Assembly: GCA_958295815.1 (NCBI GenBank)
Contig: OY282374.1
Span: 4,244,682 to 4,308,681, forward strand
Length of the DNA stretch: 64,000 bases
Direction: 5' to 3'
DNA from: Candidatus Poribacteria bacterium
Lineage (GTDB): Bacteria; Poribacteria; WGA-4E; WGA-3G
Both the position numbers and the translations under genes were made by a program. The stretch's first letter is position 1; every line of letters begins with the position of its first letter. The notes under the pieces are model-generated. The model ran no database searches. It saw only the letters and a list, made by a program, of their open reading frames with translations, and had not been told where the DNA came from. Below, in pieces: positions 1-64,000 of this stretch.

Positions 1-2
1 TT

Positions 3-596
3 GTTAACCTCTTAGATGTTATCTATGATGATGTCGCATCAGAAACCTCTGACGATGATTCAAACTTCCAAGAAAAAAATCACGGACTGACCCATCCGAA
101 TCAACCTAACGGAACGCGTAGCCGACATGAAACAGTGGAACCGTTCATCCGCACAACCTTGAACTTCGTACCCGAGTCAAAAAATATTAACGCGCTCCTC
201 AAAGAGATTCAGGATACACGGCACACTATGGTATTTGCTGTCGATGAATACGGCGGCACCGTCGGGCTTGTTACCGTCGAAGACCTTGTTGAAGAAATCG
301 TTGGCGAATTCGCCGATGAACGTGATGAACCCGAACTCATCCGTTTAATTGGACCCAAAATCCTCGAATGTGACGGAAGAACTGAAATCAGCCTACTCAA
401 AGAACACTACGGACTCGCCATTCCCGAAGGTGATTACGAGACAATCGCTGGCTACATTCTGGAACGGACGGGTACAATTCCCAAAGTAGGAACTCAAATC
501 AACTTAAACGATTTGGTTATTACAGTTATAGATGCTGATGTACGTGCCATCCGCAAAATCCACATCCGACGGAGACTCGGGAACTTCAATTCTTGA
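3..596 (+). CDS. CorC/HlyC-type CBS-pair and transporter-associated domain protein (5' partial)
   Basis: The reading frame is open from the left window edge, so the N-terminus lies outside. The visible part carries the end of a first CBS motif (NLLDVIYDD), a hydrophilic linker, a second CBS motif (TMVFAVDEYGGTVGLVTVED) and then a C-terminal CorC/HlyC or transporter-associated domain (ETIAGYILERTGTIPKVG). In this family the region follows a membrane DUF21/CNNM domain and the whole protein is linked to Mg/Co efflux; that missing part is inferred. A GTG at position 135 lies in frame but would cut the CBS pair, so it is not the true start. The gene ends 40 bases before the convergent dehydrogenase gene. 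Confidence 0.85.
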   Translation, partial: VNLLDVIYDDVASETSDDDSNFQEKNHGLTHPNQPNGTRSRHETVEPFIRTTLNFVPESKNINALLKEIQDTRHTMVFAVDEYGGTVGLVTVEDLVEEIVGEFADERDEPELIRLIGPKILECDGRTEISLLKEHYGLAIPEGDYETIAGYILERTGTIPKVGTQINLNDLVITVIDADVRAIRKIHIRRRLGNFNS

Positions 597-636
597 CACA
601 TTTACAGTAAATGTAGAACTCAATCCGGCAACACTA

Positions 637-1389
637 CTAGAGAATTCCAAGTGGCGGCATTACCACAACTTCCTCTGTCACCATACCAGACGGTTGTTGA
701 CAGACTGAAACAACCGTATCCGCTACATGTTCCGGCTTAAGCATCTGTTCAAAGTCTGGATGTTGCGGAATCTCATCCCAAAACGGGGTATGTACCGAAC
801 CCGGTAGCACAGCCGTAACCCGTATATTCTGCTGACGAACTTCGCTCGCCAAAACCTTTGTGAATGCCAACGCACCCGCCTTCGCAGCACAATACGCGCT
901 CGACGCCTCAAACGCAACCTTTGCCGCGACCGAAAGGACATTAATAATCTGTCCGCTGCCTTGCGCCAACATAGGCGAAAGGGCGGACTTCGTGCAGAGA
1001 TAAACCGCCTTTAAATTAGAATTAATCACCGTATCCCAATCGCTTGGCATGAAATCGACAACCGGTCCGAAATGACCGATTCCGGCATTGTTAACCAAAA
1101 TATCCAAGTGCTGGTAAGCATCCAATGTCCCCTGGATAAGCCGCTCCACAGCATCAGCGTCAGTCACATCTGTCGGAACAGCAAGTGCTTCGGCACCACT
1201 CTCCCTAAGGTCCACCGCGACCTGTTCAAGCGTCTCACGCGTCCGAGCAGCAATCACAACCTTCGCACCCGCCGCAGCCAAACCGTACGCGATTGCTTTA
1301 CCAATCCCTTTTGATCCGCCGGTAATCACCGCGACCTTTCCCTCAAGTGTACCTATATCGCTCTGATTAGGATGGGTAGGTGGAACCAT
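637..1389 (-). CDS. Short-chain dehydrogenase/reductase (SDR)
   Basis: A classical SDR of 250 residues. It has the Rossmann dinucleotide motif TGGSKGIG (residues 23-30), the structural NNAG motif (100-103) and the catalytic Ser153, Tyr166 and Lys170 (YCAAK). The family does NAD(P)-dependent oxidation or reduction of alcohols and ketones; FabG-like 3-oxoacyl-ACP reductases are the nearest named group, but the substrate cannot be read from the sequence. The ATG follows a GGAGGG ribosome site. It is transcribed in the same direction as the pterin genes upstream but is separated from them by a repeat element, so co-transcription is doubtful. Confidence 0.9.
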   Translation of the reverse strand: MVPPTHPNQSDIGTLEGKVAVITGGSKGIGKAIAYGLAAAGAKVVIAARTRETLEQVAVDLRESGAEALAVPTDVTDADAVERLIQGTLDAYQHLDILVNNAGIGHFGPVVDFMPSDWDTVINSNLKAVYLCTKSALSPMLAQGSGQIINVLSVAAKVAFEASSAYCAAKAGALAFTKVLASEVRQQNIRVTAVLPGSVHTPFWDEIPQHPDFEQMLKPEHVADTVVSVCQQPSGMVTEEVVVMPPLGIL

Positions 1390-1489
1390 GTGCCCTCCAC
1401 ATTTCGATTTTGCGATTGAACTTAGATTCCTTTGGGCATCTACAAAAAAAAGATTTAAGGTTTAGACCAAAAGAAAATATATTAGGATA

Positions 1490-1637
1490 ACCCAAGTCGC
1501 TACTAACACATTTTGAACGTTTCAACAAAGTGTGTGAAGTGATATTCTGATTGTGGGAGGGGTTTGTAACCCCGAATTCCCCGCGTTTGAAGTGATATCC
1601 TGATTGTGGGAGGGGTTTATAACCCCGAATTCCCCCG
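1490..1637. mobile_element. MITE-like repeat, copy 1
   Basis: This non-coding 148-bp block starts ACCCAAGTCGC and is flanked on both sides by the 8-mer TTAGGATA (1482-1489 and 1638-1645), which looks like a target duplication. The right copy includes the folE stop codon. The left half closely matches 39320-39412. The inside holds two tandem copies of a module reading GTGATAT-C-TGATTGTGGGAGGGG followed by a palindrome of the type GGGGTTTGTAACCCC. The right terminal inverted repeat seen in the other copies is missing here. Confidence 0.6.
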
Positions 1638-2237
1638 TTAGGATATTTGAATACACCGCAAAAACTCCGCACGCGTCGAACTATCCTCGCGGAACGTCCC
1701 CCGCATGACATTCGTTGTCATCTTTGGTGCTTGCTTTTGCACACCACGCGCCATCATGCACAGATGTTGCCCTTCTATCACAACCGCGACCCCACGCGGG
1801 TCGAGTGCTGTTTCGAGTGCTTCAGCAATCTCTCGTGTAAGCCGTTCCTGTACCTGTAAACGTCGAGAAAACATATCCACGAGACGCGGAATCTTGCTCA
1901 GACCTACAATCCGGCTCTCTGGGAGATAACCAACGTGGCACCTGCCCCAAAACGGAAGAATATGATGTTCACAAAGGCTGTAAAACTCAATATCTTTGAC
2001 AATCACCATCTCATCATAATTTTCGTCAAAGATCGCATCGTTCAAGATCTTATTAATATCTTGGTGGTAGCCGCTTGTTAGAAACTGCATCGCCTTAGCG
2101 GCGCGGCTTGGTGTTTTCACTAAGCCTTCACGACTCGGATCTTCGCCTAAATTTTTAAGAAGATTAGTGAAAAGATCCTCTAATTCCGGGTTAGAATTCC
2201 CCTGTTTAAACTTCATTGTGTTAAAGTGTCTCTCCAT
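1638..2237 (-). CDS. folE: GTP cyclohydrolase I
   Basis: A type I GTP cyclohydrolase of 199 residues, converting GTP to 7,8-dihydroneopterin triphosphate, the first step to folate, biopterin or queuosine precursors. The zinc and active-site residues are present: Cys89 and His91-His92 in SLCEHH and Cys160 in GQHLCMMARG, plus RLQVQERLT (126-134), typical of FolE. An internal Met at residue 8 is an alternative start. It lies 39 bases downstream of a duplicated QueD/PTPS gene on the same strand, which suggests a pterin or 7-deazapurine operon. A MITE-like repeat begins directly after its stop codon. Confidence 0.95.
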   Translation of the reverse strand: MERHFNTMKFKQGNSNPELEDLFTNLLKNLGEDPSREGLVKTPSRAAKAMQFLTSGYHQDINKILNDAIFDENYDEMVIVKDIEFYSLCEHHILPFWGRCHVGYLPESRIVGLSKIPRLVDMFSRRLQVQERLTREIAEALETALDPRGVAVVIEGQHLCMMARGVQKQAPKMTTNVMRGTFREDSSTRAEFLRCIQIS

Positions 2238-2276
2238 TACGCTGTTTTTAGCTGCGCCTGCCGGGTAAAAAATAGA

Positions 2277-3104
2277 TTACTCGCCGTAATAATCGAAGTG
2301 ATTTTTCGGCGTTTCTCGCAATCGAAGGCGATATAAAGCCACGGGACGCAAATTCGGTTCAAGCACATCCCATAACACTTTGACGAAGTTCTCCGAAGTC
2401 GGATTAAGTTTTTCAAACTCAGGGGCGTCGAGATTCAGATGTTTGTAATCAAATCGTGTGTAAACTTGCTTTTGAACGACCTCATCGAGGAAATCTAACC
2501 CAGCAACCAATCCAGTCCTTGAATCCACGTCTCCCTTTACAGTAACTTCAAGTACGTAGTTATGCCCATGACCAGACGGATTGTTACACTTTCCGAAGAT
2601 TTCTTGATTCTCCTCATCGCTGAGAACGTGGCTGTGCAGACGATGGGCAGAACTAAATTCGTAGACTTTGGTAAGATAAACCATCTGTCCTTCTCCATGA
2701 TAGTCGGCAAAATTCGTTGCGCTCTCGTAGAGTCGCACCCTGTGCAACATTCCATCTGCCAGAGAAGACACAAGCCGTTGCCAAATCTCAATAGTGATGT
2801 TCTCGCATGTCGGTTGGAGGTGCGGATCTTTTGCGAAAACTGGGTGTTGACTGTTCAAGTGCTTGTGATCGTAATTGGCGAGTACTTCCGTCTTCAACAA
2901 CGCATCCAAGGTTACCAAATTGATAACCATACCGTCATCTGCATCAACTTCGCCTTTCACCATTACTTCCAGCACATAGTTATGCCCATGGCTATTTGGA
3001 TTCGCCGCAGCACCAAATAGATTCAAGTTTTCGGTATCGCTCAATTCAGGAATACGATTGTAATGTGATGCTTCAAACGCCGTCTGTCGCGTCAAGTAAT
3101 ACAT
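2277..3104 (-). CDS. Tandem-duplicated QueD / 6-pyruvoyl-tetrahydropterin synthase-like protein
   Basis: Two complete PTPS/QueD domains lie in one 275-residue chain (about 1-135 and 142-275). Both have the zinc histidines (domain 1: His14, His39, His41; domain 2: HGHNY). Domain 2 keeps the catalytic Cys in FGKCNNPSGHGH. In domain 1 the same position is Ala33 (FGAAANPNSHGH), so that half is probably not catalytic. Family enzymes act on dihydroneopterin triphosphate, the product of the FolE encoded next door, giving 6-carboxy- or 6-pyruvoyl-tetrahydropterin. Domain 2 may supply activity while domain 1 is structural or has another role; this is inference. Confidence 0.9.
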   Translation of the reverse strand: MYYLTRQTAFEASHYNRIPELSDTENLNLFGAAANPNSHGHNYVLEVMVKGEVDADDGMVINLVTLDALLKTEVLANYDHKHLNSQHPVFAKDPHLQPTCENITIEIWQRLVSSLADGMLHRVRLYESATNFADYHGEGQMVYLTKVYEFSSAHRLHSHVLSDEENQEIFGKCNNPSGHGHNYVLEVTVKGDVDSRTGLVAGLDFLDEVVQKQVYTRFDYKHLNLDAPEFEKLNPTSENFVKVLWDVLEPNLRPVALYRLRLRETPKNHFDYYGE

Positions 3105-3140
3105 GGGGTTCCTATGCTGTTCCCTTGTCCGCTCAAGTGT

Positions 3141-3434
3141 CTACGGGTCACCCCGCGGCGGGACCACAAGTTCATCATCTACTGATTCATACTGGACTGC
3201 CATAACCCATTCACCGGTGCCTCGCAGCCGGACATTGCACTTTTTAAGCCACTCAACTAAAGTAACACGATCACGCGCTTCCCATTCACAAACCATCCGT
3301 CCTGAAAGCGTATCACACAAGACCCTGATATTGCTCACCTCAGCATTTTCTTCCTCTCTGAAACGCTTCAACAGCCTTGTAACATCTTGACGGGTCATGC
3401 AAGCAATAACATGGGCAGAAACAAATTTAGGCAT
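3141..3434 (-). CDS. Small conserved-looking protein leading the pterin operon
   Basis: A 97-residue protein beginning MPKFVSAHVIACMTRQDV, with no signal peptide. The layout (short beta strand, helix with RLLKRFREEE, further strands) resembles small ferredoxin-like-fold proteins of the DUF4242 type, but I am not certain of that family. It lies 36 bases upstream of the QueD-like gene on the same strand, so it is probably the first gene of the operon with the QueD-like and folE genes. No catalytic motif is visible. Function unknown. Confidence 0.6.
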   Translation of the reverse strand: MPKFVSAHVIACMTRQDVTRLLKRFREEENAEVSNIRVLCDTLSGRMVCEWEARDRVTLVEWLKKCNVRLRGTGEWVMAVQYESVDDELVVPPRGDP

Positions 3435-3563
3435 TGTTTACGTCCGATCCCTCACGTCGATATATCCGTTTTGACCACCAACTCGACCTTTGCATATCAG
3501 TCAGAGGCGAATTGATGGCCAAAAGATTACCGGTTTCTGATTAAGTTTGTGCGATAAAGACGC

Positions 3564-4412
3564 TTAATCGCGTGCGATAGGTGCGCCGACAAGATTACCC
3601 CATTCTGTCCAACTACCATCATAATTGCGGACTTTTTCATAGCCGAGTAGGTACTTCAGGAGGAACCATGTATGCGATGAACGTTCACCAATACGACAAT
3701 AGGTAATTGTTTCTTTACCTTCATCAACGCCTGCACCGCCGTAGATGGCTTGCAATTCGTCGTAAGACTTAAAAGTCCCATCCTCAGCGACCGCCGTCGC
3801 CCACGGGATATTCGCGGCACCGGGGATATGTCCACCGCGCTGCGCAGTTTCACTCATGCCAGGGGGCGCAATGACCTCTCCCGTAAATTCGGCAGGTGAA
3901 CGAACATCAACAAGGTTAATAACACCTTGCTCAAGCGTCGGCAGAATGTTGTCCTTCGTGGCGCGGACGTTGTCATCCGGGAATTTCGCCTGATAACCAG
4001 TACTCGCATAGTCAGGAACATCAGTAACAAGTGCTCTGCCTTCATCAACCCATTTCTGGCGACCACCATTCATCACCTTGAGTTGGCTTTCATCGTGTCC
4101 GTAATAGCGGAACTGCCACAAGGCATATGTCGCAAACCAATTGTTATTATCACCATAGAAGATAACCGTTGTATCATTACCGATACCACTGTCATTGCAG
4201 AGTGCCTCAAACTGCTCTCTCGTCAGAATATCACGGCGAACCTGGTCGCACAATTGCGTCTGCCAATTGAGTCCCACTGCACCAGCAATATGTCCTTCAC
4301 CGTACGCCGAGGTATCAACATCAACTTCAAGTAATCGGATGCCGTCATCACCACCGTGCTCAGCCACCCATTCCGTACTCACCAAAACATCAGGATTTGC
4401 GTAATCAGCCAT
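3564..4412 (-). CDS. Two-domain rhodanese: thiosulfate/3-mercaptopyruvate sulfurtransferase
   Basis: A 282-residue protein with two rhodanese domains. The N-terminal, inactive-type domain starts VSTEWVAEHGGDDGIRLLEVDVD; the C-terminal domain carries the catalytic loop TYCRIGERSSHTWF with the persulfide-forming Cys near residue 238. The CRxGxRS-type loop is typical of thiosulfate sulfurtransferases, while mercaptopyruvate enzymes usually have CGxGVT, so thiosulfate is the likelier donor. No signal peptide is seen, so it is probably cytoplasmic. It stands alone between intergenic regions. Confidence 0.92.
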   Translation of the reverse strand: MADYANPDVLVSTEWVAEHGGDDGIRLLEVDVDTSAYGEGHIAGAVGLNWQTQLCDQVRRDILTREQFEALCNDSGIGNDTTVIFYGDNNNWFATYALWQFRYYGHDESQLKVMNGGRQKWVDEGRALVTDVPDYASTGYQAKFPDDNVRATKDNILPTLEQGVINLVDVRSPAEFTGEVIAPPGMSETAQRGGHIPGAANIPWATAVAEDGTFKSYDELQAIYGGAGVDEGKETITYCRIGERSSHTWFLLKYLLGYEKVRNYDGSWTEWGNLVGAPIARD

Positions 4413-4623
4413 TTCTGTATTTAGCCTCCATGCTGTATTCTTACTTATTTAAAACTTCTTAGTATGGGCACATAAACCGTGCCTCAATATAACATTTTCT
4501 TGTTTATATTATACATATCTGGGTATGATTTGTCAAACAGAAACAAGATTTCGCTACTCCTCTATCTATTTTTGTGAAATTTGTAAAACTTTTCCAACAA
4601 TAGTAGTAGACTATTCTTCTTTC

Positions 4624-4713
4624 GGTAGGAGGGATCTCCGAATCCCGACTCTTTCTGACCGCTGATGGCTGACCGCTGACTGCTACTTGTAGGACGGATC
4701 TCTGATTCCCGAC
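4624..4713. repeat. Dispersed TGTAGGAGGGATCTCC repeat with CTGACCG heptamer tail
   Basis: A copy of the short form of the dispersed repeat: GTAGGAGGGATCTCC, then GAATCCCGACTC, then a tail of 7-nt units (CTGACCG, CTGATGG, CTGACCG, CTGACTG), then a second partial start (TGTAGGACGGATCTC). Related copies lie near 13.4, 23.4, 29.3, 32.8, 40.8, 50.8 and 51.3 kb. Confidence 0.75.
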
Positions 4714-4741
4714 ACCTCGTTGCACGAACAACAGAAATCCT

Positions 4742-4785
4742 AAAAAGAAAAGCCGCGTCAATCTCTTGACGCGGCTTATTATTTA
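4742..4785 (-). terminator. Intrinsic terminator after the DUF4159 gene
   Basis: A perfect 12-bp inverted repeat, AAGCCGCGTCAA / TTGACGCGGCTT (4750-4761 and 4766-4777) with a 4-base loop. On the minus strand it is followed by CTTTTCTTTTT, so it would end transcription of the gene at 4815-5558. The plus strand is also T-rich after the stem, so it may work both ways. Confidence 0.8.
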
Positions 4786-4814
4786 CCAATAATCGTGTAC
4801 TACACCTAATACCA

Positions 4815-5558
4815 CTACAACCGATCAGCAGCTTGTGGTGCTTTCTTCGGCGTACCTTCTATGTCACCAACGAGGGCATCTGCCGGAATATAATTACTAT
4901 AATCCGAGATGTTCCCGTGCGTTACAGCATAGACGACAATGTTGACAAGTTGTCGAGCCGCAGCAGGTGCAAATTCCTCAAAAACCTGATTCATACTGAT
5001 ATAGTGACCGAAGAACGGTTTCTGTATCGCACCATCCATCACGTGTATCATCGCTTCTGTATCAACGAGAACAGCCAACCGATCGTCGATGAAAACACCC
5101 TGCAACTGCCTGTAGGGACCGTGATGGAGAACGGTATTCCCCATTTTCCGGAGTGGATAACGAAGCGGCCCATTCAATTCATAGTAACTATTATAAATCT
5201 CATGATCTTGAGGAATAGTCGTAAGGTGGTGTTCAGGTAGAATCTGACGCAAGATACGCAATGCAGGACGCATCGCATCGTCTGTGTTTCCGTGCGTCGG
5301 CATATAGATGAAACCACCGCGGTTAATTAAATATTCACGAATCCGCTGTGCCTCACGATCAGTATAGCCGAAGGAAGGGCGATCCCCTTTGATTTGCCAG
5401 ATAGCCTTCCCAGTCGCCAAACCGTTCTGAAGCCTCGTAGAGGACTTCGGTACGGGCTCCATGAAAATAATCGGCGATTCCATAAACGCTGCATCCGTAA
5501 TTTGGACTGCGTCTACGAGTTCTGTTTGGATACCAGTTTCACCATTTATCGATTTCAC
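4815..5558 (-). CDS. DUF4159-like domain protein (C-terminal part of a gene split by an in-frame TGA)
   Basis: A 247-residue ORF from a GTG at 5558. It resembles DUF4159 (GATase-like fold): TDREAQRIREYLINRGGFIYM and the later DHEIYNSYYELNGP match the usual core. It is in the same frame as the upstream TonB-like ORF, with a single TGA (5607-5609) and 16 open codons between them. The segment before that TGA (IIGRLNLVRLDDP) looks like the start of the DUF4159 domain, so the two ORFs are probably one gene of about 528 codons, broken or read through. Family role is unclear; such proteins are often near membrane or gliding-type gene sets. Confidence 0.7.
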   Translation of the reverse strand: MKSINGETGIQTELVDAVQITDAAFMESPIIFMEPVPKSSTRLQNGLATGKAIWQIKGDRPSFGYTDREAQRIREYLINRGGFIYMPTHGNTDDAMRPALRILRQILPEHHLTTIPQDHEIYNSYYELNGPLRYPLRKMGNTVLHHGPYRQLQGVFIDDRLAVLVDTEAMIHVMDGAIQKPFFGHYISMNQVFEEFAPAAARQLVNIVVYAVTHGNISDYSNYIPADALVGDIEGTPKKAPQAADRL

Positions 5559-5606
5559 TAAATAGGGCAGACCTGCCCCGAATCGGAGATGTCCGATACC
5601 GCTTCC

Positions 5607-6401
5607 TCATATATCAAGGTTTGGATGCAACGGATCATCCAAACGGACAAGATTCAGCCTGCCTATGATCTGTGTACCGCGACCCTGAATAATAGCACCC
5701 GGACTCCCCTTCGGAAGCTCTGGCACACCATTACCCAGAACCATGTTTTCTGTCACATCTGACAAGGATGCATTGACATTCGCAACGCCCGCAGCTTCTA
5801 CGAGTGAATTCAGCCTGCCACGGTTTTGGGTCCGTCCTTGCACAACGCCAGAACCGGAACCGAAAGCACCGCGTCCAGTGCCGCTACCTAAACCGTCACC
5901 GAGACCATCACTTATACCATCCGTAATTCCGCCAGCACTCGGCAAGCCTGCGGTCGGTAGACCATCTGATTCAGTCGGTAGTTGTGCAGCAGTTGTCAGC
6001 GGTTGTGCGGTATGCTGAAGGACAGGAGACGTACTGGCAACTTTGACCTGCTGTCCTCTCGGTGCCGCTGGAGCACCACCCATCAAGGACGCTGCTGGTG
6101 CTGCGGTTGTAGATGATCTCGCTTCTCGAGCGACCGTCGTACGACGCGGGGTTGTATCAGTTTGTGGTACCACCTTTAAATCTGGAACAGGAACCGCCAC
6201 AACGACTTCAGGTTTAGGGACGATATCCCGCTTCGCAGCCTGCGGTGGTGTAACAATGAAAAAACTCAAATCAATGGTATCTTTTACCTTCATCTGCTGA
6301 GATGAGATGGCGAAGTACGCTACAGCGACTCCAAGGCAAGCGTGAATAACAAGCGATACCATCCATGCGAGAGGTATACGGCGCGATTTCATAACACGCA
6401 C
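5607..6401 (-). CDS. TonB-like membrane-anchored proline/glycine-rich protein (N-terminal part of the split DUF4159 gene)
   Basis: A 264-residue ORF. A short basic start (MRVMKSRR) precedes one membrane helix, AWMVSLVIHACLGVAVAY, of the kind seen at the N-terminus of TonB-like proteins. Then comes a low-complexity Pro/Val/Thr region and a Gly-rich stretch (GLGDGLGSGTGRGAFGSG). The C-terminus (IIGRLNLVRLDDPLHPNLDI) runs directly into an in-frame TGA, after which the DUF4159-like ORF continues in the same frame. A periplasm-spanning, inner-membrane-anchored protein is likely. The start ATG follows GGAGGTGCGTGTT. Confidence 0.7.
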   Translation of the reverse strand: MRVMKSRRIPLAWMVSLVIHACLGVAVAYFAISSQQMKVKDTIDLSFFIVTPPQAAKRDIVPKPEVVVAVPVPDLKVVPQTDTTPRRTTVAREARSSTTAAPAASLMGGAPAAPRGQQVKVASTSPVLQHTAQPLTTAAQLPTESDGLPTAGLPSAGGITDGISDGLGDGLGSGTGRGAFGSGSGVVQGRTQNRGRLNSLVEAAGVANVNASLSDVTENMVLGNGVPELPKGSPGAIIQGRGTQIIGRLNLVRLDDPLHPNLDI

Positions 6402-6786
6402 CTCCTATATGTTTAAGTGTCAAGGGACTAACATTCGCTACATCTAATTTTCTGTCGTTTATGTTAATTAACGTCGGTTCAACGTAAGAGAGGTCAGAAA
6501 GAGACCCTTTCCTGCTACTATAGACACAATTTTAAGGTGGAAAAGGTGCATAATCTGAAAAAAATAGAAGAAATTTGAATTTTAATCCGAAAATCAGGCA
6601 CAATTTGCGTTACTTATCACGAGAAGCACGCTTTTCTGACAAAAACAACGACATAACGGAGCGTATTCTCTAAATGTTTACCTCAAACTCCCACTATATT
6701 AACAACTTCCGAATTATCTGTCAAGTTTTATTTCTCCGCCTTTGGAGTGGTAATTATAGGCTTTTCTATAAACCTGCACACGCATC
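6402..6786. other. Divergent intergenic region, AT-rich, no gene seen
   Basis: About 385 bases between the minus-strand TonB-like gene and the plus-strand Nudix gene. No convincing ORF, repeat or RNA gene is seen. It should hold promoters for both directions. Confidence 0.5.
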
Positions 6787-6789
6787 TTG

Positions 6790-6798
6790 TGCTATAAT
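6790..6798 (+). promoter_or_regulatory. Extended -10 promoter for the Nudix gene
   Basis: TGCTATAAT: a perfect TATAAT hexamer preceded by TGn, 49 bases before the Nudix ATG. No clear -35 box is seen, as is usual for extended -10 promoters. Confidence 0.5.
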
Positions 6799-6846
6799 TA
6801 CCACATCTGCAAATGTTACACAACACTCCCTACAATAGGAAAAATT

Positions 6847-7245
6847 ATGCAATCAAAAGTTTGTGCGCTCGGAATCTTGGTCAAGAATGGGAAAATTTTG
6901 TTGGGCAAAAGAGCTAAAGACCGAACCTCTTACCCAAACGTATGGGACATAATCGGTGGGCATTGCGAAAACGCTGAAATACCGGAACAGACTCTCATCA
7001 GGGAATTACAAGAGGAAATCGGTGTTACACCAACCCAGTTTAAACAGATTGAGACGCTACTCGATCCGAACAACGGCGAAACCTACCATGTATTTGTGGT
7101 AACGGATTGGAAAGGTGAACCAAATTGTCTACAACCAGAAGAACACTCAAGGATTGAATGGTTTGCAATCAAGGAAGCGTTAGAATTAGAACTCGCCTTA
7201 CCTGCAGCATACCGCGAATTATTTATAAGCCTTCAAGACAACTGA
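6847..7245 (+). CDS. Nudix hydrolase
   Basis: A 132-residue Nudix protein with the complete box G38-x5-E44-x7-R52-E53-L-Q-E56-E57-I-G59-V60, which binds the metal for hydrolysis of nucleoside diphosphates linked to a moiety X. The substrate cannot be told; small single-domain members act on oxidised nucleotides, sugar nucleotides or isoprenoid diphosphates. The ATG at 6847 is chosen because it follows AATAGGA; the frame also opens at a TTG at 6787 that lies upstream of the putative promoter. Its stop codon touches the stop of the convergent DUF5916 gene. Confidence 0.9.
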   Translation: MQSKVCALGILVKNGKILLGKRAKDRTSYPNVWDIIGGHCENAEIPEQTLIRELQEEIGVTPTQFKQIETLLDPNNGETYHVFVVTDWKGEPNCLQPEEHSRIEWFAIKEALELELALPAAYRELFISLQDN

Positions 7246-9702
7246 CTACACGCCAAACCAATACCGACACTTAATCAGAAAGATATTCTTCCCAGGATCC
7301 GTAAAACTACTTCTCAAGCGATGCACAGGTCGAAACTCAAGCTCTGCGTTTCCAACATCTTCTAACGCAATCTCACGCGACTGAGACCAAACCAAAAACA
7401 ATGTACTCCCAGGACGAAATTCCCAGCGAAGGACTGTGTTGCCTCTCAACGAACGCATGTGGAAATCAGGATTTCGCTTCAGCGGATACGGTTTGAACTC
7501 ATAAGACTTCGGTTCAATCAATTCCTTGAAATTGGAATAGTCACCTATGGTAATGAACGGTTGCACGTAGAACTGAAGGCTCAACGTCGGGGTAAAACTA
7601 ATATTCGCGCGCGTCGTAAAGTCAAGCGTTTGCGCTGTTAATTCCCCATAGACGTAGTGGTTTTCGATGCGTCCATTAATGTCTTCTTCAACTAACTCGA
7701 CCCATTGGGCATCGAAAATGCGGTAACGATACATCGGTCCAATACTCAGTTCAATATTTGACATAGGGCGAATCTTTAAGCTAAGTGTGACTTCTTTTTC
7801 AGAACTCTTGTTATCATCGTCCCATGCGAAAATCGGATTCAATTCCAGCTGAACCATTTTACGGCTATCGGTAGAAAATCGAGAAAAAATCCACCAACCC
7901 GCAGGATTTTTTATCAACGTCCCGCCGCGTCTCACATCCTCGTCCCTAAATGACTCCAAATTCCGTCCGACCCATAGGTCATACTCCCAATAGTTTTTCA
8001 GTTTACCATCCGTCCATATCTCGGAATAGCGACCAATACTAACACCGTCATAATTCCATTCTCGCCAGCCATAGAACCCCAAACTAACCTCTCGGAAAAT
8101 GCTAAACGGCTGCTCTTTTTTGAACATGAGATCATAGAACCATCTCATCATATCGCCGCGCTGCGCGTAACCTATGTCATTTATTTCTAACTCTGGGGAG
8201 AGCACATTAAAATTGGTAAAAAGTCTCCACCAACCCCCCTGTTTCTGAAAATCGATGCTCGCAAGGTACCCCGACTTACGCGCCTCAAGTTCTCCCGCTT
8301 GGCTCGCTGCTAACATTCCGCTTATCTGGTACCGTTCCTTCGCAAACTTTAAGTCCCAGTCAAGACCACCTACATAAGCGGCATTCGAGGCACGTCGGTT
8401 CACTGCCGTTGTTATCAGTCCGACGCGAGAATTACCTTCCAAGATATCCTGTGTCACTCGACCCACAAAGTAATTTGTCAACGGCTCAACAAGGAAATCG
8501 CGGCTCTTACCTTTTTCTTTTATCTGCGCATGCTCCGGTGCCGTGACCGCTTCGATGATACCGAAGGAGGTATTGCTATTGGTTCTTCCGACGATCTTCG
8601 CAGCACCCAGAATCGTTGTCGATTCTGGACGATTCAGTTCCATGGCACCTTCTGGAATCTCAAAATGTCCGGGTTGCCGTCCAATCCGCCGTGAGTAAAA
8701 TAACCGACGTTCCCCGCCGCCGAAGTTAAAAATGGATGAACCCTTGACGAAAAAGGGTCTACGTTCCTCAAAAAACTCTTCATAAGCAGAAAGATTCAAG
8801 GTAGCAGGGTCCGCCTCCACCTGTCCAAAATCCGGATTGACTGTGGCATTGAGGGTTGTCCCCGTGGTAATTCCATATTGGACATCGCCGCCAACATTTC
8901 CCCACAGATTAGCATCGCTGTTTAAGGTCGTCCTGCCCATCGCATAAGGCATCACTTCCAAATGCCGAGATGGATGTATATTCTCTATCCCTATCAGATC
9001 ACCAAAATGCGATATCCAACCGGGTTCACCCTTCTTAATCAAACGCCAATGAGAACGCTCTTTCCTACGGCTAATCTCCCGTTCCACCTGGAGTCCCCAC
9101 GTATATTTATCTTTCGGAGAAAAGCGGAACATATAAAACGGAATCCGGCATTCCACTGCCCAACCATTTTTGTGAATCCGAGTTTCCGCTTCCCATACAC
9201 CGTCCCATGCATTGTTCCAGCCATCCTCACCGCCGCCACCGACAATACCGTCTATAACAGAACCAGAAGGATAAATAGTAAACGAAAAACCGCGCTGCCG
9301 GTTGTAATGTGGGTCAAGAATAATTTGGATCTTATCCGAGTCAACATAGTCGTCTCGCCTGACGAGACGGGAGACTATTTTATCGGGTTCACTGTCATAG
9401 CACATAACCCCAAAATAGACTGCCTCATCATCGTAGGCAACTTGAAATGCAGTCCGTTCAGAGACAGGCTCCCCTTCATCCGGATCGCGTTGGCGAAAAC
9501 CTTCGTGAAGTGGCGCAGTCTTCCAGATATCGTCATCCAAAATGCCATCTAATCGTGGTGGTGTGCTTTTAATGCGGACAGCAGTCGCAACTCTATGAGC
9601 GGATTCTGTTTCTGTTTCAGCCAGCACCATGTCTGGAAATTGTAAAACACAAAACGTCCAAAACAACATCCAAACACGCCAAAAGTTTGGCTTAATTTCC
9701 AA
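7246..9702 (-). CDS. DUF5916 protein with N-terminal CBM9-like domain
   Basis: A secreted protein of about 818 residues. After a signal peptide (WRVWMLFWTFCVLQFPDMVLA) comes a carbohydrate-binding-module-9-like domain (PRLDGILDDDIWKTAP, DEAVYFGVMCYDSEPD), then the DUF5916 region with PDFGQVEADPATLNLSAYE and FFEERRPFFVKG, which are hallmark segments, and alternating strands to the C-terminus that suggest an outer-membrane barrel. The chosen start is the TTG at 9702, six bases after AGGAGA; an ATG at 9738 in the same frame lacks a ribosome site. Substrate and export role are unknown for the family. Confidence 0.85.
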   Translation of the reverse strand: MEIKPNFWRVWMLFWTFCVLQFPDMVLAETETESAHRVATAVRIKSTPPRLDGILDDDIWKTAPLHEGFRQRDPDEGEPVSERTAFQVAYDDEAVYFGVMCYDSEPDKIVSRLVRRDDYVDSDKIQIILDPHYNRQRGFSFTIYPSGSVIDGIVGGGGEDGWNNAWDGVWEAETRIHKNGWAVECRIPFYMFRFSPKDKYTWGLQVEREISRRKERSHWRLIKKGEPGWISHFGDLIGIENIHPSRHLEVMPYAMGRTTLNSDANLWGNVGGDVQYGITTGTTLNATVNPDFGQVEADPATLNLSAYEEFFEERRPFFVKGSSIFNFGGGERRLFYSRRIGRQPGHFEIPEGAMELNRPESTTILGAAKIVGRTNSNTSFGIIEAVTAPEHAQIKEKGKSRDFLVEPLTNYFVGRVTQDILEGNSRVGLITTAVNRRASNAAYVGGLDWDLKFAKERYQISGMLAASQAGELEARKSGYLASIDFQKQGGWWRLFTNFNVLSPELEINDIGYAQRGDMMRWFYDLMFKKEQPFSIFREVSLGFYGWREWNYDGVSIGRYSEIWTDGKLKNYWEYDLWVGRNLESFRDEDVRRGGTLIKNPAGWWIFSRFSTDSRKMVQLELNPIFAWDDDNKSSEKEVTLSLKIRPMSNIELSIGPMYRYRIFDAQWVELVEEDINGRIENHYVYGELTAQTLDFTTRANISFTPTLSLQFYVQPFITIGDYSNFKELIEPKSYEFKPYPLKRNPDFHMRSLRGNTVLRWEFRPGSTLFLVWSQSREIALEDVGNAELEFRPVHRLRSSFTDPGKNIFLIKCRYWFGV

Positions 9703-9898
9703 TCGCTTTCTCCTCGATCTTCTGAAGAATACTGACATTCAAGTTCGGTAAAACCCAACCAGCCTTATGTTTGTTCGGGTCCCCGTGCCCGTCAACTCAC
9801 TATCACAACATTCCCTATTTTGAGGGTCAAATTCTATTAGGCTTGTCCGTTTAACCATTGAAACCCAGTTCGGGCAAAAAACTTCAAAATTCTTGAAA

Positions 9899-10366
9899 TC
9901 AGTCAGCAACCTCTGTCCCGCATTGCGGACAGGAGGCCCCCCACGTTGAACGCCTACCCTCACCGCAAACATCGCAGGTCCCCAACGGAAATTCATCCGG
10001 CTTCGCACGGCTGCCACCCTTCTTGTAGGTGATGATGCGCCACACCGTTTCGCCATCCTCTTCATAACAGATCCAGACACCTTCTTTCCTACCATCAGCT
10101 GAGCCACCATCATGTTTCCGATACGGACCGCCCCATTTACGGTTCCCATTCTCGTAATAACACATGTACTCGCCTTCGTTCTTCCCATCGCGGAAAGAGG
10201 CTTCACTCGATATGTTTCCATTCTTATGATATTGAATCCAAAGTCCCTCTTTTTTACCCTCAATATAGCCACCTTCGCTACGCTTATTACCGTTGGCATA
10301 GTAAGTGACCCAATAACCATGCTTCTTGCCGTTGCGCATTTCGCCATCTGTAAGTGATTTTGCCAT
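9899..10366 (-). CDS. MORN/YwqK-type repeat protein with C-terminal zinc ribbon, paralog 1
   Basis: A 155-residue protein of MORN-like repeats (GKKHGYWVTYYANGNKRSEG, GKKEGLWIQYHKNGN, GKNEGEYMCYYENGN, GRKEGVWICYEEDG) followed by a C-terminal zinc ribbon with two CxxC pairs (CDVCGEG, CPQCGTE). The repeats are of the YwqK type, some of which are annotated as antitoxins; no toxin gene is adjacent. The start ATG (10366) is set by alignment with the paralog at 11263-11730, which has the same length and order. The frame stays open to 10447, but that part overlaps a structured leader. Confidence 0.85.
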   Translation of the reverse strand: MAKSLTDGEMRNGKKHGYWVTYYANGNKRSEGGYIEGKKEGLWIQYHKNGNISSEASFRDGKNEGEYMCYYENGNRKWGGPYRKHDGGSADGRKEGVWICYEEDGETVWRIITYKKGGSRAKPDEFPLGTCDVCGEGRRSTWGASCPQCGTEVAD

Positions 10367-10442
10367 AGTTAAATTTGTGGGACGCGATATCCTCGGTATA
10401 TGTCTAAACATATACCCTAACAGCGCGTCCCAATTTCCTCCT
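10367..10442 (-). promoter_or_regulatory. Structured 5' leader of MORN paralog 1
   Basis: On the coding strand, AGGAGGAAATT is followed by a nested hairpin: outer stem GGGACGCG / CGCGTCCC and inner stem GGTATATGT / ACATATACC with a 4-base loop. Twelve bases then lead to the ATG. The same plan (AGGAGGAA, GGGACG stem, ATG) recurs ahead of paralog 2. Folding would bring the strong Shine-Dalgarno to roughly 16 bases from the start codon, so a control of translation is possible. Confidence 0.45.
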
Positions 10443-10467
10443 ATCAATTGTGGTCAAGAGATCGCTC

Positions 10468-11241
10468 CTATCGTTTGATCTTCCCCCATGTCGTTGTCAA
10501 TCTGTTGGTAGGTGAAACAGCGAGGGCTTTCTCAATCCCTTCATTCATAATCGTATTCAAGTCGTCTTCACTGAGAGCTACATTGAAAATAACGACTTCG
10601 TCAAGCACCCCGCTAAAGTCCCATCCGGCTCCACCTTTCCAACGCGTTAACCAAATAGAACCACCATCGTGTTGTTCAGTGAAATCTGGTTCTCCCACAC
10701 CTATATCAGCGACGGCTTCGCCATCAACATAGAGGATGAGCGTCTTGCCATCGTGCGTTAAAGCCACAAAAGTCCACTCATCCATTTCCCAAGTCCCGCC
10801 TCGAACCGCACTATTGTCTATTCCGCCGTTGGAGATGAAACTCCCATAAAAATCGGTCGGACCGATGAGAATATTCGGGTTGTGCCAATCGCGCTCTATG
10901 AGACGAACATGCGGACCCGAAGGGTTACCGAGAGGTTTCACCCAGAGCAGATATGTAAATCCGTCGAGAAAGTCATCGACTGTTTTGCTCGCTGGGATAA
11001 CCACATGATTCGTCCCATCAAACTCAATCCCCTTACCATCCTTTCCGTCAACACGCTGCGCATCAACAATCTCACCGTCATTTCCATTGCCGGAAGAATC
11101 TATAACCTCGTCGCCTTTCCCCTGATCAAACTGCCAGATTCCCATAACGGTTTCTGGATCAATTTCGGACGTGCTTTCCTGAACCCATATCCCACCAATA
11201 CAGATAACTATCATAGCAATCAAAGCATTTATAACTTTCAT
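10468..11241 (-). CDS. Secreted LamG-domain protein with C-terminal TTWG signature
   Basis: A 257-residue protein with a signal peptide (MKVINALIAMIVICIGGIWV) and one LamG/concanavalin-like domain (residues about 35-230; GIWQFDQGKGDEVIDSSGNG, FTYLLWVKP, GVLDEVVIFNVALSEDD). LamG domains bind sugars or proteins outside the cell. The C-terminus, AVSPTNRLTTTWGKIKR, carries the signature shared by five secreted proteins in this window. It lies between two MORN/zinc-ribbon paralogs on the same strand, so the three may be co-transcribed. The ATG follows AAGGAGACTGGAACG. Confidence 0.88.
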   Translation of the reverse strand: MKVINALIAMIVICIGGIWVQESTSEIDPETVMGIWQFDQGKGDEVIDSSGNGNDGEIVDAQRVDGKDGKGIEFDGTNHVVIPASKTVDDFLDGFTYLLWVKPLGNPSGPHVRLIERDWHNPNILIGPTDFYGSFISNGGIDNSAVRGGTWEMDEWTFVALTHDGKTLILYVDGEAVADIGVGEPDFTEQHDGGSIWLTRWKGGAGWDFSGVLDEVVIFNVALSEDDLNTIMNEGIEKALAVSPTNRLTTTWGKIKR

Positions 11242-11262
11242 CGTTCCAGTCTCCTTGTCAAA

Positions 11263-11730
11263 TTATGCATCCAGTTCATTACCGCACTGCGGACAAGTCT
11301 TACCCCACTTTAAACGTCTCCCCTCGCCACAAACCTCACAAACACCCAACGGATATTCATCCGGTTTCGCTCGGCTACCCCCTTTTTTATAGGTTACAAT
11401 TAGCCACACCGTCTTCCCATCTTCTTCGTAACCGTAAAACGGTCCCTCCTTTTTGCCATCGTAGGACTTACCTACATGTTTAGGAAAAGCACCCCTGGAC
11501 CTAAGGTTCCCATTCTCATAATAAGTGAGACAAAGACCTTCATATTTCCCATCGCGAAAGGTGGATTCACCTGCTACATTTCCATTTTTATGGTAATTGA
11601 TCCAAGGTCCTTCCTTTTTACCTGCGACGTAGCCACCTTCACTACGCTTATTACCATTCGCATAATAGGTAATCCAATAACCATGCTTCTTGCCATCAAC
11701 CATTTCGCCATCGGTGAGTGATCTCGCCAT
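11263..11730 (-). CDS. MORN/YwqK-type repeat protein with C-terminal zinc ribbon, paralog 2
   Basis: 155 residues, collinear with the paralog at 9899-10366: MARSLTDGEMVDGKKHGYW, then MORN-like repeats ending in YYENGN and YEEDGK motifs, then the zinc ribbon CEVCGEGRR and CPQCGNE. Here the frame is closed upstream (a TAG precedes the leader), which fixes the ATG and by comparison the start of paralog 1. The two paralogs bracket a LamG gene, so a local duplication followed by insertion, or duplication of a two-gene unit with loss, is likely. Function unknown. Confidence 0.85.
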   Translation of the reverse strand: MARSLTDGEMVDGKKHGYWITYYANGNKRSEGGYVAGKKEGPWINYHKNGNVAGESTFRDGKYEGLCLTYYENGNLRSRGAFPKHVGKSYDGKKEGPFYGYEEDGKTVWLIVTYKKGGSRAKPDEYPLGVCEVCGEGRRLKWGKTCPQCGNELDA

Positions 11731-11796
11731 AATTGCTTTGGGAACGCGGCACGTCTGGTATATCCTTATGATAGCACGTCCCTACTTCCTCCTAAA
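11731..11796 (-). promoter_or_regulatory. Structured 5' leader of MORN paralog 2
   Basis: On the coding strand, AGGAGGAAGTA is followed by GGGACG and, 36 bases on, CG-T-TCCC, which pair with one bulge; then AAAGCAATT and the ATG. The plan matches the leader of paralog 1 although the loop sequence differs. Confidence 0.4.
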
Positions 11797-11842
11797 CTCT
11801 TAAAAGAATACCACACATTTCAAAAGTGGTCAAAGAATAAGC

Positions 11843-12361
11843 CTATAACACCTCGTCAAGATACGCCTCAATTTTCTCCAATGTCTTCTTACCGATGCCT
11901 TTGAAACCCTTGAGCTTCCCTTCGTCGATCGCTGCTCGTAGAGAAACGAGGCTGTCCACACCAACTTCTTCATACAACCGCTTAATCGTCTTGGCACCCA
12001 GCCCAGAGATAGGCACAAGCTCTACAACCGTCCGTGGCGTATCACCTGCAAACTCCTCAAGTTTCGCGCTAGTACCAGTCTCCAAAAACTCCTCAACGAT
12101 TTTAGCCACAACTTCACCGGCTCCCGGTATCTCCTCTATCAATCGACCTTGGGCAATCAGATCCGACATCGGCTCCGGAAACCGAGAAATATAATTCGAC
12201 AACCACGGATACCGCGTCGCGTGCTCTTCTGGATAGTCTGCAATAATCAAAAACGTATGGAGTTCTAAGAACTTTTGCGCAATCTCATCATTCTGATGCC
12301 AGCGTGTCCGTCCTTTGGCATCAATGTAAGATCCCTCTTCTAAGTTTTTCTCATCACTCAC
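11843..12361 (-). CDS. Helix-hairpin-helix protein resembling the N-terminal part of PolX
   Basis: A 172-residue protein made of HhH elements. About residues 28-65 hold an IAQKFLELHTFLIIADYPEE segment like the 8-kDa domain of DNA polymerase beta/PolX, followed by EEIPGAGEVVAKIVEEFLETG, VPISGLGAKTIKRLYEEVGV and GFKGIGKKTLEKIEAYLDEV. No polymerase palm or PHP domain follows, so it is not a full PolX. It probably binds DNA; repair is a guess. Its ATG overlaps the stop of the upstream WD40 gene (ATGA), so the two are translationally coupled. Confidence 0.8.
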   Translation of the reverse strand: MSDEKNLEEGSYIDAKGRTRWHQNDEIAQKFLELHTFLIIADYPEEHATRYPWLSNYISRFPEPMSDLIAQGRLIEEIPGAGEVVAKIVEEFLETGTSAKLEEFAGDTPRTVVELVPISGLGAKTIKRLYEEVGVDSLVSLRAAIDEGKLKGFKGIGKKTLEKIEAYLDEVL

Positions 12362-13392
12362 TGTTCATTCCTCCAATGTAATACCTGAATCGTGGCATCC
12401 CAAAGTGCTATTGCCAAATAGGCACCATCTGGTGAAAAGGCTAACGATTGGATACCAGTCGGATAAGTTTCCCAAATTACTGATTCCGCTTCGGAGATGT
12501 CCCACACCCGAAGATAACCCGATTCATCACCTGAAGCAAGATAATCGGAAGTCGGCGAAAACGCAAGCGCACGTGTCCAATACGCTTCAAACCCGGATTT
12601 CGCAAGGAGCTGTCTACCCGTTTTAATCTCCCAAACGCGGATCCCCGATTCAGCATTCTTTTGCGTGTCAACGGCTAACAATGCCGCATCCGGTGAAAAT
12701 AGCACGTTCCACACCCCCAAAATCTCGCCAGTGTTGAAAACATGCGTTGGCTCTTCGTCGGTTGTGTTCCAGATCTCAACGGCTGTCCGGTGTCCCTCAC
12801 CATCTCGGTAACTCCCCTCCGCTGCAGCAATCAACTGACCATTATCAGAAAGCGTGAGACCGTTCCTAACCGGCAAATTTGTCTGAAGCGTTTTCAACTT
12901 TTGGGTAGATCCTACACTTTTCCCAGTTTTCGGATCTTGCTCGACAAGTTGCCATATCTCCACCTCATCATCACCTTTCGACAACACTGCGAACGCACCA
13001 TCCGCAGACAGACTACCGCTTTCATACTCACCATTCGTCAGATGCGTTTCATTACCACTCTCTATTGAGAGAACAGTGACGTTGTCACTCGCGTCCTGAA
13101 CTAACAGTTGATTCGTCCCAGTAGAATAGGCGAACCACCGCTTCGCGTTGATATTCCTGATTTCCCGTTTTTGTCGGTTTTGGACGTCCCATTCCACCAC
13201 GGTGCCGCCCATTCCTTTTGCTATCAACTTCACGCTGTCACTGCTAAACGCCATCTGTCGAGCCACATCAGAGAGCAACCTATCGAGTCGCGGCTCCTGA
13301 CGTTCACCAAGCTGAAAAGCGAACTCCAAGGTTGCACCTTGAACCGATAAGCATAACAAATTAAGCAGAAAAAAAACAAACAATCTTTGCAT
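12358..13392 (-). CDS. Secreted WD40-repeat protein
   Basis: A 344-residue protein with a signal peptide (MQRLFVFFLLNLLCLSVQGA) and several WD40 blades: AFSSDSVKLIAKGMGGTVVEW, ALAFSPTSDYLASGDESGYL (LRVWDI) and SLAFSPDGAYLAIALWDATI (QVLHW). WD40 proteins are propeller scaffolds for protein binding; no enzyme motif is seen. The ATG at 13392 is chosen because the signal peptide begins there; the longer frame runs back through a dispersed repeat and is not believable as protein. It overlaps the downstream HhH gene by four bases. Confidence 0.85.
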   Translation of the reverse strand: MQRLFVFFLLNLLCLSVQGATLEFAFQLGERQEPRLDRLLSDVARQMAFSSDSVKLIAKGMGGTVVEWDVQNRQKREIRNINAKRWFAYSTGTNQLLVQDASDNVTVLSIESGNETHLTNGEYESGSLSADGAFAVLSKGDDEVEIWQLVEQDPKTGKSVGSTQKLKTLQTNLPVRNGLTLSDNGQLIAAAEGSYRDGEGHRTAVEIWNTTDEEPTHVFNTGEILGVWNVLFSPDAALLAVDTQKNAESGIRVWEIKTGRQLLAKSGFEAYWTRALAFSPTSDYLASGDESGYLRVWDISEAESVIWETYPTGIQSLAFSPDGAYLAIALWDATIQVLHWRNEQ

Positions 13393-13402
13393 ATAGTTCT
13401 CT

Positions 13403-13654
13403 TGTAGGAGGGATCTCCATATTTTGCCCATACGTGGCAAAATATGTCTTTGCTTTACATTTCCCGACTCTTTCTGACCGCTGATGGCTGACCGCTGACT
13501 GCTACTTGTAGGAGGGATCTCCAAATTTTGCCCATACGTGGCAAAATATGTCTTTGCTTTACATTTCCCGACTCTTTCTGACCGCTACTGCTACTTGTAG
13601 GAGGGATCTCCGAATCCCGACATACCACTGTAGGAGCTACCTCCCGGTCGCGAC
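13403..13654. repeat. Dispersed hairpin repeat, three tandem units
   Basis: Three units starting TGTAGGAGGGATCTCC at 13403, 13507 and 13596. The first two contain the hairpin ATTTTGCC / GGCAAAAT followed by TGTCTTTGCTTTACATTTCCCGACTC and a CTGACCG-type heptamer tail; the third is the short form without hairpin. They occupy the upstream region of the WD40 gene. Confidence 0.8.
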
Positions 13655-13766
13655 TTACCCAACCAAATTGATTAAAAAGGCGAAAACTGAATAGTCTTTC
13701 ATATAATAATAAAGAAGTAGGGCTGAGGTCCAGAGACCTCGCCCTACCATCCCACAGCAAATTACA

Positions 13767-15515
13767 CTATTCATAAAGTTCCGTCGCGGTTTCACCCCGC
13801 GCGAAACGGTGTGCGGTTTGCACAGCAGAATCGTTTCCAGCATTTCTGCGGATATCCGTCGCCCATCGTGCCAACCCAACTATCAACTGATTTCTGGCAG
13901 GATGCGTCTCACACGTTTTCCACTCCTCAGACACCATGTAAATCGAACTGAGGAGTTCGTCGCCGTTATCATCCTTGAGGATACACAGCCCCATTTCAGC
14001 CATTAACCGCTCCGCAGAGCATCCCGCATTAAGATACTCGCGGGTACGCCGTCCAATCTCTTGGATGCGGACAGATTCAACGCTATCCATAATTTCAGCA
14101 ATTGCTGCGTCTTCATCAAGGTCTTTAGGCGTTGCAGATGTTCTTGACGCTGTAATCGGTTGATGTCGAATGTTGAGCCATCGGTTATTGAAAAATCGCC
14201 ATGCAGCATGGTAAAGTGCCTTAGCAGCGACCTTAGTTCCTCCGTATCGAAGCACCTTTCTAACCGCTGACGACAATTCCATTTCATCCTTTAAATCCCA
14301 CCAACCGGGACTCATATTCACCGGTGTCCTTGACATCCGATCCCCAGCAGTCATGACCATGGTTGTAACAAGCGTATTTATGGGGACACCGGCAGTCAGC
14401 ATTTCCGTTACGGCATCAAAAACTTCATCGAGATCACCACTCACCAGAGCCGCTGAAAATTTATCTTCGTCGTAATCAACAGTACTCTGCGCCGATGTCT
14501 CCTGCGGAAGTTCGTCAAAGATATGATCAATTTCTTCCAGCTTTTGGATAGCTTCACGGTGAAGTTCCCCCGGTCTACCACGTCCTTGTCCAAGGATTTT
14601 TGCACCGAGGTTGCAAACTAATTCCCCAGTTAACGCCCACCCGAACCGTTCCTGCAATTCAGCCAAGTGTGCAAGATTGATGAGGTTGTTTGAATGGTTG
14701 AGGAAAAAGGATTCGGCTGCACACTCAAAAAAGAGCGGAATGATTTTATCATCATGTCCACCTAAACGCCTTGCAGTGATGAGACACTTTTCAATGCCTT
14801 CCCACTCCTTATCAGCGGTGAACACCTTAATCCAGTCTTCTAATTTCTGCCAATCAATGGGAGGTGGTAAGGGTTGACGATCAGGTCGATCGCCGAGTCT
14901 ACCCGCCGCACCTGACGCAGACATCATCAGCGGAATGAGACGGTCTTCGGGTTCATACATATGTGCAACCTTCAACCCGTTCATCATCATTGCCAGACTT
15001 CTGCCACCGTTAAACGCATCCTCATTCGTAGAAATATGTCGTCCCATGTGCCTAACCATTATCTCCAACGTCTCTTCTTCGGAAACGCCTTTTGCTAACA
15101 TAATGGCTATAGCTTTAGAAAGCGTCCAACTGTCGTGGGATAGCAAACCCTCTTTCAAAAGAAGAAAATGGGCATCATCTCGTTTCTTTCCACCGCTGAC
15201 GACATCCACATAAATATCGTTATCCCGAATCTCAACAGGAAATGTGGCGAGATCATCACAACCACCCGTGAAACATCCACCACCCTCCATGTCATAACTC
15301 CAACCGTGCCAATCACACGATAAAACACCCTTCCTGACGCGTCCCCGCACCAATGGATATCCCATGTGTGGACACTGATTATCCGTCGCGTAGACGGAAC
15401 CTTCATGTTGAAAGAGTGCAATACTGTGTCCTTCAACCCGGACTGCCCTCGGTTTTCCATCTGAAACGTCGCTGAGGGCTGCGACCTTAACGAAATTTCC
15501 GTTCCCTTTTAACAC
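13767..15515 (-). CDS. Rieske [2Fe-2S] protein with large uncharacterised helical domain, paralog A
   Basis: 582 residues. The N-terminal domain (about 1-105) is a Rieske ferredoxin with cluster ligands Cys48-x-His50 and Cys67-x2-His70 (CPHMGYPL, CDWHGW). The remaining 470 or so residues are predicted mostly helical (for example NLINLAHLAELQERFGWALT, MVSEEWKTCETHPARNQLIV) and match no family I can name. There is no mononuclear-iron 2-His-1-carboxylate motif I can place, so it is not a plain ring-hydroxylating oxygenase. The GTG start follows GAGGAGGAGAGCA. It is a tandem paralog of the next gene, 54 bases away, and likely forms an operon with it. Confidence 0.85.
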   Translation of the reverse strand: MLKGNGNFVKVAALSDVSDGKPRAVRVEGHSIALFQHEGSVYATDNQCPHMGYPLVRGRVRKGVLSCDWHGWSYDMEGGGCFTGGCDDLATFPVEIRDNDIYVDVVSGGKKRDDAHFLLLKEGLLSHDSWTLSKAIAIMLAKGVSEEETLEIMVRHMGRHISTNEDAFNGGRSLAMMMNGLKVAHMYEPEDRLIPLMMSASGAAGRLGDRPDRQPLPPPIDWQKLEDWIKVFTADKEWEGIEKCLITARRLGGHDDKIIPLFFECAAESFFLNHSNNLINLAHLAELQERFGWALTGELVCNLGAKILGQGRGRPGELHREAIQKLEEIDHIFDELPQETSAQSTVDYDEDKFSAALVSGDLDEVFDAVTEMLTAGVPINTLVTTMVMTAGDRMSRTPVNMSPGWWDLKDEMELSSAVRKVLRYGGTKVAAKALYHAAWRFFNNRWLNIRHQPITASRTSATPKDLDEDAAIAEIMDSVESVRIQEIGRRTREYLNAGCSAERLMAEMGLCILKDDNGDELLSSIYMVSEEWKTCETHPARNQLIVGLARWATDIRRNAGNDSAVQTAHRFARGETATELYE

Positions 15516-15569
15516 TGCTCTCCTCCTCTTACAATCTGATCGATCACAATAAATCGGGTCGATAAGACA

Positions 15570-17306
15570 CTATTCCGCAAAAACCTCAATTGTTGTTCTG
15601 CCTTCTGCAAAACGCATTGCGGTAGTCGCTGCAGATTTGTTATCTTTGTTCATCCGAATATCTGTGACGTAGCGAGCCAATCCGACCAACAGTTGACACT
15701 GTGCAGGATGCCCTTCGGCACGTTTCCATTCTTCAAACACAGTGCGCAGCGTCGGGAGAACTTGACTGCCTGTATCATCCCAGAGTGCCGTATGTCCGAT
15801 CTCTTCAATCAACCGTTCACCACAATAACCAGCGTTTAGATAGCCGAGCACCTGTGTCCCGACCGCTTGGACATTGAGCGTCTCAATTGTCTCAATAATC
15901 CGTTTGATACCCGCATCTTGATTCGGAACATCCAGTTTTTCTTCACTTAACGGTTGGCTGAGAGGACGTGATGGGATATTAATCCAACGATTCGCGAAGA
16001 CTAACCACGCAACGTGGAAAATGCCTTTCGCCGCAACAAGGTTCCCACCAACCTGTTGAGCACTCCGCAAAGATGCCGCGACGTTGAGTTCCATTGTTAA
16101 ATTTCCCCAACCCGCATCCACGTTCACCGGTGTACTCGCCATCCGATCCGCTGCGAGGAGGACAAGCGTTGTTATGAGTTTCTCTAACTTAACACCATCA
16201 ACTAAAACTGATTGCACCGCTTCAAATGCGCGTTCGAGATCAACACTCGTGAGTGCTTCAACGAAAGCATCTTCGTCAAATTCATCCTTTTGGTCTAAGG
16301 TAGCACCCTCAACGGTAGGAAGCATTTCCCTCATATGTTGGATAGCATCTCTACGGTACCGTTCTGGATCATCTGGTCGATGCCCGACGAGTTGCGCACC
16401 GAGATAGAAAAACAGTTCCGAGGCACGCTCCCAGCCAAATTCATCAACGACTTCAGCGAGATAACTGACATACAACAATATATGGGCAGCATCAATAAAA
16501 TGAGGTTCGACCGCACACTCAAAAAGCAACGAACACAACTTATCAGCGTCACCCTTATGATATGCAGTGAACAAACACCGCTCAATGCGTCCCGACTGCC
16601 CTTCGTATGAGAAATTACGAACCCATCGACTTATCTTCTCCCACGCAACAGGATCTGGCAACGGCACGACCTCAAGTCGTTCGGAGGCAGGTCCCGCAGC
16701 AGAACACGCAGCAGTTGTAACAGCGATGAGTCTATCAGCACCATTGTATCTACGTCCGACTTTGAGTCCATTGATAAGTCGGGAGACATCACTTCCACCT
16801 TCCGCTTCATGGAAACTGGCAATGTGACGACTGACGTGTTCCAAAATTGAACCCATTACCTCTTCTTCTGGTACGCCACCCTTCAATAAAAGCGAAATCG
16901 CCTTGGACATCGTCCATCGGTCTTCGCTTAAAAGACCCTCTCGGAGTAACTGCTTATGTTCTTCGGCGCGTCGGTAGGTCAAATCTCCCGGCTCTATCCA
17001 AATCTCACTGCCGCGAACATCAACAGGGAAAGTACGTAAATCATCACATTCAACATGGAAACAACCGCCACCCTCCAAATCAAAACTACGACGGTGCCAA
17101 TCACATGTCAGAATACCGTTCCGCACTGTTCCGCGCGTCAACGGGTAACCCATGTGCGGACACTGATTATCCGTCGCATAAATCCGTCCATCAACGTTAA
17201 AAAGCGCAATACTCCGTCCCTCTCCCATCTGAACCGCTTTCGGTTGCCCTTCAGGAACCTCACTCAACTCGGCGACTTTCACCCAGTTTTCTGTCTGATG
17301 TCCCAT
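15570..17306 (-). CDS. Rieske [2Fe-2S] protein with large uncharacterised helical domain, paralog B
   Basis: 578 residues, with the same architecture as paralog A over its full length: Rieske ligands in CPHMGYPLTRG and CDWHRRSFD, then the long helical region ending EEWKRAEGHPAQCQLLVGLA. Sequences such as ADRMASTPVNVDAGWGNL are shared with A (GDRMSRTPVNMSPGWWDL) and are probably functional core. The start is the ATG at 17306, eleven bases after GGAGG. An inverted repeat 42 bases upstream may be its operator. Role unknown; electron transfer to the helical domain or a partner is an inference. Confidence 0.85.
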   Translation of the reverse strand: MGHQTENWVKVAELSEVPEGQPKAVQMGEGRSIALFNVDGRIYATDNQCPHMGYPLTRGTVRNGILTCDWHRRSFDLEGGGCFHVECDDLRTFPVDVRGSEIWIEPGDLTYRRAEEHKQLLREGLLSEDRWTMSKAISLLLKGGVPEEEVMGSILEHVSRHIASFHEAEGGSDVSRLINGLKVGRRYNGADRLIAVTTAACSAAGPASERLEVVPLPDPVAWEKISRWVRNFSYEGQSGRIERCLFTAYHKGDADKLCSLLFECAVEPHFIDAAHILLYVSYLAEVVDEFGWERASELFFYLGAQLVGHRPDDPERYRRDAIQHMREMLPTVEGATLDQKDEFDEDAFVEALTSVDLERAFEAVQSVLVDGVKLEKLITTLVLLAADRMASTPVNVDAGWGNLTMELNVAASLRSAQQVGGNLVAAKGIFHVAWLVFANRWINIPSRPLSQPLSEEKLDVPNQDAGIKRIIETIETLNVQAVGTQVLGYLNAGYCGERLIEEIGHTALWDDTGSQVLPTLRTVFEEWKRAEGHPAQCQLLVGLARYVTDIRMNKDNKSAATTAMRFAEGRTTIEVFAE

Positions 17307-17347
17307 AATTTTACATTCCTCCAAATTCCGTTTTCACATCACAATAA

Positions 17348-17369
17348 AAACTGACATCAATGTCAGTTT
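17348..17369. promoter_or_regulatory. 10-bp palindrome upstream of the Rieske pair
   Basis: A perfect inverted repeat AAACTGACAT-CA-ATGTCAGTTT. Its symmetry and place (42-63 bases before the start of Rieske paralog B) suit a dimeric repressor or activator site, or a 5'-UTR hairpin. No regulator gene is adjacent. Confidence 0.45.
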
Positions 17370-17528
17370 AGACTTAACTAATATTAATTATTATACCACA
17401 ATAAACAAGTTTTAATCAACATTTTTTCTGCTATCGAAAAACCAATTTTTGATAGGACTTTTCACTGACAAGACACGACAAAAAATTGATGTATGTTACA
17501 ACTTATTTTGGGAAAATTAAGTTTCTTT

Positions 17529-18773
17529 CTATGCGCGATTTGCATATTCCGTGAGAAAGTTCGCAACCACCTTTCGCTTCGCTTTTTGGGCATAGTCGAG
17601 CGGCGTTTTACCATCCGCATCGCCTCTATTAACATCACCACCATACTCTATAAGGAACTGAATCTGGTTTTTCCCAATTCCTTTCTGGGCGATGATATGC
17701 ATCGGAGTCCGTCCCTTATCATCAGTTATATTCGGATCCGCACCATGCGCCAATAGACATGAAATTCCGTTGGTCAAACCGCGTTGCGCCAACCAATGCA
17801 ACGGTGCCCATACGCCGCGTGGATGCTTCTGACGCCCATTAATATCCCAACCTTTATCAAGAAACGTCTTCACAAGCCTGTCCAAGTTACGCGGATCTTG
17901 ACCGACAATCATATACCATTCCCGGAGTTTAATCTGATAACCACATTCCATCAGCATCTCGACCATCGCTGGTTGCTTCGCGTGCAGAACAACCTCAAGC
18001 AGCGGCGTTGTTGGCCAGAGTTTATAAATATAAACATGACCACCGGGCACCCCGTCTATACCTTTGGAGTCAGGCACTGCATAGCCTTCGGATGGTTCAC
18101 TCCTTATACGCAGATCAAGGAGTTCAGGATTTTCTTGTAATATAGACCGCGCCCGTTCAACATCACCAGTTACACAATAGAGCACAATATCGCCTTCCGC
18201 GCCCTGCTCAAGAAGGTATTGACAGACTTCCGGACGCGTCATCATTGTCCATTGTGCAGGCGTACCGTTATGGTCGAGGTCCCGCAAGTTTATATCTGCC
18301 CCGTGCTCAAGCAGCAATTCAGCAATTCGAGGCGTCGCAGCAAAATGGAGAGGAGACATACCATCACTTCCCAACGCATTAACAACTTCTGGATTTTCGC
18401 GAATCAGCTCAGCGAGTGTCTCATACATATCCAAGCCTGCAGCAGTGTGCGCGTCAACTGTTGCTCCCAGTTCAATCAGATACTCGGCAAGTTCTCTGTT
18501 ATAACTCAGCATAGAACCCGCAGCATGCTGCAACGCCGAGGTGCCACCCGCCCACCAACTGCTCTTGACATCAATATCCGCCCCAGCACTAAGCAAAACT
18601 CCAATAAGCTCACGATTGCCGGATGCCGCTGCAAACACAATCGCAGGCGCATCAAAACTAAACCACGGTGCATCAACTTCTGCTGCGAGTGCCTCGTCGT
18701 CCGCTAATAGATTTTCAACTGTCTCCACATCACCGCTCTCCACTGCCGTAATAAACGATTCCTTATTCGTCAT
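17529..18773 (-). CDS. Ankyrin-repeat protein
   Basis: 414 residues with several ankyrin units along the chain (DAPAIVFAAASGNRELIGVL, GMSPLHFAATPRIAELLLEH, APLHWLAQRGLTNGISCLLA, GRTPMHIIAQKGIGKNQIQF, GKTPLDYAQKAKRKVVANFL). No signal peptide or membrane segment is seen, so it is probably cytoplasmic. The ATG at 18773 follows GGAAGGAAT; the longer frame upstream has no ribosome site. Ankyrin repeats bind proteins. They are often discussed as eukaryote-like proteins of symbionts, but this alone does not show a host role. Confidence 0.88.
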   Translation of the reverse strand: MTNKESFITAVESGDVETVENLLADDEALAAEVDAPWFSFDAPAIVFAAASGNRELIGVLLSAGADIDVKSSWWAGGTSALQHAAGSMLSYNRELAEYLIELGATVDAHTAAGLDMYETLAELIRENPEVVNALGSDGMSPLHFAATPRIAELLLEHGADINLRDLDHNGTPAQWTMMTRPEVCQYLLEQGAEGDIVLYCVTGDVERARSILQENPELLDLRIRSEPSEGYAVPDSKGIDGVPGGHVYIYKLWPTTPLLEVVLHAKQPAMVEMLMECGYQIKLREWYMIVGQDPRNLDRLVKTFLDKGWDINGRQKHPRGVWAPLHWLAQRGLTNGISCLLAHGADPNITDDKGRTPMHIIAQKGIGKNQIQFLIEYGGDVNRGDADGKTPLDYAQKAKRKVVANFLTEYANRA

Positions 18774-18848
18774 CAGTATTCCTTCCAGTAGACATATTTT
18801 TGTCATTACAACGACCTCACCTCCGACAACCCACAACCCATAACCCAC

Positions 18849-19161
18849 AACTTATAATCCTACCATTATATCCTATTACGTTGTTAAATGTCAAGTAAAA
18901 TTAATTTGTTACATTAACGATTAATTTTTTCAGGTTTCCTATAAATTAGGGCTTACGCACTTCCTCTTAAAGTCCCCCTGATAAGGGGGATTTAGGGGGT
19001 TAAAACACTGCAATAACAGCTTATTCAAAAAAACATATCTTGTCTGTTAATTCGCGTAAGTCTCGTAATTTCAAACACTTGCAGAATTATGCATCTATTT
19101 AATCCGAAAGTCGCGTCAATATACGTTTAACTGCGAGATCATAAAATTCTGGAGGGGCACG
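18849..19161. repeat. Intergenic region with palindromic CCCCCTGATAAGGGGG repeat
   Basis: AT-rich intergenic DNA. At about 18978-19008 it holds AGTCCCCCTGATAAGGGGGAT (palindromic core CCCCCT-GATA-AGGGGG type) followed by TTAGGGGGTT, a form of short repeat common between genes in several phyla. The ribosome site GGAGGGG precedes the sigma remnant. Confidence 0.5.
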
Positions 19162-19251
19162 ATGAAAAACGACGACGCTGAATTGATCCAACGCATTCTC
19201 GAAGGCGATGACAACGCCTTCTCTACACTCGTGATAGCACCCAACGCCTAA
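19162..19251 (+). pseudogene. ECF sigma factor remnant, cut by an IS200/IS605-type element
   Basis: The first 23 codons, after GGAGGGGCACG, read MKNDDAELIQRILEGDDNAF then STL. That is the usual start of region 2 of an ECF sigma factor. The frame then enters the transposon and stops at 19249-19251. If the element (19231-20722) is removed, the join CTC-GTA-AAG restores LVK as in ECF factors, but the following codons (TQITHEGSNNGADW..., stop at 20801-20803) do not look like sigma region 2. A deletion must also have occurred, or the right flank is unrelated. Confidence 0.65.
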
Positions 19252-19420
19252 AGGCGTGGGAGACCTCAGTTTCATAGCGACTGCGGTTTTCTCATAGAGT
19301 CTACCGTCTTATTTTCGCTCCACCTGTGGGCATTTCCCTACGCAAAACGTAGGCATATCGTCAAGGAACGGCTATCCCTGCCCGCAAAATGTTTATCGCA
19401 GCGTTGATGTCCCTATCGTG
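19231..19420 (-). ncRNA. Candidate omega RNA (reRNA) at the tnpB 3' end
   Basis: In TnpB elements the guide RNA is made from the 3' end of tnpB and the right end of the element, with the guide lying just past the element. Here that places it on the minus strand over 19231-19420, ending in a hairpin close to the element border. The guide would then match sigma-factor sequence at 19215-19230. The placement follows known TnpB biology; the exact ends are not visible. Confidence 0.35.
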
Positions 19421-20518
19421 GTGTGAACCACATTCGGGGCATCTCCACTGCCTATCCTTCAAAGTTAGGGTCTCGTTATGAAATCCACAATCACTGCACG
19501 GTTTCGTTGTAGCTGTCCATTGACCGACTTGTTTGAAAAGACGCTTATGTTTACGACACTTATACTTCAATATCTCAACAAACTGGTAGAAGGCGAGGTC
19601 AGAGACTTTACGTCCCCACAAGCGTTTCATACCGTCAAGGTTCAACGTTTCAACAACTATAGTATCAAAGCGTTTACAGAGTTTACTGGCGAGTTGCCAA
19701 TGGAAATCCTTACGCTGATTAGAGACTTTATGATAGAAACGTGCGAGTTCTCGGACACACCGCCACCAACCGTTAGACCCTTTCTTTTTACGAGAAAGTG
19801 CTTTGTTGAGAGACCGAAGTTTGTTCAAGGACTGTTTCAGAGGTTGGGGGTGCTGTATCTTCTCACCCGTGCTAAGGGTCAAGTATGCGTCTTTCATACC
19901 GGATTTGGTCTGGGAATAGACCAAATCCATTCCTTGTATTACATTGTCTGCCCCAACGCTTTGACCTGTTGCTGGCAATGGTTTAGAATCTGTGTAGGTT
20001 GTCGTGATACAAAGCCAATAATGACCACAAGTGTCTCGTTTGATTGTCATACGGACCAACGTGCCATGCCATTGACGGTGCTTATGAAACGTGTAAGGCA
20101 CTTTATCAAACTGCCACTTCCATGTTTTAGGATTCCATTTACGGAACGTCAAGGTGATATGATTGTTAGTGAGTTTATATCCAGCTTGTTTAAGGGTAAT
20201 AGACTTAAACTTATGGCGCGGTTTGATATGGGGTTTACCACCGAGTTTTTTGAAAAAGCGTTGATACGCATTATCAATGCGTTCCAACTCTGCTTGGATC
20301 GCTTGGCTTGGCAACAACTTCCAATGTGGATGCGTGCTGCGTTTCAAATCCTTCGCATGTTGACACATTGCAGCGTAGTTGGCATACGACAAGCCGTCTT
20401 TGTGTCTTTGATCTTGCCACTTATGGAAGTATTCATGCACTTGCCACATATCGTCAAGCAAGTTGCCAATGCGAATTGTATTGGATTGATTGTATATCTT
20501 ATACTTATAGGTTTTCAT
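19361..20518 (-). CDS. tnpB: TnpB RNA-guided endonuclease (OrfB, IS605 family)
   Basis: 385 residues. The N-terminal helical part (MKTYKYKIYNQSNTIRIGNL) is typical of OrfB/TnpB. The split RuvC nuclease residues appear intact: an Asp in the SVGADNVIQGMDLVY region, Glu in VVETLNLDGM, and Asp in DRDINAAINIL. The C-terminal zinc finger has CSDCG and CPECG. TnpB proteins cut DNA next to a target-adjacent motif under guidance of an omega RNA, favouring keeping of the element. The stretch between the first Asp and LTLSTGEK is longer than usual. The gene is full length, so it may be active. Confidence 0.9.
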   Translation of the reverse strand: MKTYKYKIYNQSNTIRIGNLLDDMWQVHEYFHKWQDQRHKDGLSYANYAAMCQHAKDLKRSTHPHWKLLPSQAIQAELERIDNAYQRFFKKLGGKPHIKPRHKFKSITLKQAGYKLTNNHITLTFRKWNPKTWKWQFDKVPYTFHKHRQWHGTLVRMTIKRDTCGHYWLCITTTYTDSKPLPATGQSVGADNVIQGMDLVYSQTKSGMKDAYLTLSTGEKIQHPQPLKQSLNKLRSLNKALSRKKKGSNGWWRCVRELARFYHKVSNQRKDFHWQLASKLCKRFDTIVVETLNLDGMKRLWGRKVSDLAFYQFVEILKYKCRKHKRLFKQVGQWTATTKPCSDCGFHNETLTLKDRQWRCPECGSHHDRDINAAINILRAGIAVP

Positions 20519-20842
20519 GGGTTATCAAGTCTCAAGTCTTTAACCCCTAACGAGTGGGTAGGCAGACACGTTGTCTCGCAACAACGCTCGTTATGTCTGC
20601 CAACTTGATACTATAATTACACTACATTTTAGCCTATTTTGTCAAACTTATTTCACAGGGATTACGCCTTTAGCTGGGTTATATCCCAAAGCTAAAGCGT
20701 TGGGCTTTACGCCCGAATGCCCGTAAAGACCCAAATTACACACGAGGGTAGCAATAACGGAGCAGACTGGTTCGAACCGCAGACGTCATCTACCGAGCCT
20801 TAAGGGACATTGCTAAAAACACCCTCTGACAAAAGGAAAACT

Positions 20843-21868
20843 ATGAACGTTAAACTTTTTACCTTATTTTCTTGTATCAGTTTCCTACTGTTCAACAGCG
20901 GGGTAACCACATCGGCAAAAGCACCAACGACTGCCAAAATCGCATTTACGTCAAACCGAGACGGGAACTGGGAAATTTATATTATGAACCCCGATGGAAG
21001 TCAACCGATAAATTTAACCAAGCATCCTGCTATCGATTTCGACCCAGCCTGGTCCCCGACAGGTGAGCAGATTCTTTTCAACTCTGACCGTAAAGGAGAG
21101 CGGGATCTCTACCTTATGAATGCAGACGGAAAGAACGTGCGAAAGGTATTTACCAAGTCAGCAGATAGACGGTATCCGACATGGTCGCCTGACGGAAAAC
21201 AGATCGCCTATCTAAATGTTGACGAGTGGGCTATCTACACCGCTACAATAGATGGAAAAACAGAAAAGAAAATTGCTGATACAGGGGAAGAAGGTGGGAG
21301 TCCAGCGTGGTCACCCAATGGTTCGGAGATAGTCTTTACACTGGCAGGGGCAGTAGAGAAATTCGGCAAGCGCCTAACTAACAGTCGACAACTTCGTGTC
21401 GTCAATCTAAACAGTGGTGCGGAAAGAACGCTTTTTGCGGAGCAAATGCCAACAATGGAAAATCCAACATGGTCGCCCGATGGGGAACAACTCGCCTTCT
21501 CTTGGACGGAGCGAGACTTGTGGGCAAAAGCAGTTCATGACAAATGGGGAAAACAGGTGTTTGACGCAGAGACTATCTACATTGTCGCACGCGATGGCGG
21601 CGAGTTTCAACAAATCGTTTCTGAAGAGGGTCCTCCCGCATTTGAACCTGTATGGTCACCGTTTGGAGACGAACTTCTCTACACACAGAAAATCAAAAAT
21701 CGCGCTCAGATTTTTAAAATTCCCGTAGAAGGCGGTAAATCGGAACAACTCACCGATACTGATGGAAGTCATAACTATACAGCAGATTGGTTTGATCCAT
21801 GGGCACTGCCCGTTCAACCACAACCACACTTACTTACAACTACATGGGGAAAATTGAAGCAGAAATAG
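20843..21868 (+). CDS. Secreted TolB-like (PD40) beta-propeller protein with C-terminal TTWG signature
   Basis: 341 residues. A signal peptide (MNVKLFTLFSCISFLLFNSG) precedes PD40/TolB-type blades: IAFTSNRDGNWEIYIMNPDG, ILFNSDRKGERDLYLMNADG, PTWSPDGKQIAYL, PAWSPNGSEIVFTL, PTWSPDGEQLAFSW. There is no TolB N-terminal domain, so it is a stand-alone propeller, likely a binding scaffold in the periplasm or outside. The C-terminus LLTTTWGKLKQK has the shared signature. The ATG at 20843 follows AAAAGGAAAA; upstream codons in frame are unlikely. It lies directly after the disrupted sigma locus. Confidence 0.85.
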   Translation: MNVKLFTLFSCISFLLFNSGVTTSAKAPTTAKIAFTSNRDGNWEIYIMNPDGSQPINLTKHPAIDFDPAWSPTGEQILFNSDRKGERDLYLMNADGKNVRKVFTKSADRRYPTWSPDGKQIAYLNVDEWAIYTATIDGKTEKKIADTGEEGGSPAWSPNGSEIVFTLAGAVEKFGKRLTNSRQLRVVNLNSGAERTLFAEQMPTMENPTWSPDGEQLAFSWTERDLWAKAVHDKWGKQVFDAETIYIVARDGGEFQQIVSEEGPPAFEPVWSPFGDELLYTQKIKNRAQIFKIPVEGGKSEQLTDTDGSHNYTADWFDPWALPVQPQPHLLTTTWGKLKQK

Positions 21869-22028
21869 TCATCGTAGGTTGGGTTGAACGGATAGGATTA
21901 CATCCTTCGTAATTCAAAGACAACTGATGTTGCTACTACACACTTTCCATCCCAGAGATACCGAGTGAAACCCGACGCTATGCTAAATCCCATAAATAGG
22001 CATTATGAACACACATGAGATCTGCTCT

Positions 22029-22062
22029 TTGTAGGAGGGGTTTGTAACCCCGACTCTTACAA
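22029..22062. repeat. Short TGTAGGAGGGGTTTGTAACCCCGACTC repeat
   Basis: A lone copy of TGTAGGAGGGG-TTTGTAA-CCCCGACTC, joining the start of the dispersed hairpin repeat to the GGGG-TTTGTAA-CCCC palindrome of the MITE-like family. Confidence 0.5.
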
Positions 22063-22137
22063 GGGTCCAAGTAATTGTGAGTTTTACTATAAATTTCTTA
22101 AACCTCGCCAAAATCGCGCATATACCCCGGTTGGTTC

Positions 22138-23376
22138 CTAACCAACAGTAAATTGAATCTTATCAAAACGGCGCGCCACTTTCGCGACCTCTGGCTTCAG
22201 TTCTTCAGGACTCCCACCAGAAAGCGCAGACACAATACACTCGGCAATGTCAGGCGCATCCGCAGGTGTCATTCCCCACCGAGTAACTTCCTGTACACCA
22301 ATCCGCAATCCAGATGTTCCAACCTCCGGCGATAATCCCGCTGCCCCCGTAATAATATGACACGCTTCCAAATGATTTGCGAGCGCACCACCTTCCCCAT
22401 ACTTATCCACAATCAGTATCAAGGTATGCGACTCCGTGAAGCCGAGGTCAGCACCAAGCATCGGGACACCACGTTCCGCTAACGCTTGTCCGAGTGCTTT
22501 CGCGTTCGCAACAATCGCATCTGCCTGTGCCTCACCACTTTCCATCCACTCAATAAACGTTCCTGCTAACGCCGGGAGCCGATTCAGATGGTGATTGCTC
22601 ATTAGCAATGGATATACACCCTGCGCAACCCGCTCAGCAATAGACCCGTCGTTCGTTAAAACCATTCCGCCCTGTGGTCCCGCCAGCGTCTTATGCGTAC
22701 TGGAAATAATCACATCTGCACCCTCATCAAACGGCGATTGAAACCGTCCGCCAGCAATGAGTCCAATGACGTGTGAGGCATCGTAGATGAGATAGGAATT
22801 TGGATTCGCTTGACGCATTGCCTCTCTCAACTCTCGTACAGGCTGCGGGAAGAGAAACACGCCAGAGCCAACATTGACAATATCGGGCTTGTGTTTCGCA
22901 ATCAGCGCAAGCGTTTCATCCAAATCAATGTTTGAACGCCGACCGTCCCACGGAATCGGAATTGATTGTAGCTCTATCTTCAACGGTGAGGACAATAATT
23001 TTTGCGCATAGTGGTGTCCGTTATGTACCTCTAATGCCGTATCACCCGGCTTCGCTAACGCGAATGTCGTGGCAATCCCTGCGATGTTTCCTGATAACGG
23101 GCGGAAATCGACATGCGCCGCACCAAACAATTCCTTCGCCAATGCCTGTGTGTACGCCTCTATTTCGGCAATATAGCGGTTGCCTTTGTAATTCCGTTGG
23201 AAAATGTCAACGCCAGAATAATTCCCATACCGCCGCGCCAACCGTTCGTCAAATAGTTCCTCTACTAACGGCGAAGGCGTGTTCTCCGAAGCGATGAGAT
23301 TCAGACAGGTATCCCGATACGTTTGATGTTTATCAAGAAGTGAAGTAAGTTTTTGAACCTTTGCGTTATGCGCCAT
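22138..23376 (-). CDS. Serine hydroxymethyltransferase-family PLP enzyme
   Basis: 412 residues, fold type I. LIASENTPSPLVEELF and the PLP-lysine segment SSTHKTLAGPQGGMVLT are SHMT hallmarks, and YDASHVIGLIAGG is the cofactor Asp/His region. The classic substrate-side motif after the N-terminus (YAEGYPGxRYYGG) is changed to NYSGVDIFQRNYKGNRYIAEIE, so it may be a divergent SHMT or a related enzyme acting on another amino acid rather than the housekeeping GlyA. The ATG at 23376 follows GGAGGCATTCTTTCA. It stands alone, flanked by repeats. Confidence 0.82.
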   Translation of the reverse strand: MAHNAKVQKLTSLLDKHQTYRDTCLNLIASENTPSPLVEELFDERLARRYGNYSGVDIFQRNYKGNRYIAEIEAYTQALAKELFGAAHVDFRPLSGNIAGIATTFALAKPGDTALEVHNGHHYAQKLLSSPLKIELQSIPIPWDGRRSNIDLDETLALIAKHKPDIVNVGSGVFLFPQPVRELREAMRQANPNSYLIYDASHVIGLIAGGRFQSPFDEGADVIISSTHKTLAGPQGGMVLTNDGSIAERVAQGVYPLLMSNHHLNRLPALAGTFIEWMESGEAQADAIVANAKALGQALAERGVPMLGADLGFTESHTLILIVDKYGEGGALANHLEACHIITGAAGLSPEVGTSGLRIGVQEVTRWGMTPADAPDIAECIVSALSGGSPEELKPEVAKVARRFDKIQFTVG

Positions 23377-23403
23377 TGAAAGAATGCCTCCATTCAATTC
23401 CCC

Positions 23404-23620
23404 TGTAGGAAGGAACTCTAAATTGTGCCCCGCAGAATGCCACACGCGCATTCTGACGTTGATTCACGCGGCACAATTTGTCTTTGCTTTACATTTTGTG
23501 CCCCGCAGAATGCCACACGCGCATTTTGACGTTGATTCACGCGGCACAATTTGTCTTTGCTTTACATTTCCCAACTCTTAACTTATAACTTATAACTTAT
23601 AACCCACAACCCACAACCCT
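23404..23620. repeat. Dispersed hairpin repeat, long-loop variant with heptamer tail
   Basis: TGTAGGAAGGAACTCT, then two tandem hairpin units (about 77 bp) with the stem TTGTGCC / GGCACAA around a long loop, each followed by TGTCTTTGCTTTACATTT. A tail of 7-nt units follows (TAACTTA three times, then TAACCCA, CAACCCA, CAACCCT). It fills the space between the divergent SHMT and enolase-family genes. Confidence 0.8.
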
Positions 23621-23629
23621 ATAAATTGC

Positions 23630-23658
23630 TTGACGTGCCATAAAAAATCAGTTACGAT
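23630..23658 (+). promoter_or_regulatory. Sigma70-type promoter for the enolase-superfamily gene
   Basis: TTGACG (23630-23635), a 17-base spacer and TACGAT (23653-23658), 33 bases before the ATG. Spacing and both boxes fit the consensus well. Confidence 0.65.
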
Positions 23659-23690
23659 GAAAGAAAACACACATTACTAATGAGGAAATT

Positions 23691-25082
23691 ATGCCAAAAC
23701 CGACTGACATCCGCATCCTTGACGTTCATTACGACTTTGAAGAACACCAATACCGTACCCCGCTCAAATTTGGCGGCGTGCCGACAGACCATTGTGTCCT
23801 TTTTAACGTCCGCATGCGAGTCCAGACACGGGACGGAAAAGAAGCAGAAGGAAAAGGCTCAATGCCGCTCGGCAACGTCTGGGCATTTCCGCCGCGCTAC
23901 GTGCCTTTTGATCAGAGTCTCGCAGCGATGAAAAAACTCGCCGAATTGGCGGTAGCTGCAACGCAGAATTGCACGCTATGCGCACATCCACTTGAACTCT
24001 CTGAAGTCCTCGAACCCGAATTCTTACGAATCGCCGACGAGTTGTCCGACACCATGCAACTCGAATCACCGATACCAAAACTCTGCACCGTCGTTACGAC
24101 AAGCCCCATTGATGCAGCAATTCATGACGGATTCGGGAAAGCAAACGGCATTAATAGTTACGACGGATTAGGTGAAGACTTCATTCAGGCGGATTTGTCA
24201 CATTTTTTGGTGCCACCTGAAAACCAAAACTCGCTTGACAAAAGCCTAAGTCAACAGTTCACCGGAAAATATCTCGACCAGTATACTTCACGTCAACCGA
24301 AGCCTAACATGCCACTCTATCATCTTGTTGGCGCACTCGATCCACTGACCGACGCCGACATCACAGAACGCCTCAACGACGGTCTGCCAGAAACACTTCC
24401 CGAATGGATTACCGCCGACGGGCTAACGCATCTGAAAATCAAATTGAACGGCGACGACCTTGATTGGGACGTGGCACGCGTCCTCGCAATTGATGAAGTT
24501 ACCGCAGAAACACAAGCCAAACGCGGTATTGGGACGTGGCACTACTCCGCCGATTTCAACGAAACCTGTCAAAATGTTGAATATCTGTTGGCATTCCTCA
24601 ACAAAATTCAGGAAACAAAGCCTGCTGCCTTCCAACGTCTCGCCTACATTGAGCAGCCGACCGATCGGAATCTAAAAGCACACCCCGAAAACAAAATGCA
24701 CAAAGCCGCCGAAATCAAACCGGTGGTGATAGATGAATCTCTGACCGACTTTGAAACCTTTCTACTCGCACGGGAGCAAGGATACTCTGGTGTCGCACTC
24801 AAGGCATGTAAAGGGCAGTCTCAGGCACTGCTGATGGGTGCCGCCGCCGCGGAATACGGTATGTTTCTCGCTGTGCAGGATTTGACGTGTCCGGGTGTAT
24901 CCTTCTTGCACTCCGCGGGTCTCGCTGCGCGCATTCCAGGTGTGACCGCTATCGAAGGCAACTCACGCCAATTTTGCCCGAGTGCCAACGACAGTTGGCG
25001 AGATGAATTCCCATCAATCTTCAACATTACTGATGGCACCGTCGGAACACAGGTACTCACTGCCCCTGGGCTTGGACATTAA
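23691..25082 (+). CDS. Enolase-superfamily enzyme (mandelate racemase/muconate lactonising type)
   Basis: 463 residues. The barrel shows HLKIKLNGDD (KxK-type acid/base site), YSADFNE, YIEQPTDRNL and VVIDESLTDFE (metal ligands on successive strands) and GVALKACKGQSQALL (second general base Lys). The N-terminal capping domain begins DIRILDVHYDFEEHQYRTPL. Lysines on both sides of the barrel suggest the MLE/dipeptide-epimerase branch; the substrate is unknown. The ATG follows GAGGAAATT and a good promoter. The 3' end overlaps the convergent small gene by 26 bases. Confidence 0.87.
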   Translation: MPKPTDIRILDVHYDFEEHQYRTPLKFGGVPTDHCVLFNVRMRVQTRDGKEAEGKGSMPLGNVWAFPPRYVPFDQSLAAMKKLAELAVAATQNCTLCAHPLELSEVLEPEFLRIADELSDTMQLESPIPKLCTVVTTSPIDAAIHDGFGKANGINSYDGLGEDFIQADLSHFLVPPENQNSLDKSLSQQFTGKYLDQYTSRQPKPNMPLYHLVGALDPLTDADITERLNDGLPETLPEWITADGLTHLKIKLNGDDLDWDVARVLAIDEVTAETQAKRGIGTWHYSADFNETCQNVEYLLAFLNKIQETKPAAFQRLAYIEQPTDRNLKAHPENKMHKAAEIKPVVIDESLTDFETFLLAREQGYSGVALKACKGQSQALLMGAAAAEYGMFLAVQDLTCPGVSFLHSAGLAARIPGVTAIEGNSRQFCPSANDSWRDEFPSIFNITDGTVGTQVLTAPGLGH

Positions 25083-25413
25083 CAAGATCCTGATCTGTTT
25101 CTGGATCCGCGACCGTGATATTCGTGACAACGTTCCGCTGTTCAGGAAGCCGGACGGGAAAATCTTTAATGGCATCGTTAATTAAATTTTTGATGACCGC
25201 CTTGACAGCATCGAACGGTATGCATTCAAGCACAATAATGGCGCGATGCTTCGACGGCGCGATGTCATACGTCAACCCATACTGGAGTCCAAGTTGCATT
25301 AACTCCGGTTCGACGCTAATAGAAATCTGGCGACGTTCCTGCTCAGTAACGAAAAAACTATCGAGTATGAAGTGCGTGTGAATCCACGCTTCTCTCTCTT
25401 CAACAATCTTCAT
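25057..25413 (-). CDS. Hypothetical 118-residue protein
   Basis: Starts MKIVEEREAWIHTHFILDSF and shows a likely alternation of strands and helices (RAIIVLECIPFDAVKAVIKN). I recognise no family. The ATG at 25413 is preferred to the upstream in-frame codons at 25431 although the ribosome site is weak. It overlaps the end of the convergent enolase-family gene by 26 bases. Codon use looks like that of its neighbours. It could be a false ORF, but the C-terminal half reads as plausible protein. Confidence 0.5.
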   Translation of the reverse strand: MKIVEEREAWIHTHFILDSFFVTEQERRQISISVEPELMQLGLQYGLTYDIAPSKHRAIIVLECIPFDAVKAVIKNLINDAIKDFPVRLPEQRNVVTNITVADPETDQDLVNVQAQGQ

Positions 25414-25446
25414 AATAATATATTGTAGCACTGACGACAGATCGCG

Positions 25447-27144
25447 TCAATCCTGCAAAAACGTCACAAACCGCCGAACTGGCATCTGCCCCAATTGTTG
25501 TATCTCACCGTTGTGCCACCGAATCTGGAGGTTGTCTATCTGTGTGGCACTGCCCAATCCAAAGGTAAGGCGGAGATCGTTACCTGACAGATAACTCGCA
25601 CCGCAGATAACTTCTCGCACGAGCGTTATCCCGTCCGTTTCCACCTGAACCTGTGCACCGATCGCGTCCGTATTGCCGTCCGTTCCCACCAATTTCACCG
25701 TTAACCACGCGTTAGCGTTCCCAACCTCATTGCTAAGAATAACCGTCGGACGATTCGACTGACAAAGCACAACGTCCACATCGCCATCCGTATCTATATC
25801 TCCGAAGAGCATCCCGCGGACCACGTAATGCGCTTCATTCAATCCAGCCTCAGCAGTAATCTCGGTAAAATCTATAGAATCAGCCCGCTTGCCCCCGTTA
25901 TTGCGGAACAACTGAACGGGCTGTGCATAACTCATTTTAGCATCAATCTGCTTCACATTATCCCAAATATGCCCGTTTCCGACGAGCAAATCCAACCAAC
26001 CGTCGTTATCAAAATCAATGAAGCGAGTGCCAAAACCGAGTGCATAGAAAGACGGATCAGCGAGGTTTGTGTCAAATGTCACATCCTCAAAATAGCCCTC
26101 ACCATCGTTTTGCATGAGACAATTCGCTTCCAACGAAAAATTCGACACCCAGAGGTCAATATCGCCGTCATTATCATAGTCGCCAGCATCTATGCCCATC
26201 GAACCGTTTGCGAGTCCGTCGCCGTTATAAGCAACACCACGAAGCACACCTTCCTCTTGAAAAGTACCATCGCCTTGATTAACAAAAAGTGTATTTGGAG
26301 ACATATCGTTTGCAACGTAGATGTCCAACCAACCATCACCATTTATATCCGTAAAGACAACGCCGAGACCACGTGTCGTCGGTTCATAAACTCCCGCCGA
26401 TTTTGTAATATCCGTGAATGTACCGTCCCCATTGTTGCGGTAGAGTACATCGGCGATGCCATGATACTCATTAGGACCACAATAGATGCGCAATGTGTTT
26501 TTATAATAGCACGGAATGTCAGTCTCTAAGGCGTATTCAACGTAGTTGCACACATACAGATCAAGATCACCGTCTCGGTCAATATCAGCGAACGCCGCAC
26601 TCGCACTCAACAACGGACAACCCACCGCTGCTTGCTCGGTTACATCCGTGAACGTGCCATCACCGTTGTTCCGGTACAATACATTTTTTCCGAAGTTCGT
26701 TACATATAGATCGCGATACCCATCAGAATTGTAATCCGCAGCGACAGCACCGAGACCATACCTGGTATCACCAACGTTCGCAGATGTCGTGACATCAACG
26801 AAAACACCCGCATCGTTTCGATAGAGTCGGTTTTCAGGCATCGATTCTGTTGACGGTGAGAGCAAATTGCCTTGAACGAGGTAGAGATCCAAGTCGCCAT
26901 CGTTATCAAAGTCAAACAGCGCACCCCCACTCCCGACTGGTTCAACGACCCGACGTTCCTCAGAAAAACCGTTGACGTGCTTAAAGTCAAGTCCCATCGC
27001 ATCGGTCACATCACGAAAATAGGGTTCAGCACTAATGGAGGGTGGAAGAATAAAGGAAAAGACTGTTAGTATAACCCAAGTTGCCACCTTTGAATAAACG
27101 ATATTATTTTCATGGCATCTTTGGTTCAAATTATTGTCTGGCAT
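25447..27144 (-). CDS. Secreted FG-GAP/VCBS-repeat protein with C-terminal ASPIC/UnbV domain, paralog 1
   Basis: 565 residues. A signal peptide (TWVILTVFSFILPPSISA) is followed by many calcium-binding FG-GAP/VCBS units (FDFDNDGDLDLYLVQGN, DYNSDGYRDLYVTNFG, DINGDGWLDIYVANDM, DYDNDGDIDLWVSNFS, DIDTDGDVDVVLCQ) and an ASPIC/UnbV domain (AIGAQVQVETDG, GLGSATQIDNLQIRWHNGE), as in CRTAC1-like proteins. These are seven-bladed extracellular propellers; the ligand is unknown. The first 24 codons lie inside a MITE-like element, so the N-terminus came from an insertion; a GTG at VATWV is an alternative start. It is a paralog of 53084-54784. Confidence 0.87.
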   Translation of the reverse strand: MPDNNLNQRCHENNIVYSKVATWVILTVFSFILPPSISAEPYFRDVTDAMGLDFKHVNGFSEERRVVEPVGSGGALFDFDNDGDLDLYLVQGNLLSPSTESMPENRLYRNDAGVFVDVTTSANVGDTRYGLGAVAADYNSDGYRDLYVTNFGKNVLYRNNGDGTFTDVTEQAAVGCPLLSASAAFADIDRDGDLDLYVCNYVEYALETDIPCYYKNTLRIYCGPNEYHGIADVLYRNNGDGTFTDITKSAGVYEPTTRGLGVVFTDINGDGWLDIYVANDMSPNTLFVNQGDGTFQEEGVLRGVAYNGDGLANGSMGIDAGDYDNDGDIDLWVSNFSLEANCLMQNDGEGYFEDVTFDTNLADPSFYALGFGTRFIDFDNDGWLDLLVGNGHIWDNVKQIDAKMSYAQPVQLFRNNGGKRADSIDFTEITAEAGLNEAHYVVRGMLFGDIDTDGDVDVVLCQSNRPTVILSNEVGNANAWLTVKLVGTDGNTDAIGAQVQVETDGITLVREVICGASYLSGNDLRLTFGLGSATQIDNLQIRWHNGEIQQLGQMPVRRFVTFLQD

Positions 27145-27259
27145 CTTTTGATTTCCGGGCTATGAGAAAATCGAAGGTCGTCATATTCTAAAGCCCCAGA
27201 GGGGCGATAGGTGTATAAGGATTCTAAGTACCTGTAACTGTTTAGGTGGCAACTTGGGT
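27074..27259. mobile_element. MITE-like repeat, copy 2, overlapping the start of an FG-GAP gene
   Basis: A 186-bp block with perfect terminal inverted repeats ACCCAAGTTGCCACCT (16 bases). The flanks TAGTATAA and TACTATAA match at 7 of 8 positions if the border is moved by one base, so the target duplication is degenerate. Inside is a CCCCAGAGGGGC palindrome. The left 71 bases form the first codons of the FG-GAP protein on the minus strand. Confidence 0.65.
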
Positions 27260-27320
27260 TACTATAAATATCAACAAACGGAAGGAATAATATTTTCGTC
27301 GGAACATAGTAACAGGAAGG

Positions 27321-28202
27321 CTACTCTTTTATTTTCGGGCGCGGACGGACGACCCGAAACCCGATGGTATGTGTTGAATCTAAAGGATAGAATTTAAATC
27401 GCAAACTCGAACGGAGAAATGCCCTCCCCACATCCCACGCACCACCACGAATGACTCTCACACGGAGCACATCGCGGAATCGGAGATTGATCGGATTTCG
27501 GGACACATTTTCCTCGCTGCGTTGGTAGGCTGTTGGACTGTATTCATCAAGACACCACTCCCACACATTCCCAGCAAGATCCGCGATACCGTTCGGCGAT
27601 TCACCTTTCGGAAACTGCCCCACCGGCATCGGACGATTGTAGCGACGTGCGAAGTTAGCATGCTGACGTGCCTTGGGTGGCGTGTCTCCCCACGGGTAAG
27701 TGCGTGCCTCAGTGCCGCGTGCAGCGCGTTCCCACTGTGCTTCAGTTGGAAGGCTGCCACCAATCCATTCCGAGAACGCTTGCGCGTCGAACCACGTCAC
27801 ACCAACAACGGGTTGCGTCCCTCCGTTGAGCGTCTCATCTGTCCATGTCTCTTCACCGTTGTGTCCGCGTGGTATAGGACGGTCTGTCGCCTCAACAAAG
27901 GCGCGGTATTGTGCATTCGTGATTTCATACCGTGAGATCTCATATGTGTCTAAATAAACCTGATGCTGTGGTAATTCCGCATCAAACGTGTGTTGCTCCA
28001 GCATAGAACTCCGCAACTTCGCGTCTTGATATGCGGCCTCTGCAACTTCGGGGGTAGAACCCATCAGAAAGGTGCCTGCAGGAATAGAAACCCATTCTAT
28101 AGTAGCAAGAACTTGCTGGGCTGCTTTGCTAACTTCGGCAACAGCAAAATTGCCACATGTCATAAGGATGAGGACAACAATCCTGAAATAGGTGCGTTTC
28201 AA
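27321..28202 (-). CDS. Secreted formylglycine-generating-enzyme-fold (SUMF1-like) protein without catalytic cysteines
   Basis: 293 residues. A signal peptide (YFRIVVLILMTCGNFAVA) precedes a complete FGE-sulfatase domain: WVSIPAGTFLMGS, YEISRYEITNAQYRAFVEA, PVVGVTWFDAQAFSEWIGG, LPTEAQWERAARG, NVWEWCLDEY, VIRGGAWDVGRAFLRSSLRF, IGFRVVRP. In true FGE the segment after GGSW carries two copper-binding cysteines; here it is VGRAFLRSSL with none, so it should not make formylglycine. Many such proteins bind ligands or serve other oxidations. The start is a TTG with a weak ribosome site. Confidence 0.87.
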   Translation of the reverse strand: MKRTYFRIVVLILMTCGNFAVAEVSKAAQQVLATIEWVSIPAGTFLMGSTPEVAEAAYQDAKLRSSMLEQHTFDAELPQHQVYLDTYEISRYEITNAQYRAFVEATDRPIPRGHNGEETWTDETLNGGTQPVVGVTWFDAQAFSEWIGGSLPTEAQWERAARGTEARTYPWGDTPPKARQHANFARRYNRPMPVGQFPKGESPNGIADLAGNVWEWCLDEYSPTAYQRSEENVSRNPINLRFRDVLRVRVIRGGAWDVGRAFLRSSLRFKFYPLDSTHTIGFRVVRPRPKIKE

Positions 28203-28305
28203 ATCTTACTCACAAAAAAGAACTGGCGACCTAAAATCCCCATAGCGAATAGCATCCGGGGCACAGCCGCCAGCAATTCAGAAAAATGAGGAACAACGCT
28301 CGTTC

Positions 28306-29082
28306 CTACTGTCCTTTCAGTTCGCCCCACGTAACAGCGAGTCTATCGCGTGGATCAACCGGCGTTGCTGGGCTTGATGCTTCTCGGAAATAGTCAAAAG
28401 TAACAGTCATCCTACCCGCAGCACTTTCGCCTTCGCAGATACCAACGTAAATACCTACTTCAAGAGGTTCCTGAAGTGCGTTGGTCGCTGTACCCACAGA
28501 AACCCAGTCGCCTTCGGCATTCGGCTTGAACCATGACTCGTATTCGTCGCCATCGCGTTTGACGCGGAGTTCAACCGGAATCACACCTTGATCCGGCATA
28601 TAGTCTGGTTGTGTACCAACATATCCCAAAGCAGCATCATCATTTTGACGACGCTGATACTGAAGCACCGCATTGTTGTCCGCAGCACCGCGCCCCCACA
28701 ACTTCAATGTCACCCATTGACCATCACGGCCCTGGTGATCCTCCGTCGAAGCAGAATATACGATAATACCAGCAACTGTACAAGCGTCGGCATAATCAAC
28801 AGTCATTAACGTTTCGATGTCAAACTGATCCTGATCCGTGGTCTGGTAAAAACGCGTACTCGTATCATCCGTCCATACATTCTGATCGAAACCTGCCTCA
28901 GCAACGAGTAATCCGTCTTTCAGTTCCCAAGGACTTTTATCACCATCCTTAACCTGCCAGAAGGACTGAAGGTCTTGACCTGTCCCGTGGAATTCATCGC
29001 TCAACAAGTTCTGGGCGAAAACCCCAGGAATGAGACATACAGACAGAAGCAAAATTGCAATCATGCAAGTAATCTGTTTCAT
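28306..29082 (-). CDS. Secreted concanavalin-like (DUF1349-type) protein with C-terminal TTWG-like signature
   Basis: 258 residues with signal peptide MKQITCMIAILLLSVCLIPG. The body, starting LLSDEFHGTGQDLQSFWQVK and containing QFDIETLMTVDYADACTVAG, VTLKLWGRGAADNNAVLQY and PVELRVKRDGDEYESWFKPN, reads as a beta-jellyroll like DUF1349 or glycosidase-associated concanavalin domains. It probably binds or processes sugars outside the cell; no catalytic acid pair is evident. The C-terminus, PVDPRDRLAVTWGELKGQ, is a variant (AVTWG) of the signature shared by five proteins here. Confidence 0.8.
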   Translation of the reverse strand: MKQITCMIAILLLSVCLIPGVFAQNLLSDEFHGTGQDLQSFWQVKDGDKSPWELKDGLLVAEAGFDQNVWTDDTSTRFYQTTDQDQFDIETLMTVDYADACTVAGIIVYSASTEDHQGRDGQWVTLKLWGRGAADNNAVLQYQRRQNDDAALGYVGTQPDYMPDQGVIPVELRVKRDGDEYESWFKPNAEGDWVSVGTATNALQEPLEVGIYVGICEGESAAGRMTVTFDYFREASSPATPVDPRDRLAVTWGELKGQ

Positions 29083-29495
29083 TACATATCCTCTCTATTT
29101 TTTTGTACAGAACTATGGCACTGGTATCCAAAGAAACTCTTTCCTTCCAGATGCCCTTTAGTTCGTCCGTACAGATAATTGGTTCCAAATATTTTAACAC
29201 ATTGATTGGAAAAAATCAACTTTATCTCCTCCGAATTCAGATGACCTCCTGATAGCAACCCCTGATTCCCTTCATCCTGTAAATCCTTGTATCCTGTAAA
29301 TCTTGGTTCAGACAAGATTCCCATCCCAACTCATAACTCATAACTCATAACCCAAAACTCATAACCCAAAACCCTCTTCTCTGACCGCTGACCGCTGACC
29401 GCTATTCCTCCCACAACCCAAAAAAATGTAGATCTCCTTGCAATTCGGGTTAAGACTATGTTAAAATTCAGAATTGATGCGAAATTCAGTCAAAA
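29083..29495. repeat. Intergenic region with heptamer satellite tails
   Basis: No gene is seen. About 29328-29415 is a run of 7-nt units: AACTCAT three times, AACCCAA, AACTCAT, AACCCAA, then CTGACCG three times. These are the two tail types of the dispersed hairpin repeat, here without the hairpin. The rest may hold the promoter of the TIM-barrel gene. Confidence 0.6.
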
Positions 29496-29525
29496 TTGCA
29501 GGTTATATCCTTTAGGAGGACGACT

Positions 29526-30290
29526 ATGAAGGTAGGTATTCGGGACGGAATGTTACCCGTCTCTTTTGAAGAATCATTCCAGAAAGCGAAAGAGATAGGA
29601 TTTGATGGCGTCGAAGTTTGTATGGGAGTCAACTACCGTGAACACACGCTCTGGCAGGATGGCGGAATTGATCAAGTGAACGGTCTGGCAGAAGCAGCCG
29701 GCGTTGAGATCCCTTCACTATCGCCGGGCGGTTTTACCGCTTATTCGTTCATGCACCCCACCGACAGCACACGAACCGAAGGCATCGCGAAGTTGCAATA
29801 TCTCGCAGAGATTGCCCCACAACTCGGAGCGAACGTAATTCTGGTACCATTTTTTGGGAACGGTAAAATCGAGGACGATCACATTGATGACCCACGTTTC
29901 ATAGATGGGTTGAAAGCCGCTGCCGAAACCGCTGAAAAATACGGGGTCTCTCTCGCAATTGAATCGACATTAAGTGCTGAACAACATCAAAAGATTATTG
30001 ATAACGTTGGCTCCTCAACCGTCAGCGTCTACTACGATATGGGTAACGCCACCGGATTCGGTTACGACTCCCCATCCGAGATTCGAAACTTGGGCAGCGC
30101 CATCTCACAGATGCACATCAAGGACACAAGCGGCAACCACGCAGGCGAAGGCGATGTCGATTTTCCAGCAGTCTTTGATGCCGCACACGCTATAGGATAC
30201 GACAGTTGGTTCGTACTTGAAACGCCCGGTAAGGATGACCCAGTGGCATCCGCGGCGAAAAACCTCAATTTCGTGAGGAACAACTTTTGA
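29526..30290 (+). CDS. Sugar isomerase/epimerase-like TIM-barrel protein (AP endonuclease 2 family)
   Basis: 254 residues of the xylose-isomerase-like TIM barrel. The metal ligands of this fold are visible in order: Glu in LAIESTL, Asp in YYDMGNATG, His in QMHIKDTSG and Glu in FVLETPG. The family includes hydroxypyruvate isomerase, inosose dehydratase and ketose 3-epimerases; the exact sugar is unknown. The ATG at 29526 follows TTTAGGAGGACGACT, a strong ribosome site. The following DUF6178-like gene begins 56 bases later on the same strand. Confidence 0.88.
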   Translation: MKVGIRDGMLPVSFEESFQKAKEIGFDGVEVCMGVNYREHTLWQDGGIDQVNGLAEAAGVEIPSLSPGGFTAYSFMHPTDSTRTEGIAKLQYLAEIAPQLGANVILVPFFGNGKIEDDHIDDPRFIDGLKAAAETAEKYGVSLAIESTLSAEQHQKIIDNVGSSTVSVYYDMGNATGFGYDSPSEIRNLGSAISQMHIKDTSGNHAGEGDVDFPAVFDAAHAIGYDSWFVLETPGKDDPVASAAKNLNFVRNNF

Positions 30291-30346
30291 GAGAATGGCA
30301 AAAGTGGCATCTGTTATCGGAACCCGTCTCATATAGAGGAGTTGGC

Positions 30347-31162
30347 ATGAACAGTCCCAAAACATTAGTTCCACGCTCCGAAAGTAAGAAGCTACTGTCT
30401 CTACCAACGCGTGAAGCAGAGCAACTCTTTCAAAGCTACGAAAAGCAACAGCAATTGGAAATTCTTACTGCAACTCGTAACCCGAAAGCACGAGAGCAGC
30501 TGTATTACCTCGTGCCTGATTGTACGGAACTTATTCAGGAAAGCCCAACTGAGGATGTCCTCCAAGTCTTGGATACGATGCTCGGTACAGGGTTCGCTTC
30601 AGCACTACTGCCATGTCTCTCAAACCAACAATTTGAGGAACTACTCGACATTGCCGTCTGGCGCAACGGAAAGCTCGATGAAGAATCATTGGACCTCTGG
30701 CTTTTTGAACTTTCTGAATGCGAACGGGACGAGCTTGGACGATTCCTCCGAAAATTAGACATCCATCTGCTGGCAGTACTCCTCCACGACCGCGTTTTAC
30801 TGAAAGGTCTACCCAACGATATGCTCCTCGAGACTGGATTAATAGACCCAGGCTCACCTGTGATTGACTATGCTGACGAACGTTCACGGGATATTTGCGA
30901 TGCCATCTGGGAAGCCGATCATGAGATTTTTGGCATGCTCATCAAAGAACTTTCTATAATTGAGAGGGATGGCAACGTTGAAACTGAACTCTCCGCTATT
31001 TTCGATACAGCAAAAGCTGAGAGGGCTGAACGCGTCGAGGCGCGCGATAAGGAAACCGGCATCAATGTCACCGAAGACGATCTCATGGAAAAGGTCGATT
31101 TAGAATCACTTACGTTTGATGAGGATGAGGAAGACGATGAACTCGACAACAAAGACAAATAG
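30347..31162 (+). CDS. DUF6178-like protein, N-terminal half
   Basis: 271 residues, largely helical. It resembles the first half of DUF6178 proteins (AREQLYYLVPDCTELIQESP, FEELLDIAVWRNGKLDEESL), which in other bacteria are single chains of roughly twice this length. The C-terminus is acidic (LTFDEDEEDDELDNKDK). The ATG at 30347 follows GAGGAGTTGGC. It overlaps the next gene by 26 bases, and the two together look like one split family member. The family assignment is from memory and not certain; function unknown. Confidence 0.65.
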   Translation: MNSPKTLVPRSESKKLLSLPTREAEQLFQSYEKQQQLEILTATRNPKAREQLYYLVPDCTELIQESPTEDVLQVLDTMLGTGFASALLPCLSNQQFEELLDIAVWRNGKLDEESLDLWLFELSECERDELGRFLRKLDIHLLAVLLHDRVLLKGLPNDMLLETGLIDPGSPVIDYADERSRDICDAIWEADHEIFGMLIKELSIIERDGNVETELSAIFDTAKAERAERVEARDKETGINVTEDDLMEKVDLESLTFDEDEEDDELDNKDK

Positions 31163-32108
31163 ATTTTCGCTCGTAGCGGATGCAACGCTTGACAGCCGTC
31201 TCTTCCTCGCACAGGCATTGGTACACGGAGACACTTTTGGTGGTATTCCTCGTGAACAGATGGATACTCTCTATCAAAATATCGCCGCCATTGCCCACAA
31301 ACTCATCACAATGAAAACCAGAGACCTCTCCGATGAATCGGCACTTCGCACGCACATCCAAACTGCCTTCACGCTCACCAGTCTCGGATTAGAATACGGT
31401 AGCAAAGGCGATCTTGACAAAGCCGTTCGTCTACTCCGCAAAACTCGGGTCGTCAAGTTCTTCCAAATCGGCAATACGCTAACAGAAAATGCGTTAGAGC
31501 GAGCACGTCATCTTTTAGAAAATGGCGCGATTTTTCCACCTACAAGGGATGATGATAGTGTCCTCGGCACTAACTATACCGACAGGGAAACTGAGAGTAT
31601 CCAAATCTATACGCAAACGGAACTTGAATTTCTAAAGGCGTTGCTGACCTACAGAACTACCATTCAGACACTTCAGGTAACAATTAGAGATACCGATACA
31701 CCCAGAACATTCATTCGCTTGGCTGAGATTGACATGATAGACCGGCAGCTGGCAGGTATCGAGAATCGATCCCACTACGTCCAAGCTTTGCCACTCGAAA
31801 ACCTGTTCGCTCTCGATCCACCGCTCAATCTCTTTCCGAATCCTATTGAACGCCTCACACTTGGACTGATAATCAATATCGTACTGTATCGCCAAATCGA
31901 TTTCCAGTTAGATGAGGACGCACGGCAAGATTTCCAAGAACTCGCTTATGTTGACGGTGAAATTCGACAATCGCTCCGGCAACAGTTACTCGACTGGATT
32001 TCGCAGTATCTGGAGCAGACACAGCAGTCAGACGATGTGATAACTTACGCTGTCGCTTATTGGGATGACTGTCTCCGAATCGAAGGACAAAGGATTTCGG
32101 CTGAGTAG
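31137..32108 (+). CDS. DUF6178-like protein, C-terminal half
   Basis: 323 residues starting MNSTTKTNRFSLVADATLDS, with GGAAG in the upstream gene's coding sequence as ribosome site. GLEYGSKGDLDKAVRLLRKT and FQIGNTLTENALERARHLLE resemble the second half of DUF6178 proteins. It overlaps the first-half gene by 26 bases in another frame, so both products are probably made together and assemble. It ends two bases before the stop of the convergent lipoprotein gene. Function unknown. Confidence 0.65.
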   Translation: MNSTTKTNRFSLVADATLDSRLFLAQALVHGDTFGGIPREQMDTLYQNIAAIAHKLITMKTRDLSDESALRTHIQTAFTLTSLGLEYGSKGDLDKAVRLLRKTRVVKFFQIGNTLTENALERARHLLENGAIFPPTRDDDSVLGTNYTDRETESIQIYTQTELEFLKALLTYRTTIQTLQVTIRDTDTPRTFIRLAEIDMIDRQLAGIENRSHYVQALPLENLFALDPPLNLFPNPIERLTLGLIINIVLYRQIDFQLDEDARQDFQELAYVDGEIRQSLRQQLLDWISQYLEQTQQSDDVITYAVAYWDDCLRIEGQRISAE

Positions 32109-32110
32109 AC

Positions 32111-32782
32111 TTAGCGGTCAATCGACCGTTTTTTTGACTCTGTAATCGCTTTTCGTGCCTGTGGAGTACCCATGTCATTCAAAGCCCGTTCTGCCATGCG
32201 GCGGAGATCTTGATCCGGCGAATTCAATGCCTGAATTAATGAATCAATCGCAGGCGTACCTATTCTAACCAAAGCACGCACAACAAGCCGACGGACGTTC
32301 CACTCTGGATCGGTGAGAGTATTAATGAGGGCTGGAACAACTGTCACAAGTGGCGTGCCAATCTCGCCTAACGCGTAGGCAGCATTCAATCGAATTTCTG
32401 CCGATGGAGCGGCTAAGGCATCAATAAGATACGGCACAGCGGGTTCACCTAAATTCTGAAGCGCAACTGAACCGACAACCCGGATAGTCTCGTCCGGATC
32501 AGTGAGGGAAGTGATAATTGCAGGCACAATGCGGGCAACAGGTGTCTTAATTTCGCTGAGCGTCCATACAGACATCTCACGAATCTGAGGATCTTCGCTG
32601 GACACCCCCCAAATTAAAGCATCAATAGCCGACGATTCCATTGCAATCAGCGACTTCATTGCCTCAGTCCGACGAGCTGCATCCGTTGCACTGAATTGCG
32701 TGACAAGCGTCTTTGCCCGTTGTTCCTCCGATTGACATGCCACAAGACACAGAAATATAGAGAATAAAAGAAGACGTTTCAT
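32111..32782 (-). CDS. HEAT-repeat lipoprotein
   Basis: 223 residues. A lipoprotein signal (MKRLLLFSIFLCLVAC, lipobox LVAC) is followed by five or so HEAT/PBS-lyase-type repeats (DPQIREMSVWTLSEIKTPVA, DETIRVVGSVALQNLGEPAV, SAEIRLNAAYALGEIGTPLV, EWNVRRLVVRALVRIGTPAI, DQDLRRMAERALNDMGTPQA). It is likely tethered to a membrane as a protein-binding scaffold. The ATG at 32782 is chosen for the lipoprotein signal; the frame also opens 18 bases upstream. Confidence 0.87.
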   Translation of the reverse strand: MKRLLLFSIFLCLVACQSEEQRAKTLVTQFSATDAARRTEAMKSLIAMESSAIDALIWGVSSEDPQIREMSVWTLSEIKTPVARIVPAIITSLTDPDETIRVVGSVALQNLGEPAVPYLIDALAAPSAEIRLNAAYALGEIGTPLVTVVPALINTLTDPEWNVRRLVVRALVRIGTPAIDSLIQALNSPDQDLRRMAERALNDMGTPQARKAITESKKRSIDR

Positions 32783-32844
32783 AGGTTCATAATATAGCAT
32801 AGCCTCCTGCTTTTTGCAAGTTTAGTCTGATAACAGAGTCTCCC

Positions 32845-32906
32845 TGTAGGAGGGATATCCAAATTGTGCTATGAAAGCACAATTTGTCTTAACTTTACAT
32901 TTCCCT
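32845..32906. repeat. Dispersed hairpin repeat, TTGTGCT variant
   Basis: TGTAGGAGGGATATCC, then the stem AAATTGTGCT-ATGAA-AGCACAATTT, then GTCTTAACTTTACATTTCCC. Compared with the copies at 13.4 kb, both arms of the stem have changed together. Confidence 0.75.
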
Positions 32907-33015
32907 ACGTATCCCACAGATACCAGTAGACGATATAGTTATACCTCTTTAGCCGCAGAGGTTGAAACACCTACAGACGAAAAGGTATTTCAATCAAGAT
33001 ATGGTTACACCTCTT

Positions 33016-33180
33016 AGCCCCAGCGGGGCGGAATGTGTATAGCAGCAGCTTCCAACATCGAAATAGCCCCAGCGGGGCGGAATGTGTATAGCAGCAGCTT
33101 CCAACACCGAAACAGCCCCAGCGGGGCGGAATGTGTATAGCAGCGGCTTACAACATCGAAATAGCCCCAGCGGGGCGACA
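33016..33180. repeat. 49-bp tandem repeat (3.4 copies)
   Basis: Units start at 33016, 33065, 33114 and 33163, exactly 49 bases apart. Each starts AGCCCCAGCGGGGCGGAATG (palindrome GCCCC-A-GCGGGGC) and continues TGTATAGCAGCAGCTTCCAA. The whole unit is repeated, including the part between palindromes, so this is not a CRISPR array. It precedes msrA by about 140 bases. Confidence 0.85.
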
Positions 33181-33322
33181 GGTATGGGTACAAAGGGTCT
33201 CAGTAATTCCAATACCCACCGGACATAAAGTTTGAAACCGTATTGCCGTAATGTAAGTTAAACTATTATCATTATAAGGAGAAGCGCGGCTCTCGCCACA
33301 GCGCGAAAACCGCCAATAAAAA

Positions 33323-33865
33323 ATGCAATTAGAAACAGCGACGTTTGGCGCAGGATGTTTTTGGTGTGTTGAGGCAGTCTTTCTGCAATTAGAAGGCGTA
33401 CACGAAGTCGTTTCAGGATACACCGGAGGAACTACCGTCAATCCGAATTATCAAGCAGTCTGTATGGGAATGACAGGTCATGCCGAGGTGATTCAAATCC
33501 ATTTTGATCCCAGCGTTATCTCTTTCGAGGATCTCCTGGAAGTCTTATGGCACACCCACGATGCGACCACACTAAATCAACAAGGGGCTGATGTCGGCAC
33601 ACAGTACCGTTCCGCCATTTTCTATCACACAGAAGAACAACGTCGCATCGCAGAAAAATCTAAAACAGAAATGGATGCTTCTGATATGTGGGACAACCCC
33701 ATTGTCACAGAAATCACACCCATAGATACCTTCTATCCTGCCGAAGATTACCACCAAAACTATTTCCAATTGAATCCACGGCAGCCGTATTGTCAGTTTG
33801 TGATCCATCCAAAGATGCAAAAATTCACAAAGGACTTTAAGGACAAACTCAAAAATGATCAATAA
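33323..33865 (+). CDS. msrA: Peptide-methionine (S)-S-oxide reductase
   Basis: 180 residues with the MsrA active-site motif GCFWC (Cys12 catalytic, Cys15) and the conserved GYTGG, GHAEVIQIHFDP and QYRSAIFYH segments. It reduces methionine-S-sulfoxide in proteins. No MsrB domain is fused, and no signal peptide is seen, so it is cytoplasmic. No clear Shine-Dalgarno precedes the ATG. A resolving Cys may be in PYCQFV near the C-terminus. The next gene on the same strand starts just downstream. Confidence 0.95.
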   Translation: MQLETATFGAGCFWCVEAVFLQLEGVHEVVSGYTGGTTVNPNYQAVCMGMTGHAEVIQIHFDPSVISFEDLLEVLWHTHDATTLNQQGADVGTQYRSAIFYHTEEQRRIAEKSKTEMDASDMWDNPIVTEITPIDTFYPAEDYHQNYFQLNPRQPYCQFVIHPKMQKFTKDFKDKLKNDQ

Positions 33866-33908
33866 ATACGCCTTGAAAGCGGACACTACAACATACACAC
33901 GAAGGGTG

Positions 33909-35492
33909 ATGCCAAAAATCGCAAGCGTCACCCTAAAATCGCACCTGATAAAATTTGTCGCTATCATCTGTTGTTTCAGTGTTGGAACCGTAATTGCCCA
34001 AGAGGCATCGCCGGTCGCTGTACCGATCACGACAGCACGACGCGGCACAATCGTTTCCACAAAGCAATACACAGGACATTTAGAACCACAAGCAGAGGTA
34101 ACAGTATTCGCCAATGTTTCGGGAAAGATTGTTACCGTAAATGCAACTGTTGGACAAAGTATAACAGAAGGCGATGCACTTGCGGAGATCGACTCAAGTG
34201 AAGTCACACTTGCCGCAATACGCGCCGAGTCAGCATTAAGTAACGCCCAGTCCCAACTCACATTAAAAGAAGCTAACGCCCAATCCCGTGTTGAATCTCA
34301 GCTGGTAATTGCCCAAGAAAGGTTAACGACAGCACAATCGGAACTTGTGGAGACAAGAGCACTCGCTGAAATGCGGATCCGCAACCGACTGATACAAGCT
34401 GAAGTAGCACATCAAGAAGCCAAGGATACAATTGAAAAAGCGAAAACAAATGCAGAACAAGGGTTGGAACGTGCCACAGTCGAGCGCGACGACGCTAAAG
34501 TCGCTTATGATCGAGACAAGGTGCTTTACGAGAAACAACACATCAGTAAGAGTAATTTTGAATCCGTAGAAAAACGGTTGAGACTGACGGAAACCCGTCT
34601 GGAAGAAGCCAGAATTACAGCACAGCAGTTTGAGGAAGGTTCGACACATCCTTCCGTGGAAAGGGCAAGAGCAGAATTAGGTGTTGCTGGGAAACTTGTA
34701 GAGATCCGCAGTTGGGAGCGTGAGATCGCTTTGGCAGAGTCAAAGGTTACTCAAGCAGCCGCCGACCTCAGTACAGCACAAAAACTGGTGGAAGCAAAAT
34801 CCTGGGAACAAGAGATCGAAATTGCGAGATCAGCGGTGCGTCAAGCCGAAGAACAACTCAAAACCGCCCGGGAACAGATGAATGATGCCACTATTAAATC
34901 CCCGATCAATGGCGTTATTGCAACACGTCATTTAAACGTCGGAGACTATGCCCGACCCGCAACATCGCCTACGGGAAAACCAATATTCACAATAATCGGC
35001 ATAGATGCACTCACAGCCGTCTGGAGCATGCCTGTCGCCGATGCCCGCCGCATTAATAGCGGCGAACTCGTCCTAATCTCCACAGATGCTGGTATTCGGA
35101 ATATCGTCGGCACAATCGATTTCATCAGTCCGACGGTTAACCGTGAAAACAACACCGTGCTTGTCCATGCAACCGTCCCGAATTCCATTGGAACACTCTC
35201 TCATAACAACGGTCTTAGGCCCGGCGGCACAATCACAGTTTCCATCAAAACAGGTGAACGAAAAAACGTACAACTCCTACCTTTGAGGGCAGTCTTACAC
35301 ATTCAGAACGGAACCGGGACTATCTTCACCGTTAAAGGAAACGCAGCGCACCGAGAACAGGTAAACGTTGGCGGTGTTTACGGTGACGAGATAGAGGTTA
35401 TCTCGCGACTTGACAACGGGAAATCAGTAGTGATTCTCGACGAACAACACAGGTTACAGGAAGGAACGCCGGTATCCATCCTTCGTGAATAA
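33909..35492 (+). CDS. HlyD/RND-type periplasmic adaptor (membrane fusion protein)
   Basis: 527 residues. A signal peptide (SHLIKFVAIICCFSVGTVIA) precedes the first half of the lipoyl/barrel-sandwich domain (GHLEPQAEVTVFANVSGKIV, GQSITEGDALAEIDSSE), a very long alpha-hairpin coiled coil (about residues 95-325), the second lipoyl half (ATIKSPINGVIATRHLNVGD) and beta-barrel/membrane-proximal domains. Such adaptors link an inner-membrane pump to an outer-membrane channel. No pump or TolC gene is adjacent. The ATG at 33909 follows GAAGGGTG; an ATG at 33855 overlapping msrA is the alternative. Confidence 0.87.
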   Translation: MPKIASVTLKSHLIKFVAIICCFSVGTVIAQEASPVAVPITTARRGTIVSTKQYTGHLEPQAEVTVFANVSGKIVTVNATVGQSITEGDALAEIDSSEVTLAAIRAESALSNAQSQLTLKEANAQSRVESQLVIAQERLTTAQSELVETRALAEMRIRNRLIQAEVAHQEAKDTIEKAKTNAEQGLERATVERDDAKVAYDRDKVLYEKQHISKSNFESVEKRLRLTETRLEEARITAQQFEEGSTHPSVERARAELGVAGKLVEIRSWEREIALAESKVTQAAADLSTAQKLVEAKSWEQEIEIARSAVRQAEEQLKTAREQMNDATIKSPINGVIATRHLNVGDYARPATSPTGKPIFTIIGIDALTAVWSMPVADARRINSGELVLISTDAGIRNIVGTIDFISPTVNRENNTVLVHATVPNSIGTLSHNNGLRPGGTITVSIKTGERKNVQLLPLRAVLHIQNGTGTIFTVKGNAAHREQVNVGGVYGDEIEVISRLDNGKSVVILDEQHRLQEGTPVSILRE

Positions 35493-35526
35493 AGAAGCAA
35501 CGACACCTGTGGTTGCGGACGAGTTA

Positions 35527-37677
35527 CTACAACTCGTCCTCGGAAATATCGTCGATGCCGGTGAGATTGTCGAGTTTTCCAGAGTATTCCCAACCGCCCT
35601 CTTGGGCTTTGAGACTCTTGATCCGATCAATGACAGCCTTGCGGTATCCCGCGGAAGGGCGAATGTCCTTGTGGAATTGGTTATGCTTGAGACCCAACTT
35701 CTCGCGGATGCGCTTCCAGGCAAGAGGTTTCAAACCTGCGGCATTAATCCGAAGTTCGACGACTTGGACCGCGATATCATTGCGATCCTTCTCGGTCGTC
35801 TCCGTTGCTGTAGTTTCGGAAATCCCTTCAACGCTCTCCGTCAGGGATTCAACGGTAATTTCCTCGAGCTCGGTTGAAATGTTGTTTTCACGCAATATTC
35901 GCTCATTACCTATATCCACTTTCTTCTGTATTTCTTCCCAAAGTTGTTCAACTGAATGCTCATATTGAAAGTCTGGACAATTCACTGTCTCCTTTTTCAG
36001 TTTATCTCCTACACGATATGTTTTCGATTCTTTCAACTCTGTTCGGGTGGTTGATAAGCGTCTTATATCCTCTTTGTTTTGTTCTAAGAACCCCAATTCC
36101 TCAAAGATAGAGAAACCTGTTTTAATACCCAGTTTCGTCATATTCAATTCGTTCTCTTGACAAAGTTTATTACAAAGATTTTCAAGATTAATGTACGCTC
36201 GCTCTGTTGGTGTATGGTCTTTGAATTTTTGGTACAGTGTTCTCAACGCTGCTTCACTGGGATACATTTCCGCTATCTCTTCAATATTTTTCTTACTCTC
36301 ATAGATGAGATGCAGATAAGCATTTTTCGCTGACGTAAAAGCAGGTTCACATTGCTTGAAGAATTTATCTACACCCGGGGTAAGGTGACAAAAAATAAGG
36401 TGCTCAACACAATGCCTGGATGCCAACGCAGAAAACGTAGCATTTGAGACAACAGCAATTAACTCACCATTCTCAAGTTTTTCCAGAATCTCCATTTCTT
36501 GGGCATCAGACGTTTGCGCATCGTGTTTCCCAATAACTTTTGCGTTCTCTGATCCGACAAGTCCCAGTAACTGATTAATCTTCTCTTCACTTTGAACATA
36601 GATTATAGCAGGCTGCTTTTGTTCCAAAAGCTTTAAAAGGTAATTCTTTTTATTCATCCCACGCCGGTCAAGTATTCGGACAGGAAAGTCAGTGCCAAGA
36701 GGTGGAAATACCGATTGGTCACTGATTGCTACTGTAGTTAGTAAGTTCCGCGTTACCACGAGGCACTCTTCAGAAACACGCTTCTCAGCTTGGACTGCTG
36801 CGAGTTCATTTGACGTATCAGTAAGGCGTTCTTCAGACTTCTTCCACTCCCCTTTCGTATCCTTCAGCTCCTTAGACTTAGTATCAAGACGTGTCTTATA
36901 GTCAGCTTTTGCTTCTTCAGATTCTTCTAAACGTTTTTTCCCGCCCGCCACTTCACTTTTAAGTTTGTTATTCCTCTCCTTTGCATTCTTCAGGTTCCTA
37001 TCTAATTTCTTACGCTGTTTCTCTTTCTCATCTACGTTTTGCAAAAGCACCGCGTTTTTTTCTATATATTCGTTCTTCTCTGACCCCGCATCCTTTGAGC
37101 GTTTTTTTGCTTCTGCGATGGATTTTTTATACTCAGCATTTTTCGCTTCCACAATCTTTAAGCGTTCTTCGGCTTCCGCAAGACGTTCCGCAGTGTCATC
37201 AAAAAAGAGTTCATCTCGGATAGCCTCTACCTCACACTGCTTGTCCGGTCTGTTGATTTTGCGGAGGACTTCAGCCATGAGAAACATGTGCACCCGAGTT
37301 GATTCGCATTCAACATCTTCCTCAGGTGGATGCGCAACATCCTTGTCTCGCCGTGTTTTTACAAGCCAAAGTTGGTTCCGAAAGTCTTTGTCATCCTTGA
37401 GAGGTTTTTCAAAAATGTTACTCCAATTCTGACGAATGAGATGTGGAAAATCACCAACGTCAATTATAGATTTAATATCGCGATCGGATTGCTTCAACTC
37501 ACGTTCAATTTCACCAGCACGATTATATTGTTTTGCGTCGTGCAATGAATTCATGACCACATCTTCAATCTTCTCACCCGGAATCTTTTTTAAATGAAAA
37601 ATAATGAACGCACGCATGTAAGTACGGTATATGTTCAACGCTTTATTGAGTGCTTCTTGGTTTGGCCATGAGTCCAT
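35527..37677 (-). CDS. Swt1-type HEPN, coiled-coil, helicase-like multidomain protein (candidate defence gene)
   Basis: 716 residues. The N-terminal domain (about 1-150) resembles Swt1-like HEPN: ALNIYRTYMRAFIIFHLK, then LWLVKTRRDKDVAHPPEEDV with Arg110-x5-His116, matching the catalytic HEPN RNase motif. Residues about 165-310 are a charged coiled coil. About 325-470 look like a helicase C-lobe (QPAIIYVQSEEKINQLLGL, GELIAVVSNATFSAL, VEHLIFCHLTPGVDKFFKQC) without the ATP-binding N-lobe. About 470-560 resemble the RecJ/RecQ-associated C-terminal region (MYPSEAALRTLYQKFKDHTP), and the end is a small helical DNA-binding-like domain. No partner gene is adjacent. Confidence 0.7.
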   Translation of the reverse strand: MDSWPNQEALNKALNIYRTYMRAFIIFHLKKIPGEKIEDVVMNSLHDAKQYNRAGEIERELKQSDRDIKSIIDVGDFPHLIRQNWSNIFEKPLKDDKDFRNQLWLVKTRRDKDVAHPPEEDVECESTRVHMFLMAEVLRKINRPDKQCEVEAIRDELFFDDTAERLAEAEERLKIVEAKNAEYKKSIAEAKKRSKDAGSEKNEYIEKNAVLLQNVDEKEKQRKKLDRNLKNAKERNNKLKSEVAGGKKRLEESEEAKADYKTRLDTKSKELKDTKGEWKKSEERLTDTSNELAAVQAEKRVSEECLVVTRNLLTTVAISDQSVFPPLGTDFPVRILDRRGMNKKNYLLKLLEQKQPAIIYVQSEEKINQLLGLVGSENAKVIGKHDAQTSDAQEMEILEKLENGELIAVVSNATFSALASRHCVEHLIFCHLTPGVDKFFKQCEPAFTSAKNAYLHLIYESKKNIEEIAEMYPSEAALRTLYQKFKDHTPTERAYINLENLCNKLCQENELNMTKLGIKTGFSIFEELGFLEQNKEDIRRLSTTRTELKESKTYRVGDKLKKETVNCPDFQYEHSVEQLWEEIQKKVDIGNERILRENNISTELEEITVESLTESVEGISETTATETTEKDRNDIAVQVVELRINAAGLKPLAWKRIREKLGLKHNQFHKDIRPSAGYRKAVIDRIKSLKAQEGGWEYSGKLDNLTGIDDISEDEL

Positions 37678-38003
37678 TTATATAAACCTTTACATAGATA
37701 TTTCCCTCAGCATACCAATTTTCCCGTCATCTGTCAACAGAAATTAATCGTATTAGCGCATTTTGATTTAGGTAAAAGAGTATCGACTGGGAGGTTCCTT
37801 TTATAGGAAGGAACAAGGTTCAGAAACTTTACATTTTCAACGCATCACAAGCACTTTTCAATTCTCCCCACTCTCAATGACTACAACAGGTTCCTGGTGC
37901 TGTGCTGGAATGTTCAGTGGATCACCACAATAAGACTGTCCATCTGAATCTCCTCAGATCTTCAAATGCGCAACCTATCTTTTGTCACTGCTATGACGAT
38001 CAT
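37678..38003. other. Intergenic region without recognised feature
   Basis: About 325 bases between two minus-strand genes. It should hold the promoter of the HEPN-domain gene. No repeat, RNA gene or believable ORF is seen. Confidence 0.4.
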
Positions 38004-39134
38004 CTACACTCGGCGCAAGACATAGACCCGAATCTGCTCCCATTTCCGTTTCGATCTGTGCGTCGCAACCCGCCTTTTAAAGAGAGTCTCCGCCTCAAAA
38101 CCTGCCTCCGCAATTATAGCTTCCAAATTACCAATCGCCTTAGGTCCTGAAGCATCAGCGTAACCCAATAAAATCGTACTATCAGGCTTTAGGAAATCCG
38201 AGACCTGCGAAAAAAAGCGTTTGACCGTCTCCTGTTTCTCATCGTGTATGGCGAGTTCTGCACGGTTACGAACGCGGGCGACAACCCACGGAGCATTGAA
38301 AAGGATTACATCAAACTGCTGAGAAGGAAATGGGTCAAACAGGTCGCCGGGCGGCATTATCTGTACAGTATCCGAATTCGGGAGAAGTCGCTGAAGATTC
38401 AGTTTCGTCGTTGCGACCGCTTCAGGAAGCAAATCAGAGGCATACACCCCAACCTGTTCGCCTAATTCCTGCCGTGCCAATAACGTTAAACACCCGCTGC
38501 CACACCCAACATCAGCGACTATAGTAGCGGAATGGTTTTCACGGACATGCTGTAACGCCTCTTGAAAACACTCAATCGTCTCTTGTGAGCGCGGCGCGAG
38601 GACGTTTTCGGAAGCCACAAGCGAGGCATCAAGTGCCTGGATAGGGTAGGTCTCCGCCAAGGCACTCTGAATTTGTTGGATCTTCGTCAGAGACAAAAGA
38701 AACGGTTTCCCTTCATTTGCCCCAGTCGGTTCACCCGCAAGTTCCAACAAGTACGGAAGGTCAGGCGCAGGTTCAACCTGCAATATCCCATCCGCATCCG
38801 CCCAACACATGAGTCTGGCTAAAGCCTCTTGCAAAGCACGACTTGCGGACCTCCCGCGCGACTCCCTCCGATCCCGCGACTTGGCATCACGTGGCAATTG
38901 CTGGACCAAATCCTGCCTATGGCGTTGGATATAGTCCATCACCTCCATAATTCTGTCCCACTGTCCCTGCACAACCGCAACACCCTCATGCCGGATATGC
39001 GTGAAGATCCGATTGAGATGCCTTAAGTCTCGATCTGCGAATACCTTGACGCGTGCGCGTGCAAAAACAGCATCCCGACACTCAACAGGGACATAGAGTT
39101 CACCAATGTTGCCAACAGAATAGAAAAATTCCAT
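38004..39134 (-). CDS. Class I SAM-dependent methyltransferase of the HemK/RsmC (MTS) type
   Basis: 376 residues. The C-terminal catalytic half has motif I VADVGCGSGCLTLLAR and motif IV FDVILFNAPWV, an NAPW in place of NPPY of N-methyltransferases acting on amides or exocyclic amines (HemK, RsmC). The preceding ALDASLVASENVLAPRSQET matches the PrmC-like lead-in. The N-terminal 190 residues are an unrecognised domain that may bind substrate. It could modify a release factor, rRNA or a small molecule; the sequence does not decide. It ends in tandem repeats on its 5' side. Confidence 0.82.
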   Translation of the reverse strand: MEFFYSVGNIGELYVPVECRDAVFARARVKVFADRDLRHLNRIFTHIRHEGVAVVQGQWDRIMEVMDYIQRHRQDLVQQLPRDAKSRDRRESRGRSASRALQEALARLMCWADADGILQVEPAPDLPYLLELAGEPTGANEGKPFLLSLTKIQQIQSALAETYPIQALDASLVASENVLAPRSQETIECFQEALQHVRENHSATIVADVGCGSGCLTLLARQELGEQVGVYASDLLPEAVATTKLNLQRLLPNSDTVQIMPPGDLFDPFPSQQFDVILFNAPWVVARVRNRAELAIHDEKQETVKRFFSQVSDFLKPDSTILLGYADASGPKAIGNLEAIIAEAGFEAETLFKRRVATHRSKRKWEQIRVYVLRRV

Positions 39135-39620
39135 TTAAAAGTAGTAGGCACGCTCCGACGTGCCGTAAATAATAGTAGTACACATCCTCCAACAGAACGC
39201 CACACCCTACGACGTGCCGCAACTAATAGTAGTAGACATCCTACGACGTGCCGTAACTAATAGTAGTAAACATCCTCCAACAGAATGCAACACCCTACGA
39301 CGTGCCGTAACTAAAAGTAACCCAAGTTGCTACTAACAAACTTTGAACGTTTCAACAAAGCGTTTGCAGTGATATTCTGATTGTGGGAGGGGTTTGTAAC
39401 CCCGAATTCCCCGAGATTGTGCCTCAGACTTTATTAGAGTGCTATATCTATAAACAACTGGCAACATGGGTTAAAAGTAGTAGGCACGCTCCGACGTGCC
39501 GTAAATAATAGTAGTAGTCATCCTCCAACAGAATGCAACACCCTACGACGTGCCGTAAATAATAGTAGTAGACATACTCCAACAGAATGCAACACCCTAC
39601 GACGTGCCGTAACAACATAT
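39135..39620. repeat. Tandem GTAGTAGGCACGCTCCGACG repeat array, interrupted by a MITE-like element
   Basis: Repeated blocks of AGTAGTAGGCACGCTCCGAC and CCTACGACGTGCCGTAA, with CATCCTCCAACAGAATGCAA between, fill the space between two genes. The inner palindrome-like CTACGACGTGCCG recurs six or more times. The array is cut at 39320-39471 by copy 3 of the MITE-like element. Confidence 0.8.
39320..39471. mobile_element. MITE-like repeat, copy 3, with 8-bp target duplication
   Basis: A 152-bp block from ACCCAAGTTGC to GCAACATGGGT (inverted ends with one mismatch), flanked on both sides by TAAAAGTA (39312-39319 and 39472-39479). It splits a tandem repeat array, which shows a real insertion. Its left 90 bases match copy 1 closely, including TTTGAACGTTTCAACAAAG and the GGGG-TTTGTAA-CCCC palindrome. 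Confidence 0.8.
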
Positions 39621-39627
39621 TCACATC

Positions 39628-40707
39628 CTAACGGATTGGAACAATCTCACCCGTTCTAACCGATTCCGCCTCTTTGTAACAGAGCAGTAATGCGTCCCTT
39701 GCCCCAACACCCGACAGCGCAGCAGGTTCATTCTCCCAATCAATCGCGTCAACAGCGTACTGAAGCTCAGCAGTGAAGGCGTCAATCGGATCCACATCGC
39801 CTAAATCTACCACTTCAACCTCACCTTCGTCGTTAAGAAGCATCAGCGGCACGGCGGTAGACGCCTCACCAGCCAACGTCGAGAAGTCATAAAGCAGCGT
39901 AGCTTTTTCGAGATAGATTTCAAACCCATGTGAGAAAGCACGTCCGCGTTGTGAGATCCCTCCAGACGAACAACTGACAGAAATCTCCTTATCATTGTAG
40001 ATGTATTGCGTCGTCAAAAAGTCGACATAATTCCCAGCAGCAAGTTTGCCCTGTGAAAACACAGCATCGGGCACACCACAAAGCAGCTGAATGAAATGCG
40101 TGTCGTGAATGTGCAAGTCGATACCCGGACCGCCGCTCTTGTCGAGAGCAGCAACATCCCGTGACCAACTCGGTTTAGAGATAATCCGCTTGAAATGCGC
40201 ACCGAGCAGTTTGCCGTATTTTCCCTCTTCCACCACCCGCTTCGCATAAGCATACTCGGCGAAGAAAGGTAGCACATGAGCAACCATGAGGAAACACGGA
40301 CTCTGAAGGGCTGCCTTCCGATCCGCGCCTATTTTCTCCGCGAGTTCAACGAGTTCATTCGCATCGTCTATAGAAATAGAGATCGGCTTCTCAACGAGGG
40401 TATGTTTTCCTGCCTCAAGAGACGCCATACTGACCGGCTTGTGGAGATGCGTGGGCAGACAAATATCCACCAGATCTACCTCTTCATCCGCAAGAAGTTC
40501 GTCAATTTCACTATATTGTCGGACATTTGAGAGATCTTCCATACCGCCACGAGGTCCAAAATTACCCTGAATACCCGTCCAATCACCAGAAAGTTTCTTG
40601 GGATCTCGTGTGCAAATAGCAACCACTTCGGCACCGGTGGCGCGTTGGATTCCGTAGTAATGAATCATACCCATAAACCCGATACCGATAATTCCGATTT
40701 TTACCAT
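39628..40707 (-). CDS. Gfo/Idh/MocA-family oxidoreductase
   Basis: 359 residues. The N-terminal Rossmann domain starts MVKIGIIGIGFMGMIHYYG (GxGxxG) with EVVAICTRD after it; VDLVDICLPTHLHKPVSMAS and KHTLVEKPISIS (the catalytic EKP Lys) are family hallmarks, and GGPGIDLHIHDTHFIQLLCG carries the downstream Asp/His of the active site. These enzymes oxidise or reduce sugars and inositols with NAD(P). The substrate is unknown. It is single, with a repeat array downstream and a dispersed repeat upstream. Confidence 0.9.
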   Translation of the reverse strand: MVKIGIIGIGFMGMIHYYGIQRATGAEVVAICTRDPKKLSGDWTGIQGNFGPRGGMEDLSNVRQYSEIDELLADEEVDLVDICLPTHLHKPVSMASLEAGKHTLVEKPISISIDDANELVELAEKIGADRKAALQSPCFLMVAHVLPFFAEYAYAKRVVEEGKYGKLLGAHFKRIISKPSWSRDVAALDKSGGPGIDLHIHDTHFIQLLCGVPDAVFSQGKLAAGNYVDFLTTQYIYNDKEISVSCSSGGISQRGRAFSHGFEIYLEKATLLYDFSTLAGEASTAVPLMLLNDEGEVEVVDLGDVDPIDAFTAELQYAVDAIDWENEPAALSGVGARDALLLCYKEAESVRTGEIVPIR

Positions 40708-40835
40708 TTTTTCTCGGTTCCCCTATCATATATGAAGAAAGCACAGGTGCTTAAGTAACACCTGTGCCGTTGAACATCTACGCTGGATCGCGAATACTAA
40801 AACTTAGACAAACGCGTTACGCCTTCTGTACGAGC

Positions 40836-40930
40836 GAGGGATCTCTAAATTGTGCTACAAAAGCACAATTTGTCTTAGCTTTACATTTCCCGACGCTTTC
40901 CGACCGCCGACTGCTGACCGCTAATGGCTG
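40836..40930. repeat. Dispersed hairpin repeat with CTGACCG-type tail
   Basis: TGTACGAGCGAGGGATCTCT, the stem AAATTGTGCT / AGCACAATTT with loop ACAAA, then GTCTTAGCTTTACATTTCCC and a decayed heptamer tail (CTGCTGACCGCTAATGGCTG). Confidence 0.7.
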
Positions 40931-40966
40931 GCAGCTTCCAACCACCAAAAACCAAATGCTCCCAAT

Positions 40967-41758
40967 TTAGCGTCCACCGGTTCTCGACTTAATACTACCC
41001 CACGTCGTCGCCGCTTTATCGCGAGCCGAAACTGCGAGGAAACCTTCGTTCGCGATTTCACTGATTTCATCTTCGCTGAGCGCACGTCGCCAGACTGCCG
41101 CTTCGTCAATAGAACCGTTCTCAAAGGTATAGTTCGGGCGATCCTTAGAGCATCCGATCCGCAAGTCCTGATCATTCGTGCCTTTGAAATCAAACTTTTC
41201 GTCTTTCTCAGCTGCGAGTTCGCCGTCAACATAGACTTTCATGGTTGACCCGTCGTACGTTCCAACAACATGATGCCACGTCTTCTCATCCAGCCCATGC
41301 GGTTGACTCAAGGTCGGTCTACTGTTACCAGTCCCCAAGAACATGTTAAAATTCTTACCACTGTTGAAAGCACCTAAACCGTAGGAGGAATGTTCACCGC
41401 CATTATGACAGTTTTTGTCGAACCACTGCCCATCAGTCGCCCAAGAGTCCTGATTGATCCAAGCCGCCATCGTGATTTCACCGCTGATTTTCAGTTCATC
41501 GGAGGCTGGCACATTCACACAATCCGGTCCTACATTTGTAATACGAATCGCATCCCCATACTTACCCTTCACAATATCAGTATTGGCAATAATATCCGCA
41601 TCAAGCCCATTGCCAGAATCATCAACAACCGTCTTCCCGTTGACATTGTCAAACGTGAAGTAAACAACGAGTCCTTCAGCAAGATCTGCCGTAGCGTATC
41701 CCACCACCACAAACATCAACGCACCGACAAAAACGGCACAACCAAATAGCTTCCTCAT
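40967..41758 (-). CDS. Secreted LamG-domain protein with C-terminal TTWG signature
   Basis: 263 residues. A signal peptide (LFGCAVFVGALMFVVVGYATA) precedes one LamG domain: GLVVYFTFDNVNGKTVVDDS, EITMAAWINQDSWATDGQWF, TWHHVVGTYDGSTMKVYVDG, GSIDEAAVWRRALSEDEISE. The C-terminus, AVSARDKAATTWGSIKSRTG followed by GR, has the shared signature with a slightly longer tail. An extracellular binding role is likely. It is close in sequence plan to the LamG proteins at 10.5 and 54.9 kb. Confidence 0.88.
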   Translation of the reverse strand: MRKLFGCAVFVGALMFVVVGYATADLAEGLVVYFTFDNVNGKTVVDDSGNGLDADIIANTDIVKGKYGDAIRITNVGPDCVNVPASDELKISGEITMAAWINQDSWATDGQWFDKNCHNGGEHSSYGLGAFNSGKNFNMFLGTGNSRPTLSQPHGLDEKTWHHVVGTYDGSTMKVYVDGELAAEKDEKFDFKGTNDQDLRIGCSKDRPNYTFENGSIDEAAVWRRALSEDEISEIANEGFLAVSARDKAATTWGSIKSRTGGR

Positions 41759-42038
41759 TTTGTTTCTCCTCTTGTGAAATCCTCTTATATCAAAGACCTT
41801 AAATCTGTCTGTTCAGAAGCAATTAGAGTGTACCACGAAACCCAGAAGCACGCAATACATTTTTCTTTACTATGGCGAATTCTAAAAATATGTGGACATT
41901 ACATTATCTTGAAATTCCCGTCCCTCTGATAAGGCGATATCTGAGTGTGAGAACTGGATTTGAATAGAGCCTATCCCATAAATCGTGGGAGGGCTTTATA
42001 AGCCCGATTTTCAATCAGTTGATTCAAAAATATTTCGA
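41759..42038. other. Intergenic region with GGGAGGGCTTTATAAGCCC palindrome
   Basis: No gene is seen. Around 41988-42005 is GGGAGGGCTTTATAAGCCC, a relative of the GGGG-TTTGTAA-CCCC palindromes at 1.6, 22.0 and 39.4 kb. Confidence 0.4.
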
Positions 42039-42220
42039 GTGATGAGCTAACCGATACTGCGGGTCTTCAGTCCCGTAGGGACGGAATATTGTAGAAATTG
42101 AGATGAGAAAAATAAAACCCCGTAGGGAGTGATGAGCTAACCGATACTGCGGGTCTTCAGTCCCGTAGGGACAGAATATGTGTAGAAATTGAAATGAGAA
42201 AAATAAAACCCCGTAGGGGC
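42039..42220. repeat. 90-bp direct repeat (2 copies)
   Basis: GTGATGAGCTAACCGATACT begins at 42040 and 42130, with nearly identical sequence for 90 bases, including CAGTCCCGTAGGGAC and AAAACCCCGTAGGG. The short palindromes CCCGTAGGGA and CCCCGTAGGGG are part of each unit. Confidence 0.8.
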
Positions 42221-42743
42221 GGCATCTGTCCTAACTATGGTGAATCCTAACAATAAACAGACACTTCTGCCATCCATAAACCCAACAACAGAATACTCCT
42301 GTTCGGCGAGGTCTCCGTGCCTCGGCGATGCAGAGTGTCCAAGTAATTCTAAAATCTACCATAAATGCCCGTGTTTAGTAACTAACGTGAGTTCGACATA
42401 AAGGTGAGAGAAATCCGAAACAATATATCATGCCTATCGAAGATTTGATGACGAATATGATCTACACTCCAGAGGAGTGTTATGTCTATAGAGAACCAAT
42501 GCCAAAGTCCCAGCACTCCAGCGGAGTGCTATGTGTCGGAACACCACACACCGCGCCGCTGGAGCAAGGTGGAGGTTTTGGGTGTCACATAGGTCTCGAT
42601 TTCGTTAAATTGAACTTATGTTCAAATTTTCGGATAGTGAAAGAGAAGTTGCTGGCGTATCAGACGCAAGGGTTCTGGGGTCGGGTGTTTCGGAGGATGC
42701 CGTATTAGCGAGTAGCGGTCAGCAGTCAGGGGTCAGTTAAGAG
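42221..42743. other. Intergenic region with ACTCCAGnGGAGTG palindromes, no believable gene
   Basis: Holds two ACTCCAG-(A/C)-GGAGTG palindromes (about 42467-42480 and 42516-42529) each followed by TTATGTCT or CTATGTGT. An open frame at 42430-42708 consists of repeat sequence with no family likeness or ribosome site, so I do not call it a gene. Confidence 0.4.
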
Positions 42744-42786
42744 AGCGGAATGTGGGGTTTGCGGATCCTGTGTTCCGCTTTTTTTC
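42744..42786 (+). terminator. Terminator-like hairpin
   Basis: AGCGGAA (42744-42750) pairs with TTCCGCT (42773-42779), followed by seven or more T. The orientation is plus, though no plus-strand gene is called upstream; it also sits just beyond the stop of the minus-strand HNH gene and may stop transcription that way less well. Confidence 0.5.
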
Positions 42787-42809
42787 TTTCGCTATAAGTA
42801 GTTTTGGGG

Positions 42810-44153
42810 TTAAAGATTGTTTTTAGTTTCATGCGAATGGGCTATTATAGTGGGGTTTATATTTGTGTCTATAAAGCAATGAAACGGTTTTAGAGGTGTG
42901 TCATTAGGTCCGTATGGAATATGTAATGCTCTTTGAATTTTAAGTTGTTTATCTTGTAAATTTGTGTGAGTAGAGTCTGTTAAACAGATAATCTTTCTTG
43001 ATTCAAAATCATATTGTTGAGGGAACAATTCTACAACACAATATAGTGACTTATTCCAAAGAAAGTAGATAAGAGTATGACAATCAAATTCATTAGGGTA
43101 GCGTTTTACTAACCTTAATTCCATATCAGTTATGGGGTTTTGGGTATTGGGATTACCGAGTATAAAATCCTTGATATTCTTTAATTCAGGTTCATATCCA
43201 GTATATTGTTTTGTTGTATTTAGTTCATAATGTTTTTTTGACATTAGAGGTGAACTTCTAATATCTTTTTCTTGGATTAATAACCCGTTGAGAGCAATTT
43301 TAGTATATGCTCTGTCAATCAGTGGATCTGCTGCTGTGCTAAAAATCACGAGCGTTCTCAATCCTGTATTGGGGCTATTAATAAGTATGTTCTCAGGAAT
43401 AAATCTTTTTTGAATCTTCTTTGTTAGAGGTAGTGGGCGTGTTTGTGCTAATTCTTTACTTGTTATTAGTTCTTGTTCCATTGTGTGTAGATTAAGGTCA
43501 TAGTCGTTAATTAGTGTTCTTTTTAATTTTTCGGGGTCTAAATCATTTTCATAAATTAATTCGTTAGATATAATATAAGTATATTCACCTAATTTAATGA
43601 CTCTTTGTTTATCGTCAATTATCTGAAGTAAGGATTGGTTTTCTATATTAGTCCCATTGTATATGGTTTTCCGTGATCTATTCATTAGTTTTATATTCTC
43701 GGAGCGAATTTCTCTCACGCTTTTTCTTGAAGTGTCGTACAACGCTATTTGATAAAGCATTGTTATTTGATTTTCCTCAAGTGATAACCTAATGGGAAGT
43801 GGGTGCAAATCAGGACTCATCATATAATGCCTTGGTGAAGCGTATCTACCCTCCAATAATTTACGTTCGCTAGTAAAGTATCGGTGTTGGGGTTTTTCTG
43901 ATTTTTTATGAATTTTATGGAATAAAGATATCTCACTAAGGTGTATTAGAGCCTCGTCAATGTTAAATGAACTGTTGCATTTCTTGCAAACTCTATGATT
44001 GATAGTCAACCCATGGCTAAAATCTTTTCCTGTTTCAGGATTTGTAATTGAAAGGGCTTGTGGAATTAGGTGTTCGCCACTCTCATTATTTTTCTTCCTT
44101 TCTGATAAACCACAATACATGCATTCGTATTCAGATACATATTGTTTACTCAT
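42810..44153 (-). CDS. HNH endonuclease-like protein with large unknown C-terminal region
   Basis: 447 residues. The N-terminus is a zinc-binding HNH_5-type module: CMYCGL, then GEHLIPQAL (the EH pair), then NHRVCKKCNSSF (second CxxC and the Asn). The other 370 residues match nothing I can name. The gene is clearly richer in A+T than its neighbours and uses AT-ending codons, which suggests recent transfer. A perfect 10-bp palindrome lies 58 bases upstream and a terminator hairpin beyond the stop, so it stands as its own unit. A role in defence or DNA processing is possible, but only the nuclease motif is seen. Confidence 0.75.
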   Translation of the reverse strand: MSKQYVSEYECMYCGLSERKKNNESGEHLIPQALSITNPETGKDFSHGLTINHRVCKKCNSSFNIDEALIHLSEISLFHKIHKKSEKPQHRYFTSERKLLEGRYASPRHYMMSPDLHPLPIRLSLEENQITMLYQIALYDTSRKSVREIRSENIKLMNRSRKTIYNGTNIENQSLLQIIDDKQRVIKLGEYTYIISNELIYENDLDPEKLKRTLINDYDLNLHTMEQELITSKELAQTRPLPLTKKIQKRFIPENILINSPNTGLRTLVIFSTAADPLIDRAYTKIALNGLLIQEKDIRSSPLMSKKHYELNTTKQYTGYEPELKNIKDFILGNPNTQNPITDMELRLVKRYPNEFDCHTLIYFLWNKSLYCVVELFPQQYDFESRKIICLTDSTHTNLQDKQLKIQRALHIPYGPNDTPLKPFHCFIDTNINPTIIAHSHETKNNL

Positions 44154-44210
44154 ATTCTATATCCTTCTCTGCTATTTCAACTGTGCAATAAGTTTTGTCT
44201 GCGTGTTGTT

Positions 44211-44237
44211 CTCTGTGGAATTGCCTGTTCCACAGAG
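44211..44237. promoter_or_regulatory. 10-bp palindrome upstream of the HNH gene
   Basis: CTCTGTGGAA-TTGCCTG-TTCCACAGAG, a perfect inverted repeat 58 bases before the HNH start codon. It could be a repressor site or a 5'-UTR hairpin. Confidence 0.45.
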
Positions 44238-44279
44238 AGTTGTAGATTTCAATATATATTATAACAAATTTTATCAGGG

Positions 44280-44517
44280 TTAACTGACTTTTTTTATTTT
44301 CGATGTGTTGGGGGGCAGCGTGGAGGGTTCTGCGCTGGGAACCAAGGGGTAGCGGTGAATTGGAGGTGAGAGTTTGGGGCACGTCTGGGTTGCTGGTGAG
44401 AGACGGTGCTGTGGTGTTGGACGGTGTAGCGTGCAATGCGAATATAGGGTTGCCCGTGCTGCGGTTGGGGGAGGGTTGCAAGGTTGCAGCTTTGTAATGT
44501 GGTAGGTCTGCAACGTT
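44280..44517. other. G/T-rich non-coding stretch
   Basis: The plus strand is strikingly rich in G and T and poor in C over about 240 bases, unlike the AT-rich HNH gene beside it. Overlapping frames on both strands are open by composition and have no family likeness. It ends near GCAAGGTTGCAGC, related to the palindrome at 45.95 kb. I see no gene. Confidence 0.4.
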
Positions 44518-44988
44518 TTATGTATTCAAAGTTTTTAGGAAGATGTCTCTGGATCCGCCTTCAGGTCCTGGTGGTGCCTTCGCAAAAGGTTCAAAACCCA
44601 TCTTCTTGTAGAATTGTCGCGCTGGCTGACCATCGGGATTGTCGGCACCGAATGTTGTGACATATAACTCGGTGGATGGCTGGATCATATCATATATATG
44701 CGCTAAGAGCACTGTGCCGACACCCCTACGACGCCATTGCTCTGCTACGGACAGCCAGCCAATATGGTATGCGGGTGATCTGAAAGACAGAAACAAGCCT
44801 CCCATCAACGGTGCCCCCTCATATTGATCTCGTTCCCGCACACAGTACGCACTTCCCCGATCTATATTTTTCCGGAGTGCGTCGTGAAATTCAGGCTGAT
44901 CAACCATAGGTCCGAAAAGAGACTCTACCTCTGATGCCAGTGCAAGCCAACTCGGAATATCAGCACGTGTAGCGATTTGGACTTTCAT
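44518..44988 (-). CDS. GNAT-family N-acetyltransferase
   Basis: 156 residues starting MKVQIATRADIPSWLALASE. The acetyl-CoA-binding motif A is WLSVAEQWRRRGVGTVLLAH (RRxGxG), followed by LYVTTFGADNPDGQPARQFY (KKMGFE), the usual C-terminal GNAT signature. It would transfer an acetyl group to an amine; the substrate is unknown. It is a single gene in the accessory islet, and its codon use is like the main genome rather than the AT-rich HNH gene. Confidence 0.88.
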   Translation of the reverse strand: MKVQIATRADIPSWLALASEVESLFGPMVDQPEFHDALRKNIDRGSAYCVRERDQYEGAPLMGGLFLSFRSPAYHIGWLSVAEQWRRRGVGTVLLAHIYDMIQPSTELYVTTFGADNPDGQPARQFYKKMGFEPFAKAPPGPEGGSRDIFLKTLNT

Positions 44989-45499
44989 TAGGCTTTTCCT
45001 GCAATAAAGAATGCGTGTGCCGTTTGTCTGAGATACACAAAATCACACGAGTGTCTAAAAAAATGTCGCATTTTATTATGAATTTGTGCTATACGGTGTT
45101 TCGGCATCCGTAACACCGTAATAGGTGGTTCGGCGAGAGGGTTACTCTCCCGAACCGCGGCACTGCCAAGGCGAGTTGCCAGCGCGAGTTTAATTATATC
45201 ATATTTTTCGGTAAATGTGTCTGATATTTTAAACTGCGTCGGGATTTACTGTTTTCTTTGGAAAGTCTCGTGAATTCTGATTCGACGTTGGAGACGGTAT
45301 GCCGGGTAGTCCCACTACCCCCGTCTCCCCCCATTGGCAAATTGGGGACTCGCCGTGTCTGTATCTTGATGCGGGTAACGTCAAAATACCACAAAGATTT
45401 TTTATAGAACTATGTTGTTGTGCAGTTGTTGGGTTTCGCGCTGCTCTACCCAACCTACGGCGTAGATGGACTGTGCATCAACACGTGAGAGGTTATATC
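44989..45499. other. Intergenic region with strong hairpin
   Basis: Holds a hairpin at 45127-45156: GGTTCGG-C-GAGAG-GGTTA-CTCTC-CCGAACC. The rest, including a frame open from 45299, reads as non-coding upstream DNA. A structured RNA is possible but not shown. Confidence 0.4.
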
Positions 45500-45853
45500 G
45501 TGTCAAATTTCGATCCGTACGATCCGGATGCCCCGATGCAATTTGAGGTAAACTTGAATATACCGCGTTTTATCCCTAGTGCCGTGCGGAAGAAAATGAA
45601 ACGGGCTGAAATTATGGTGTACCTGCATCTCGTCTCAATCACTTACGAGGCGACGGATAAGATGCGAGGGTTTTTCCCAGTCGCACAAGAGTACGACCTA
45701 TCGCGAAACGAAATTCTGATATGGTTGCATATTGCGTACGACGGTTCAGTGAATCCGAGGCATATCAGTCGCAAGCTACGGATCCCGATTCGCTGGGTCG
45801 AAAAAGCTTTGGTTGTGCTGGAAGAGAAAAACGTCGTCGAGGGAAAAGAGTGA
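45500..45853 (+). CDS. Small protein with winged-helix-like C-terminal part
   Basis: 117 residues from a GTG at 45500, seven bases after GAGAGG: (M)SNFDPYDPDAPMQFEVNLNI. The region RAEIMVYLHLVSITYEATDK, PVAQEYDLSRNEILIWLHIA, NPRHISRKLRIPIRWVEKAL, VVLEEKNVVEGK resembles a winged-helix layout seen in phage replication or transcription proteins. No firm family. The frame is open further upstream to 45299, but that part has no ribosome site. It lies in the islet with a terminase-like HTH gene, so a phage origin is possible. Confidence 0.6.
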   Translation: MSNFDPYDPDAPMQFEVNLNIPRFIPSAVRKKMKRAEIMVYLHLVSITYEATDKMRGFFPVAQEYDLSRNEILIWLHIAYDGSVNPRHISRKLRIPIRWVEKALVVLEEKNVVEGKE

Positions 45854-45947
45854 CTGGATGGGTTAAGAAGGACTGCTAAAAGATTAGCAATCTTATTGTA
45901 TTGTCGAGGCGTTCGGGGTACGTGTGTGGTTATAGGTGTATTGCAGG

Positions 45948-45979
45948 GCTGCAAGGCTGCAGTAATTCAACCTTGCAGC
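45948..45979. repeat. 9-bp inverted repeat GCTGCAAGG/CCTTGCAGC
   Basis: A perfect inverted repeat with a 14-base loop between two convergent small genes. It lacks a T-run, so it is either a weak terminator or a repeat; a related half-site GCAAGGTTGCAGC lies near 44.48 kb. Confidence 0.45.
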
Positions 45980-46015
45980 GTAGGCGGGTATGATGCACGG
46001 TTCATAACAGGTCTT

Positions 46016-46393
46016 TCAAGCGTTCCAGTCGAAGGTTCTCGCCCATTCCCGGACTCTCTCACTCTTGATGCCGATCTGTGTGCCGACGGTGGATGCGAGC
46101 TTATGTTTTGGGACGCCTTGATCTTGTGCGGTACGGTATGCTTGTCGTGCTTTCTCGAAGTCGGGGCTGGCTTGCATATCGCGTGCGGGCCGGACACGGA
46201 AGTGGCGTTCGCCCTGATAACCAAGTGTTTCCAGTACCTCTTTCCAGCGTGCGCGTTCTGCCCAACGGTAGATATTGCGTTCAGTGGTGTTGAGTTTATC
46301 GGCGATCTCTTTGGCGTCGCGGGTATAAGTTGCGAAGAGTCCTGCGGCGACAGTGATACGGATGTCTGTTTCGGCTTTACTTTTGTTTGGCAT
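46016..46393 (-). CDS. Terminase-small-subunit-like helix-turn-helix protein
   Basis: 125 residues. AGLFATYTRDAKEIADKLNT followed by TERNIYRWAERARWKEVLE is an HTH of the kind in phage gpP-like terminase small subunits; the second half (KLASTVGTQIGIKSERVREW) looks like another HTH. No terminase large subunit or other phage genes are seen. A frameshifted partial copy lies just upstream at 46466-46720, so the gene has been duplicated in tandem. It may be a domesticated DNA-binding protein or the remnant of a mobile element. Confidence 0.7.
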   Translation of the reverse strand: MPNKSKAETDIRITVAAGLFATYTRDAKEIADKLNTTERNIYRWAERARWKEVLETLGYQGERHFRVRPARDMQASPDFEKARQAYRTAQDQGVPKHKLASTVGTQIGIKSERVREWARTFDWNA

Positions 46394-46465
46394 AGGGGCG
46401 TGACTCCTTGTATAGCGGTCAGCGATCAGGGCGGGCGTGTGCAGCTTTTATTATCTGTCGGTTAG

Positions 46466-46720
46466 TCAGAATGCCACTGGTTTTTTCGCCCATTTGCGAA
46501 TTGTCTCGGGTATGACACTTGTTTGTGTACCGACGGTGGATGCGAGTTTATGTTTCGGGATACCTTGATCTTGTGCCACACGGTATGCTTGTCGTGCTGT
46601 CTCGAAGTCGGGGCTGCTTTGCTATCGCGTGCGGGCCGGACGCGGAAGTGGCGTTCACCGGTGTAACCGAGCGTGTTAAGTACCTCTTTCCAGTGTTCGC
46701 GTTCTGCCCAGCAGTGCTAT
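46466..46720 (-). pseudogene. Frameshifted, N-truncated copy of the terminase-like HTH gene
   Basis: The minus strand reads EREHWKEVLNTLGYTGERHF then RVRPARDSKA in one frame, then after loss of one base SPDFETARQAYRVAQDQGIP and KHKLASTVGTQTSVIPETIR in another, ending at a TGA. Both parts match the intact gene at 46016-46393 (ARDMQASPDFEKARQ...). The first 30 or so codons are gone. The last part is changed (VIPETIRKWAKKP). Confidence 0.8.
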
Positions 46721-46796
46721 AGGGGCAGGTCTTACACCTACCCCAGTACGGGTTGAAGGAGGAGATTTCAACGGAGGGTCTTATACCAAACTCGCC

Positions 46797-47624
46797 TTAA
46801 TCAGACGCAAGCACGGCATTCATGAGTTCTTCCCATCTGCCTTCAAACTTTTCGCCGAACTCAGTTTCTCCGCCGGTTGCGAGAGGACCGCGAAGCATCG
46901 GCTTGGCAGTATTATTATTTTCCCAGAGTTCCTTACCACCAAAATCGTTGTGGAGGAAATGGAGGGCAACGCCTGCGCGCTCCTTATCGGAGAGGTTTGA
47001 CCGCGTACAGTGTGCGACACCGTAGCAGAAGAAAAGGACGCCACCCGCCTTCAATTCAATCGGGACAGCACGCTCCTCAGGTGGATCGCACCGAATATGA
47101 TGATCGCTCAATGGGTCCTTGTAGTGTTCATACATTTCCCGATGACTGCCAGGAATAACGTGCATGCATCCGTTCTCAACATTCGCATCGTGAATAGCAA
47201 TCCACATCGCCGTGCCGCGCAACGGGTCCGCAATCTTGAAATAAGCGTTATCCTGATGCCAACTCGTACCGATACCAACTTTAGGCGGTTTCCAGAACGC
47301 CTGATCCAGTTCCAACATAAATTCATCGCCAATAAGTTGTTGGACAGCCGAGATAACCCTCGGATGAAACGGCAACGCCTTGTGCAAGTCACTGCGGTTG
47401 TTGAGCGGAATTACCTGAAGGTTCTGTCGCTCGCCTTCATTGTCGCGTTTGGTTCCATCCGCTTGCACTGCACAATTGATACCAGTCCCATTTTCGAGTT
47501 CAGTGTTGTAAATCCGTTCTAATTCCAGTCGGAGGGCTTTCGCTTCAACAGGGTTAAAAAACCCTTCAATGGCAAGATACCCATTACTTCGGAATTGCGC
47601 AAGCTGCTTCTCACTTAATTGCAT
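46797..47624 (-). CDS. Phytanoyl-CoA dioxygenase (PhyH) family protein
   Basis: 275 residues, an Fe(II)/2-oxoglutarate dioxygenase. MQLSEKQLAQFRSNGYLAIE is the typical PhyH start; SWHQDNAYFKI gives the HxD iron ligands and GVAHCTRSNLSDKERAGVAL the distal His and 2-oxoglutarate-binding Arg. NGCMHVIPGSHRE is the family signature. It hydroxylates or otherwise oxidises an unknown substrate. The ATG at 47624 follows GGAAGGTGA; the longer frame upstream has no ribosome site. It lies seven bases after an ATP-grasp-like gene, so the two form an operon. Confidence 0.9.
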   Translation of the reverse strand: MQLSEKQLAQFRSNGYLAIEGFFNPVEAKALRLELERIYNTELENGTGINCAVQADGTKRDNEGERQNLQVIPLNNRSDLHKALPFHPRVISAVQQLIGDEFMLELDQAFWKPPKVGIGTSWHQDNAYFKIADPLRGTAMWIAIHDANVENGCMHVIPGSHREMYEHYKDPLSDHHIRCDPPEERAVPIELKAGGVLFFCYGVAHCTRSNLSDKERAGVALHFLHNDFGGKELWENNNTAKPMLRGPLATGGETEFGEKFEGRWEELMNAVLASD

Positions 47625-47631
47625 TCTCGAA

Positions 47632-49074
47632 TCACCTTCCTTGCATTCGTGCGCACGGCACAATAATAGAATCCACCATACCGTGTAAAATCTTCTTATC
47701 GGCAGGACAGACTGCCGCTTGCATGCCGCCGAGTTTAACCTTATCACCCACCACGAAATAGTATGGACGCAGAAGCGGACGGCACGCCATCTCTTGAACC
47801 TCTTCGCGATCAAAATCGTAATACTGCATCCGTACCCGTTCGGCTGTATGGAATTTCTGTAGAACGTGCGGGCTTTTCTCAAAATTAGCAAGACTATTTT
47901 CGATGACAGCTTCCCAATCTTCTGTGGGCAGATCATGTCCAATTGCCACGCCACGACTCCCCCACGCCAACTCTGAAAAACCGGACGGCTTGATAACCAA
48001 TTCCCGTTGTTTCTGCGTTACCGTACTAAGCTGCCGCCAGTCCGTCACCGCGTTGCCATCTACTTGCAAGTTCGGAATCACAGCATGCGGTGGCAGCGGA
48101 CGCGCATCAATAATCCATGTCTCAGGAATCGCTTCCTGCAAGAACGGATAGGTCTTTTTACCCAGGTGCCGCTTCCAAAACGGTTGGAGTGCCGGGTGAT
48201 GGAAAAGTGCAAGACACAATTTCTCTTCCAAATAGGACTTCGGCGGTGGGGTCATCACGACAGTACGTTTCTTCGCACCATAGAACATCAACTCCGATTT
48301 CGGGATATTCTGTAAATCAAACAACTCATAGAAACGGTAGAACACATCAACGGCTACCCGACCTTCCGCGCTCTCTACGAGTAACCCATCCTCAGAAAAA
48401 ATCACCTCGTGCGGTTTGACAGTGAAAGTTTGTACCCCTACCTCACAAAGTGCCGCAGCCAGCCATACCATCTCTGCCCAATAATCTTCCGATTCATCTG
48501 AGACAACAATTGCAAGTGTGGGATCGTCTTTCTTCGCCAAAGCTCGGATCATCTCTGCATATCCGGCAACCATCCCATCGCTACCACCAATAATAGAATA
48601 GCCGAGTTGCGCATAGAGTCGCCCCAAACAACCCGTTGCACCAATGAAACCCGGAATCGAATCCAATTCTGTAATCGCCATACCGTCAGTGGTCGGGAGA
48701 ATGTCTGGACGCAGGACGCCGGGCAGTTGGCTCTTAAAACGGTTCATCCGTCCATATTGGATGACAGATTCCGGTTTCCCTAATTCCAAGTACTCAGCCA
48801 CCCAAGTCGGTTGAATCCCTCGAACGCTCTGCGAATAGAGTAAGTTGCATGCGCGGTAAAAATTTAAGAGATGTGTTCCCAACTCCTCAAACCATTTCAA
48901 GTCCGTCTCGGGGATCCAAAACGGTTCTGGCGAGATACGCCACGAGGTATTACAATCTGGGTGGACATCTCGCTTCTCACTTTCAAATAATCGTGCCTTC
49001 GGAATCTCGTCATTAATAAATAGACATTTCTGTTTGGCATCCAAATTGATTATCCTTTTTCTCGTAAGTTCCAT
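47632..49074 (-). CDS. Circularly permuted ATP-grasp-like protein
   Basis: 480 residues without signal peptide. The central and C-terminal segments GMAITELDSIPGFIGATGCL, RELVIKPSGFSELAWGSRGV and MQYYDFDREEVQEMACRPLL read like ATP-grasp folds of the permuted type (glutathionylspermidine-synthase-like or related), with VIKPSG as nucleotide-binding strand. I am not certain of the family. ATP-grasp enzymes join a carboxylate to an amine or thiol. It is directly upstream of the PhyH gene (seven-base gap), which points to one pathway, perhaps a modified peptide or amino-acid product. Confidence 0.6.
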   Translation of the reverse strand: MELTRKRIINLDAKQKCLFINDEIPKARLFESEKRDVHPDCNTSWRISPEPFWIPETDLKWFEELGTHLLNFYRACNLLYSQSVRGIQPTWVAEYLELGKPESVIQYGRMNRFKSQLPGVLRPDILPTTDGMAITELDSIPGFIGATGCLGRLYAQLGYSIIGGSDGMVAGYAEMIRALAKKDDPTLAIVVSDESEDYWAEMVWLAAALCEVGVQTFTVKPHEVIFSEDGLLVESAEGRVAVDVFYRFYELFDLQNIPKSELMFYGAKKRTVVMTPPPKSYLEEKLCLALFHHPALQPFWKRHLGKKTYPFLQEAIPETWIIDARPLPPHAVIPNLQVDGNAVTDWRQLSTVTQKQRELVIKPSGFSELAWGSRGVAIGHDLPTEDWEAVIENSLANFEKSPHVLQKFHTAERVRMQYYDFDREEVQEMACRPLLRPYYFVVGDKVKLGGMQAAVCPADKKILHGMVDSIIVPCARMQGR

Positions 49075-49106
49075 CCTCTGTTTTCAGTAAAGACACAAGA
49101 TTTATC

Positions 49107-50693
49107 TCACGGCAGAAAAACCTGTTTCACAAAGTCAATCTTCTTCTGCTCAGTGATAGTTTGCAGAACATGGCGAGGCACAGGACTATCCACATTAATA
49201 AGCGTCACAGCAAGTTCCCATAAGCGTGAACGACCGACCGTCATATCGGCGATGTTAATACCGTGCTCACCCAAAATCGTCCCCATTACCCCTATCATAC
49301 CCGGCTGATCGCTGTTATAAATCAGGAGAATATACCCCGTCGGTCTCACATTTATATGAAGTTGATCTATACGTACAATACGGATGTCCTTTTTACCAAA
49401 AGCAGTGCCTTCAATCACCGTCTCACCTTTGTCTGTTACAACCGTAATAGCAATAGAGTTCGCAAAATCCGCTTCCATCTCGCTCTTTGTTTCCGTAATA
49501 GAAATGCCGCGTTGCTTAATCAGGAAAGGGGCATTCACATAGTTAACATCCGTCAGCACTGGTGCCAAAAGCCCTTTCTGCGCAGCAACGGTTACCGGTG
49601 TAACATCCTCTTGCTGGAAGATAGCACCGTTATAATGGATTTTAATCGCTGATATGCGTCCCTCAACAATCTGCGTATGAAAACTGCCAATTTTTTCGGT
49701 AAGTTCCAGATACGGACCTAAAATATCAAGTGTCCGCGGATCAATCTTGGGTTGGTTGACAGCATTAGAAACAGGTTGACCGTGGAGAGCGTTCATCACC
49801 TGCTGTGCCACCTCAACAGCGACATGCTCTTGCGCCTCAGACGTCGAGGCACCGAGGTGCGGCATCGCCAGAAAATTCTCTAAGTCCAATAGCGGAGTAT
49901 CAGTTGCAGGCTCGTCTTCAAAGACATCCAGCGCAGCCCCAGCAAGTTGCCCAGTCTTCAGCGCATGGTAAAGCGCATCTTCATCAATGATACCACCGCG
50001 CGCACAATTAATCAGACGACAACTCGGTTTCATCAATGCAAACTCTGAAGCACCGATACTATGATAGGTTTCCGCGTTCAGATGCGTATGGACGGAAATA
50101 TAATCCGACATCCGAAAGAGTGTTTCCCGATCCACAAGTTGGATACCCATTTTCTCCGCCGCAATCGCTGAAATATACGGATCGTAGGCGATCACGCGCA
50201 TCTCAAAGGCTTGGACACGCCGCGCAACCTCGCGGCCAATCCTACCGAGTCCAACAGTCCCAAAAACCTTTCCGTACAACTCAACCCCGATGAAGTCGTT
50301 CCGCTGCCAGCTCCTGTTCCTGAGCGAAATCCCCGCAGGCACAATGTTACGTGCCAATGCTAACAGCATCGCAATCGTATGTTCCGCCGCCGCAATCGTA
50401 TTCCCCGTTGGCGTATTAACAACTAAAACACCGTTTCGCGTTGCCGCCTGCACATCAATATTATCCACACCAACCCCGGCGCGTCCGATAACCTTCAAAC
50501 GCGTCGCTGCATCAATAACACGCTTCGTTACCTTCGTCGCACTTCTGATGAGCAGTGCGTCGTAAGCAGCAATCCGTTCCAGCAACGCTTCATCTGAGAG
50601 GTCAAGAATAACATCCACCTCAAAATCGTCGTCTGCCTTAAAAACATCTAAACCTTGCTGTGACAGCAAATCGCTGACCAGCACCTTATACAT
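49107..50693 (-). CDS. serA: D-3-phosphoglycerate dehydrogenase
   Basis: 528 residues, the long form of SerA: substrate and Rossmann domains (VGLGRIGREVARR; LINCARGGIIDEDALYHALK; MPHLGASTSEAQEHVAVEVA with the catalytic His), an intervening domain and a C-terminal ACT domain (GYILLIYNSDQPGMIGVMGT). It oxidises 3-phosphoglycerate to 3-phosphohydroxypyruvate, the first step of serine synthesis; the ACT domain usually senses serine. The ATG at 50693 follows GGAGGGACTTGGCTC. A serine-using SHMT-family gene lies elsewhere in the window but not nearby. Confidence 0.95.
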   Translation of the reverse strand: MYKVLVSDLLSQQGLDVFKADDDFEVDVILDLSDEALLERIAAYDALLIRSATKVTKRVIDAATRLKVIGRAGVGVDNIDVQAATRNGVLVVNTPTGNTIAAAEHTIAMLLALARNIVPAGISLRNRSWQRNDFIGVELYGKVFGTVGLGRIGREVARRVQAFEMRVIAYDPYISAIAAEKMGIQLVDRETLFRMSDYISVHTHLNAETYHSIGASEFALMKPSCRLINCARGGIIDEDALYHALKTGQLAGAALDVFEDEPATDTPLLDLENFLAMPHLGASTSEAQEHVAVEVAQQVMNALHGQPVSNAVNQPKIDPRTLDILGPYLELTEKIGSFHTQIVEGRISAIKIHYNGAIFQQEDVTPVTVAAQKGLLAPVLTDVNYVNAPFLIKQRGISITETKSEMEADFANSIAITVVTDKGETVIEGTAFGKKDIRIVRIDQLHINVRPTGYILLIYNSDQPGMIGVMGTILGEHGINIADMTVGRSRLWELAVTLINVDSPVPRHVLQTITEQKKIDFVKQVFLP

Positions 50694-50790
50694 GAGCCAA
50701 GTCCCTCCACCGTTATCATAGCAATATACTGTTCGCAAACTACCCTTAAATTATAGCATGTCCTACCTCAGATGTCAATACCATTTTTCC

Positions 50791-50926
50791 TGTAGGAGAG
50801 AACTCCAAATTTTTCCCATACGCGGTAAAATTTGTCTTAGCCTTACATTTCCCGACTCCTAACACATAACTCACAACTCACAACCTTTTTCTCTGACTGC
50901 CGACTGCTGACTGCTGACCGCCATTC
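50791..50926. repeat. Dispersed hairpin repeat with both heptamer tails
   Basis: TGTAGGAGAGAACTCC, the stem AAATTTTTCC / GGTAAAATTT (decayed), then GTCTTAGCCTTACATTTCCCG, then AACACAT, AACTCAC units and finally CTGCCGA, CTGCTGA, CTGACCG-type units. Confidence 0.7.
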
Positions 50927-50946
50927 CGCCCTAAACCAATTTTAAA

Positions 50947-50975
50947 ATGACATATATTTTTTAATATGATAAAAT
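50947..50975 (+). promoter_or_regulatory. Sigma70-type promoter for tatA
   Basis: ATGACA (50947-50952), a 17-base spacer and TAAAAT (50970-50975), about 64 bases before the tatA ATG. Confidence 0.45.
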
Positions 50976-51038
50976 ATACCCTAAGTACATCGTGCAGCTT
51001 CACAGGGCACGAATATTACTAAACATGGAGGCATAAAT

Positions 51039-51242
51039 ATGTTAGGCCTTGGTCCGTGGGAATTACTGATAGTGTTAGCCGTGGTGTTACTCATATTTGG
51101 TGGAAAACGGCTGCCAGAACTGGCGCGTGGACTCGGTAAAAGCGTCACAAACTTTAAAGCCGGACTCAGTGAAGAGGAACAGAACGAGGAAACCACAGCA
51201 CAACAAGAACAGGAATCCACCACAAAAGAGAAAACCGGATAG
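51039..51242 (+). CDS. tatA: Sec-independent translocase component TatA
   Basis: 67 residues: a short N-terminal membrane helix (LLIVLAVVLLIF), the FGGKRLPELARGLGK hinge and amphipathic helix, then an acidic Gln/Glu-rich tail, all typical of TatA/TatE. It forms the twin-arginine translocation pore in the inner membrane. No tatB or tatC is adjacent, so they must lie elsewhere. The ATG follows GGAGGCATAAAT. Single-gene tatA loci are common outside enterobacteria. Confidence 0.93.
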   Translation: MLGLGPWELLIVLAVVLLIFGGKRLPELARGLGKSVTNFKAGLSEEEQNEETTAQQEQESTTKEKTG

Positions 51243-51258
51243 AAGCATCCAATTCCAC

Positions 51259-51450
51259 TGTAGGACGGAACTCAGATTCCCGATTCCTAACCCATAACCC
51301 CTGTAGGAGGGAACTCAGATTCCCGACTCTTAACTCTTAACCCATAACCCATAACCCCTGTAGGAGGGAACTCCAAATTTTGCCCACACGCGGCAAAATT
51401 TGTCTTAGCTTTACATTTCCCGACTCTTAACTTATAACTTATAACTAACT
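51259..51450. repeat. Dispersed repeats: two short forms and one hairpin form with heptamer tail
   Basis: TGTAGGACGGAACTCAGATT at 51259, TGTAGGAGGGAACTCAGATT near 51302 (both short forms) and the hairpin form near 51359 with the stem AAATTTTGCC / GGCAAAATTT. 7-nt units (AACCCAT, AACTTAT) lie between and after. Confidence 0.75.
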
Positions 51451-51461
51451 TATACCCCACA

Positions 51462-51782
51462 ATGAAAGACAAATTACCCGATTTCCTTCAGAACGTTATC
51501 GAAGAATATCCCGAAGTCTGGCAAGCATATCAGGCACTGGGCGAAGCGTGTGGCACTGCCGGTCCCCTTGAACCCAAAACAGCAAGGCTCATCAAACTCG
51601 CACTGGCGATCGGAGCAAAGTCTGAAGGTGCCGTACATTCGCATACACGGCGCGCCCTGCGGGAAGGCATCACGCGAGAAGAATTACAACAAGTCGCACT
51701 GCTCGCCGTAACCTCTATCGGCTGGTCATCAAGCATGGCTGCCTTGTCTTGGATTCAAGATGTGCTGGACAAACAGTCGTAG
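51462..51782 (+). CDS. Carboxymuconolactone decarboxylase (CMD/AhpD-like) family protein
   Basis: 106 residues. TARLIKLALAIGAKSEGAVH followed by SHTRRALREGITREELQQVA is the CMD helix pair. The usual CxxC or single Cys before the His is replaced by Val-His-Ser (GAVHSHTRRA), so peroxidase chemistry of the AhpD type is unlikely; the His remains. Function unknown. It has no clear ribosome site and follows heptamer repeats directly. The next gene starts 19 bases after its stop on the same strand. Confidence 0.82.
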   Translation: MKDKLPDFLQNVIEEYPEVWQAYQALGEACGTAGPLEPKTARLIKLALAIGAKSEGAVHSHTRRALREGITREELQQVALLAVTSIGWSSSMAALSWIQDVLDKQS

Positions 51783-51801
51783 TTTGCTCAGGAAAATCGG
51801 C

Positions 51802-53055
51802 ATGGAAACTGGTAGCAAACACCATCATTGGATGACCCAAAAGTGTATCCGCTCGGTTCTGCTAATTCTGACCACTATTTTGTGCCTCATGCCCGCTATT
51901 AGCAGAACGCAAACAGCACCAAACTTCCAACAAGGTGTGGAATACGTCAAATTGCGGCTCTACCCGCAGGCAGTGGATACCTTTAAAGCAATCTTATCGC
52001 AAGAACCGACAAATGTAGCCGTACACTTCCAACTGGCAAACGTTTACAAGTTGCAAGACGAACTAGAATTAGCAATCGAGACGTTCAACGACATCTTAAG
52101 AATCGCAGATTCAGAGAACGGATCTACAACCGAAAGGCTTTACGGACTCACCCACCTCGCGTTGTCCGAAATCTATTGCAAGCAGAGCAAACTGGACATC
52201 GCAGAACAACACGCCAAAGAAGCCATTCATAGATGCCCAACAGACGCCGATACACATTACCGACTCGGCTATATCTACACACACCAAGCGAAACTTGACG
52301 CAGCACTCGCTGCATTTAAAAACACCCTTGCACGCAACCCCGATTTCTCCGAAGTCCACGAATGGCTTGGCTTAATTGCCCTCATGCAACACAAACCGAA
52401 GGAAGCGGTGTCGCATTATCAGATGGCGATCCAGAAAAAACCTTACGTTCAAAGTGCCTACTACAACCTCGCCAAAGCCTACCGACTCCTCGGAAATACA
52501 GCAGCAGCAACAGAACAACTCAAGTTGTTCGAGCAGATGAAATCTTATTATGACAGGACCTACGCAATCGAAGGTGCTTTGGCAGAAGACCCTACAAACA
52601 CCACACTTCGGCTGAAATTAGCAGAAGTCCACCTTGCACACAAGCACATCGCCGCTGCAATCGCTACGTATCAGGCACTAATTCGGCTGAACCCAACCTT
52701 TACAACCGGATACGATAAACTGGCGAGGCTCTACATGAGTCTTAATATGCCCGAACAGGCGATTCCGCTCTTCCAGAAAGTCCTCGAATTGAACCCAAAT
52801 GCTGTAGAAGCACACGTCCGACTCGGCTGGCTCTATACTGTGCTAAAGGCGTTTGACAAAGCAGAATCGCACCTACAAACAGCCATAGAAAAAATGCCAC
52901 AACTTACATTGGCATATCACGGATTAGCCGAAGTCTACATAAAACAGAGGCATTTTCAGAAGGCGATAGATGTCTACCGGCACATCCTACAGATTGAACC
53001 CGAAGATAGCGACGCTCGGAAGGCATTGCATAACTTGGAACGTCAGAAAAAATAA
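51802..53055 (+). CDS. Secreted or membrane-anchored TPR protein
   Basis: 417 residues. An N-terminal hydrophobic segment (SVLLILTTILCLMPAI) serves as signal peptide or anchor, followed by about ten tetratricopeptide repeats (QGVEYVKLRLYPQAVDTFKA, AVHFQLANVYKLQDELELAI, DTHYRLGYIYTHQAKLDAAL, SAYYNLAKAYRLLGNTAAAT, EAHVRLGWLYTVLKAFDKAE). It is a protein-binding scaffold, probably periplasmic. The ATG at 51802 follows AGGAAAATCGGC. The FG-GAP/ASPIC gene follows after 28 bases on the same strand, a pairing often seen for these two families. Confidence 0.87.
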   Translation: METGSKHHHWMTQKCIRSVLLILTTILCLMPAISRTQTAPNFQQGVEYVKLRLYPQAVDTFKAILSQEPTNVAVHFQLANVYKLQDELELAIETFNDILRIADSENGSTTERLYGLTHLALSEIYCKQSKLDIAEQHAKEAIHRCPTDADTHYRLGYIYTHQAKLDAALAAFKNTLARNPDFSEVHEWLGLIALMQHKPKEAVSHYQMAIQKKPYVQSAYYNLAKAYRLLGNTAAATEQLKLFEQMKSYYDRTYAIEGALAEDPTNTTLRLKLAEVHLAHKHIAAAIATYQALIRLNPTFTTGYDKLARLYMSLNMPEQAIPLFQKVLELNPNAVEAHVRLGWLYTVLKAFDKAESHLQTAIEKMPQLTLAYHGLAEVYIKQRHFQKAIDVYRHILQIEPEDSDARKALHNLERQKK

Positions 53056-53083
53056 CCATAAACAACGCAATGAACCCACCTCT

Positions 53084-54784
53084 ATGCGAAAAAACAACCA
53101 CAACAACAAAACTATATATCACTACCACCTTCTCATATTTGCGATTATAGCAAATTTCACATGTTCTCTACGCTGCACAACCGCACCAGCAGAAGAAATT
53201 TTCATCGATGTTACCGACCCCGCTGGGATAACGTTCGAGCATACCGACGGCAGGAGCGGCTTGCGGCTCTTCAATGAATTTCTCGGCTCCGGCGGCGGGT
53301 TCTTCGATTACGATGGCGATGGCGATCTCGACATCTACCTCGTCAACGGTGCAATGCAGACAGATAATCCAACAGACCAAGCACAACCCAATACCCTTTA
53401 CCGAAACAATGGCGATGGCACTTTCACCGATGTCACTGAAGAGGCAGGTGTAGGCAGCACCGCCTACGGTACTGGCGCGACCGTTGCTGATTACGATAAT
53501 GACGGAGATCTCGACCTGTACGTCACCAACTTCGGTGAAGATCAACTCTACCAAAATAACGGAGACGGCACCTTTACAGACGTAACAGCCCATGCTGGCG
53601 TCGGCAATCCAAACTGGGGAACCAGTTGCGCCTTCGCAGATGTCGATAACGATGGACACTTGGATCTCTACGTCGCAAACTACGCCACATACGCACCCCA
53701 GAACGACATCCGATGTGAGGAGCGCGGTGTCCACGTCTACTGCGGACCGCACGCATACCCAGCTGTTCACGACACTTTCTACAAAAATAACCGAGACGGC
53801 ACGTTCACGGATATGTCCAAACTATACCGCTCCTCAGACCTACAGCCCCAACACGGGTTAGGTGTAACATTCGGTGATTACGATAACGATGGCGACGCAG
53901 ATCTCTACGTCGCAAACGATCAGGACCCAAACTTCCTATTTCAAAACAACGGGAACGGCAACTTTTTAGAGGTTGCATTAATTTCAGGCGTATGCTATAA
54001 TGATATGGGTAAAGAAGAAGCCGGGATGGGGACGGATTTCGGGGATTATAACAACGACGGAAGACTCGATCTTACCGTCAGCAACTATCAAACCGAAACC
54101 AACACAGTCTATCACAACCACGACGGCACCTTTTTTACCGACAATACCATTACATCAGGCATAGCAGAGGTAACACACGGCTATCTCGGATGGGGCATCA
54201 GATTCTTTGACTACGACAACGACGGACACCAAGATATCTTCGTCGCCAACGGACACTTGATGGATAACATTACAGCACTTGAGAAACACGTCAGTTATCC
54301 GCAGCGAAATCTGCTCTTCAGGAACGCAGGCGACGGCACGTTCGTGAATGTTACGTCAGAGACAGACGGTTTGGATCTGAAAAAAGTTAGTCGTGGTGCT
54401 GCTATCGGTGATTATGACAACGACGGAGACCTCGATATTCTCGTTACCAATTGCAACCAACGTCCAGATCTACTGCAAAATGTGGTCGGCAACCAAAACA
54501 ATTGGATACAAATTCAGGTCGTCGGACAAAAAAGCAATCGCTCTGGTATCGGTGCGAGAATTAAGGTCGTAACCGGAACACACGTTCAATATCGGGAAGT
54601 GCAAAGTGGCGGGAGCTATCTCTCCTTCCATGACCTGCGCGCCCACTTTGGTGTTGGAAAAGCGGAACAGATCGAACTCCTTGAAATCCGTTGGACCAAT
54701 GGACACATCGATCGGGAGACACACCTCCCCGTCAACCGAAGGTTCATAGCGACTGAAGCGAGTGAGATTGTTCCCATAGATTAA
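53084..54784 (+). CDS. Secreted FG-GAP/VCBS-repeat protein with C-terminal ASPIC/UnbV domain, paralog 2
   Basis: 566 residues, same plan as 25447-27144: a signal peptide (LLIFAIIANFTCSL), calcium-binding FG-GAP units (FFDYDGDGDLDIYLVNGAM, ADYDNDGDLDLYVTNFGE, ADVDNDGHLDLYVANYA, GDYDNDGDADLYVANDQ, FFDYDNDGHQDIFVANGH, GDYDNDGDLDILVTNC) and ASPIC/UnbV (GIGARIKVVTGTHVQYREVQ, GVGKAEQIELLEIRWTNGHI). It forms an extracellular propeller of unknown ligand. The ATG at 53084 fits the signal peptide; the frame opens earlier inside the TPR gene, which is not used. It is likely co-transcribed with the TPR and LamG genes. Confidence 0.88.
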   Translation: MRKNNHNNKTIYHYHLLIFAIIANFTCSLRCTTAPAEEIFIDVTDPAGITFEHTDGRSGLRLFNEFLGSGGGFFDYDGDGDLDIYLVNGAMQTDNPTDQAQPNTLYRNNGDGTFTDVTEEAGVGSTAYGTGATVADYDNDGDLDLYVTNFGEDQLYQNNGDGTFTDVTAHAGVGNPNWGTSCAFADVDNDGHLDLYVANYATYAPQNDIRCEERGVHVYCGPHAYPAVHDTFYKNNRDGTFTDMSKLYRSSDLQPQHGLGVTFGDYDNDGDADLYVANDQDPNFLFQNNGNGNFLEVALISGVCYNDMGKEEAGMGTDFGDYNNDGRLDLTVSNYQTETNTVYHNHDGTFFTDNTITSGIAEVTHGYLGWGIRFFDYDNDGHQDIFVANGHLMDNITALEKHVSYPQRNLLFRNAGDGTFVNVTSETDGLDLKKVSRGAAIGDYDNDGDLDILVTNCNQRPDLLQNVVGNQNNWIQIQVVGQKSNRSGIGARIKVVTGTHVQYREVQSGGSYLSFHDLRAHFGVGKAEQIELLEIRWTNGHIDRETHLPVNRRFIATEASEIVPID

Positions 54785-54852
54785 TTACAATTCTCCTCTT
54801 CGCAGACGGGCTTGTGCCTGCTCTGTTTTAAGGAGATTTTCACGGAGGTAAA

Positions 54853-55626
54853 ATGAGAACCCTATTTATTATTCTAACCCTCATTGCGTTCACGGCATCT
54901 TTTGCCCACGCGCTAAATGAGCCAGAGGATTCGCTCATCCTTTACTTCTCATTTGATGAACTCGACGGTAAAAACACCATCGACCACTCAAAATATGAGA
55001 ATCACGGCGAAATAGCGGGCGATCCGAAGCATGTTGAGGGTAAATTCGGCAAGGCTCTTGAGCTGAACGGTGAAAGCGACTGGGTCGAAGTACCGCACGA
55101 GGAAATCCTCACTGTTGATGAGAGCGTTACTGTCATGGCATGGATTAATACCGAACGCCACCAAGGTCCCGGTGGACAGCGGTGGCAGGGTATCGTTGCC
55201 AAGAGCAACGGACCTCGCTCCTATAGCTTCTACACCGAATTCCCAAGCGAATGCCTTCACCTTAGTGTTGGTGGCGCAGGAAGCGTTTGCAACGGAAAAG
55301 TCGCTCTTGATGAGTGGCAACATGTCGTCGCACAAGTCGATGATGGCACACATCGGTATTGGATCAACGGAGAGAACGTGGGGGACTTCCCCGGAAAACC
55401 ACCCCCGCCCGGTAAAGCTGATACAGCCAATGTCCTCGTCGGGAAAACACACGAAGGCAGTCGAGAATTCCTCGGCTTAATCGACGAAGTCCGTGTCTGG
55501 AACCGTGCCTTGAGTGAGGAAGAGGTTATCGAACACATGGAGAGCGGCTTCTTTGAAATTTTCGCCGTCGATCCACGTCAGAAACTTACAACGACTTGGG
55601 GACATCTGAAAACATCAGAAAGATAA
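54853..55626 (+). CDS. Secreted LamG-domain protein with C-terminal TTWG signature
   Basis: 257 residues. A signal peptide (LFIILTLIAFTASFAHA) precedes one LamG domain: DSLILYFSFDELDGKNTIDH, SVTVMAWINTERHQGPGGQR, EWQHVVAQVDDGTHRYWING, GLIDEVRVWNRALSEEEVIE. The C-terminus, FAVDPRQKLTTTWGHLKTSE followed by R, has the shared signature. The ATG follows GGAGGTAAA. It follows the FG-GAP/ASPIC gene by 68 bases on the same strand. An extracellular sugar- or protein-binding role is inferred. Confidence 0.9.
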   Translation: MRTLFIILTLIAFTASFAHALNEPEDSLILYFSFDELDGKNTIDHSKYENHGEIAGDPKHVEGKFGKALELNGESDWVEVPHEEILTVDESVTVMAWINTERHQGPGGQRWQGIVAKSNGPRSYSFYTEFPSECLHLSVGGAGSVCNGKVALDEWQHVVAQVDDGTHRYWINGENVGDFPGKPPPPGKADTANVLVGKTHEGSREFLGLIDEVRVWNRALSEEEVIEHMESGFFEIFAVDPRQKLTTTWGHLKTSER

Positions 55627-55647
55627 AATCCGTCTACGTGCGCGCAT

Positions 55648-55740
55648 GAATGCCCGAACTTGTTCGGGGTCTTGCTCTTACAAGGCTTAAGCGCGCACTT
55701 AGTCTTCGCGGATGCCCGAACTTGTTCGGGGTCTTTTCCA
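55648..55740. repeat. Two CCCGAACTTGTTCGGG palindrome repeats
   Basis: ATGCCCGAACTTGTTCGGGG followed by TCTT occurs at 55651 and 55713, 62 bases apart. Each is a perfect palindrome with a pyrimidine tail on the plus strand, so the second may act as a terminator for the LamG gene. Related GCGAAGTCTCCGTGCCTCGCC sequence follows (also near 42.30 kb). Confidence 0.65.
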
Positions 55741-55861
55741 CCCGCTGGCGAAGTCTCCGTGCCTCGCCAAAGAACCCTGTTGGGCAAGGTCTCCGTGCCT
55801 CGCCCATTCGCACCATATCAGCAATTGTATTTACGATAGGAAAAGGAGAACGCACGATATT

Positions 55862-56263
55862 ATGAACGGAAAATTTATTGCGTCTGCAGAAGTAGAACGA
55901 GACGATCTCGATTGGGGAACAATCGGTTGGCTCAGTCGTCCAGAAAGCACTAACGCTAAAGACATCGTCGCCATGGAAGTTAGCCTCTCGCCCGGATACG
56001 GACACGACTTCCACAAACACCCTGAACAAGAAGAGGTTATTTACGTTATAGAAGGCAGCGTCGAACAGTGGCTCGAAGATAAGAAACAAGTACTCAACGC
56101 AGGCGATTCCGTATTCATTCCTGCGGACATGGTACACGCCTCCTTTAACGTCTCCTCTGAGTCCGCGAAGTTGTTTGTCACCCTGAGTCCAGCCAAAGGC
56201 GCAGAGGGATACCAACTCATTGACGTCTTTGACCAAGCACCGTGGAACACACTCCGCTCCTAA
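55862..56263 (+). CDS. Cupin-domain protein
   Basis: 133 residues starting MNGKFIASAEVERDDLDWGT. The cupin metal motifs are SPGYGHDFHKHPEQEEVIYV (motif 1, two His and a Glu) with EGSVEQW, and AGDSVFIPADMVHASFNVSS (motif 2, His). Small single cupins include isomerases, dioxygenases and sugar-binding regulators; the function here is unknown. The ATG at 55862 is chosen as the start of the domain; AAAAGGAGAA lies further upstream than usual. Repeat sequence precedes it. Confidence 0.87.
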   Translation: MNGKFIASAEVERDDLDWGTIGWLSRPESTNAKDIVAMEVSLSPGYGHDFHKHPEQEEVIYVIEGSVEQWLEDKKQVLNAGDSVFIPADMVHASFNVSSESAKLFVTLSPAKGAEGYQLIDVFDQAPWNTLRS

Positions 56264-56320
56264 GCGAAATTCGTTGCTTCGCAGTGAGAACGCAGATCCT
56301 GAATCATTAGGACACCTGTC

Positions 56321-57193
56321 ATGACCCAGACCCAGCTGACGCCATCAGAAACCGCCGTAGAACGAAGTGGAACGGTGACCAGATTTAATAAATTAAAAAC
56401 TCGCCAGCGGATGCGCGAATTCTACGAAACATCGGAAACCTACAAGCAACTTTTAGACGCACACGACGAAGTCTATCTCCGACACTACGTAGAATTGGTA
56501 ATCCGTCATGCCTCACCCGATTCAAAGATACTCGACTTGGGGTGTGGCAACGGTATCTCCGCACGACTACTCAACGAGGCAAACTTCGATGTCGTCGGTA
56601 CAGACATTTCGCCACTCTTCCTTAAAGAAGCACGGAAATGGGTAAACCCGAAACTCCAATATCACGTTTGTGACGTCGTGGAACTTCCATTCGAGAGTGA
56701 GTCCTTCGATGTTATCTGCTCAAACGAGCTGATTGAACATCTGCCAGATGTAGAAACAGCACTCACCGAAATGATACGGGTTGTCCGTAAGGGCGGAAGA
56801 ATTGTACTCTCTGGACCGAACCTCTGTTCACCCTTAATTCCACTCTTCGACTGGTTATCTTTGATGTCGGGAAAGTCCGGCAGACCCGTCTGGGGTGAAA
56901 CAAAGCAGCAGGCGTTGAAACAGTTCACACGAAACTGCGGACTCCATCTAAAAAAGCGGTTCTTTACGAAATCACCGCAATTTATCTACCGTGAACCCGA
57001 TTTGCAGGCAGATGCAATCGGCGGCGACGCAGACAGCGCGTATTATGCCAGTCCAATTGATCTCGCCCAATTTTTCCGGTCGAACGGACTCTCTATCGTC
57101 AAGAAAGCCGTTGGGTTCGGTATAAAAGGTAGGATCATCGCAAGTGTTTTTCCGTATTTAAGCCCGTACATCACCATGGTTGTCGAGAAATGA
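56321..57193 (+). CDS. SAM-dependent methyltransferase (class I)
   Basis: 290 residues. Motif I is ILDLGCGNGISARLLNEANF, then VVGTDISP (acidic end of strand 2), VVELPFESESFDVICSNELI and MIRVVRKGGRIVLSGPNLCS (motifs IV and VI) as in Methyltransf_11/UbiE-type enzymes. A short N-terminal extension (TQTQLTPSETAVERSGTVTR) has no domain. Its stop overlaps the ATG of the next methyltransferase (ATGA), so they are translationally coupled and likely act in one pathway, such as polysaccharide or lipid modification. Confidence 0.88.
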   Translation: MTQTQLTPSETAVERSGTVTRFNKLKTRQRMREFYETSETYKQLLDAHDEVYLRHYVELVIRHASPDSKILDLGCGNGISARLLNEANFDVVGTDISPLFLKEARKWVNPKLQYHVCDVVELPFESESFDVICSNELIEHLPDVETALTEMIRVVRKGGRIVLSGPNLCSPLIPLFDWLSLMSGKSGRPVWGETKQQALKQFTRNCGLHLKKRFFTKSPQFIYREPDLQADAIGGDADSAYYASPIDLAQFFRSNGLSIVKKAVGFGIKGRIIASVFPYLSPYITMVVEK

Positions 57194-58014
57194 ACATTCG
57201 TGCGGACGATTTTGTCTTAGAGATAGGAAGTGGACATAATCCAAAAACACGCGCCGATGTCTTATGCGATAAATTCATAGAAGACGACGAACAGCGCGGC
57301 GGTAAAATCATTGCCGATCGACCGATCGTAGAAGCTGACGGGCAGTTTCTCCCCTTCGCCGACAAGGCGTTCGACTACGTTATCTGCTCACATGTCTTGG
57401 AACACGTCGAAGATCCGAAACAACTGATCGCCGAATTAATGCGTGTGGCGAACCGTGGCTACATCGAAACGCCCTCTGAAATAGGCGAACGTATTTACGG
57501 ATGGCACTACCACAACTGGGTCATCAACCTAATTGATGGTTGTTTGATACTACAAAGGAACAACAAGCGTCCTGAATTCGGACAACTTTTCCATACATTG
57601 GCGGTGAAAGACAAATACTGGAAACGGTTCCACATTACGCACCATAATCTCTTTCTCGTCCAATATGAATGGGAAGGCACAATAGACTACGAGATACGAT
57701 CCGAGCAGAACTCACCGCTCGACTTGGAAAGTCCAGAGACGCTTGAGAAGTTCGTCGAGTTAGGTACAGCCACCTCAGCACAAAGTCAGTGGTTAGCATT
57801 GCTTAAAAGCATCGTACCACGAAGTATCGTTTTCCGTACGAAGTCCTTCTTGGCAAAAGGAAACCGAAATCGTCAGAAGAAAACATTACATGAGATTCTC
57901 GTCTGTCCGCAGTGCAAAGGCGAAATCACATGGGACGAACACAGCCTCCACTGCAAAACGTGCGAGCAATGTTACCCAATTGTTGACGGAATTCCGCGTT
58001 TCATTCATAATTGA
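57190..58014 (+). CDS. SAM-dependent methyltransferase with C-terminal Trm112-like zinc ribbon
   Basis: 274 residues. A methyltransferase core (VLEIGSGHNPKTRADVLCDK, VEADGQFLPFADKAFDYVIC, SHVLEHVEDPKQLIAELMRV) is followed by a helical region and a C-terminal Trm112-type module (ILVCPQCKGEITWDEHSLHC, KTCEQCYPIVDGIPRFIHN), with three CxxC-like pairs. The fusion of such a zinc ribbon to a methyltransferase occurs in enzymes of glycan and lipid pathways. It is coupled to the preceding methyltransferase by a 4-base overlap. Confidence 0.87.
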   Translation: MNIRADDFVLEIGSGHNPKTRADVLCDKFIEDDEQRGGKIIADRPIVEADGQFLPFADKAFDYVICSHVLEHVEDPKQLIAELMRVANRGYIETPSEIGERIYGWHYHNWVINLIDGCLILQRNNKRPEFGQLFHTLAVKDKYWKRFHITHHNLFLVQYEWEGTIDYEIRSEQNSPLDLESPETLEKFVELGTATSAQSQWLALLKSIVPRSIVFRTKSFLAKGNRNRQKKTLHEILVCPQCKGEITWDEHSLHCKTCEQCYPIVDGIPRFIHN

Positions 58015-58053
58015 AATTAATACTACAAACCATAACTTGGCGGAAAATTAAAA

Positions 58054-59016
58054 ATGAATACCAATACAAACAACATAGAAGAACGAAATATCGTGATTAT
58101 TGGCGGCGGAACCGCCGGTTTTGCCGCAGGTGTCTATACTTCCCGCGCAATGCTTGAACCTATTCTTATCACAGGCGATGCGCTCGGTGGACAACTCTCT
58201 TTGACGCTTGACTTGGAAAACTACCCGGGTTTCTTCGGCAACGAAGCCGGTGTCTTCATACAAGGCATGCAAGAACAGGCAGAACGATTCGGCACCGAAG
58301 TCAAATTCGATACTGTAACAGCAGTCGACTTCTCCCAACACCCGTTTGCTATTACCACCTATGAGAAAGAATACCGTGCCAAATCCGTGATTATATGCAC
58401 CGGTGCTTCACCTCGCACACTCGATATTCCGGGTGAAGAGGAATACGGTGGACGCGGAGTCTCCTACTGCGCCACTTGCGACGGGTTCTTCTTCCAAAAC
58501 CAACGACTCATCGTTGTCGGCGGTGGCGACGCGGCATTAGAGGAAGGCATCTTTCTAACCAAATACGCATCCGAGGTATACATCGTCCATCGACGCGATC
58601 AACTTCGGGCAAGCCAGATTATGCAAGAACGTGCCTTCAAAAACGACAAAATTAAATTCATTTGGGATACAGTCGTCGAAGATATAAAAGGCGACACAGA
58701 CAAAGTGACCGGTGCCACCCTCAAAAACGTCAAAACCGGCGAGACGCAACTCTTCCCGATTGACGGTGTCTTTATTTTTGTCGGACATATTCCGAACACA
58801 GAGCTATTCACAGATGTCATAAATATGGACGAACAAGGCTATATCATCGTAGACGATATGCAGCGCACAAACATAAACGGTGTCTACGCCGCTGGTGATG
58901 TGCATGACCACGTATTCCGCCAAGCAATTACCGCTGCCGGGGCAGGTGCCGCAGCCGCGATCGCCTCTGAAAAGTTCGTCGCAGAATTAGAAAACCGTGC
59001 CTATCCGGGGAATTAA
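58054..59016 (+). CDS. trxB: Thioredoxin reductase
   Basis: 320 residues. The FAD-binding IIGGGTAGFAAGVYTSRAML, the redox-active CATCDGFFF (CxxC near residue 140), the NADPH-binding VVGGGDAALEEGIFLTKYAS and the C-terminal INGVYAAGDVHDHVFRQAIT are all canonical. It passes electrons from NADPH to thioredoxin, and so could support msrA. It is cytoplasmic. No thioredoxin gene is adjacent. The xylulokinase-like gene follows after 15 bases on the same strand. Confidence 0.93.
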   Translation: MNTNTNNIEERNIVIIGGGTAGFAAGVYTSRAMLEPILITGDALGGQLSLTLDLENYPGFFGNEAGVFIQGMQEQAERFGTEVKFDTVTAVDFSQHPFAITTYEKEYRAKSVIICTGASPRTLDIPGEEEYGGRGVSYCATCDGFFFQNQRLIVVGGGDAALEEGIFLTKYASEVYIVHRRDQLRASQIMQERAFKNDKIKFIWDTVVEDIKGDTDKVTGATLKNVKTGETQLFPIDGVFIFVGHIPNTELFTDVINMDEQGYIIVDDMQRTNINGVYAAGDVHDHVFRQAITAAGAGAAAAIASEKFVAELENRAYPGN

Positions 59017-59031
59017 CTAACGGAGGAACCT

Positions 59032-60672
59032 GTGTCAAAAAGAAGACTCGCTCTGGGTTTAGATTCAAGTACGCAAAGTTTATCCGCTGTCGTCATTGAC
59101 ATAGACTCAGCAGAAAAATGCTTTGAACACTCACTTGATTACCGCGCCGACGAACGACTCAACCAATTCGGTATCGGAGAAGACTATATCTTACCACCGA
59201 GCGAAGAAGGCGAAGCCGAACAGCCGCCACTGATGTACCTCGCCTCGCTTGATGCAATGTTTGCCGATATACGCGAGGCAGGCGTGCCGCTTGCATCCAT
59301 CCGACTCATCAACACATCAGGACAACAACACGGACACGTCTATCTGAACCGTGATGCAGACACGCTCTTGGCACAGCTTACAAGTTCCCAAAACTCCGAA
59401 GATACCCCTGACCTGAAAAACCTGCTGGAGAACGCATTCGCGTATCCCAACGCCCCAATCTGGATGACCGCGAACACCATCGCACAAACCGATGCCGTCC
59501 GAAACGGAGTCGGCGGAAAATCCGAGATGATTAACCGCTCTGGTTCGGATGCACCCCTTCGGTTCACAGGCACTGTCGTGCGGCGTGTTGGAGAACAGGC
59601 ACCTGAACACTACACCGCAACAACAAAAATCCAGTTGATTAGCAGCTTCATTCCAGCAGTCCTAACCGGTAATGCAAACGTCCCTATCGACTACGGCAAC
59701 GCATGCGGAATGTCCCTCATGAACTACAGAACGAAAATATGGGATTCCGCATTATTAGAAGCAACAGCGAACGGCTTACCGGGTGGCGTGGAAGAATTCC
59801 AGTCGAAACTGCCAGCACTCGCGCCCCCAGATTCCGTTGTCGGCAACCTCGCAGCCTATTACGTCGAAAAATACGGATTCGACCCCGAATGTGCTGTAAT
59901 AGCAGGTTCCGGCGATAATCCACAAGCGAAAGTCCCTGTTGCCGGAGATCTACTAAGTCTCGGTACCAGTTTCGTCAACATGGTCTCAACGGACGGCGAT
60001 ACCCTCGATCCAGAAGGGTTTGCTAACGCCATGTATGACGGTATCAACCGACCCTTCATGTTCGGGTGCCGCACAAACGGCGCAATGGTGTGGGACGCCG
60101 TGAGAGTCAATTACGGCTTCACAAAAGAAGAATACGGACCCGCAGAGGCAGCCTTGGCGGAAGTCGCACCCGGGCAGTTCATGACATTCTGGCAACCCAA
60201 AACCGAATCTTTCCCTGTCTCCGGCGCATTTGAACTCATACGCACCGCACCGGAACAGTCCTTAGCAAAAGATTATACCGGCATCATTGAGACAAGCCTC
60301 GCAGCCCTCTACATCTACTCCGCGGTCTTCACAAAACAGACACAAGCACCCCTATTTGTGACCGGTGGAGCGACCGATAGTCCCGGAATCATGCTACGTG
60401 TCGCAGGAATTTGGAACAGACCCACACTGCCAGTGGAAAAAGGAGGCGCAGCCCTCGGTGCCGCCGTCGCAGGCGTAAAGGCACTTTACAACGCAGACAC
60501 TGATACGGAAACTGAATCATTTGATATTGAAACTTTCAGTGCATCAGTCCTGAAACGTGGCGAACCGATCCAGCCCGACCCTGCAGACGTCGCCGCCTAT
60601 CACGGTGAAGGAAAATATCTCCAGCGGTTCCGCGAAAAATACGAGCAGATCATGGCAAAACATCCTATATAA
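59032..60672 (+). CDS. FGGY-family carbohydrate kinase (xylulokinase-like)
   Basis: 546 residues from a GTG that follows GGAGGAACCT. The ATPase-fold phosphate motifs are LALGLDSSTQSLSAVVIDID, the substrate-side NTSGQQHGHVYLN with QQHG as in xylulokinase, VPIDYGNACGMSLMNYRTKI, VIAGSGDNPQAKVPVAGDLL (with catalytic Asp) and LFVTGGATDSPGIMLRVAGI. Length and motifs fit xylulokinase, D-xylulose to xylulose 5-phosphate, but other pentuloses cannot be excluded. No xylose isomerase or transporter is adjacent; a 79-bp repeat array follows the stop codon. Confidence 0.88.
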   Translation: MSKRRLALGLDSSTQSLSAVVIDIDSAEKCFEHSLDYRADERLNQFGIGEDYILPPSEEGEAEQPPLMYLASLDAMFADIREAGVPLASIRLINTSGQQHGHVYLNRDADTLLAQLTSSQNSEDTPDLKNLLENAFAYPNAPIWMTANTIAQTDAVRNGVGGKSEMINRSGSDAPLRFTGTVVRRVGEQAPEHYTATTKIQLISSFIPAVLTGNANVPIDYGNACGMSLMNYRTKIWDSALLEATANGLPGGVEEFQSKLPALAPPDSVVGNLAAYYVEKYGFDPECAVIAGSGDNPQAKVPVAGDLLSLGTSFVNMVSTDGDTLDPEGFANAMYDGINRPFMFGCRTNGAMVWDAVRVNYGFTKEEYGPAEAALAEVAPGQFMTFWQPKTESFPVSGAFELIRTAPEQSLAKDYTGIIETSLAALYIYSAVFTKQTQAPLFVTGGATDSPGIMLRVAGIWNRPTLPVEKGGAALGAAVAGVKALYNADTDTETESFDIETFSASVLKRGEPIQPDPADVAAYHGEGKYLQRFREKYEQIMAKHPI

Positions 60673-60890
60673 AGTAGTAGGCACACTCCGTGTGCCGTTC
60701 ACATAGTCGCAGACTCCGCTCTGCCGTAACAGTAGTAGGCACAGTGTGCAAAGTAGTAGGCACACTCCGTGTGCCGTTCACATAGTCGCAGACTCCACTC
60801 TGCAGTAACAGTAGTAGGCACAGTGTGCAAAGTAGTAGGCACACTCCGTGTGCCGTTCACATAATCGCACACTCCGTGTGCCGTCAACAT
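60671..60890. repeat. 79-bp tandem repeat (2.8 copies)
   Basis: Units start AAAGTAGTAGGCACACTCCG at 60671, 60750 and 60829, exactly 79 bases apart. Each contains GGCACACTCCGTGTGCC (inverted repeat) and ACAGTAGTAGGCACAGTGTG. The last unit is cut. They are related in wording to the GTAGTAGGCACGCTCCGACG array at 39.1-39.6 kb. Confidence 0.85.
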
Positions 60891-60895
60891 AAAAA

Positions 60896-61381
60896 ATGAA
60901 CAAAAAATTAACACACTTTGACGAAAAAGGCAATACGCGGATGGTAAACGTCGGCAGCAAAGAAGAGACCTTACGTGTTGCAATCGCACGAGGACACATT
61001 ACAGCACGACCTGAAACCCTCCAATTAATAGCCGAGCAAAAGATGAAGAAAGGCGATGTTTTAGAGGTAGCAAGGCTTGCGGGTATCATGTCAGCCAAGA
61101 AAACCGGCGAACTCATCCCACTGTGTCACCCGCTCGCGTTGACCTTAATTCGCGTTGAACTCGCCATCGCAGCCGATACATCAAGTGTTGAAATCGAAGC
61201 AGAAGTCCAGACAGTCGGTCGCACAGGTGTAGAAATGGAAGCACTCACAGCCGTATCAGTTGCGGCACTGACTGTCTACGATATGTGTAAATCAGTAGAC
61301 AGAGAGATGGTCATCGCCGATATCAGCCTCGTCAAAAAGACCGGTGGTAAAAGCGGCGATTTCACGGCTCCCGATAAGTAA
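60896..61381 (+). CDS. moaC: Cyclic pyranopterin monophosphate synthase
   Basis: 161 residues, full length. MVNVGSKEETLRVAIARGHI, AGIMSAKKTGELIPLCHPLA (LCHP active-site loop), EAEVQTVGRTGVEMEALTAV and KTGGKSGDF are MoaC signatures. It turns 3',8-cyclo-7,8-dihydro-GTP (from MoaA) into cyclic pyranopterin monophosphate in molybdenum-cofactor synthesis. No other moa gene is in the window. No Shine-Dalgarno is clear; the ATG comes seven bases after the repeat array, so the array may have displaced its upstream signals. Confidence 0.95.
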   Translation: MNKKLTHFDEKGNTRMVNVGSKEETLRVAIARGHITARPETLQLIAEQKMKKGDVLEVARLAGIMSAKKTGELIPLCHPLALTLIRVELAIAADTSSVEIEAEVQTVGRTGVEMEALTAVSVAALTVYDMCKSVDREMVIADISLVKKTGGKSGDFTAPDK

Positions 61382-61404
61382 CGACTTAAATAGGACACAC
61401 ACCG

Positions 61405-64000
61405 ATGAAAAACAAAACGCGTCAATTACCAATTACCATCCTTACAATTCTTGTGGTTTGTCTAATCTCTGCACCAATTTCCTTCGCAGCAGATTACGTG
61501 CTCATCATCGGTGGTGCTGCGGGCGAAAAATCCTTTTACGACGCTTTTTGGAGTGCCACCTCCGGGTTCCATCAACTACTCACCGACGAATACGGCTATA
61601 CACCCGAACAAATCACCTTCCTCTTTGAGGATATGGGAGATTCAGAACAACCCGGACTCGTTGATGCTGAATCGAGACATGAGCCAATCCTAACGGCGTT
61701 CGCAGAACTCAACGAGAAAATTCAACCCACAGACCGGTTTCTGCTCTTCATGCTCGGACACGCATCCCGCATGGGCAGAGGTGCCTTGAAATTTAATCTA
61801 ATGGGGAGAGACATTAGCGAAACGGAATACGTAACCCTCATCAACAGCATCCCTGCTGAGAATCAAATCTTAATCTTCGGTTTCCCTTACAGTGGAAAAC
61901 TCGTGCCGCAACTCAGCGCGCCCGGACGGATAATCCTTACCTCAAGTTCACCAAACGAAGGGTATTCACTGCAGGCAGGATTCGGTGATGTCTTCGTCAA
62001 TGCCTTCTCCACATCAACCGCCGATACAAACAGGGACGGCACAATCTCACTTTTGGAAGCATTCCTGTCCGTAGAAGAACGAACAAAAGCGTGGTATGAA
62101 GACCTCGGTACTATCCAATCCGAACACCCACACCTCGACGACAACGGTGACGGAAGAGCCACACGGAACCTAACAACCGCGCTTGAGTCTGAAGAAGGCG
62201 CAGACGACGGCACACTCGCTGAGAAAACCTTTTTAGGCACACGCCGCTCCGCTCTACCAAGCCTACCACCCGAACCCGAAGTTCTTGCCGACGCACCGAC
62301 GACTGAATCGGAGGAGCACGAGGACGCAGAAATCGTCGCCGCCAACAACACCCAAGCGAACAGTAAATCCGACCTCCCCTACGATTTTATCAGCGAAGCA
62401 GACGAAAAGATCATTCGAGAAGCCATTAAAAATGCCCCGTCTCAAAAAGCGTATCCAGACGACGGTGCCCTCGTGCTTTGGGAGGGTGTTGATGTCGATA
62501 TCGATGAAAAGAGCCGTTATGTCTACTCCACGCGACGGATCGTCAAAATCTTCAACGAAAACGGCAAGGATCTCGCCGAGGTGAGTATCCCCTACATGCG
62601 AGGAAGAGATGATGTCACTATCCATCACGCACGAACTTTGATGCCGAATGGGAACATCGTCGAACTCAATCCAAACCAAGTGATAAGCGATCTTGTACCG
62701 CCGAGTGCCGTGGACGCAGGATTGTACGTCGATGCCCGTTTAATGTATTTCATACTCCCCCAAGTTACAGATGGATGTATCATAGATTACGCCTATTCTA
62801 CGAACAACCTTGGACATGTCATGCAAGGCGAATTCTGGCGTAAAGTCTATTTCCAAGCACCACAGCCGGTGCAATCTTATCGATTTACCGTCCATATTCC
62901 AAAGAAAAAGCAGCTTTATTATCAGATTTCCGGGGCACCCGCTGCAACCCAATCCAGTGCAGATTTTCTCACTATTAAACCCGATATTACGGAGAACAAC
63001 TACACCCGGACCTATATCTTCGAAATGCAAGATGTTCCGCCGTTGAAAGAGGAATACCTGATGCCTGCCCCGCAAGATCTCGCCTACAGCATTAGCATCT
63101 CCTCTCTTGATTCCTGGGATAAACTCGTGACGTGGTACGCCACCTTGATTCGGGAACAGGACACCCTCACACCAGAAATTGCCGAAAAGACGAAACAACT
63201 TCTCAGTGGTGCTTGGACCCGACAGGAAAAAGTCAAGAGACTCTATGAATACGTCGCAACCAACATCCAATACCTCGGCTATGAACTCGGAATTTGGGCG
63301 ATTAAACCACGTCCCGCTAATCTCGTACTGAAAGACGGTAGAGGCGATTGTAAGGATAAAACAACCCTTCTGTCCACGATGCTCGCATCAGCAGGTATTA
63401 ACTCATATCCCGTACTCATCTCCGCTGGCGATACACGCGGCGTTAACGCACACCTTCCAGATGGCGGTTCGGAAGTCAAGGCAGTTCCTTCCTTAGCCTA
63501 CTTCAACCACATGATTCTTGCTGTTGAAGGAAACAAAGACGATGAACTTATCTGGCTCGATCCAACATCAGAAACGTGTGCCTTTGGTGATTTCCCTGCA
63601 AGCGACCAAGACAGATGGACACTCATCATCAATCCACAGTTCTTAACGGAAAATAAAACGGATAACTCAGAAGGTCTTGCATCCAAAAACGCGCGTGATA
63701 TACAAAACAAACTTTATCTTTTCCAGAAGACCCCTGCCTTGGATGCAACAACGAATCTGAAACGCGTCCACACCCATGTACAAGTGAAAAAAGATATGAG
63801 CGTCTCCGTTCGCCAAGAATTAACCGCCACCGGAAGTTTCAACATAAAGCTGCGGAGTCGACTCGCGAATCTCGATACCACCGAAGAACGATCTGAATTT
63901 ATGCATAAAGAACTGGAATTGGACGATCGCGCAAAAATAATAGAATTCAAATCCTCCAATCTTTTTAAACTCGAAAACGAGTTGAAAGTCGAGGTCACCT
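61405..64000 (+). CDS. Caspase-like (inactive) domain, DUF3857 and transglutaminase-like protein (3' partial)
   Basis: At least 865 residues, running off the window. After a signal peptide (LTILVVCLISAPISFA) is a C13/caspase-like fold (YVLIIGGAAGEKSFYDAFWS, DRFLLFMLGHASRMG with His119). The usual catalytic Cys position (DxCxSG) reads GFPYSG (160s), so the Cys is lost. A linker, then a DUF3857 domain (YSTRRIVKIFNENGKDLAEV, ARTLMPNGNIVELN) and a transglutaminase-like core with Cys649 (GRGDCKDKTT), His702 and Asp719 follow. DUF3857/transglutaminase proteins are exported peptidase-like enzymes; their pairing with a pseudo-caspase is unusual. The start ATG has a weak ribosome site. Confidence 0.85.
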   Translation, partial: MKNKTRQLPITILTILVVCLISAPISFAADYVLIIGGAAGEKSFYDAFWSATSGFHQLLTDEYGYTPEQITFLFEDMGDSEQPGLVDAESRHEPILTAFAELNEKIQPTDRFLLFMLGHASRMGRGALKFNLMGRDISETEYVTLINSIPAENQILIFGFPYSGKLVPQLSAPGRIILTSSSPNEGYSLQAGFGDVFVNAFSTSTADTNRDGTISLLEAFLSVEERTKAWYEDLGTIQSEHPHLDDNGDGRATRNLTTALESEEGADDGTLAEKTFLGTRRSALPSLPPEPEVLADAPTTESEEHEDAEIVAANNTQANSKSDLPYDFISEADEKIIREAIKNAPSQKAYPDDGALVLWEGVDVDIDEKSRYVYSTRRIVKIFNENGKDLAEVSIPYMRGRDDVTIHHARTLMPNGNIVELNPNQVISDLVPPSAVDAGLYVDARLMYFILPQVTDGCIIDYAYSTNNLGHVMQGEFWRKVYFQAPQPVQSYRFTVHIPKKKQLYYQISGAPAATQSSADFLTIKPDITENNYTRTYIFEMQDVPPLKEEYLMPAPQDLAYSISISSLDSWDKLVTWYATLIREQDTLTPEIAEKTKQLLSGAWTRQEKVKRLYEYVATNIQYLGYELGIWAIKPRPANLVLKDGRGDCKDKTTLLSTMLASAGINSYPVLISAGDTRGVNAHLPDGGSEVKAVPSLAYFNHMILAVEGNKDDELIWLDPTSETCAFGDFPASDQDRWTLIINPQFLTENKTDNSEGLASKNARDIQNKLYLFQKTPALDATTNLKRVHTHVQVKKDMSVSVRQELTATGSFNIKLRSRLANLDTTEERSEFMHKELELDDRAKIIEFKSSNLFKLENELKVEVT

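Follow-up and report, generated by a model that had tools for sequence, protein, structure and literature searches.

A Swt1-like HEPN protein with a RecJ-derived C-terminal domain in a polymorphic chromosomal slot of Candidatus Poribacteria

Four described groups of proteins share parts with the one studied here. The HEPN-DUF499 ATPases of Type-1 BREX-related systems (PMC12839542; Ava_2192 group, PMC3710099) begin with the same Swt1-type HEPN domain and are found in the same genus (locus L106), but the focal protein lacks the ATPase and a DUF1156-type neighbour, and has a coiled coil and a RecJ tail instead. RecJ itself ends in a C-terminal domain (PF10141; S. aureus RecJ, 8y30) that is homologous to residues 322-595 of the focal protein, whose tail is sister to that of its own family's RecJ; the focal protein lacks the DHH/DHHA1/OB nuclease core of RecJ, and its tail is fused to HEPN. 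Tha, a phage defence protein encoded by a single gene (PMC11087260), likewise combines a separate N-terminal region with an R-x4-H HEPN RNase in one protein. Tha is the closest working counterpart, although the comparison concerns only the way it works, since its HEPN domain is C-terminal, it is triggered by phage tail proteins and it is prophage-borne. CoCoNuTs (PMC11090510) likewise contain both coiled coils and HEPN RNases, in some cases with wHTH domains attached, but these are multi-gene McrBC-type GTPase systems whose components are missing from the focal locus. RecJ goes unmentioned in the 2013 HEPN survey (PMC3710099) and in two later surveys of related systems, and a literature search for HEPN, Swt1 and RecJ combined returned nothing.

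The focal gene lies in a window of 64,000 nucleotides, which is the whole stretch of DNA that was analysed. Its ORF is uninterrupted, starts with ATG and runs from 37677 to 35527 on the minus strand, which the preliminary description had not given. The features of the locus are:

38004..39134, minus strand: methyltransferase (c1), slot flank given for context only; immediately upstream in 19/21 loci
35527..37677, minus strand: whole gene, HEPN - coiled coil - RecJ C-terminal domain - C-terminal module; 716 aa, single ORF
37204..37677, minus strand: Swt1-like HEPN domain, residues 1-158; Pfam HEPN_Swt1 in the family, AF2 pLDDT 89, all-helical
37330..37350, minus strand: catalytic-type motif R110-D-K-D-V-A-H116; R and H invariant in 47/47 HEPN domains
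36742..37200, minus strand: coiled coil, residues ~160-312; SMC profile match over 146-304, 49% charged, heptad periodicity
35893..36714, minus strand: RecJ C-terminal domain (RecQ-like lobe 2 plus winged helix), residues 322-595; 37% identity to the organism's own RecJ C-terminus, Foldseek, PF10141, tree
35530..35844, minus strand: exchangeable C-terminal helical module, residues 612-716; also found in further HEPN proteins that lack the RecJ part
33855..35492, plus strand: efflux-type periplasmic adaptor (c6), slot flank; on the other side in 13/21 loci

Twenty homologues of the focal protein were aligned, and members of the full-length homologue set (n = 21) were 37-62% identical to the window protein. 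The gene is under purifying selection (dN/dS ~0.1-0.2); relative to close homologues, values were dN 0.08 and dS 0.61 for the HEPN domain and dN 0.10 and dS 0.53 for the RecJ tail.

The preliminary description had proposed a Swt1-like HEPN domain bearing an R110-x5-H116 motif and followed by a long coiled coil, and each of these proposals held up. The motif is not a chance occurrence: R110, H116 and W85 do not vary across the 47 HEPN domains compared, which represent all architectures, whatever the fusion partner, and among the 21 full-length homologues E125 and R128 are invariant as well. Its spacing is R-x5-H in the focal protein and R-x4-H in most relatives. The HEPN_Swt1 profile matched the focal protein below the cut-off (E = 0.09); its best match in the family reached 1.2e-5, and two sister proteins (L088 and L095) scored 35.0 and 29.7 bits against a curated cut-off of 27.5. 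When PDB sequences were searched with the HEPN profile, only chance matches came back. The AF2 model of this part was confident and all-helical, and its top PDB match in a fold search was yeast Swt1 (4pqz), a weak match at E 1.5. The N-terminus is thus supported as a Swt1-like HEPN domain with an intact R..H motif and a weakly matched fold. The coiled coil, ~150 residues in length, matched an SMC-type profile (E 2.2e-7), and its heptad periodicity was reached by 1% of shuffles.

On the strength of its observed motif and probable fold, the domain is predicted to be an intact metal-independent RNase. Some members of the HEPN superfamily are regarded as RNA-binding domains without catalytic activity (PMC3710099), and a protein that retained only the HEPN fold might act as a non-catalytic RNA- or DNA-binding regulator. 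We consider this very improbable, because those members lack R-x4-6-H whereas here the arginine and histidine are the same in all 47 domains.

For the C-terminal half, the preliminary description had listed a helicase-C-like lobe without Walker A or DEAD/DEAH motifs, followed by a RecJ/RecQ-like region. The focal protein indeed has no Walker A and no DEAD-type lobe 1; the match is to lobe 2 only. The lobe is real (Helicase_C E 0.0065, matched in 15 of 21 members), but its interpretation as a degenerate helicase was wrong, and the RecJ/RecQ-like region was a good hint that had been counted as something separate. Because lobe and winged helix together match the tail of RecJ, what had been described as a "helicase lobe" and a "RecJ/RecQ-like region" is one domain, and the missing ATPase half never belonged to it. 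The last ~105 residues, in contrast, form a module of their own, for which a Pfam scan gave no match.

The case for RecJ rests on sequence, structure and phylogeny. A search of the organism's own genome (one 5.13 Mb contig) returned one other match, the C-terminus of the RecJ ORF (37% identity over residues 322-591). In Pfam, this RecJ ORF consists of DHH, DHHA1 and RecJ_OB followed by a Helicase_C-like tail, whereas the same scan detected no DHH/DHHA1/OB core in the focal protein. PF10141, the RecJ C-terminal family, matched two homologues (best 1.2e-4). An AF2 model of residues 316-716 (pLDDT 78) retrieved the D2-Zn-WH part of RecQ (6jtz, E 2e-6) and S. aureus RecJ (8y30, E 2e-5) from the PDB with Foldseek. 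The broken-helicase reading was accordingly rejected on Pfam, Foldseek and the tree described below; a C-type lectin, the best PDB sequence match of the tail profile, was dismissed as a repeat artefact. In a tree of 68 tails, which takes in other families and classes of the phylum and whose midpoint root falls among the outside families, the 26 HEPN-fused tails formed one clade (100/100), with the RecJ tails from the same family as its sister group (100/99 for the two together). Residues ~322-595 are therefore a true homologue of the RecJ C-terminal domain, acquired in a single event from the RecJ of this family. At 29 positions, including R339, H426, C430, H431, E527, Q571 and W580, residues are at least 90% identical in both fused and RecJ tails; several of these are polar, which suggests that the fused tail may have retained a binding surface. 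Median identity within the genus was 62% for the fused tail and 68% for RecJ's own tail, so the fused tail evolves only slightly faster and carries no strong arms-race signal.

The HEPN domain and the RecJ tail have not travelled together. One homologue shares 85% identity with the window protein in HEPN and 58% in the RecJ tail, while another shares 38% and 81%, and over all pairs the two identities were nearly uncorrelated (rho 0.15). On the HEPN tree, at least five changes are required to account for the presence of the RecJ tail, and HEPN domains from other loci (L087 and L089) are nested among those of the focal slot. Elsewhere, the HEPN-coil unit is fused to DUF4268, Mrr_N, DprA_WH, HTH_31 or S1 tails, mostly at a second locus that also recurs, where the neighbouring gene was identified as GH129 in the member tested. 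HEPN types and tails are thus swapped at fixed loci.

The second recurring locus is represented by L087, L088, L089, L090, L093, L095, L096, L098, L099, L100, L102 and L105; tails there are highly variable, and most copies adjoin the GH129-type gene of ~772 aa. Two other loci encode HEPN proteins with S1 RNA-binding repeats (L103:5660-8034 and L104:5372-8307). The neighbour of the first is a HepT/Polbeta fusion gene, as in AMPylating toxin-antitoxin pairs, and L104 has a gene of similar size and position. A class of ~1100 aa in the same genus proved to be HEPN-DUF499, with a HEPN domain of the same subfamily. In L106 (7508-15728), such a HEPN-DUF499 ATPase gene has a DUF1156 gene close downstream, an arrangement resembling that described for BREX-related systems (PMC12839542), and this locus is probably Type-1 BREX-related. 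Proteins of the same size with this type of HEPN domain occur in many genomes of the genus. A Type-1 BREX-related system would unite a DUF499 ATPase, an N6-methyltransferase and a helicase at one locus. At the focal locus, the focal protein has no DUF499, no helicase gene was seen alongside it and c1 is a methyltransferase-fold protein without DUF1156.

The focal slot lies at a fixed position among housekeeping genes, and its content is polymorphic. Beyond the methyltransferase on the upstream side, whose gene order is kept in a second genus too (L053), the other side carries the efflux adaptor, MsrA and more conserved genes in 13 of 21 loci. In 24 of 38 genomes of the genus there is a gene with the HEPN-RecJ tail architecture, and one more has a broken copy. 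The gene is broken across two frames in G034, and all that is left of it in G021 is a C-terminal remnant, but some genomes are draft assemblies and such single broken copies may be errors. In G025 and G037, the slot holds a HEPN domain with a different tail, which in G025 weakly resembles HSDR_N (E 6e-4, below cut-off). Genes for a kelch-like protein and DUF6575, which are unrelated, occupy it in G033 and G023, and in G018, G013 and G012 the flanks c6 and c1 abut, ~50-125 bp apart with no gene between. The loci at which the focal slot holds a HEPN-coil gene joined to an HSDR_N-like (type I restriction) domain, below the Pfam cut-off, are L120:3066-4841 and L118. Some homologues have a large ORF as neighbour (c13); most of these ORFs encode repeat-rich surface or WD40-type proteins, and they were set aside as unrelated. 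Elsewhere in the window, positions 42430-46465 hold genes that cluster with no neighbour in the 20 syntenic loci. The product of one, at 42810-44153, weakly matches HNH_5; others encode a GNAT acetyltransferase and a TrmB-like protein, and the rest are unknowns.

The preliminary description had proposed that the neighbours of homologues be inspected for defence genes. None came to light: no defence genes adjoin the focal gene in the 21 loci, where the flanks are housekeeping genes and the position is vertically conserved, and no defence island was found. PADLOC reported nothing beyond coiled-coil noise, a search for relatives on known plasmids or phages gave no match, and viral contigs yielded no relatives of the HEPN or RecJ-tail domain. 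A defence island or mobile element was rejected on these grounds. It had also been held that homologues always located next to housekeeping genes would refute the defence hypothesis. As to position this is largely the case, the same methyltransferase being the neighbour at 19 of 21 loci. What the slot contains is polymorphic, however, and since it has clean absences and replaced tails, a housekeeping position does not settle function.

A role in RNA/DNA maintenance, in which the RecJ tail directs the HEPN domain to stalled forks or R-loops so that its RNase activity can clear RNA there and aid repair, would agree with the conserved position in two genera, the purifying selection, the origin of the tail in a repair enzyme and its modest evolutionary rate. 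We nevertheless regard it as unlikely: the gene is absent without trace in three genomes of the genus and broken or replaced in others, its sister proteins bear restriction-type tails (Mrr_N, DUF4268), and a DUF499/DUF1156 locus uses the same HEPN subfamily.

DUF6575 genes turn up repeatedly in the focal slot (L040:4362-4931, L048:6972-7400, L054, L055, L125 and L119), usually just downstream of the HEPN gene. As they occur in a minority of slots only, DUF6575 was rejected as an obligate partner. HEPN toxins often have partner genes, and the focal protein could be the toxin of a toxin-antitoxin pair whose partner has escaped recognition, as the HepT/Polbeta neighbour of the S1 sister and the DUF6575 gene after the focal homologue in several loci would allow. 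No partner is constant, however: the gene stands alone in the window, and DUF6575 is confined to a minority of slots. We think this reading improbable. Among the neighbouring ORFs, the two flanks (c1 and c6) are conserved and, by size and family, not MNT.

We favour a solitary modular HEPN effector whose RecJ docking surface senses abnormal DNA processing, upon which RNA is cut, and give this reading a probability of roughly 45%. The anatomy of the protein and its evolution are established by the analysis; RNase activity, trigger and defence role are what we infer for it. The Swt1-like HEPN RNase would probably dimerise through the long coiled coil, with the C-terminal half as a putative address or trigger module. 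To judge from the invariant residues it shares with RecJ, the tail may still engage RecJ-tail targets, for example ssDNA, DNA ends or a partner in repair or replication. A possible parallel is Deinococcus, in which the RecJ C-terminal domain binds HerA (PMC4663267); HerA itself was considered as a candidate partner, but Pfam DUF87 gave no match in the organism's own genome. During phage replication or severe DNA damage, target sites would become abundant or altered, HEPN, inhibited until then via the coiled coil, would be released or clustered, and RNA cleavage would lead to dormancy or abortive infection. Swapping of tails and HEPN domains at fixed loci would re-aim the effector. The suggestion in the preliminary description of a single gene combining sensor and effector is strengthened by the module swapping, but the putative sensor is not a degenerate helicase.

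The tail could alternatively be bait, so that a phage protein attacking or hijacking RecJ, or a partner of RecJ, would set off the HEPN. The domain was copied from the lineage's own RecJ with RecJ-like residues kept, and tails are interchangeable, as such a guard or integrated decoy would have it. Yet this analysis identified no phage antagonist of RecJ's tail, the viral contigs are without relatives of either domain, and binding of normal partners or DNA accounts for the same data; we hold this reading to be doubtful. It is similarly unlikely that the protein is an integrated-decoy immune protein, with the copied RecJ tail as bait for phage proteins directed at repair or replication, of a mix-and-match family that re-aims one RNase by exchanging tails of host or restriction origin and keeps to fixed chromosomal slots.

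The DNA scan of public genomes used close-relative patterns, and the near relatives that it found were all labelled Candidatus Poribacteria; HEPN-RecJ tail fusions in other phyla may therefore have been missed. HEPN is combined here with a borrowed RecJ tail and in relatives with other parts that recognise DNA or RNA, and this suggests that the protein is a self-contained alarm and shutdown device with a host-derived trigger. If this is true, a defence-type RNase has been re-aimed by capturing a piece of the host repair machinery, and such an effector sits away from defence islands, where guilt-by-association searches miss it. The fusion also offers a route to what the poorly understood C-terminal domain of RecJ binds.
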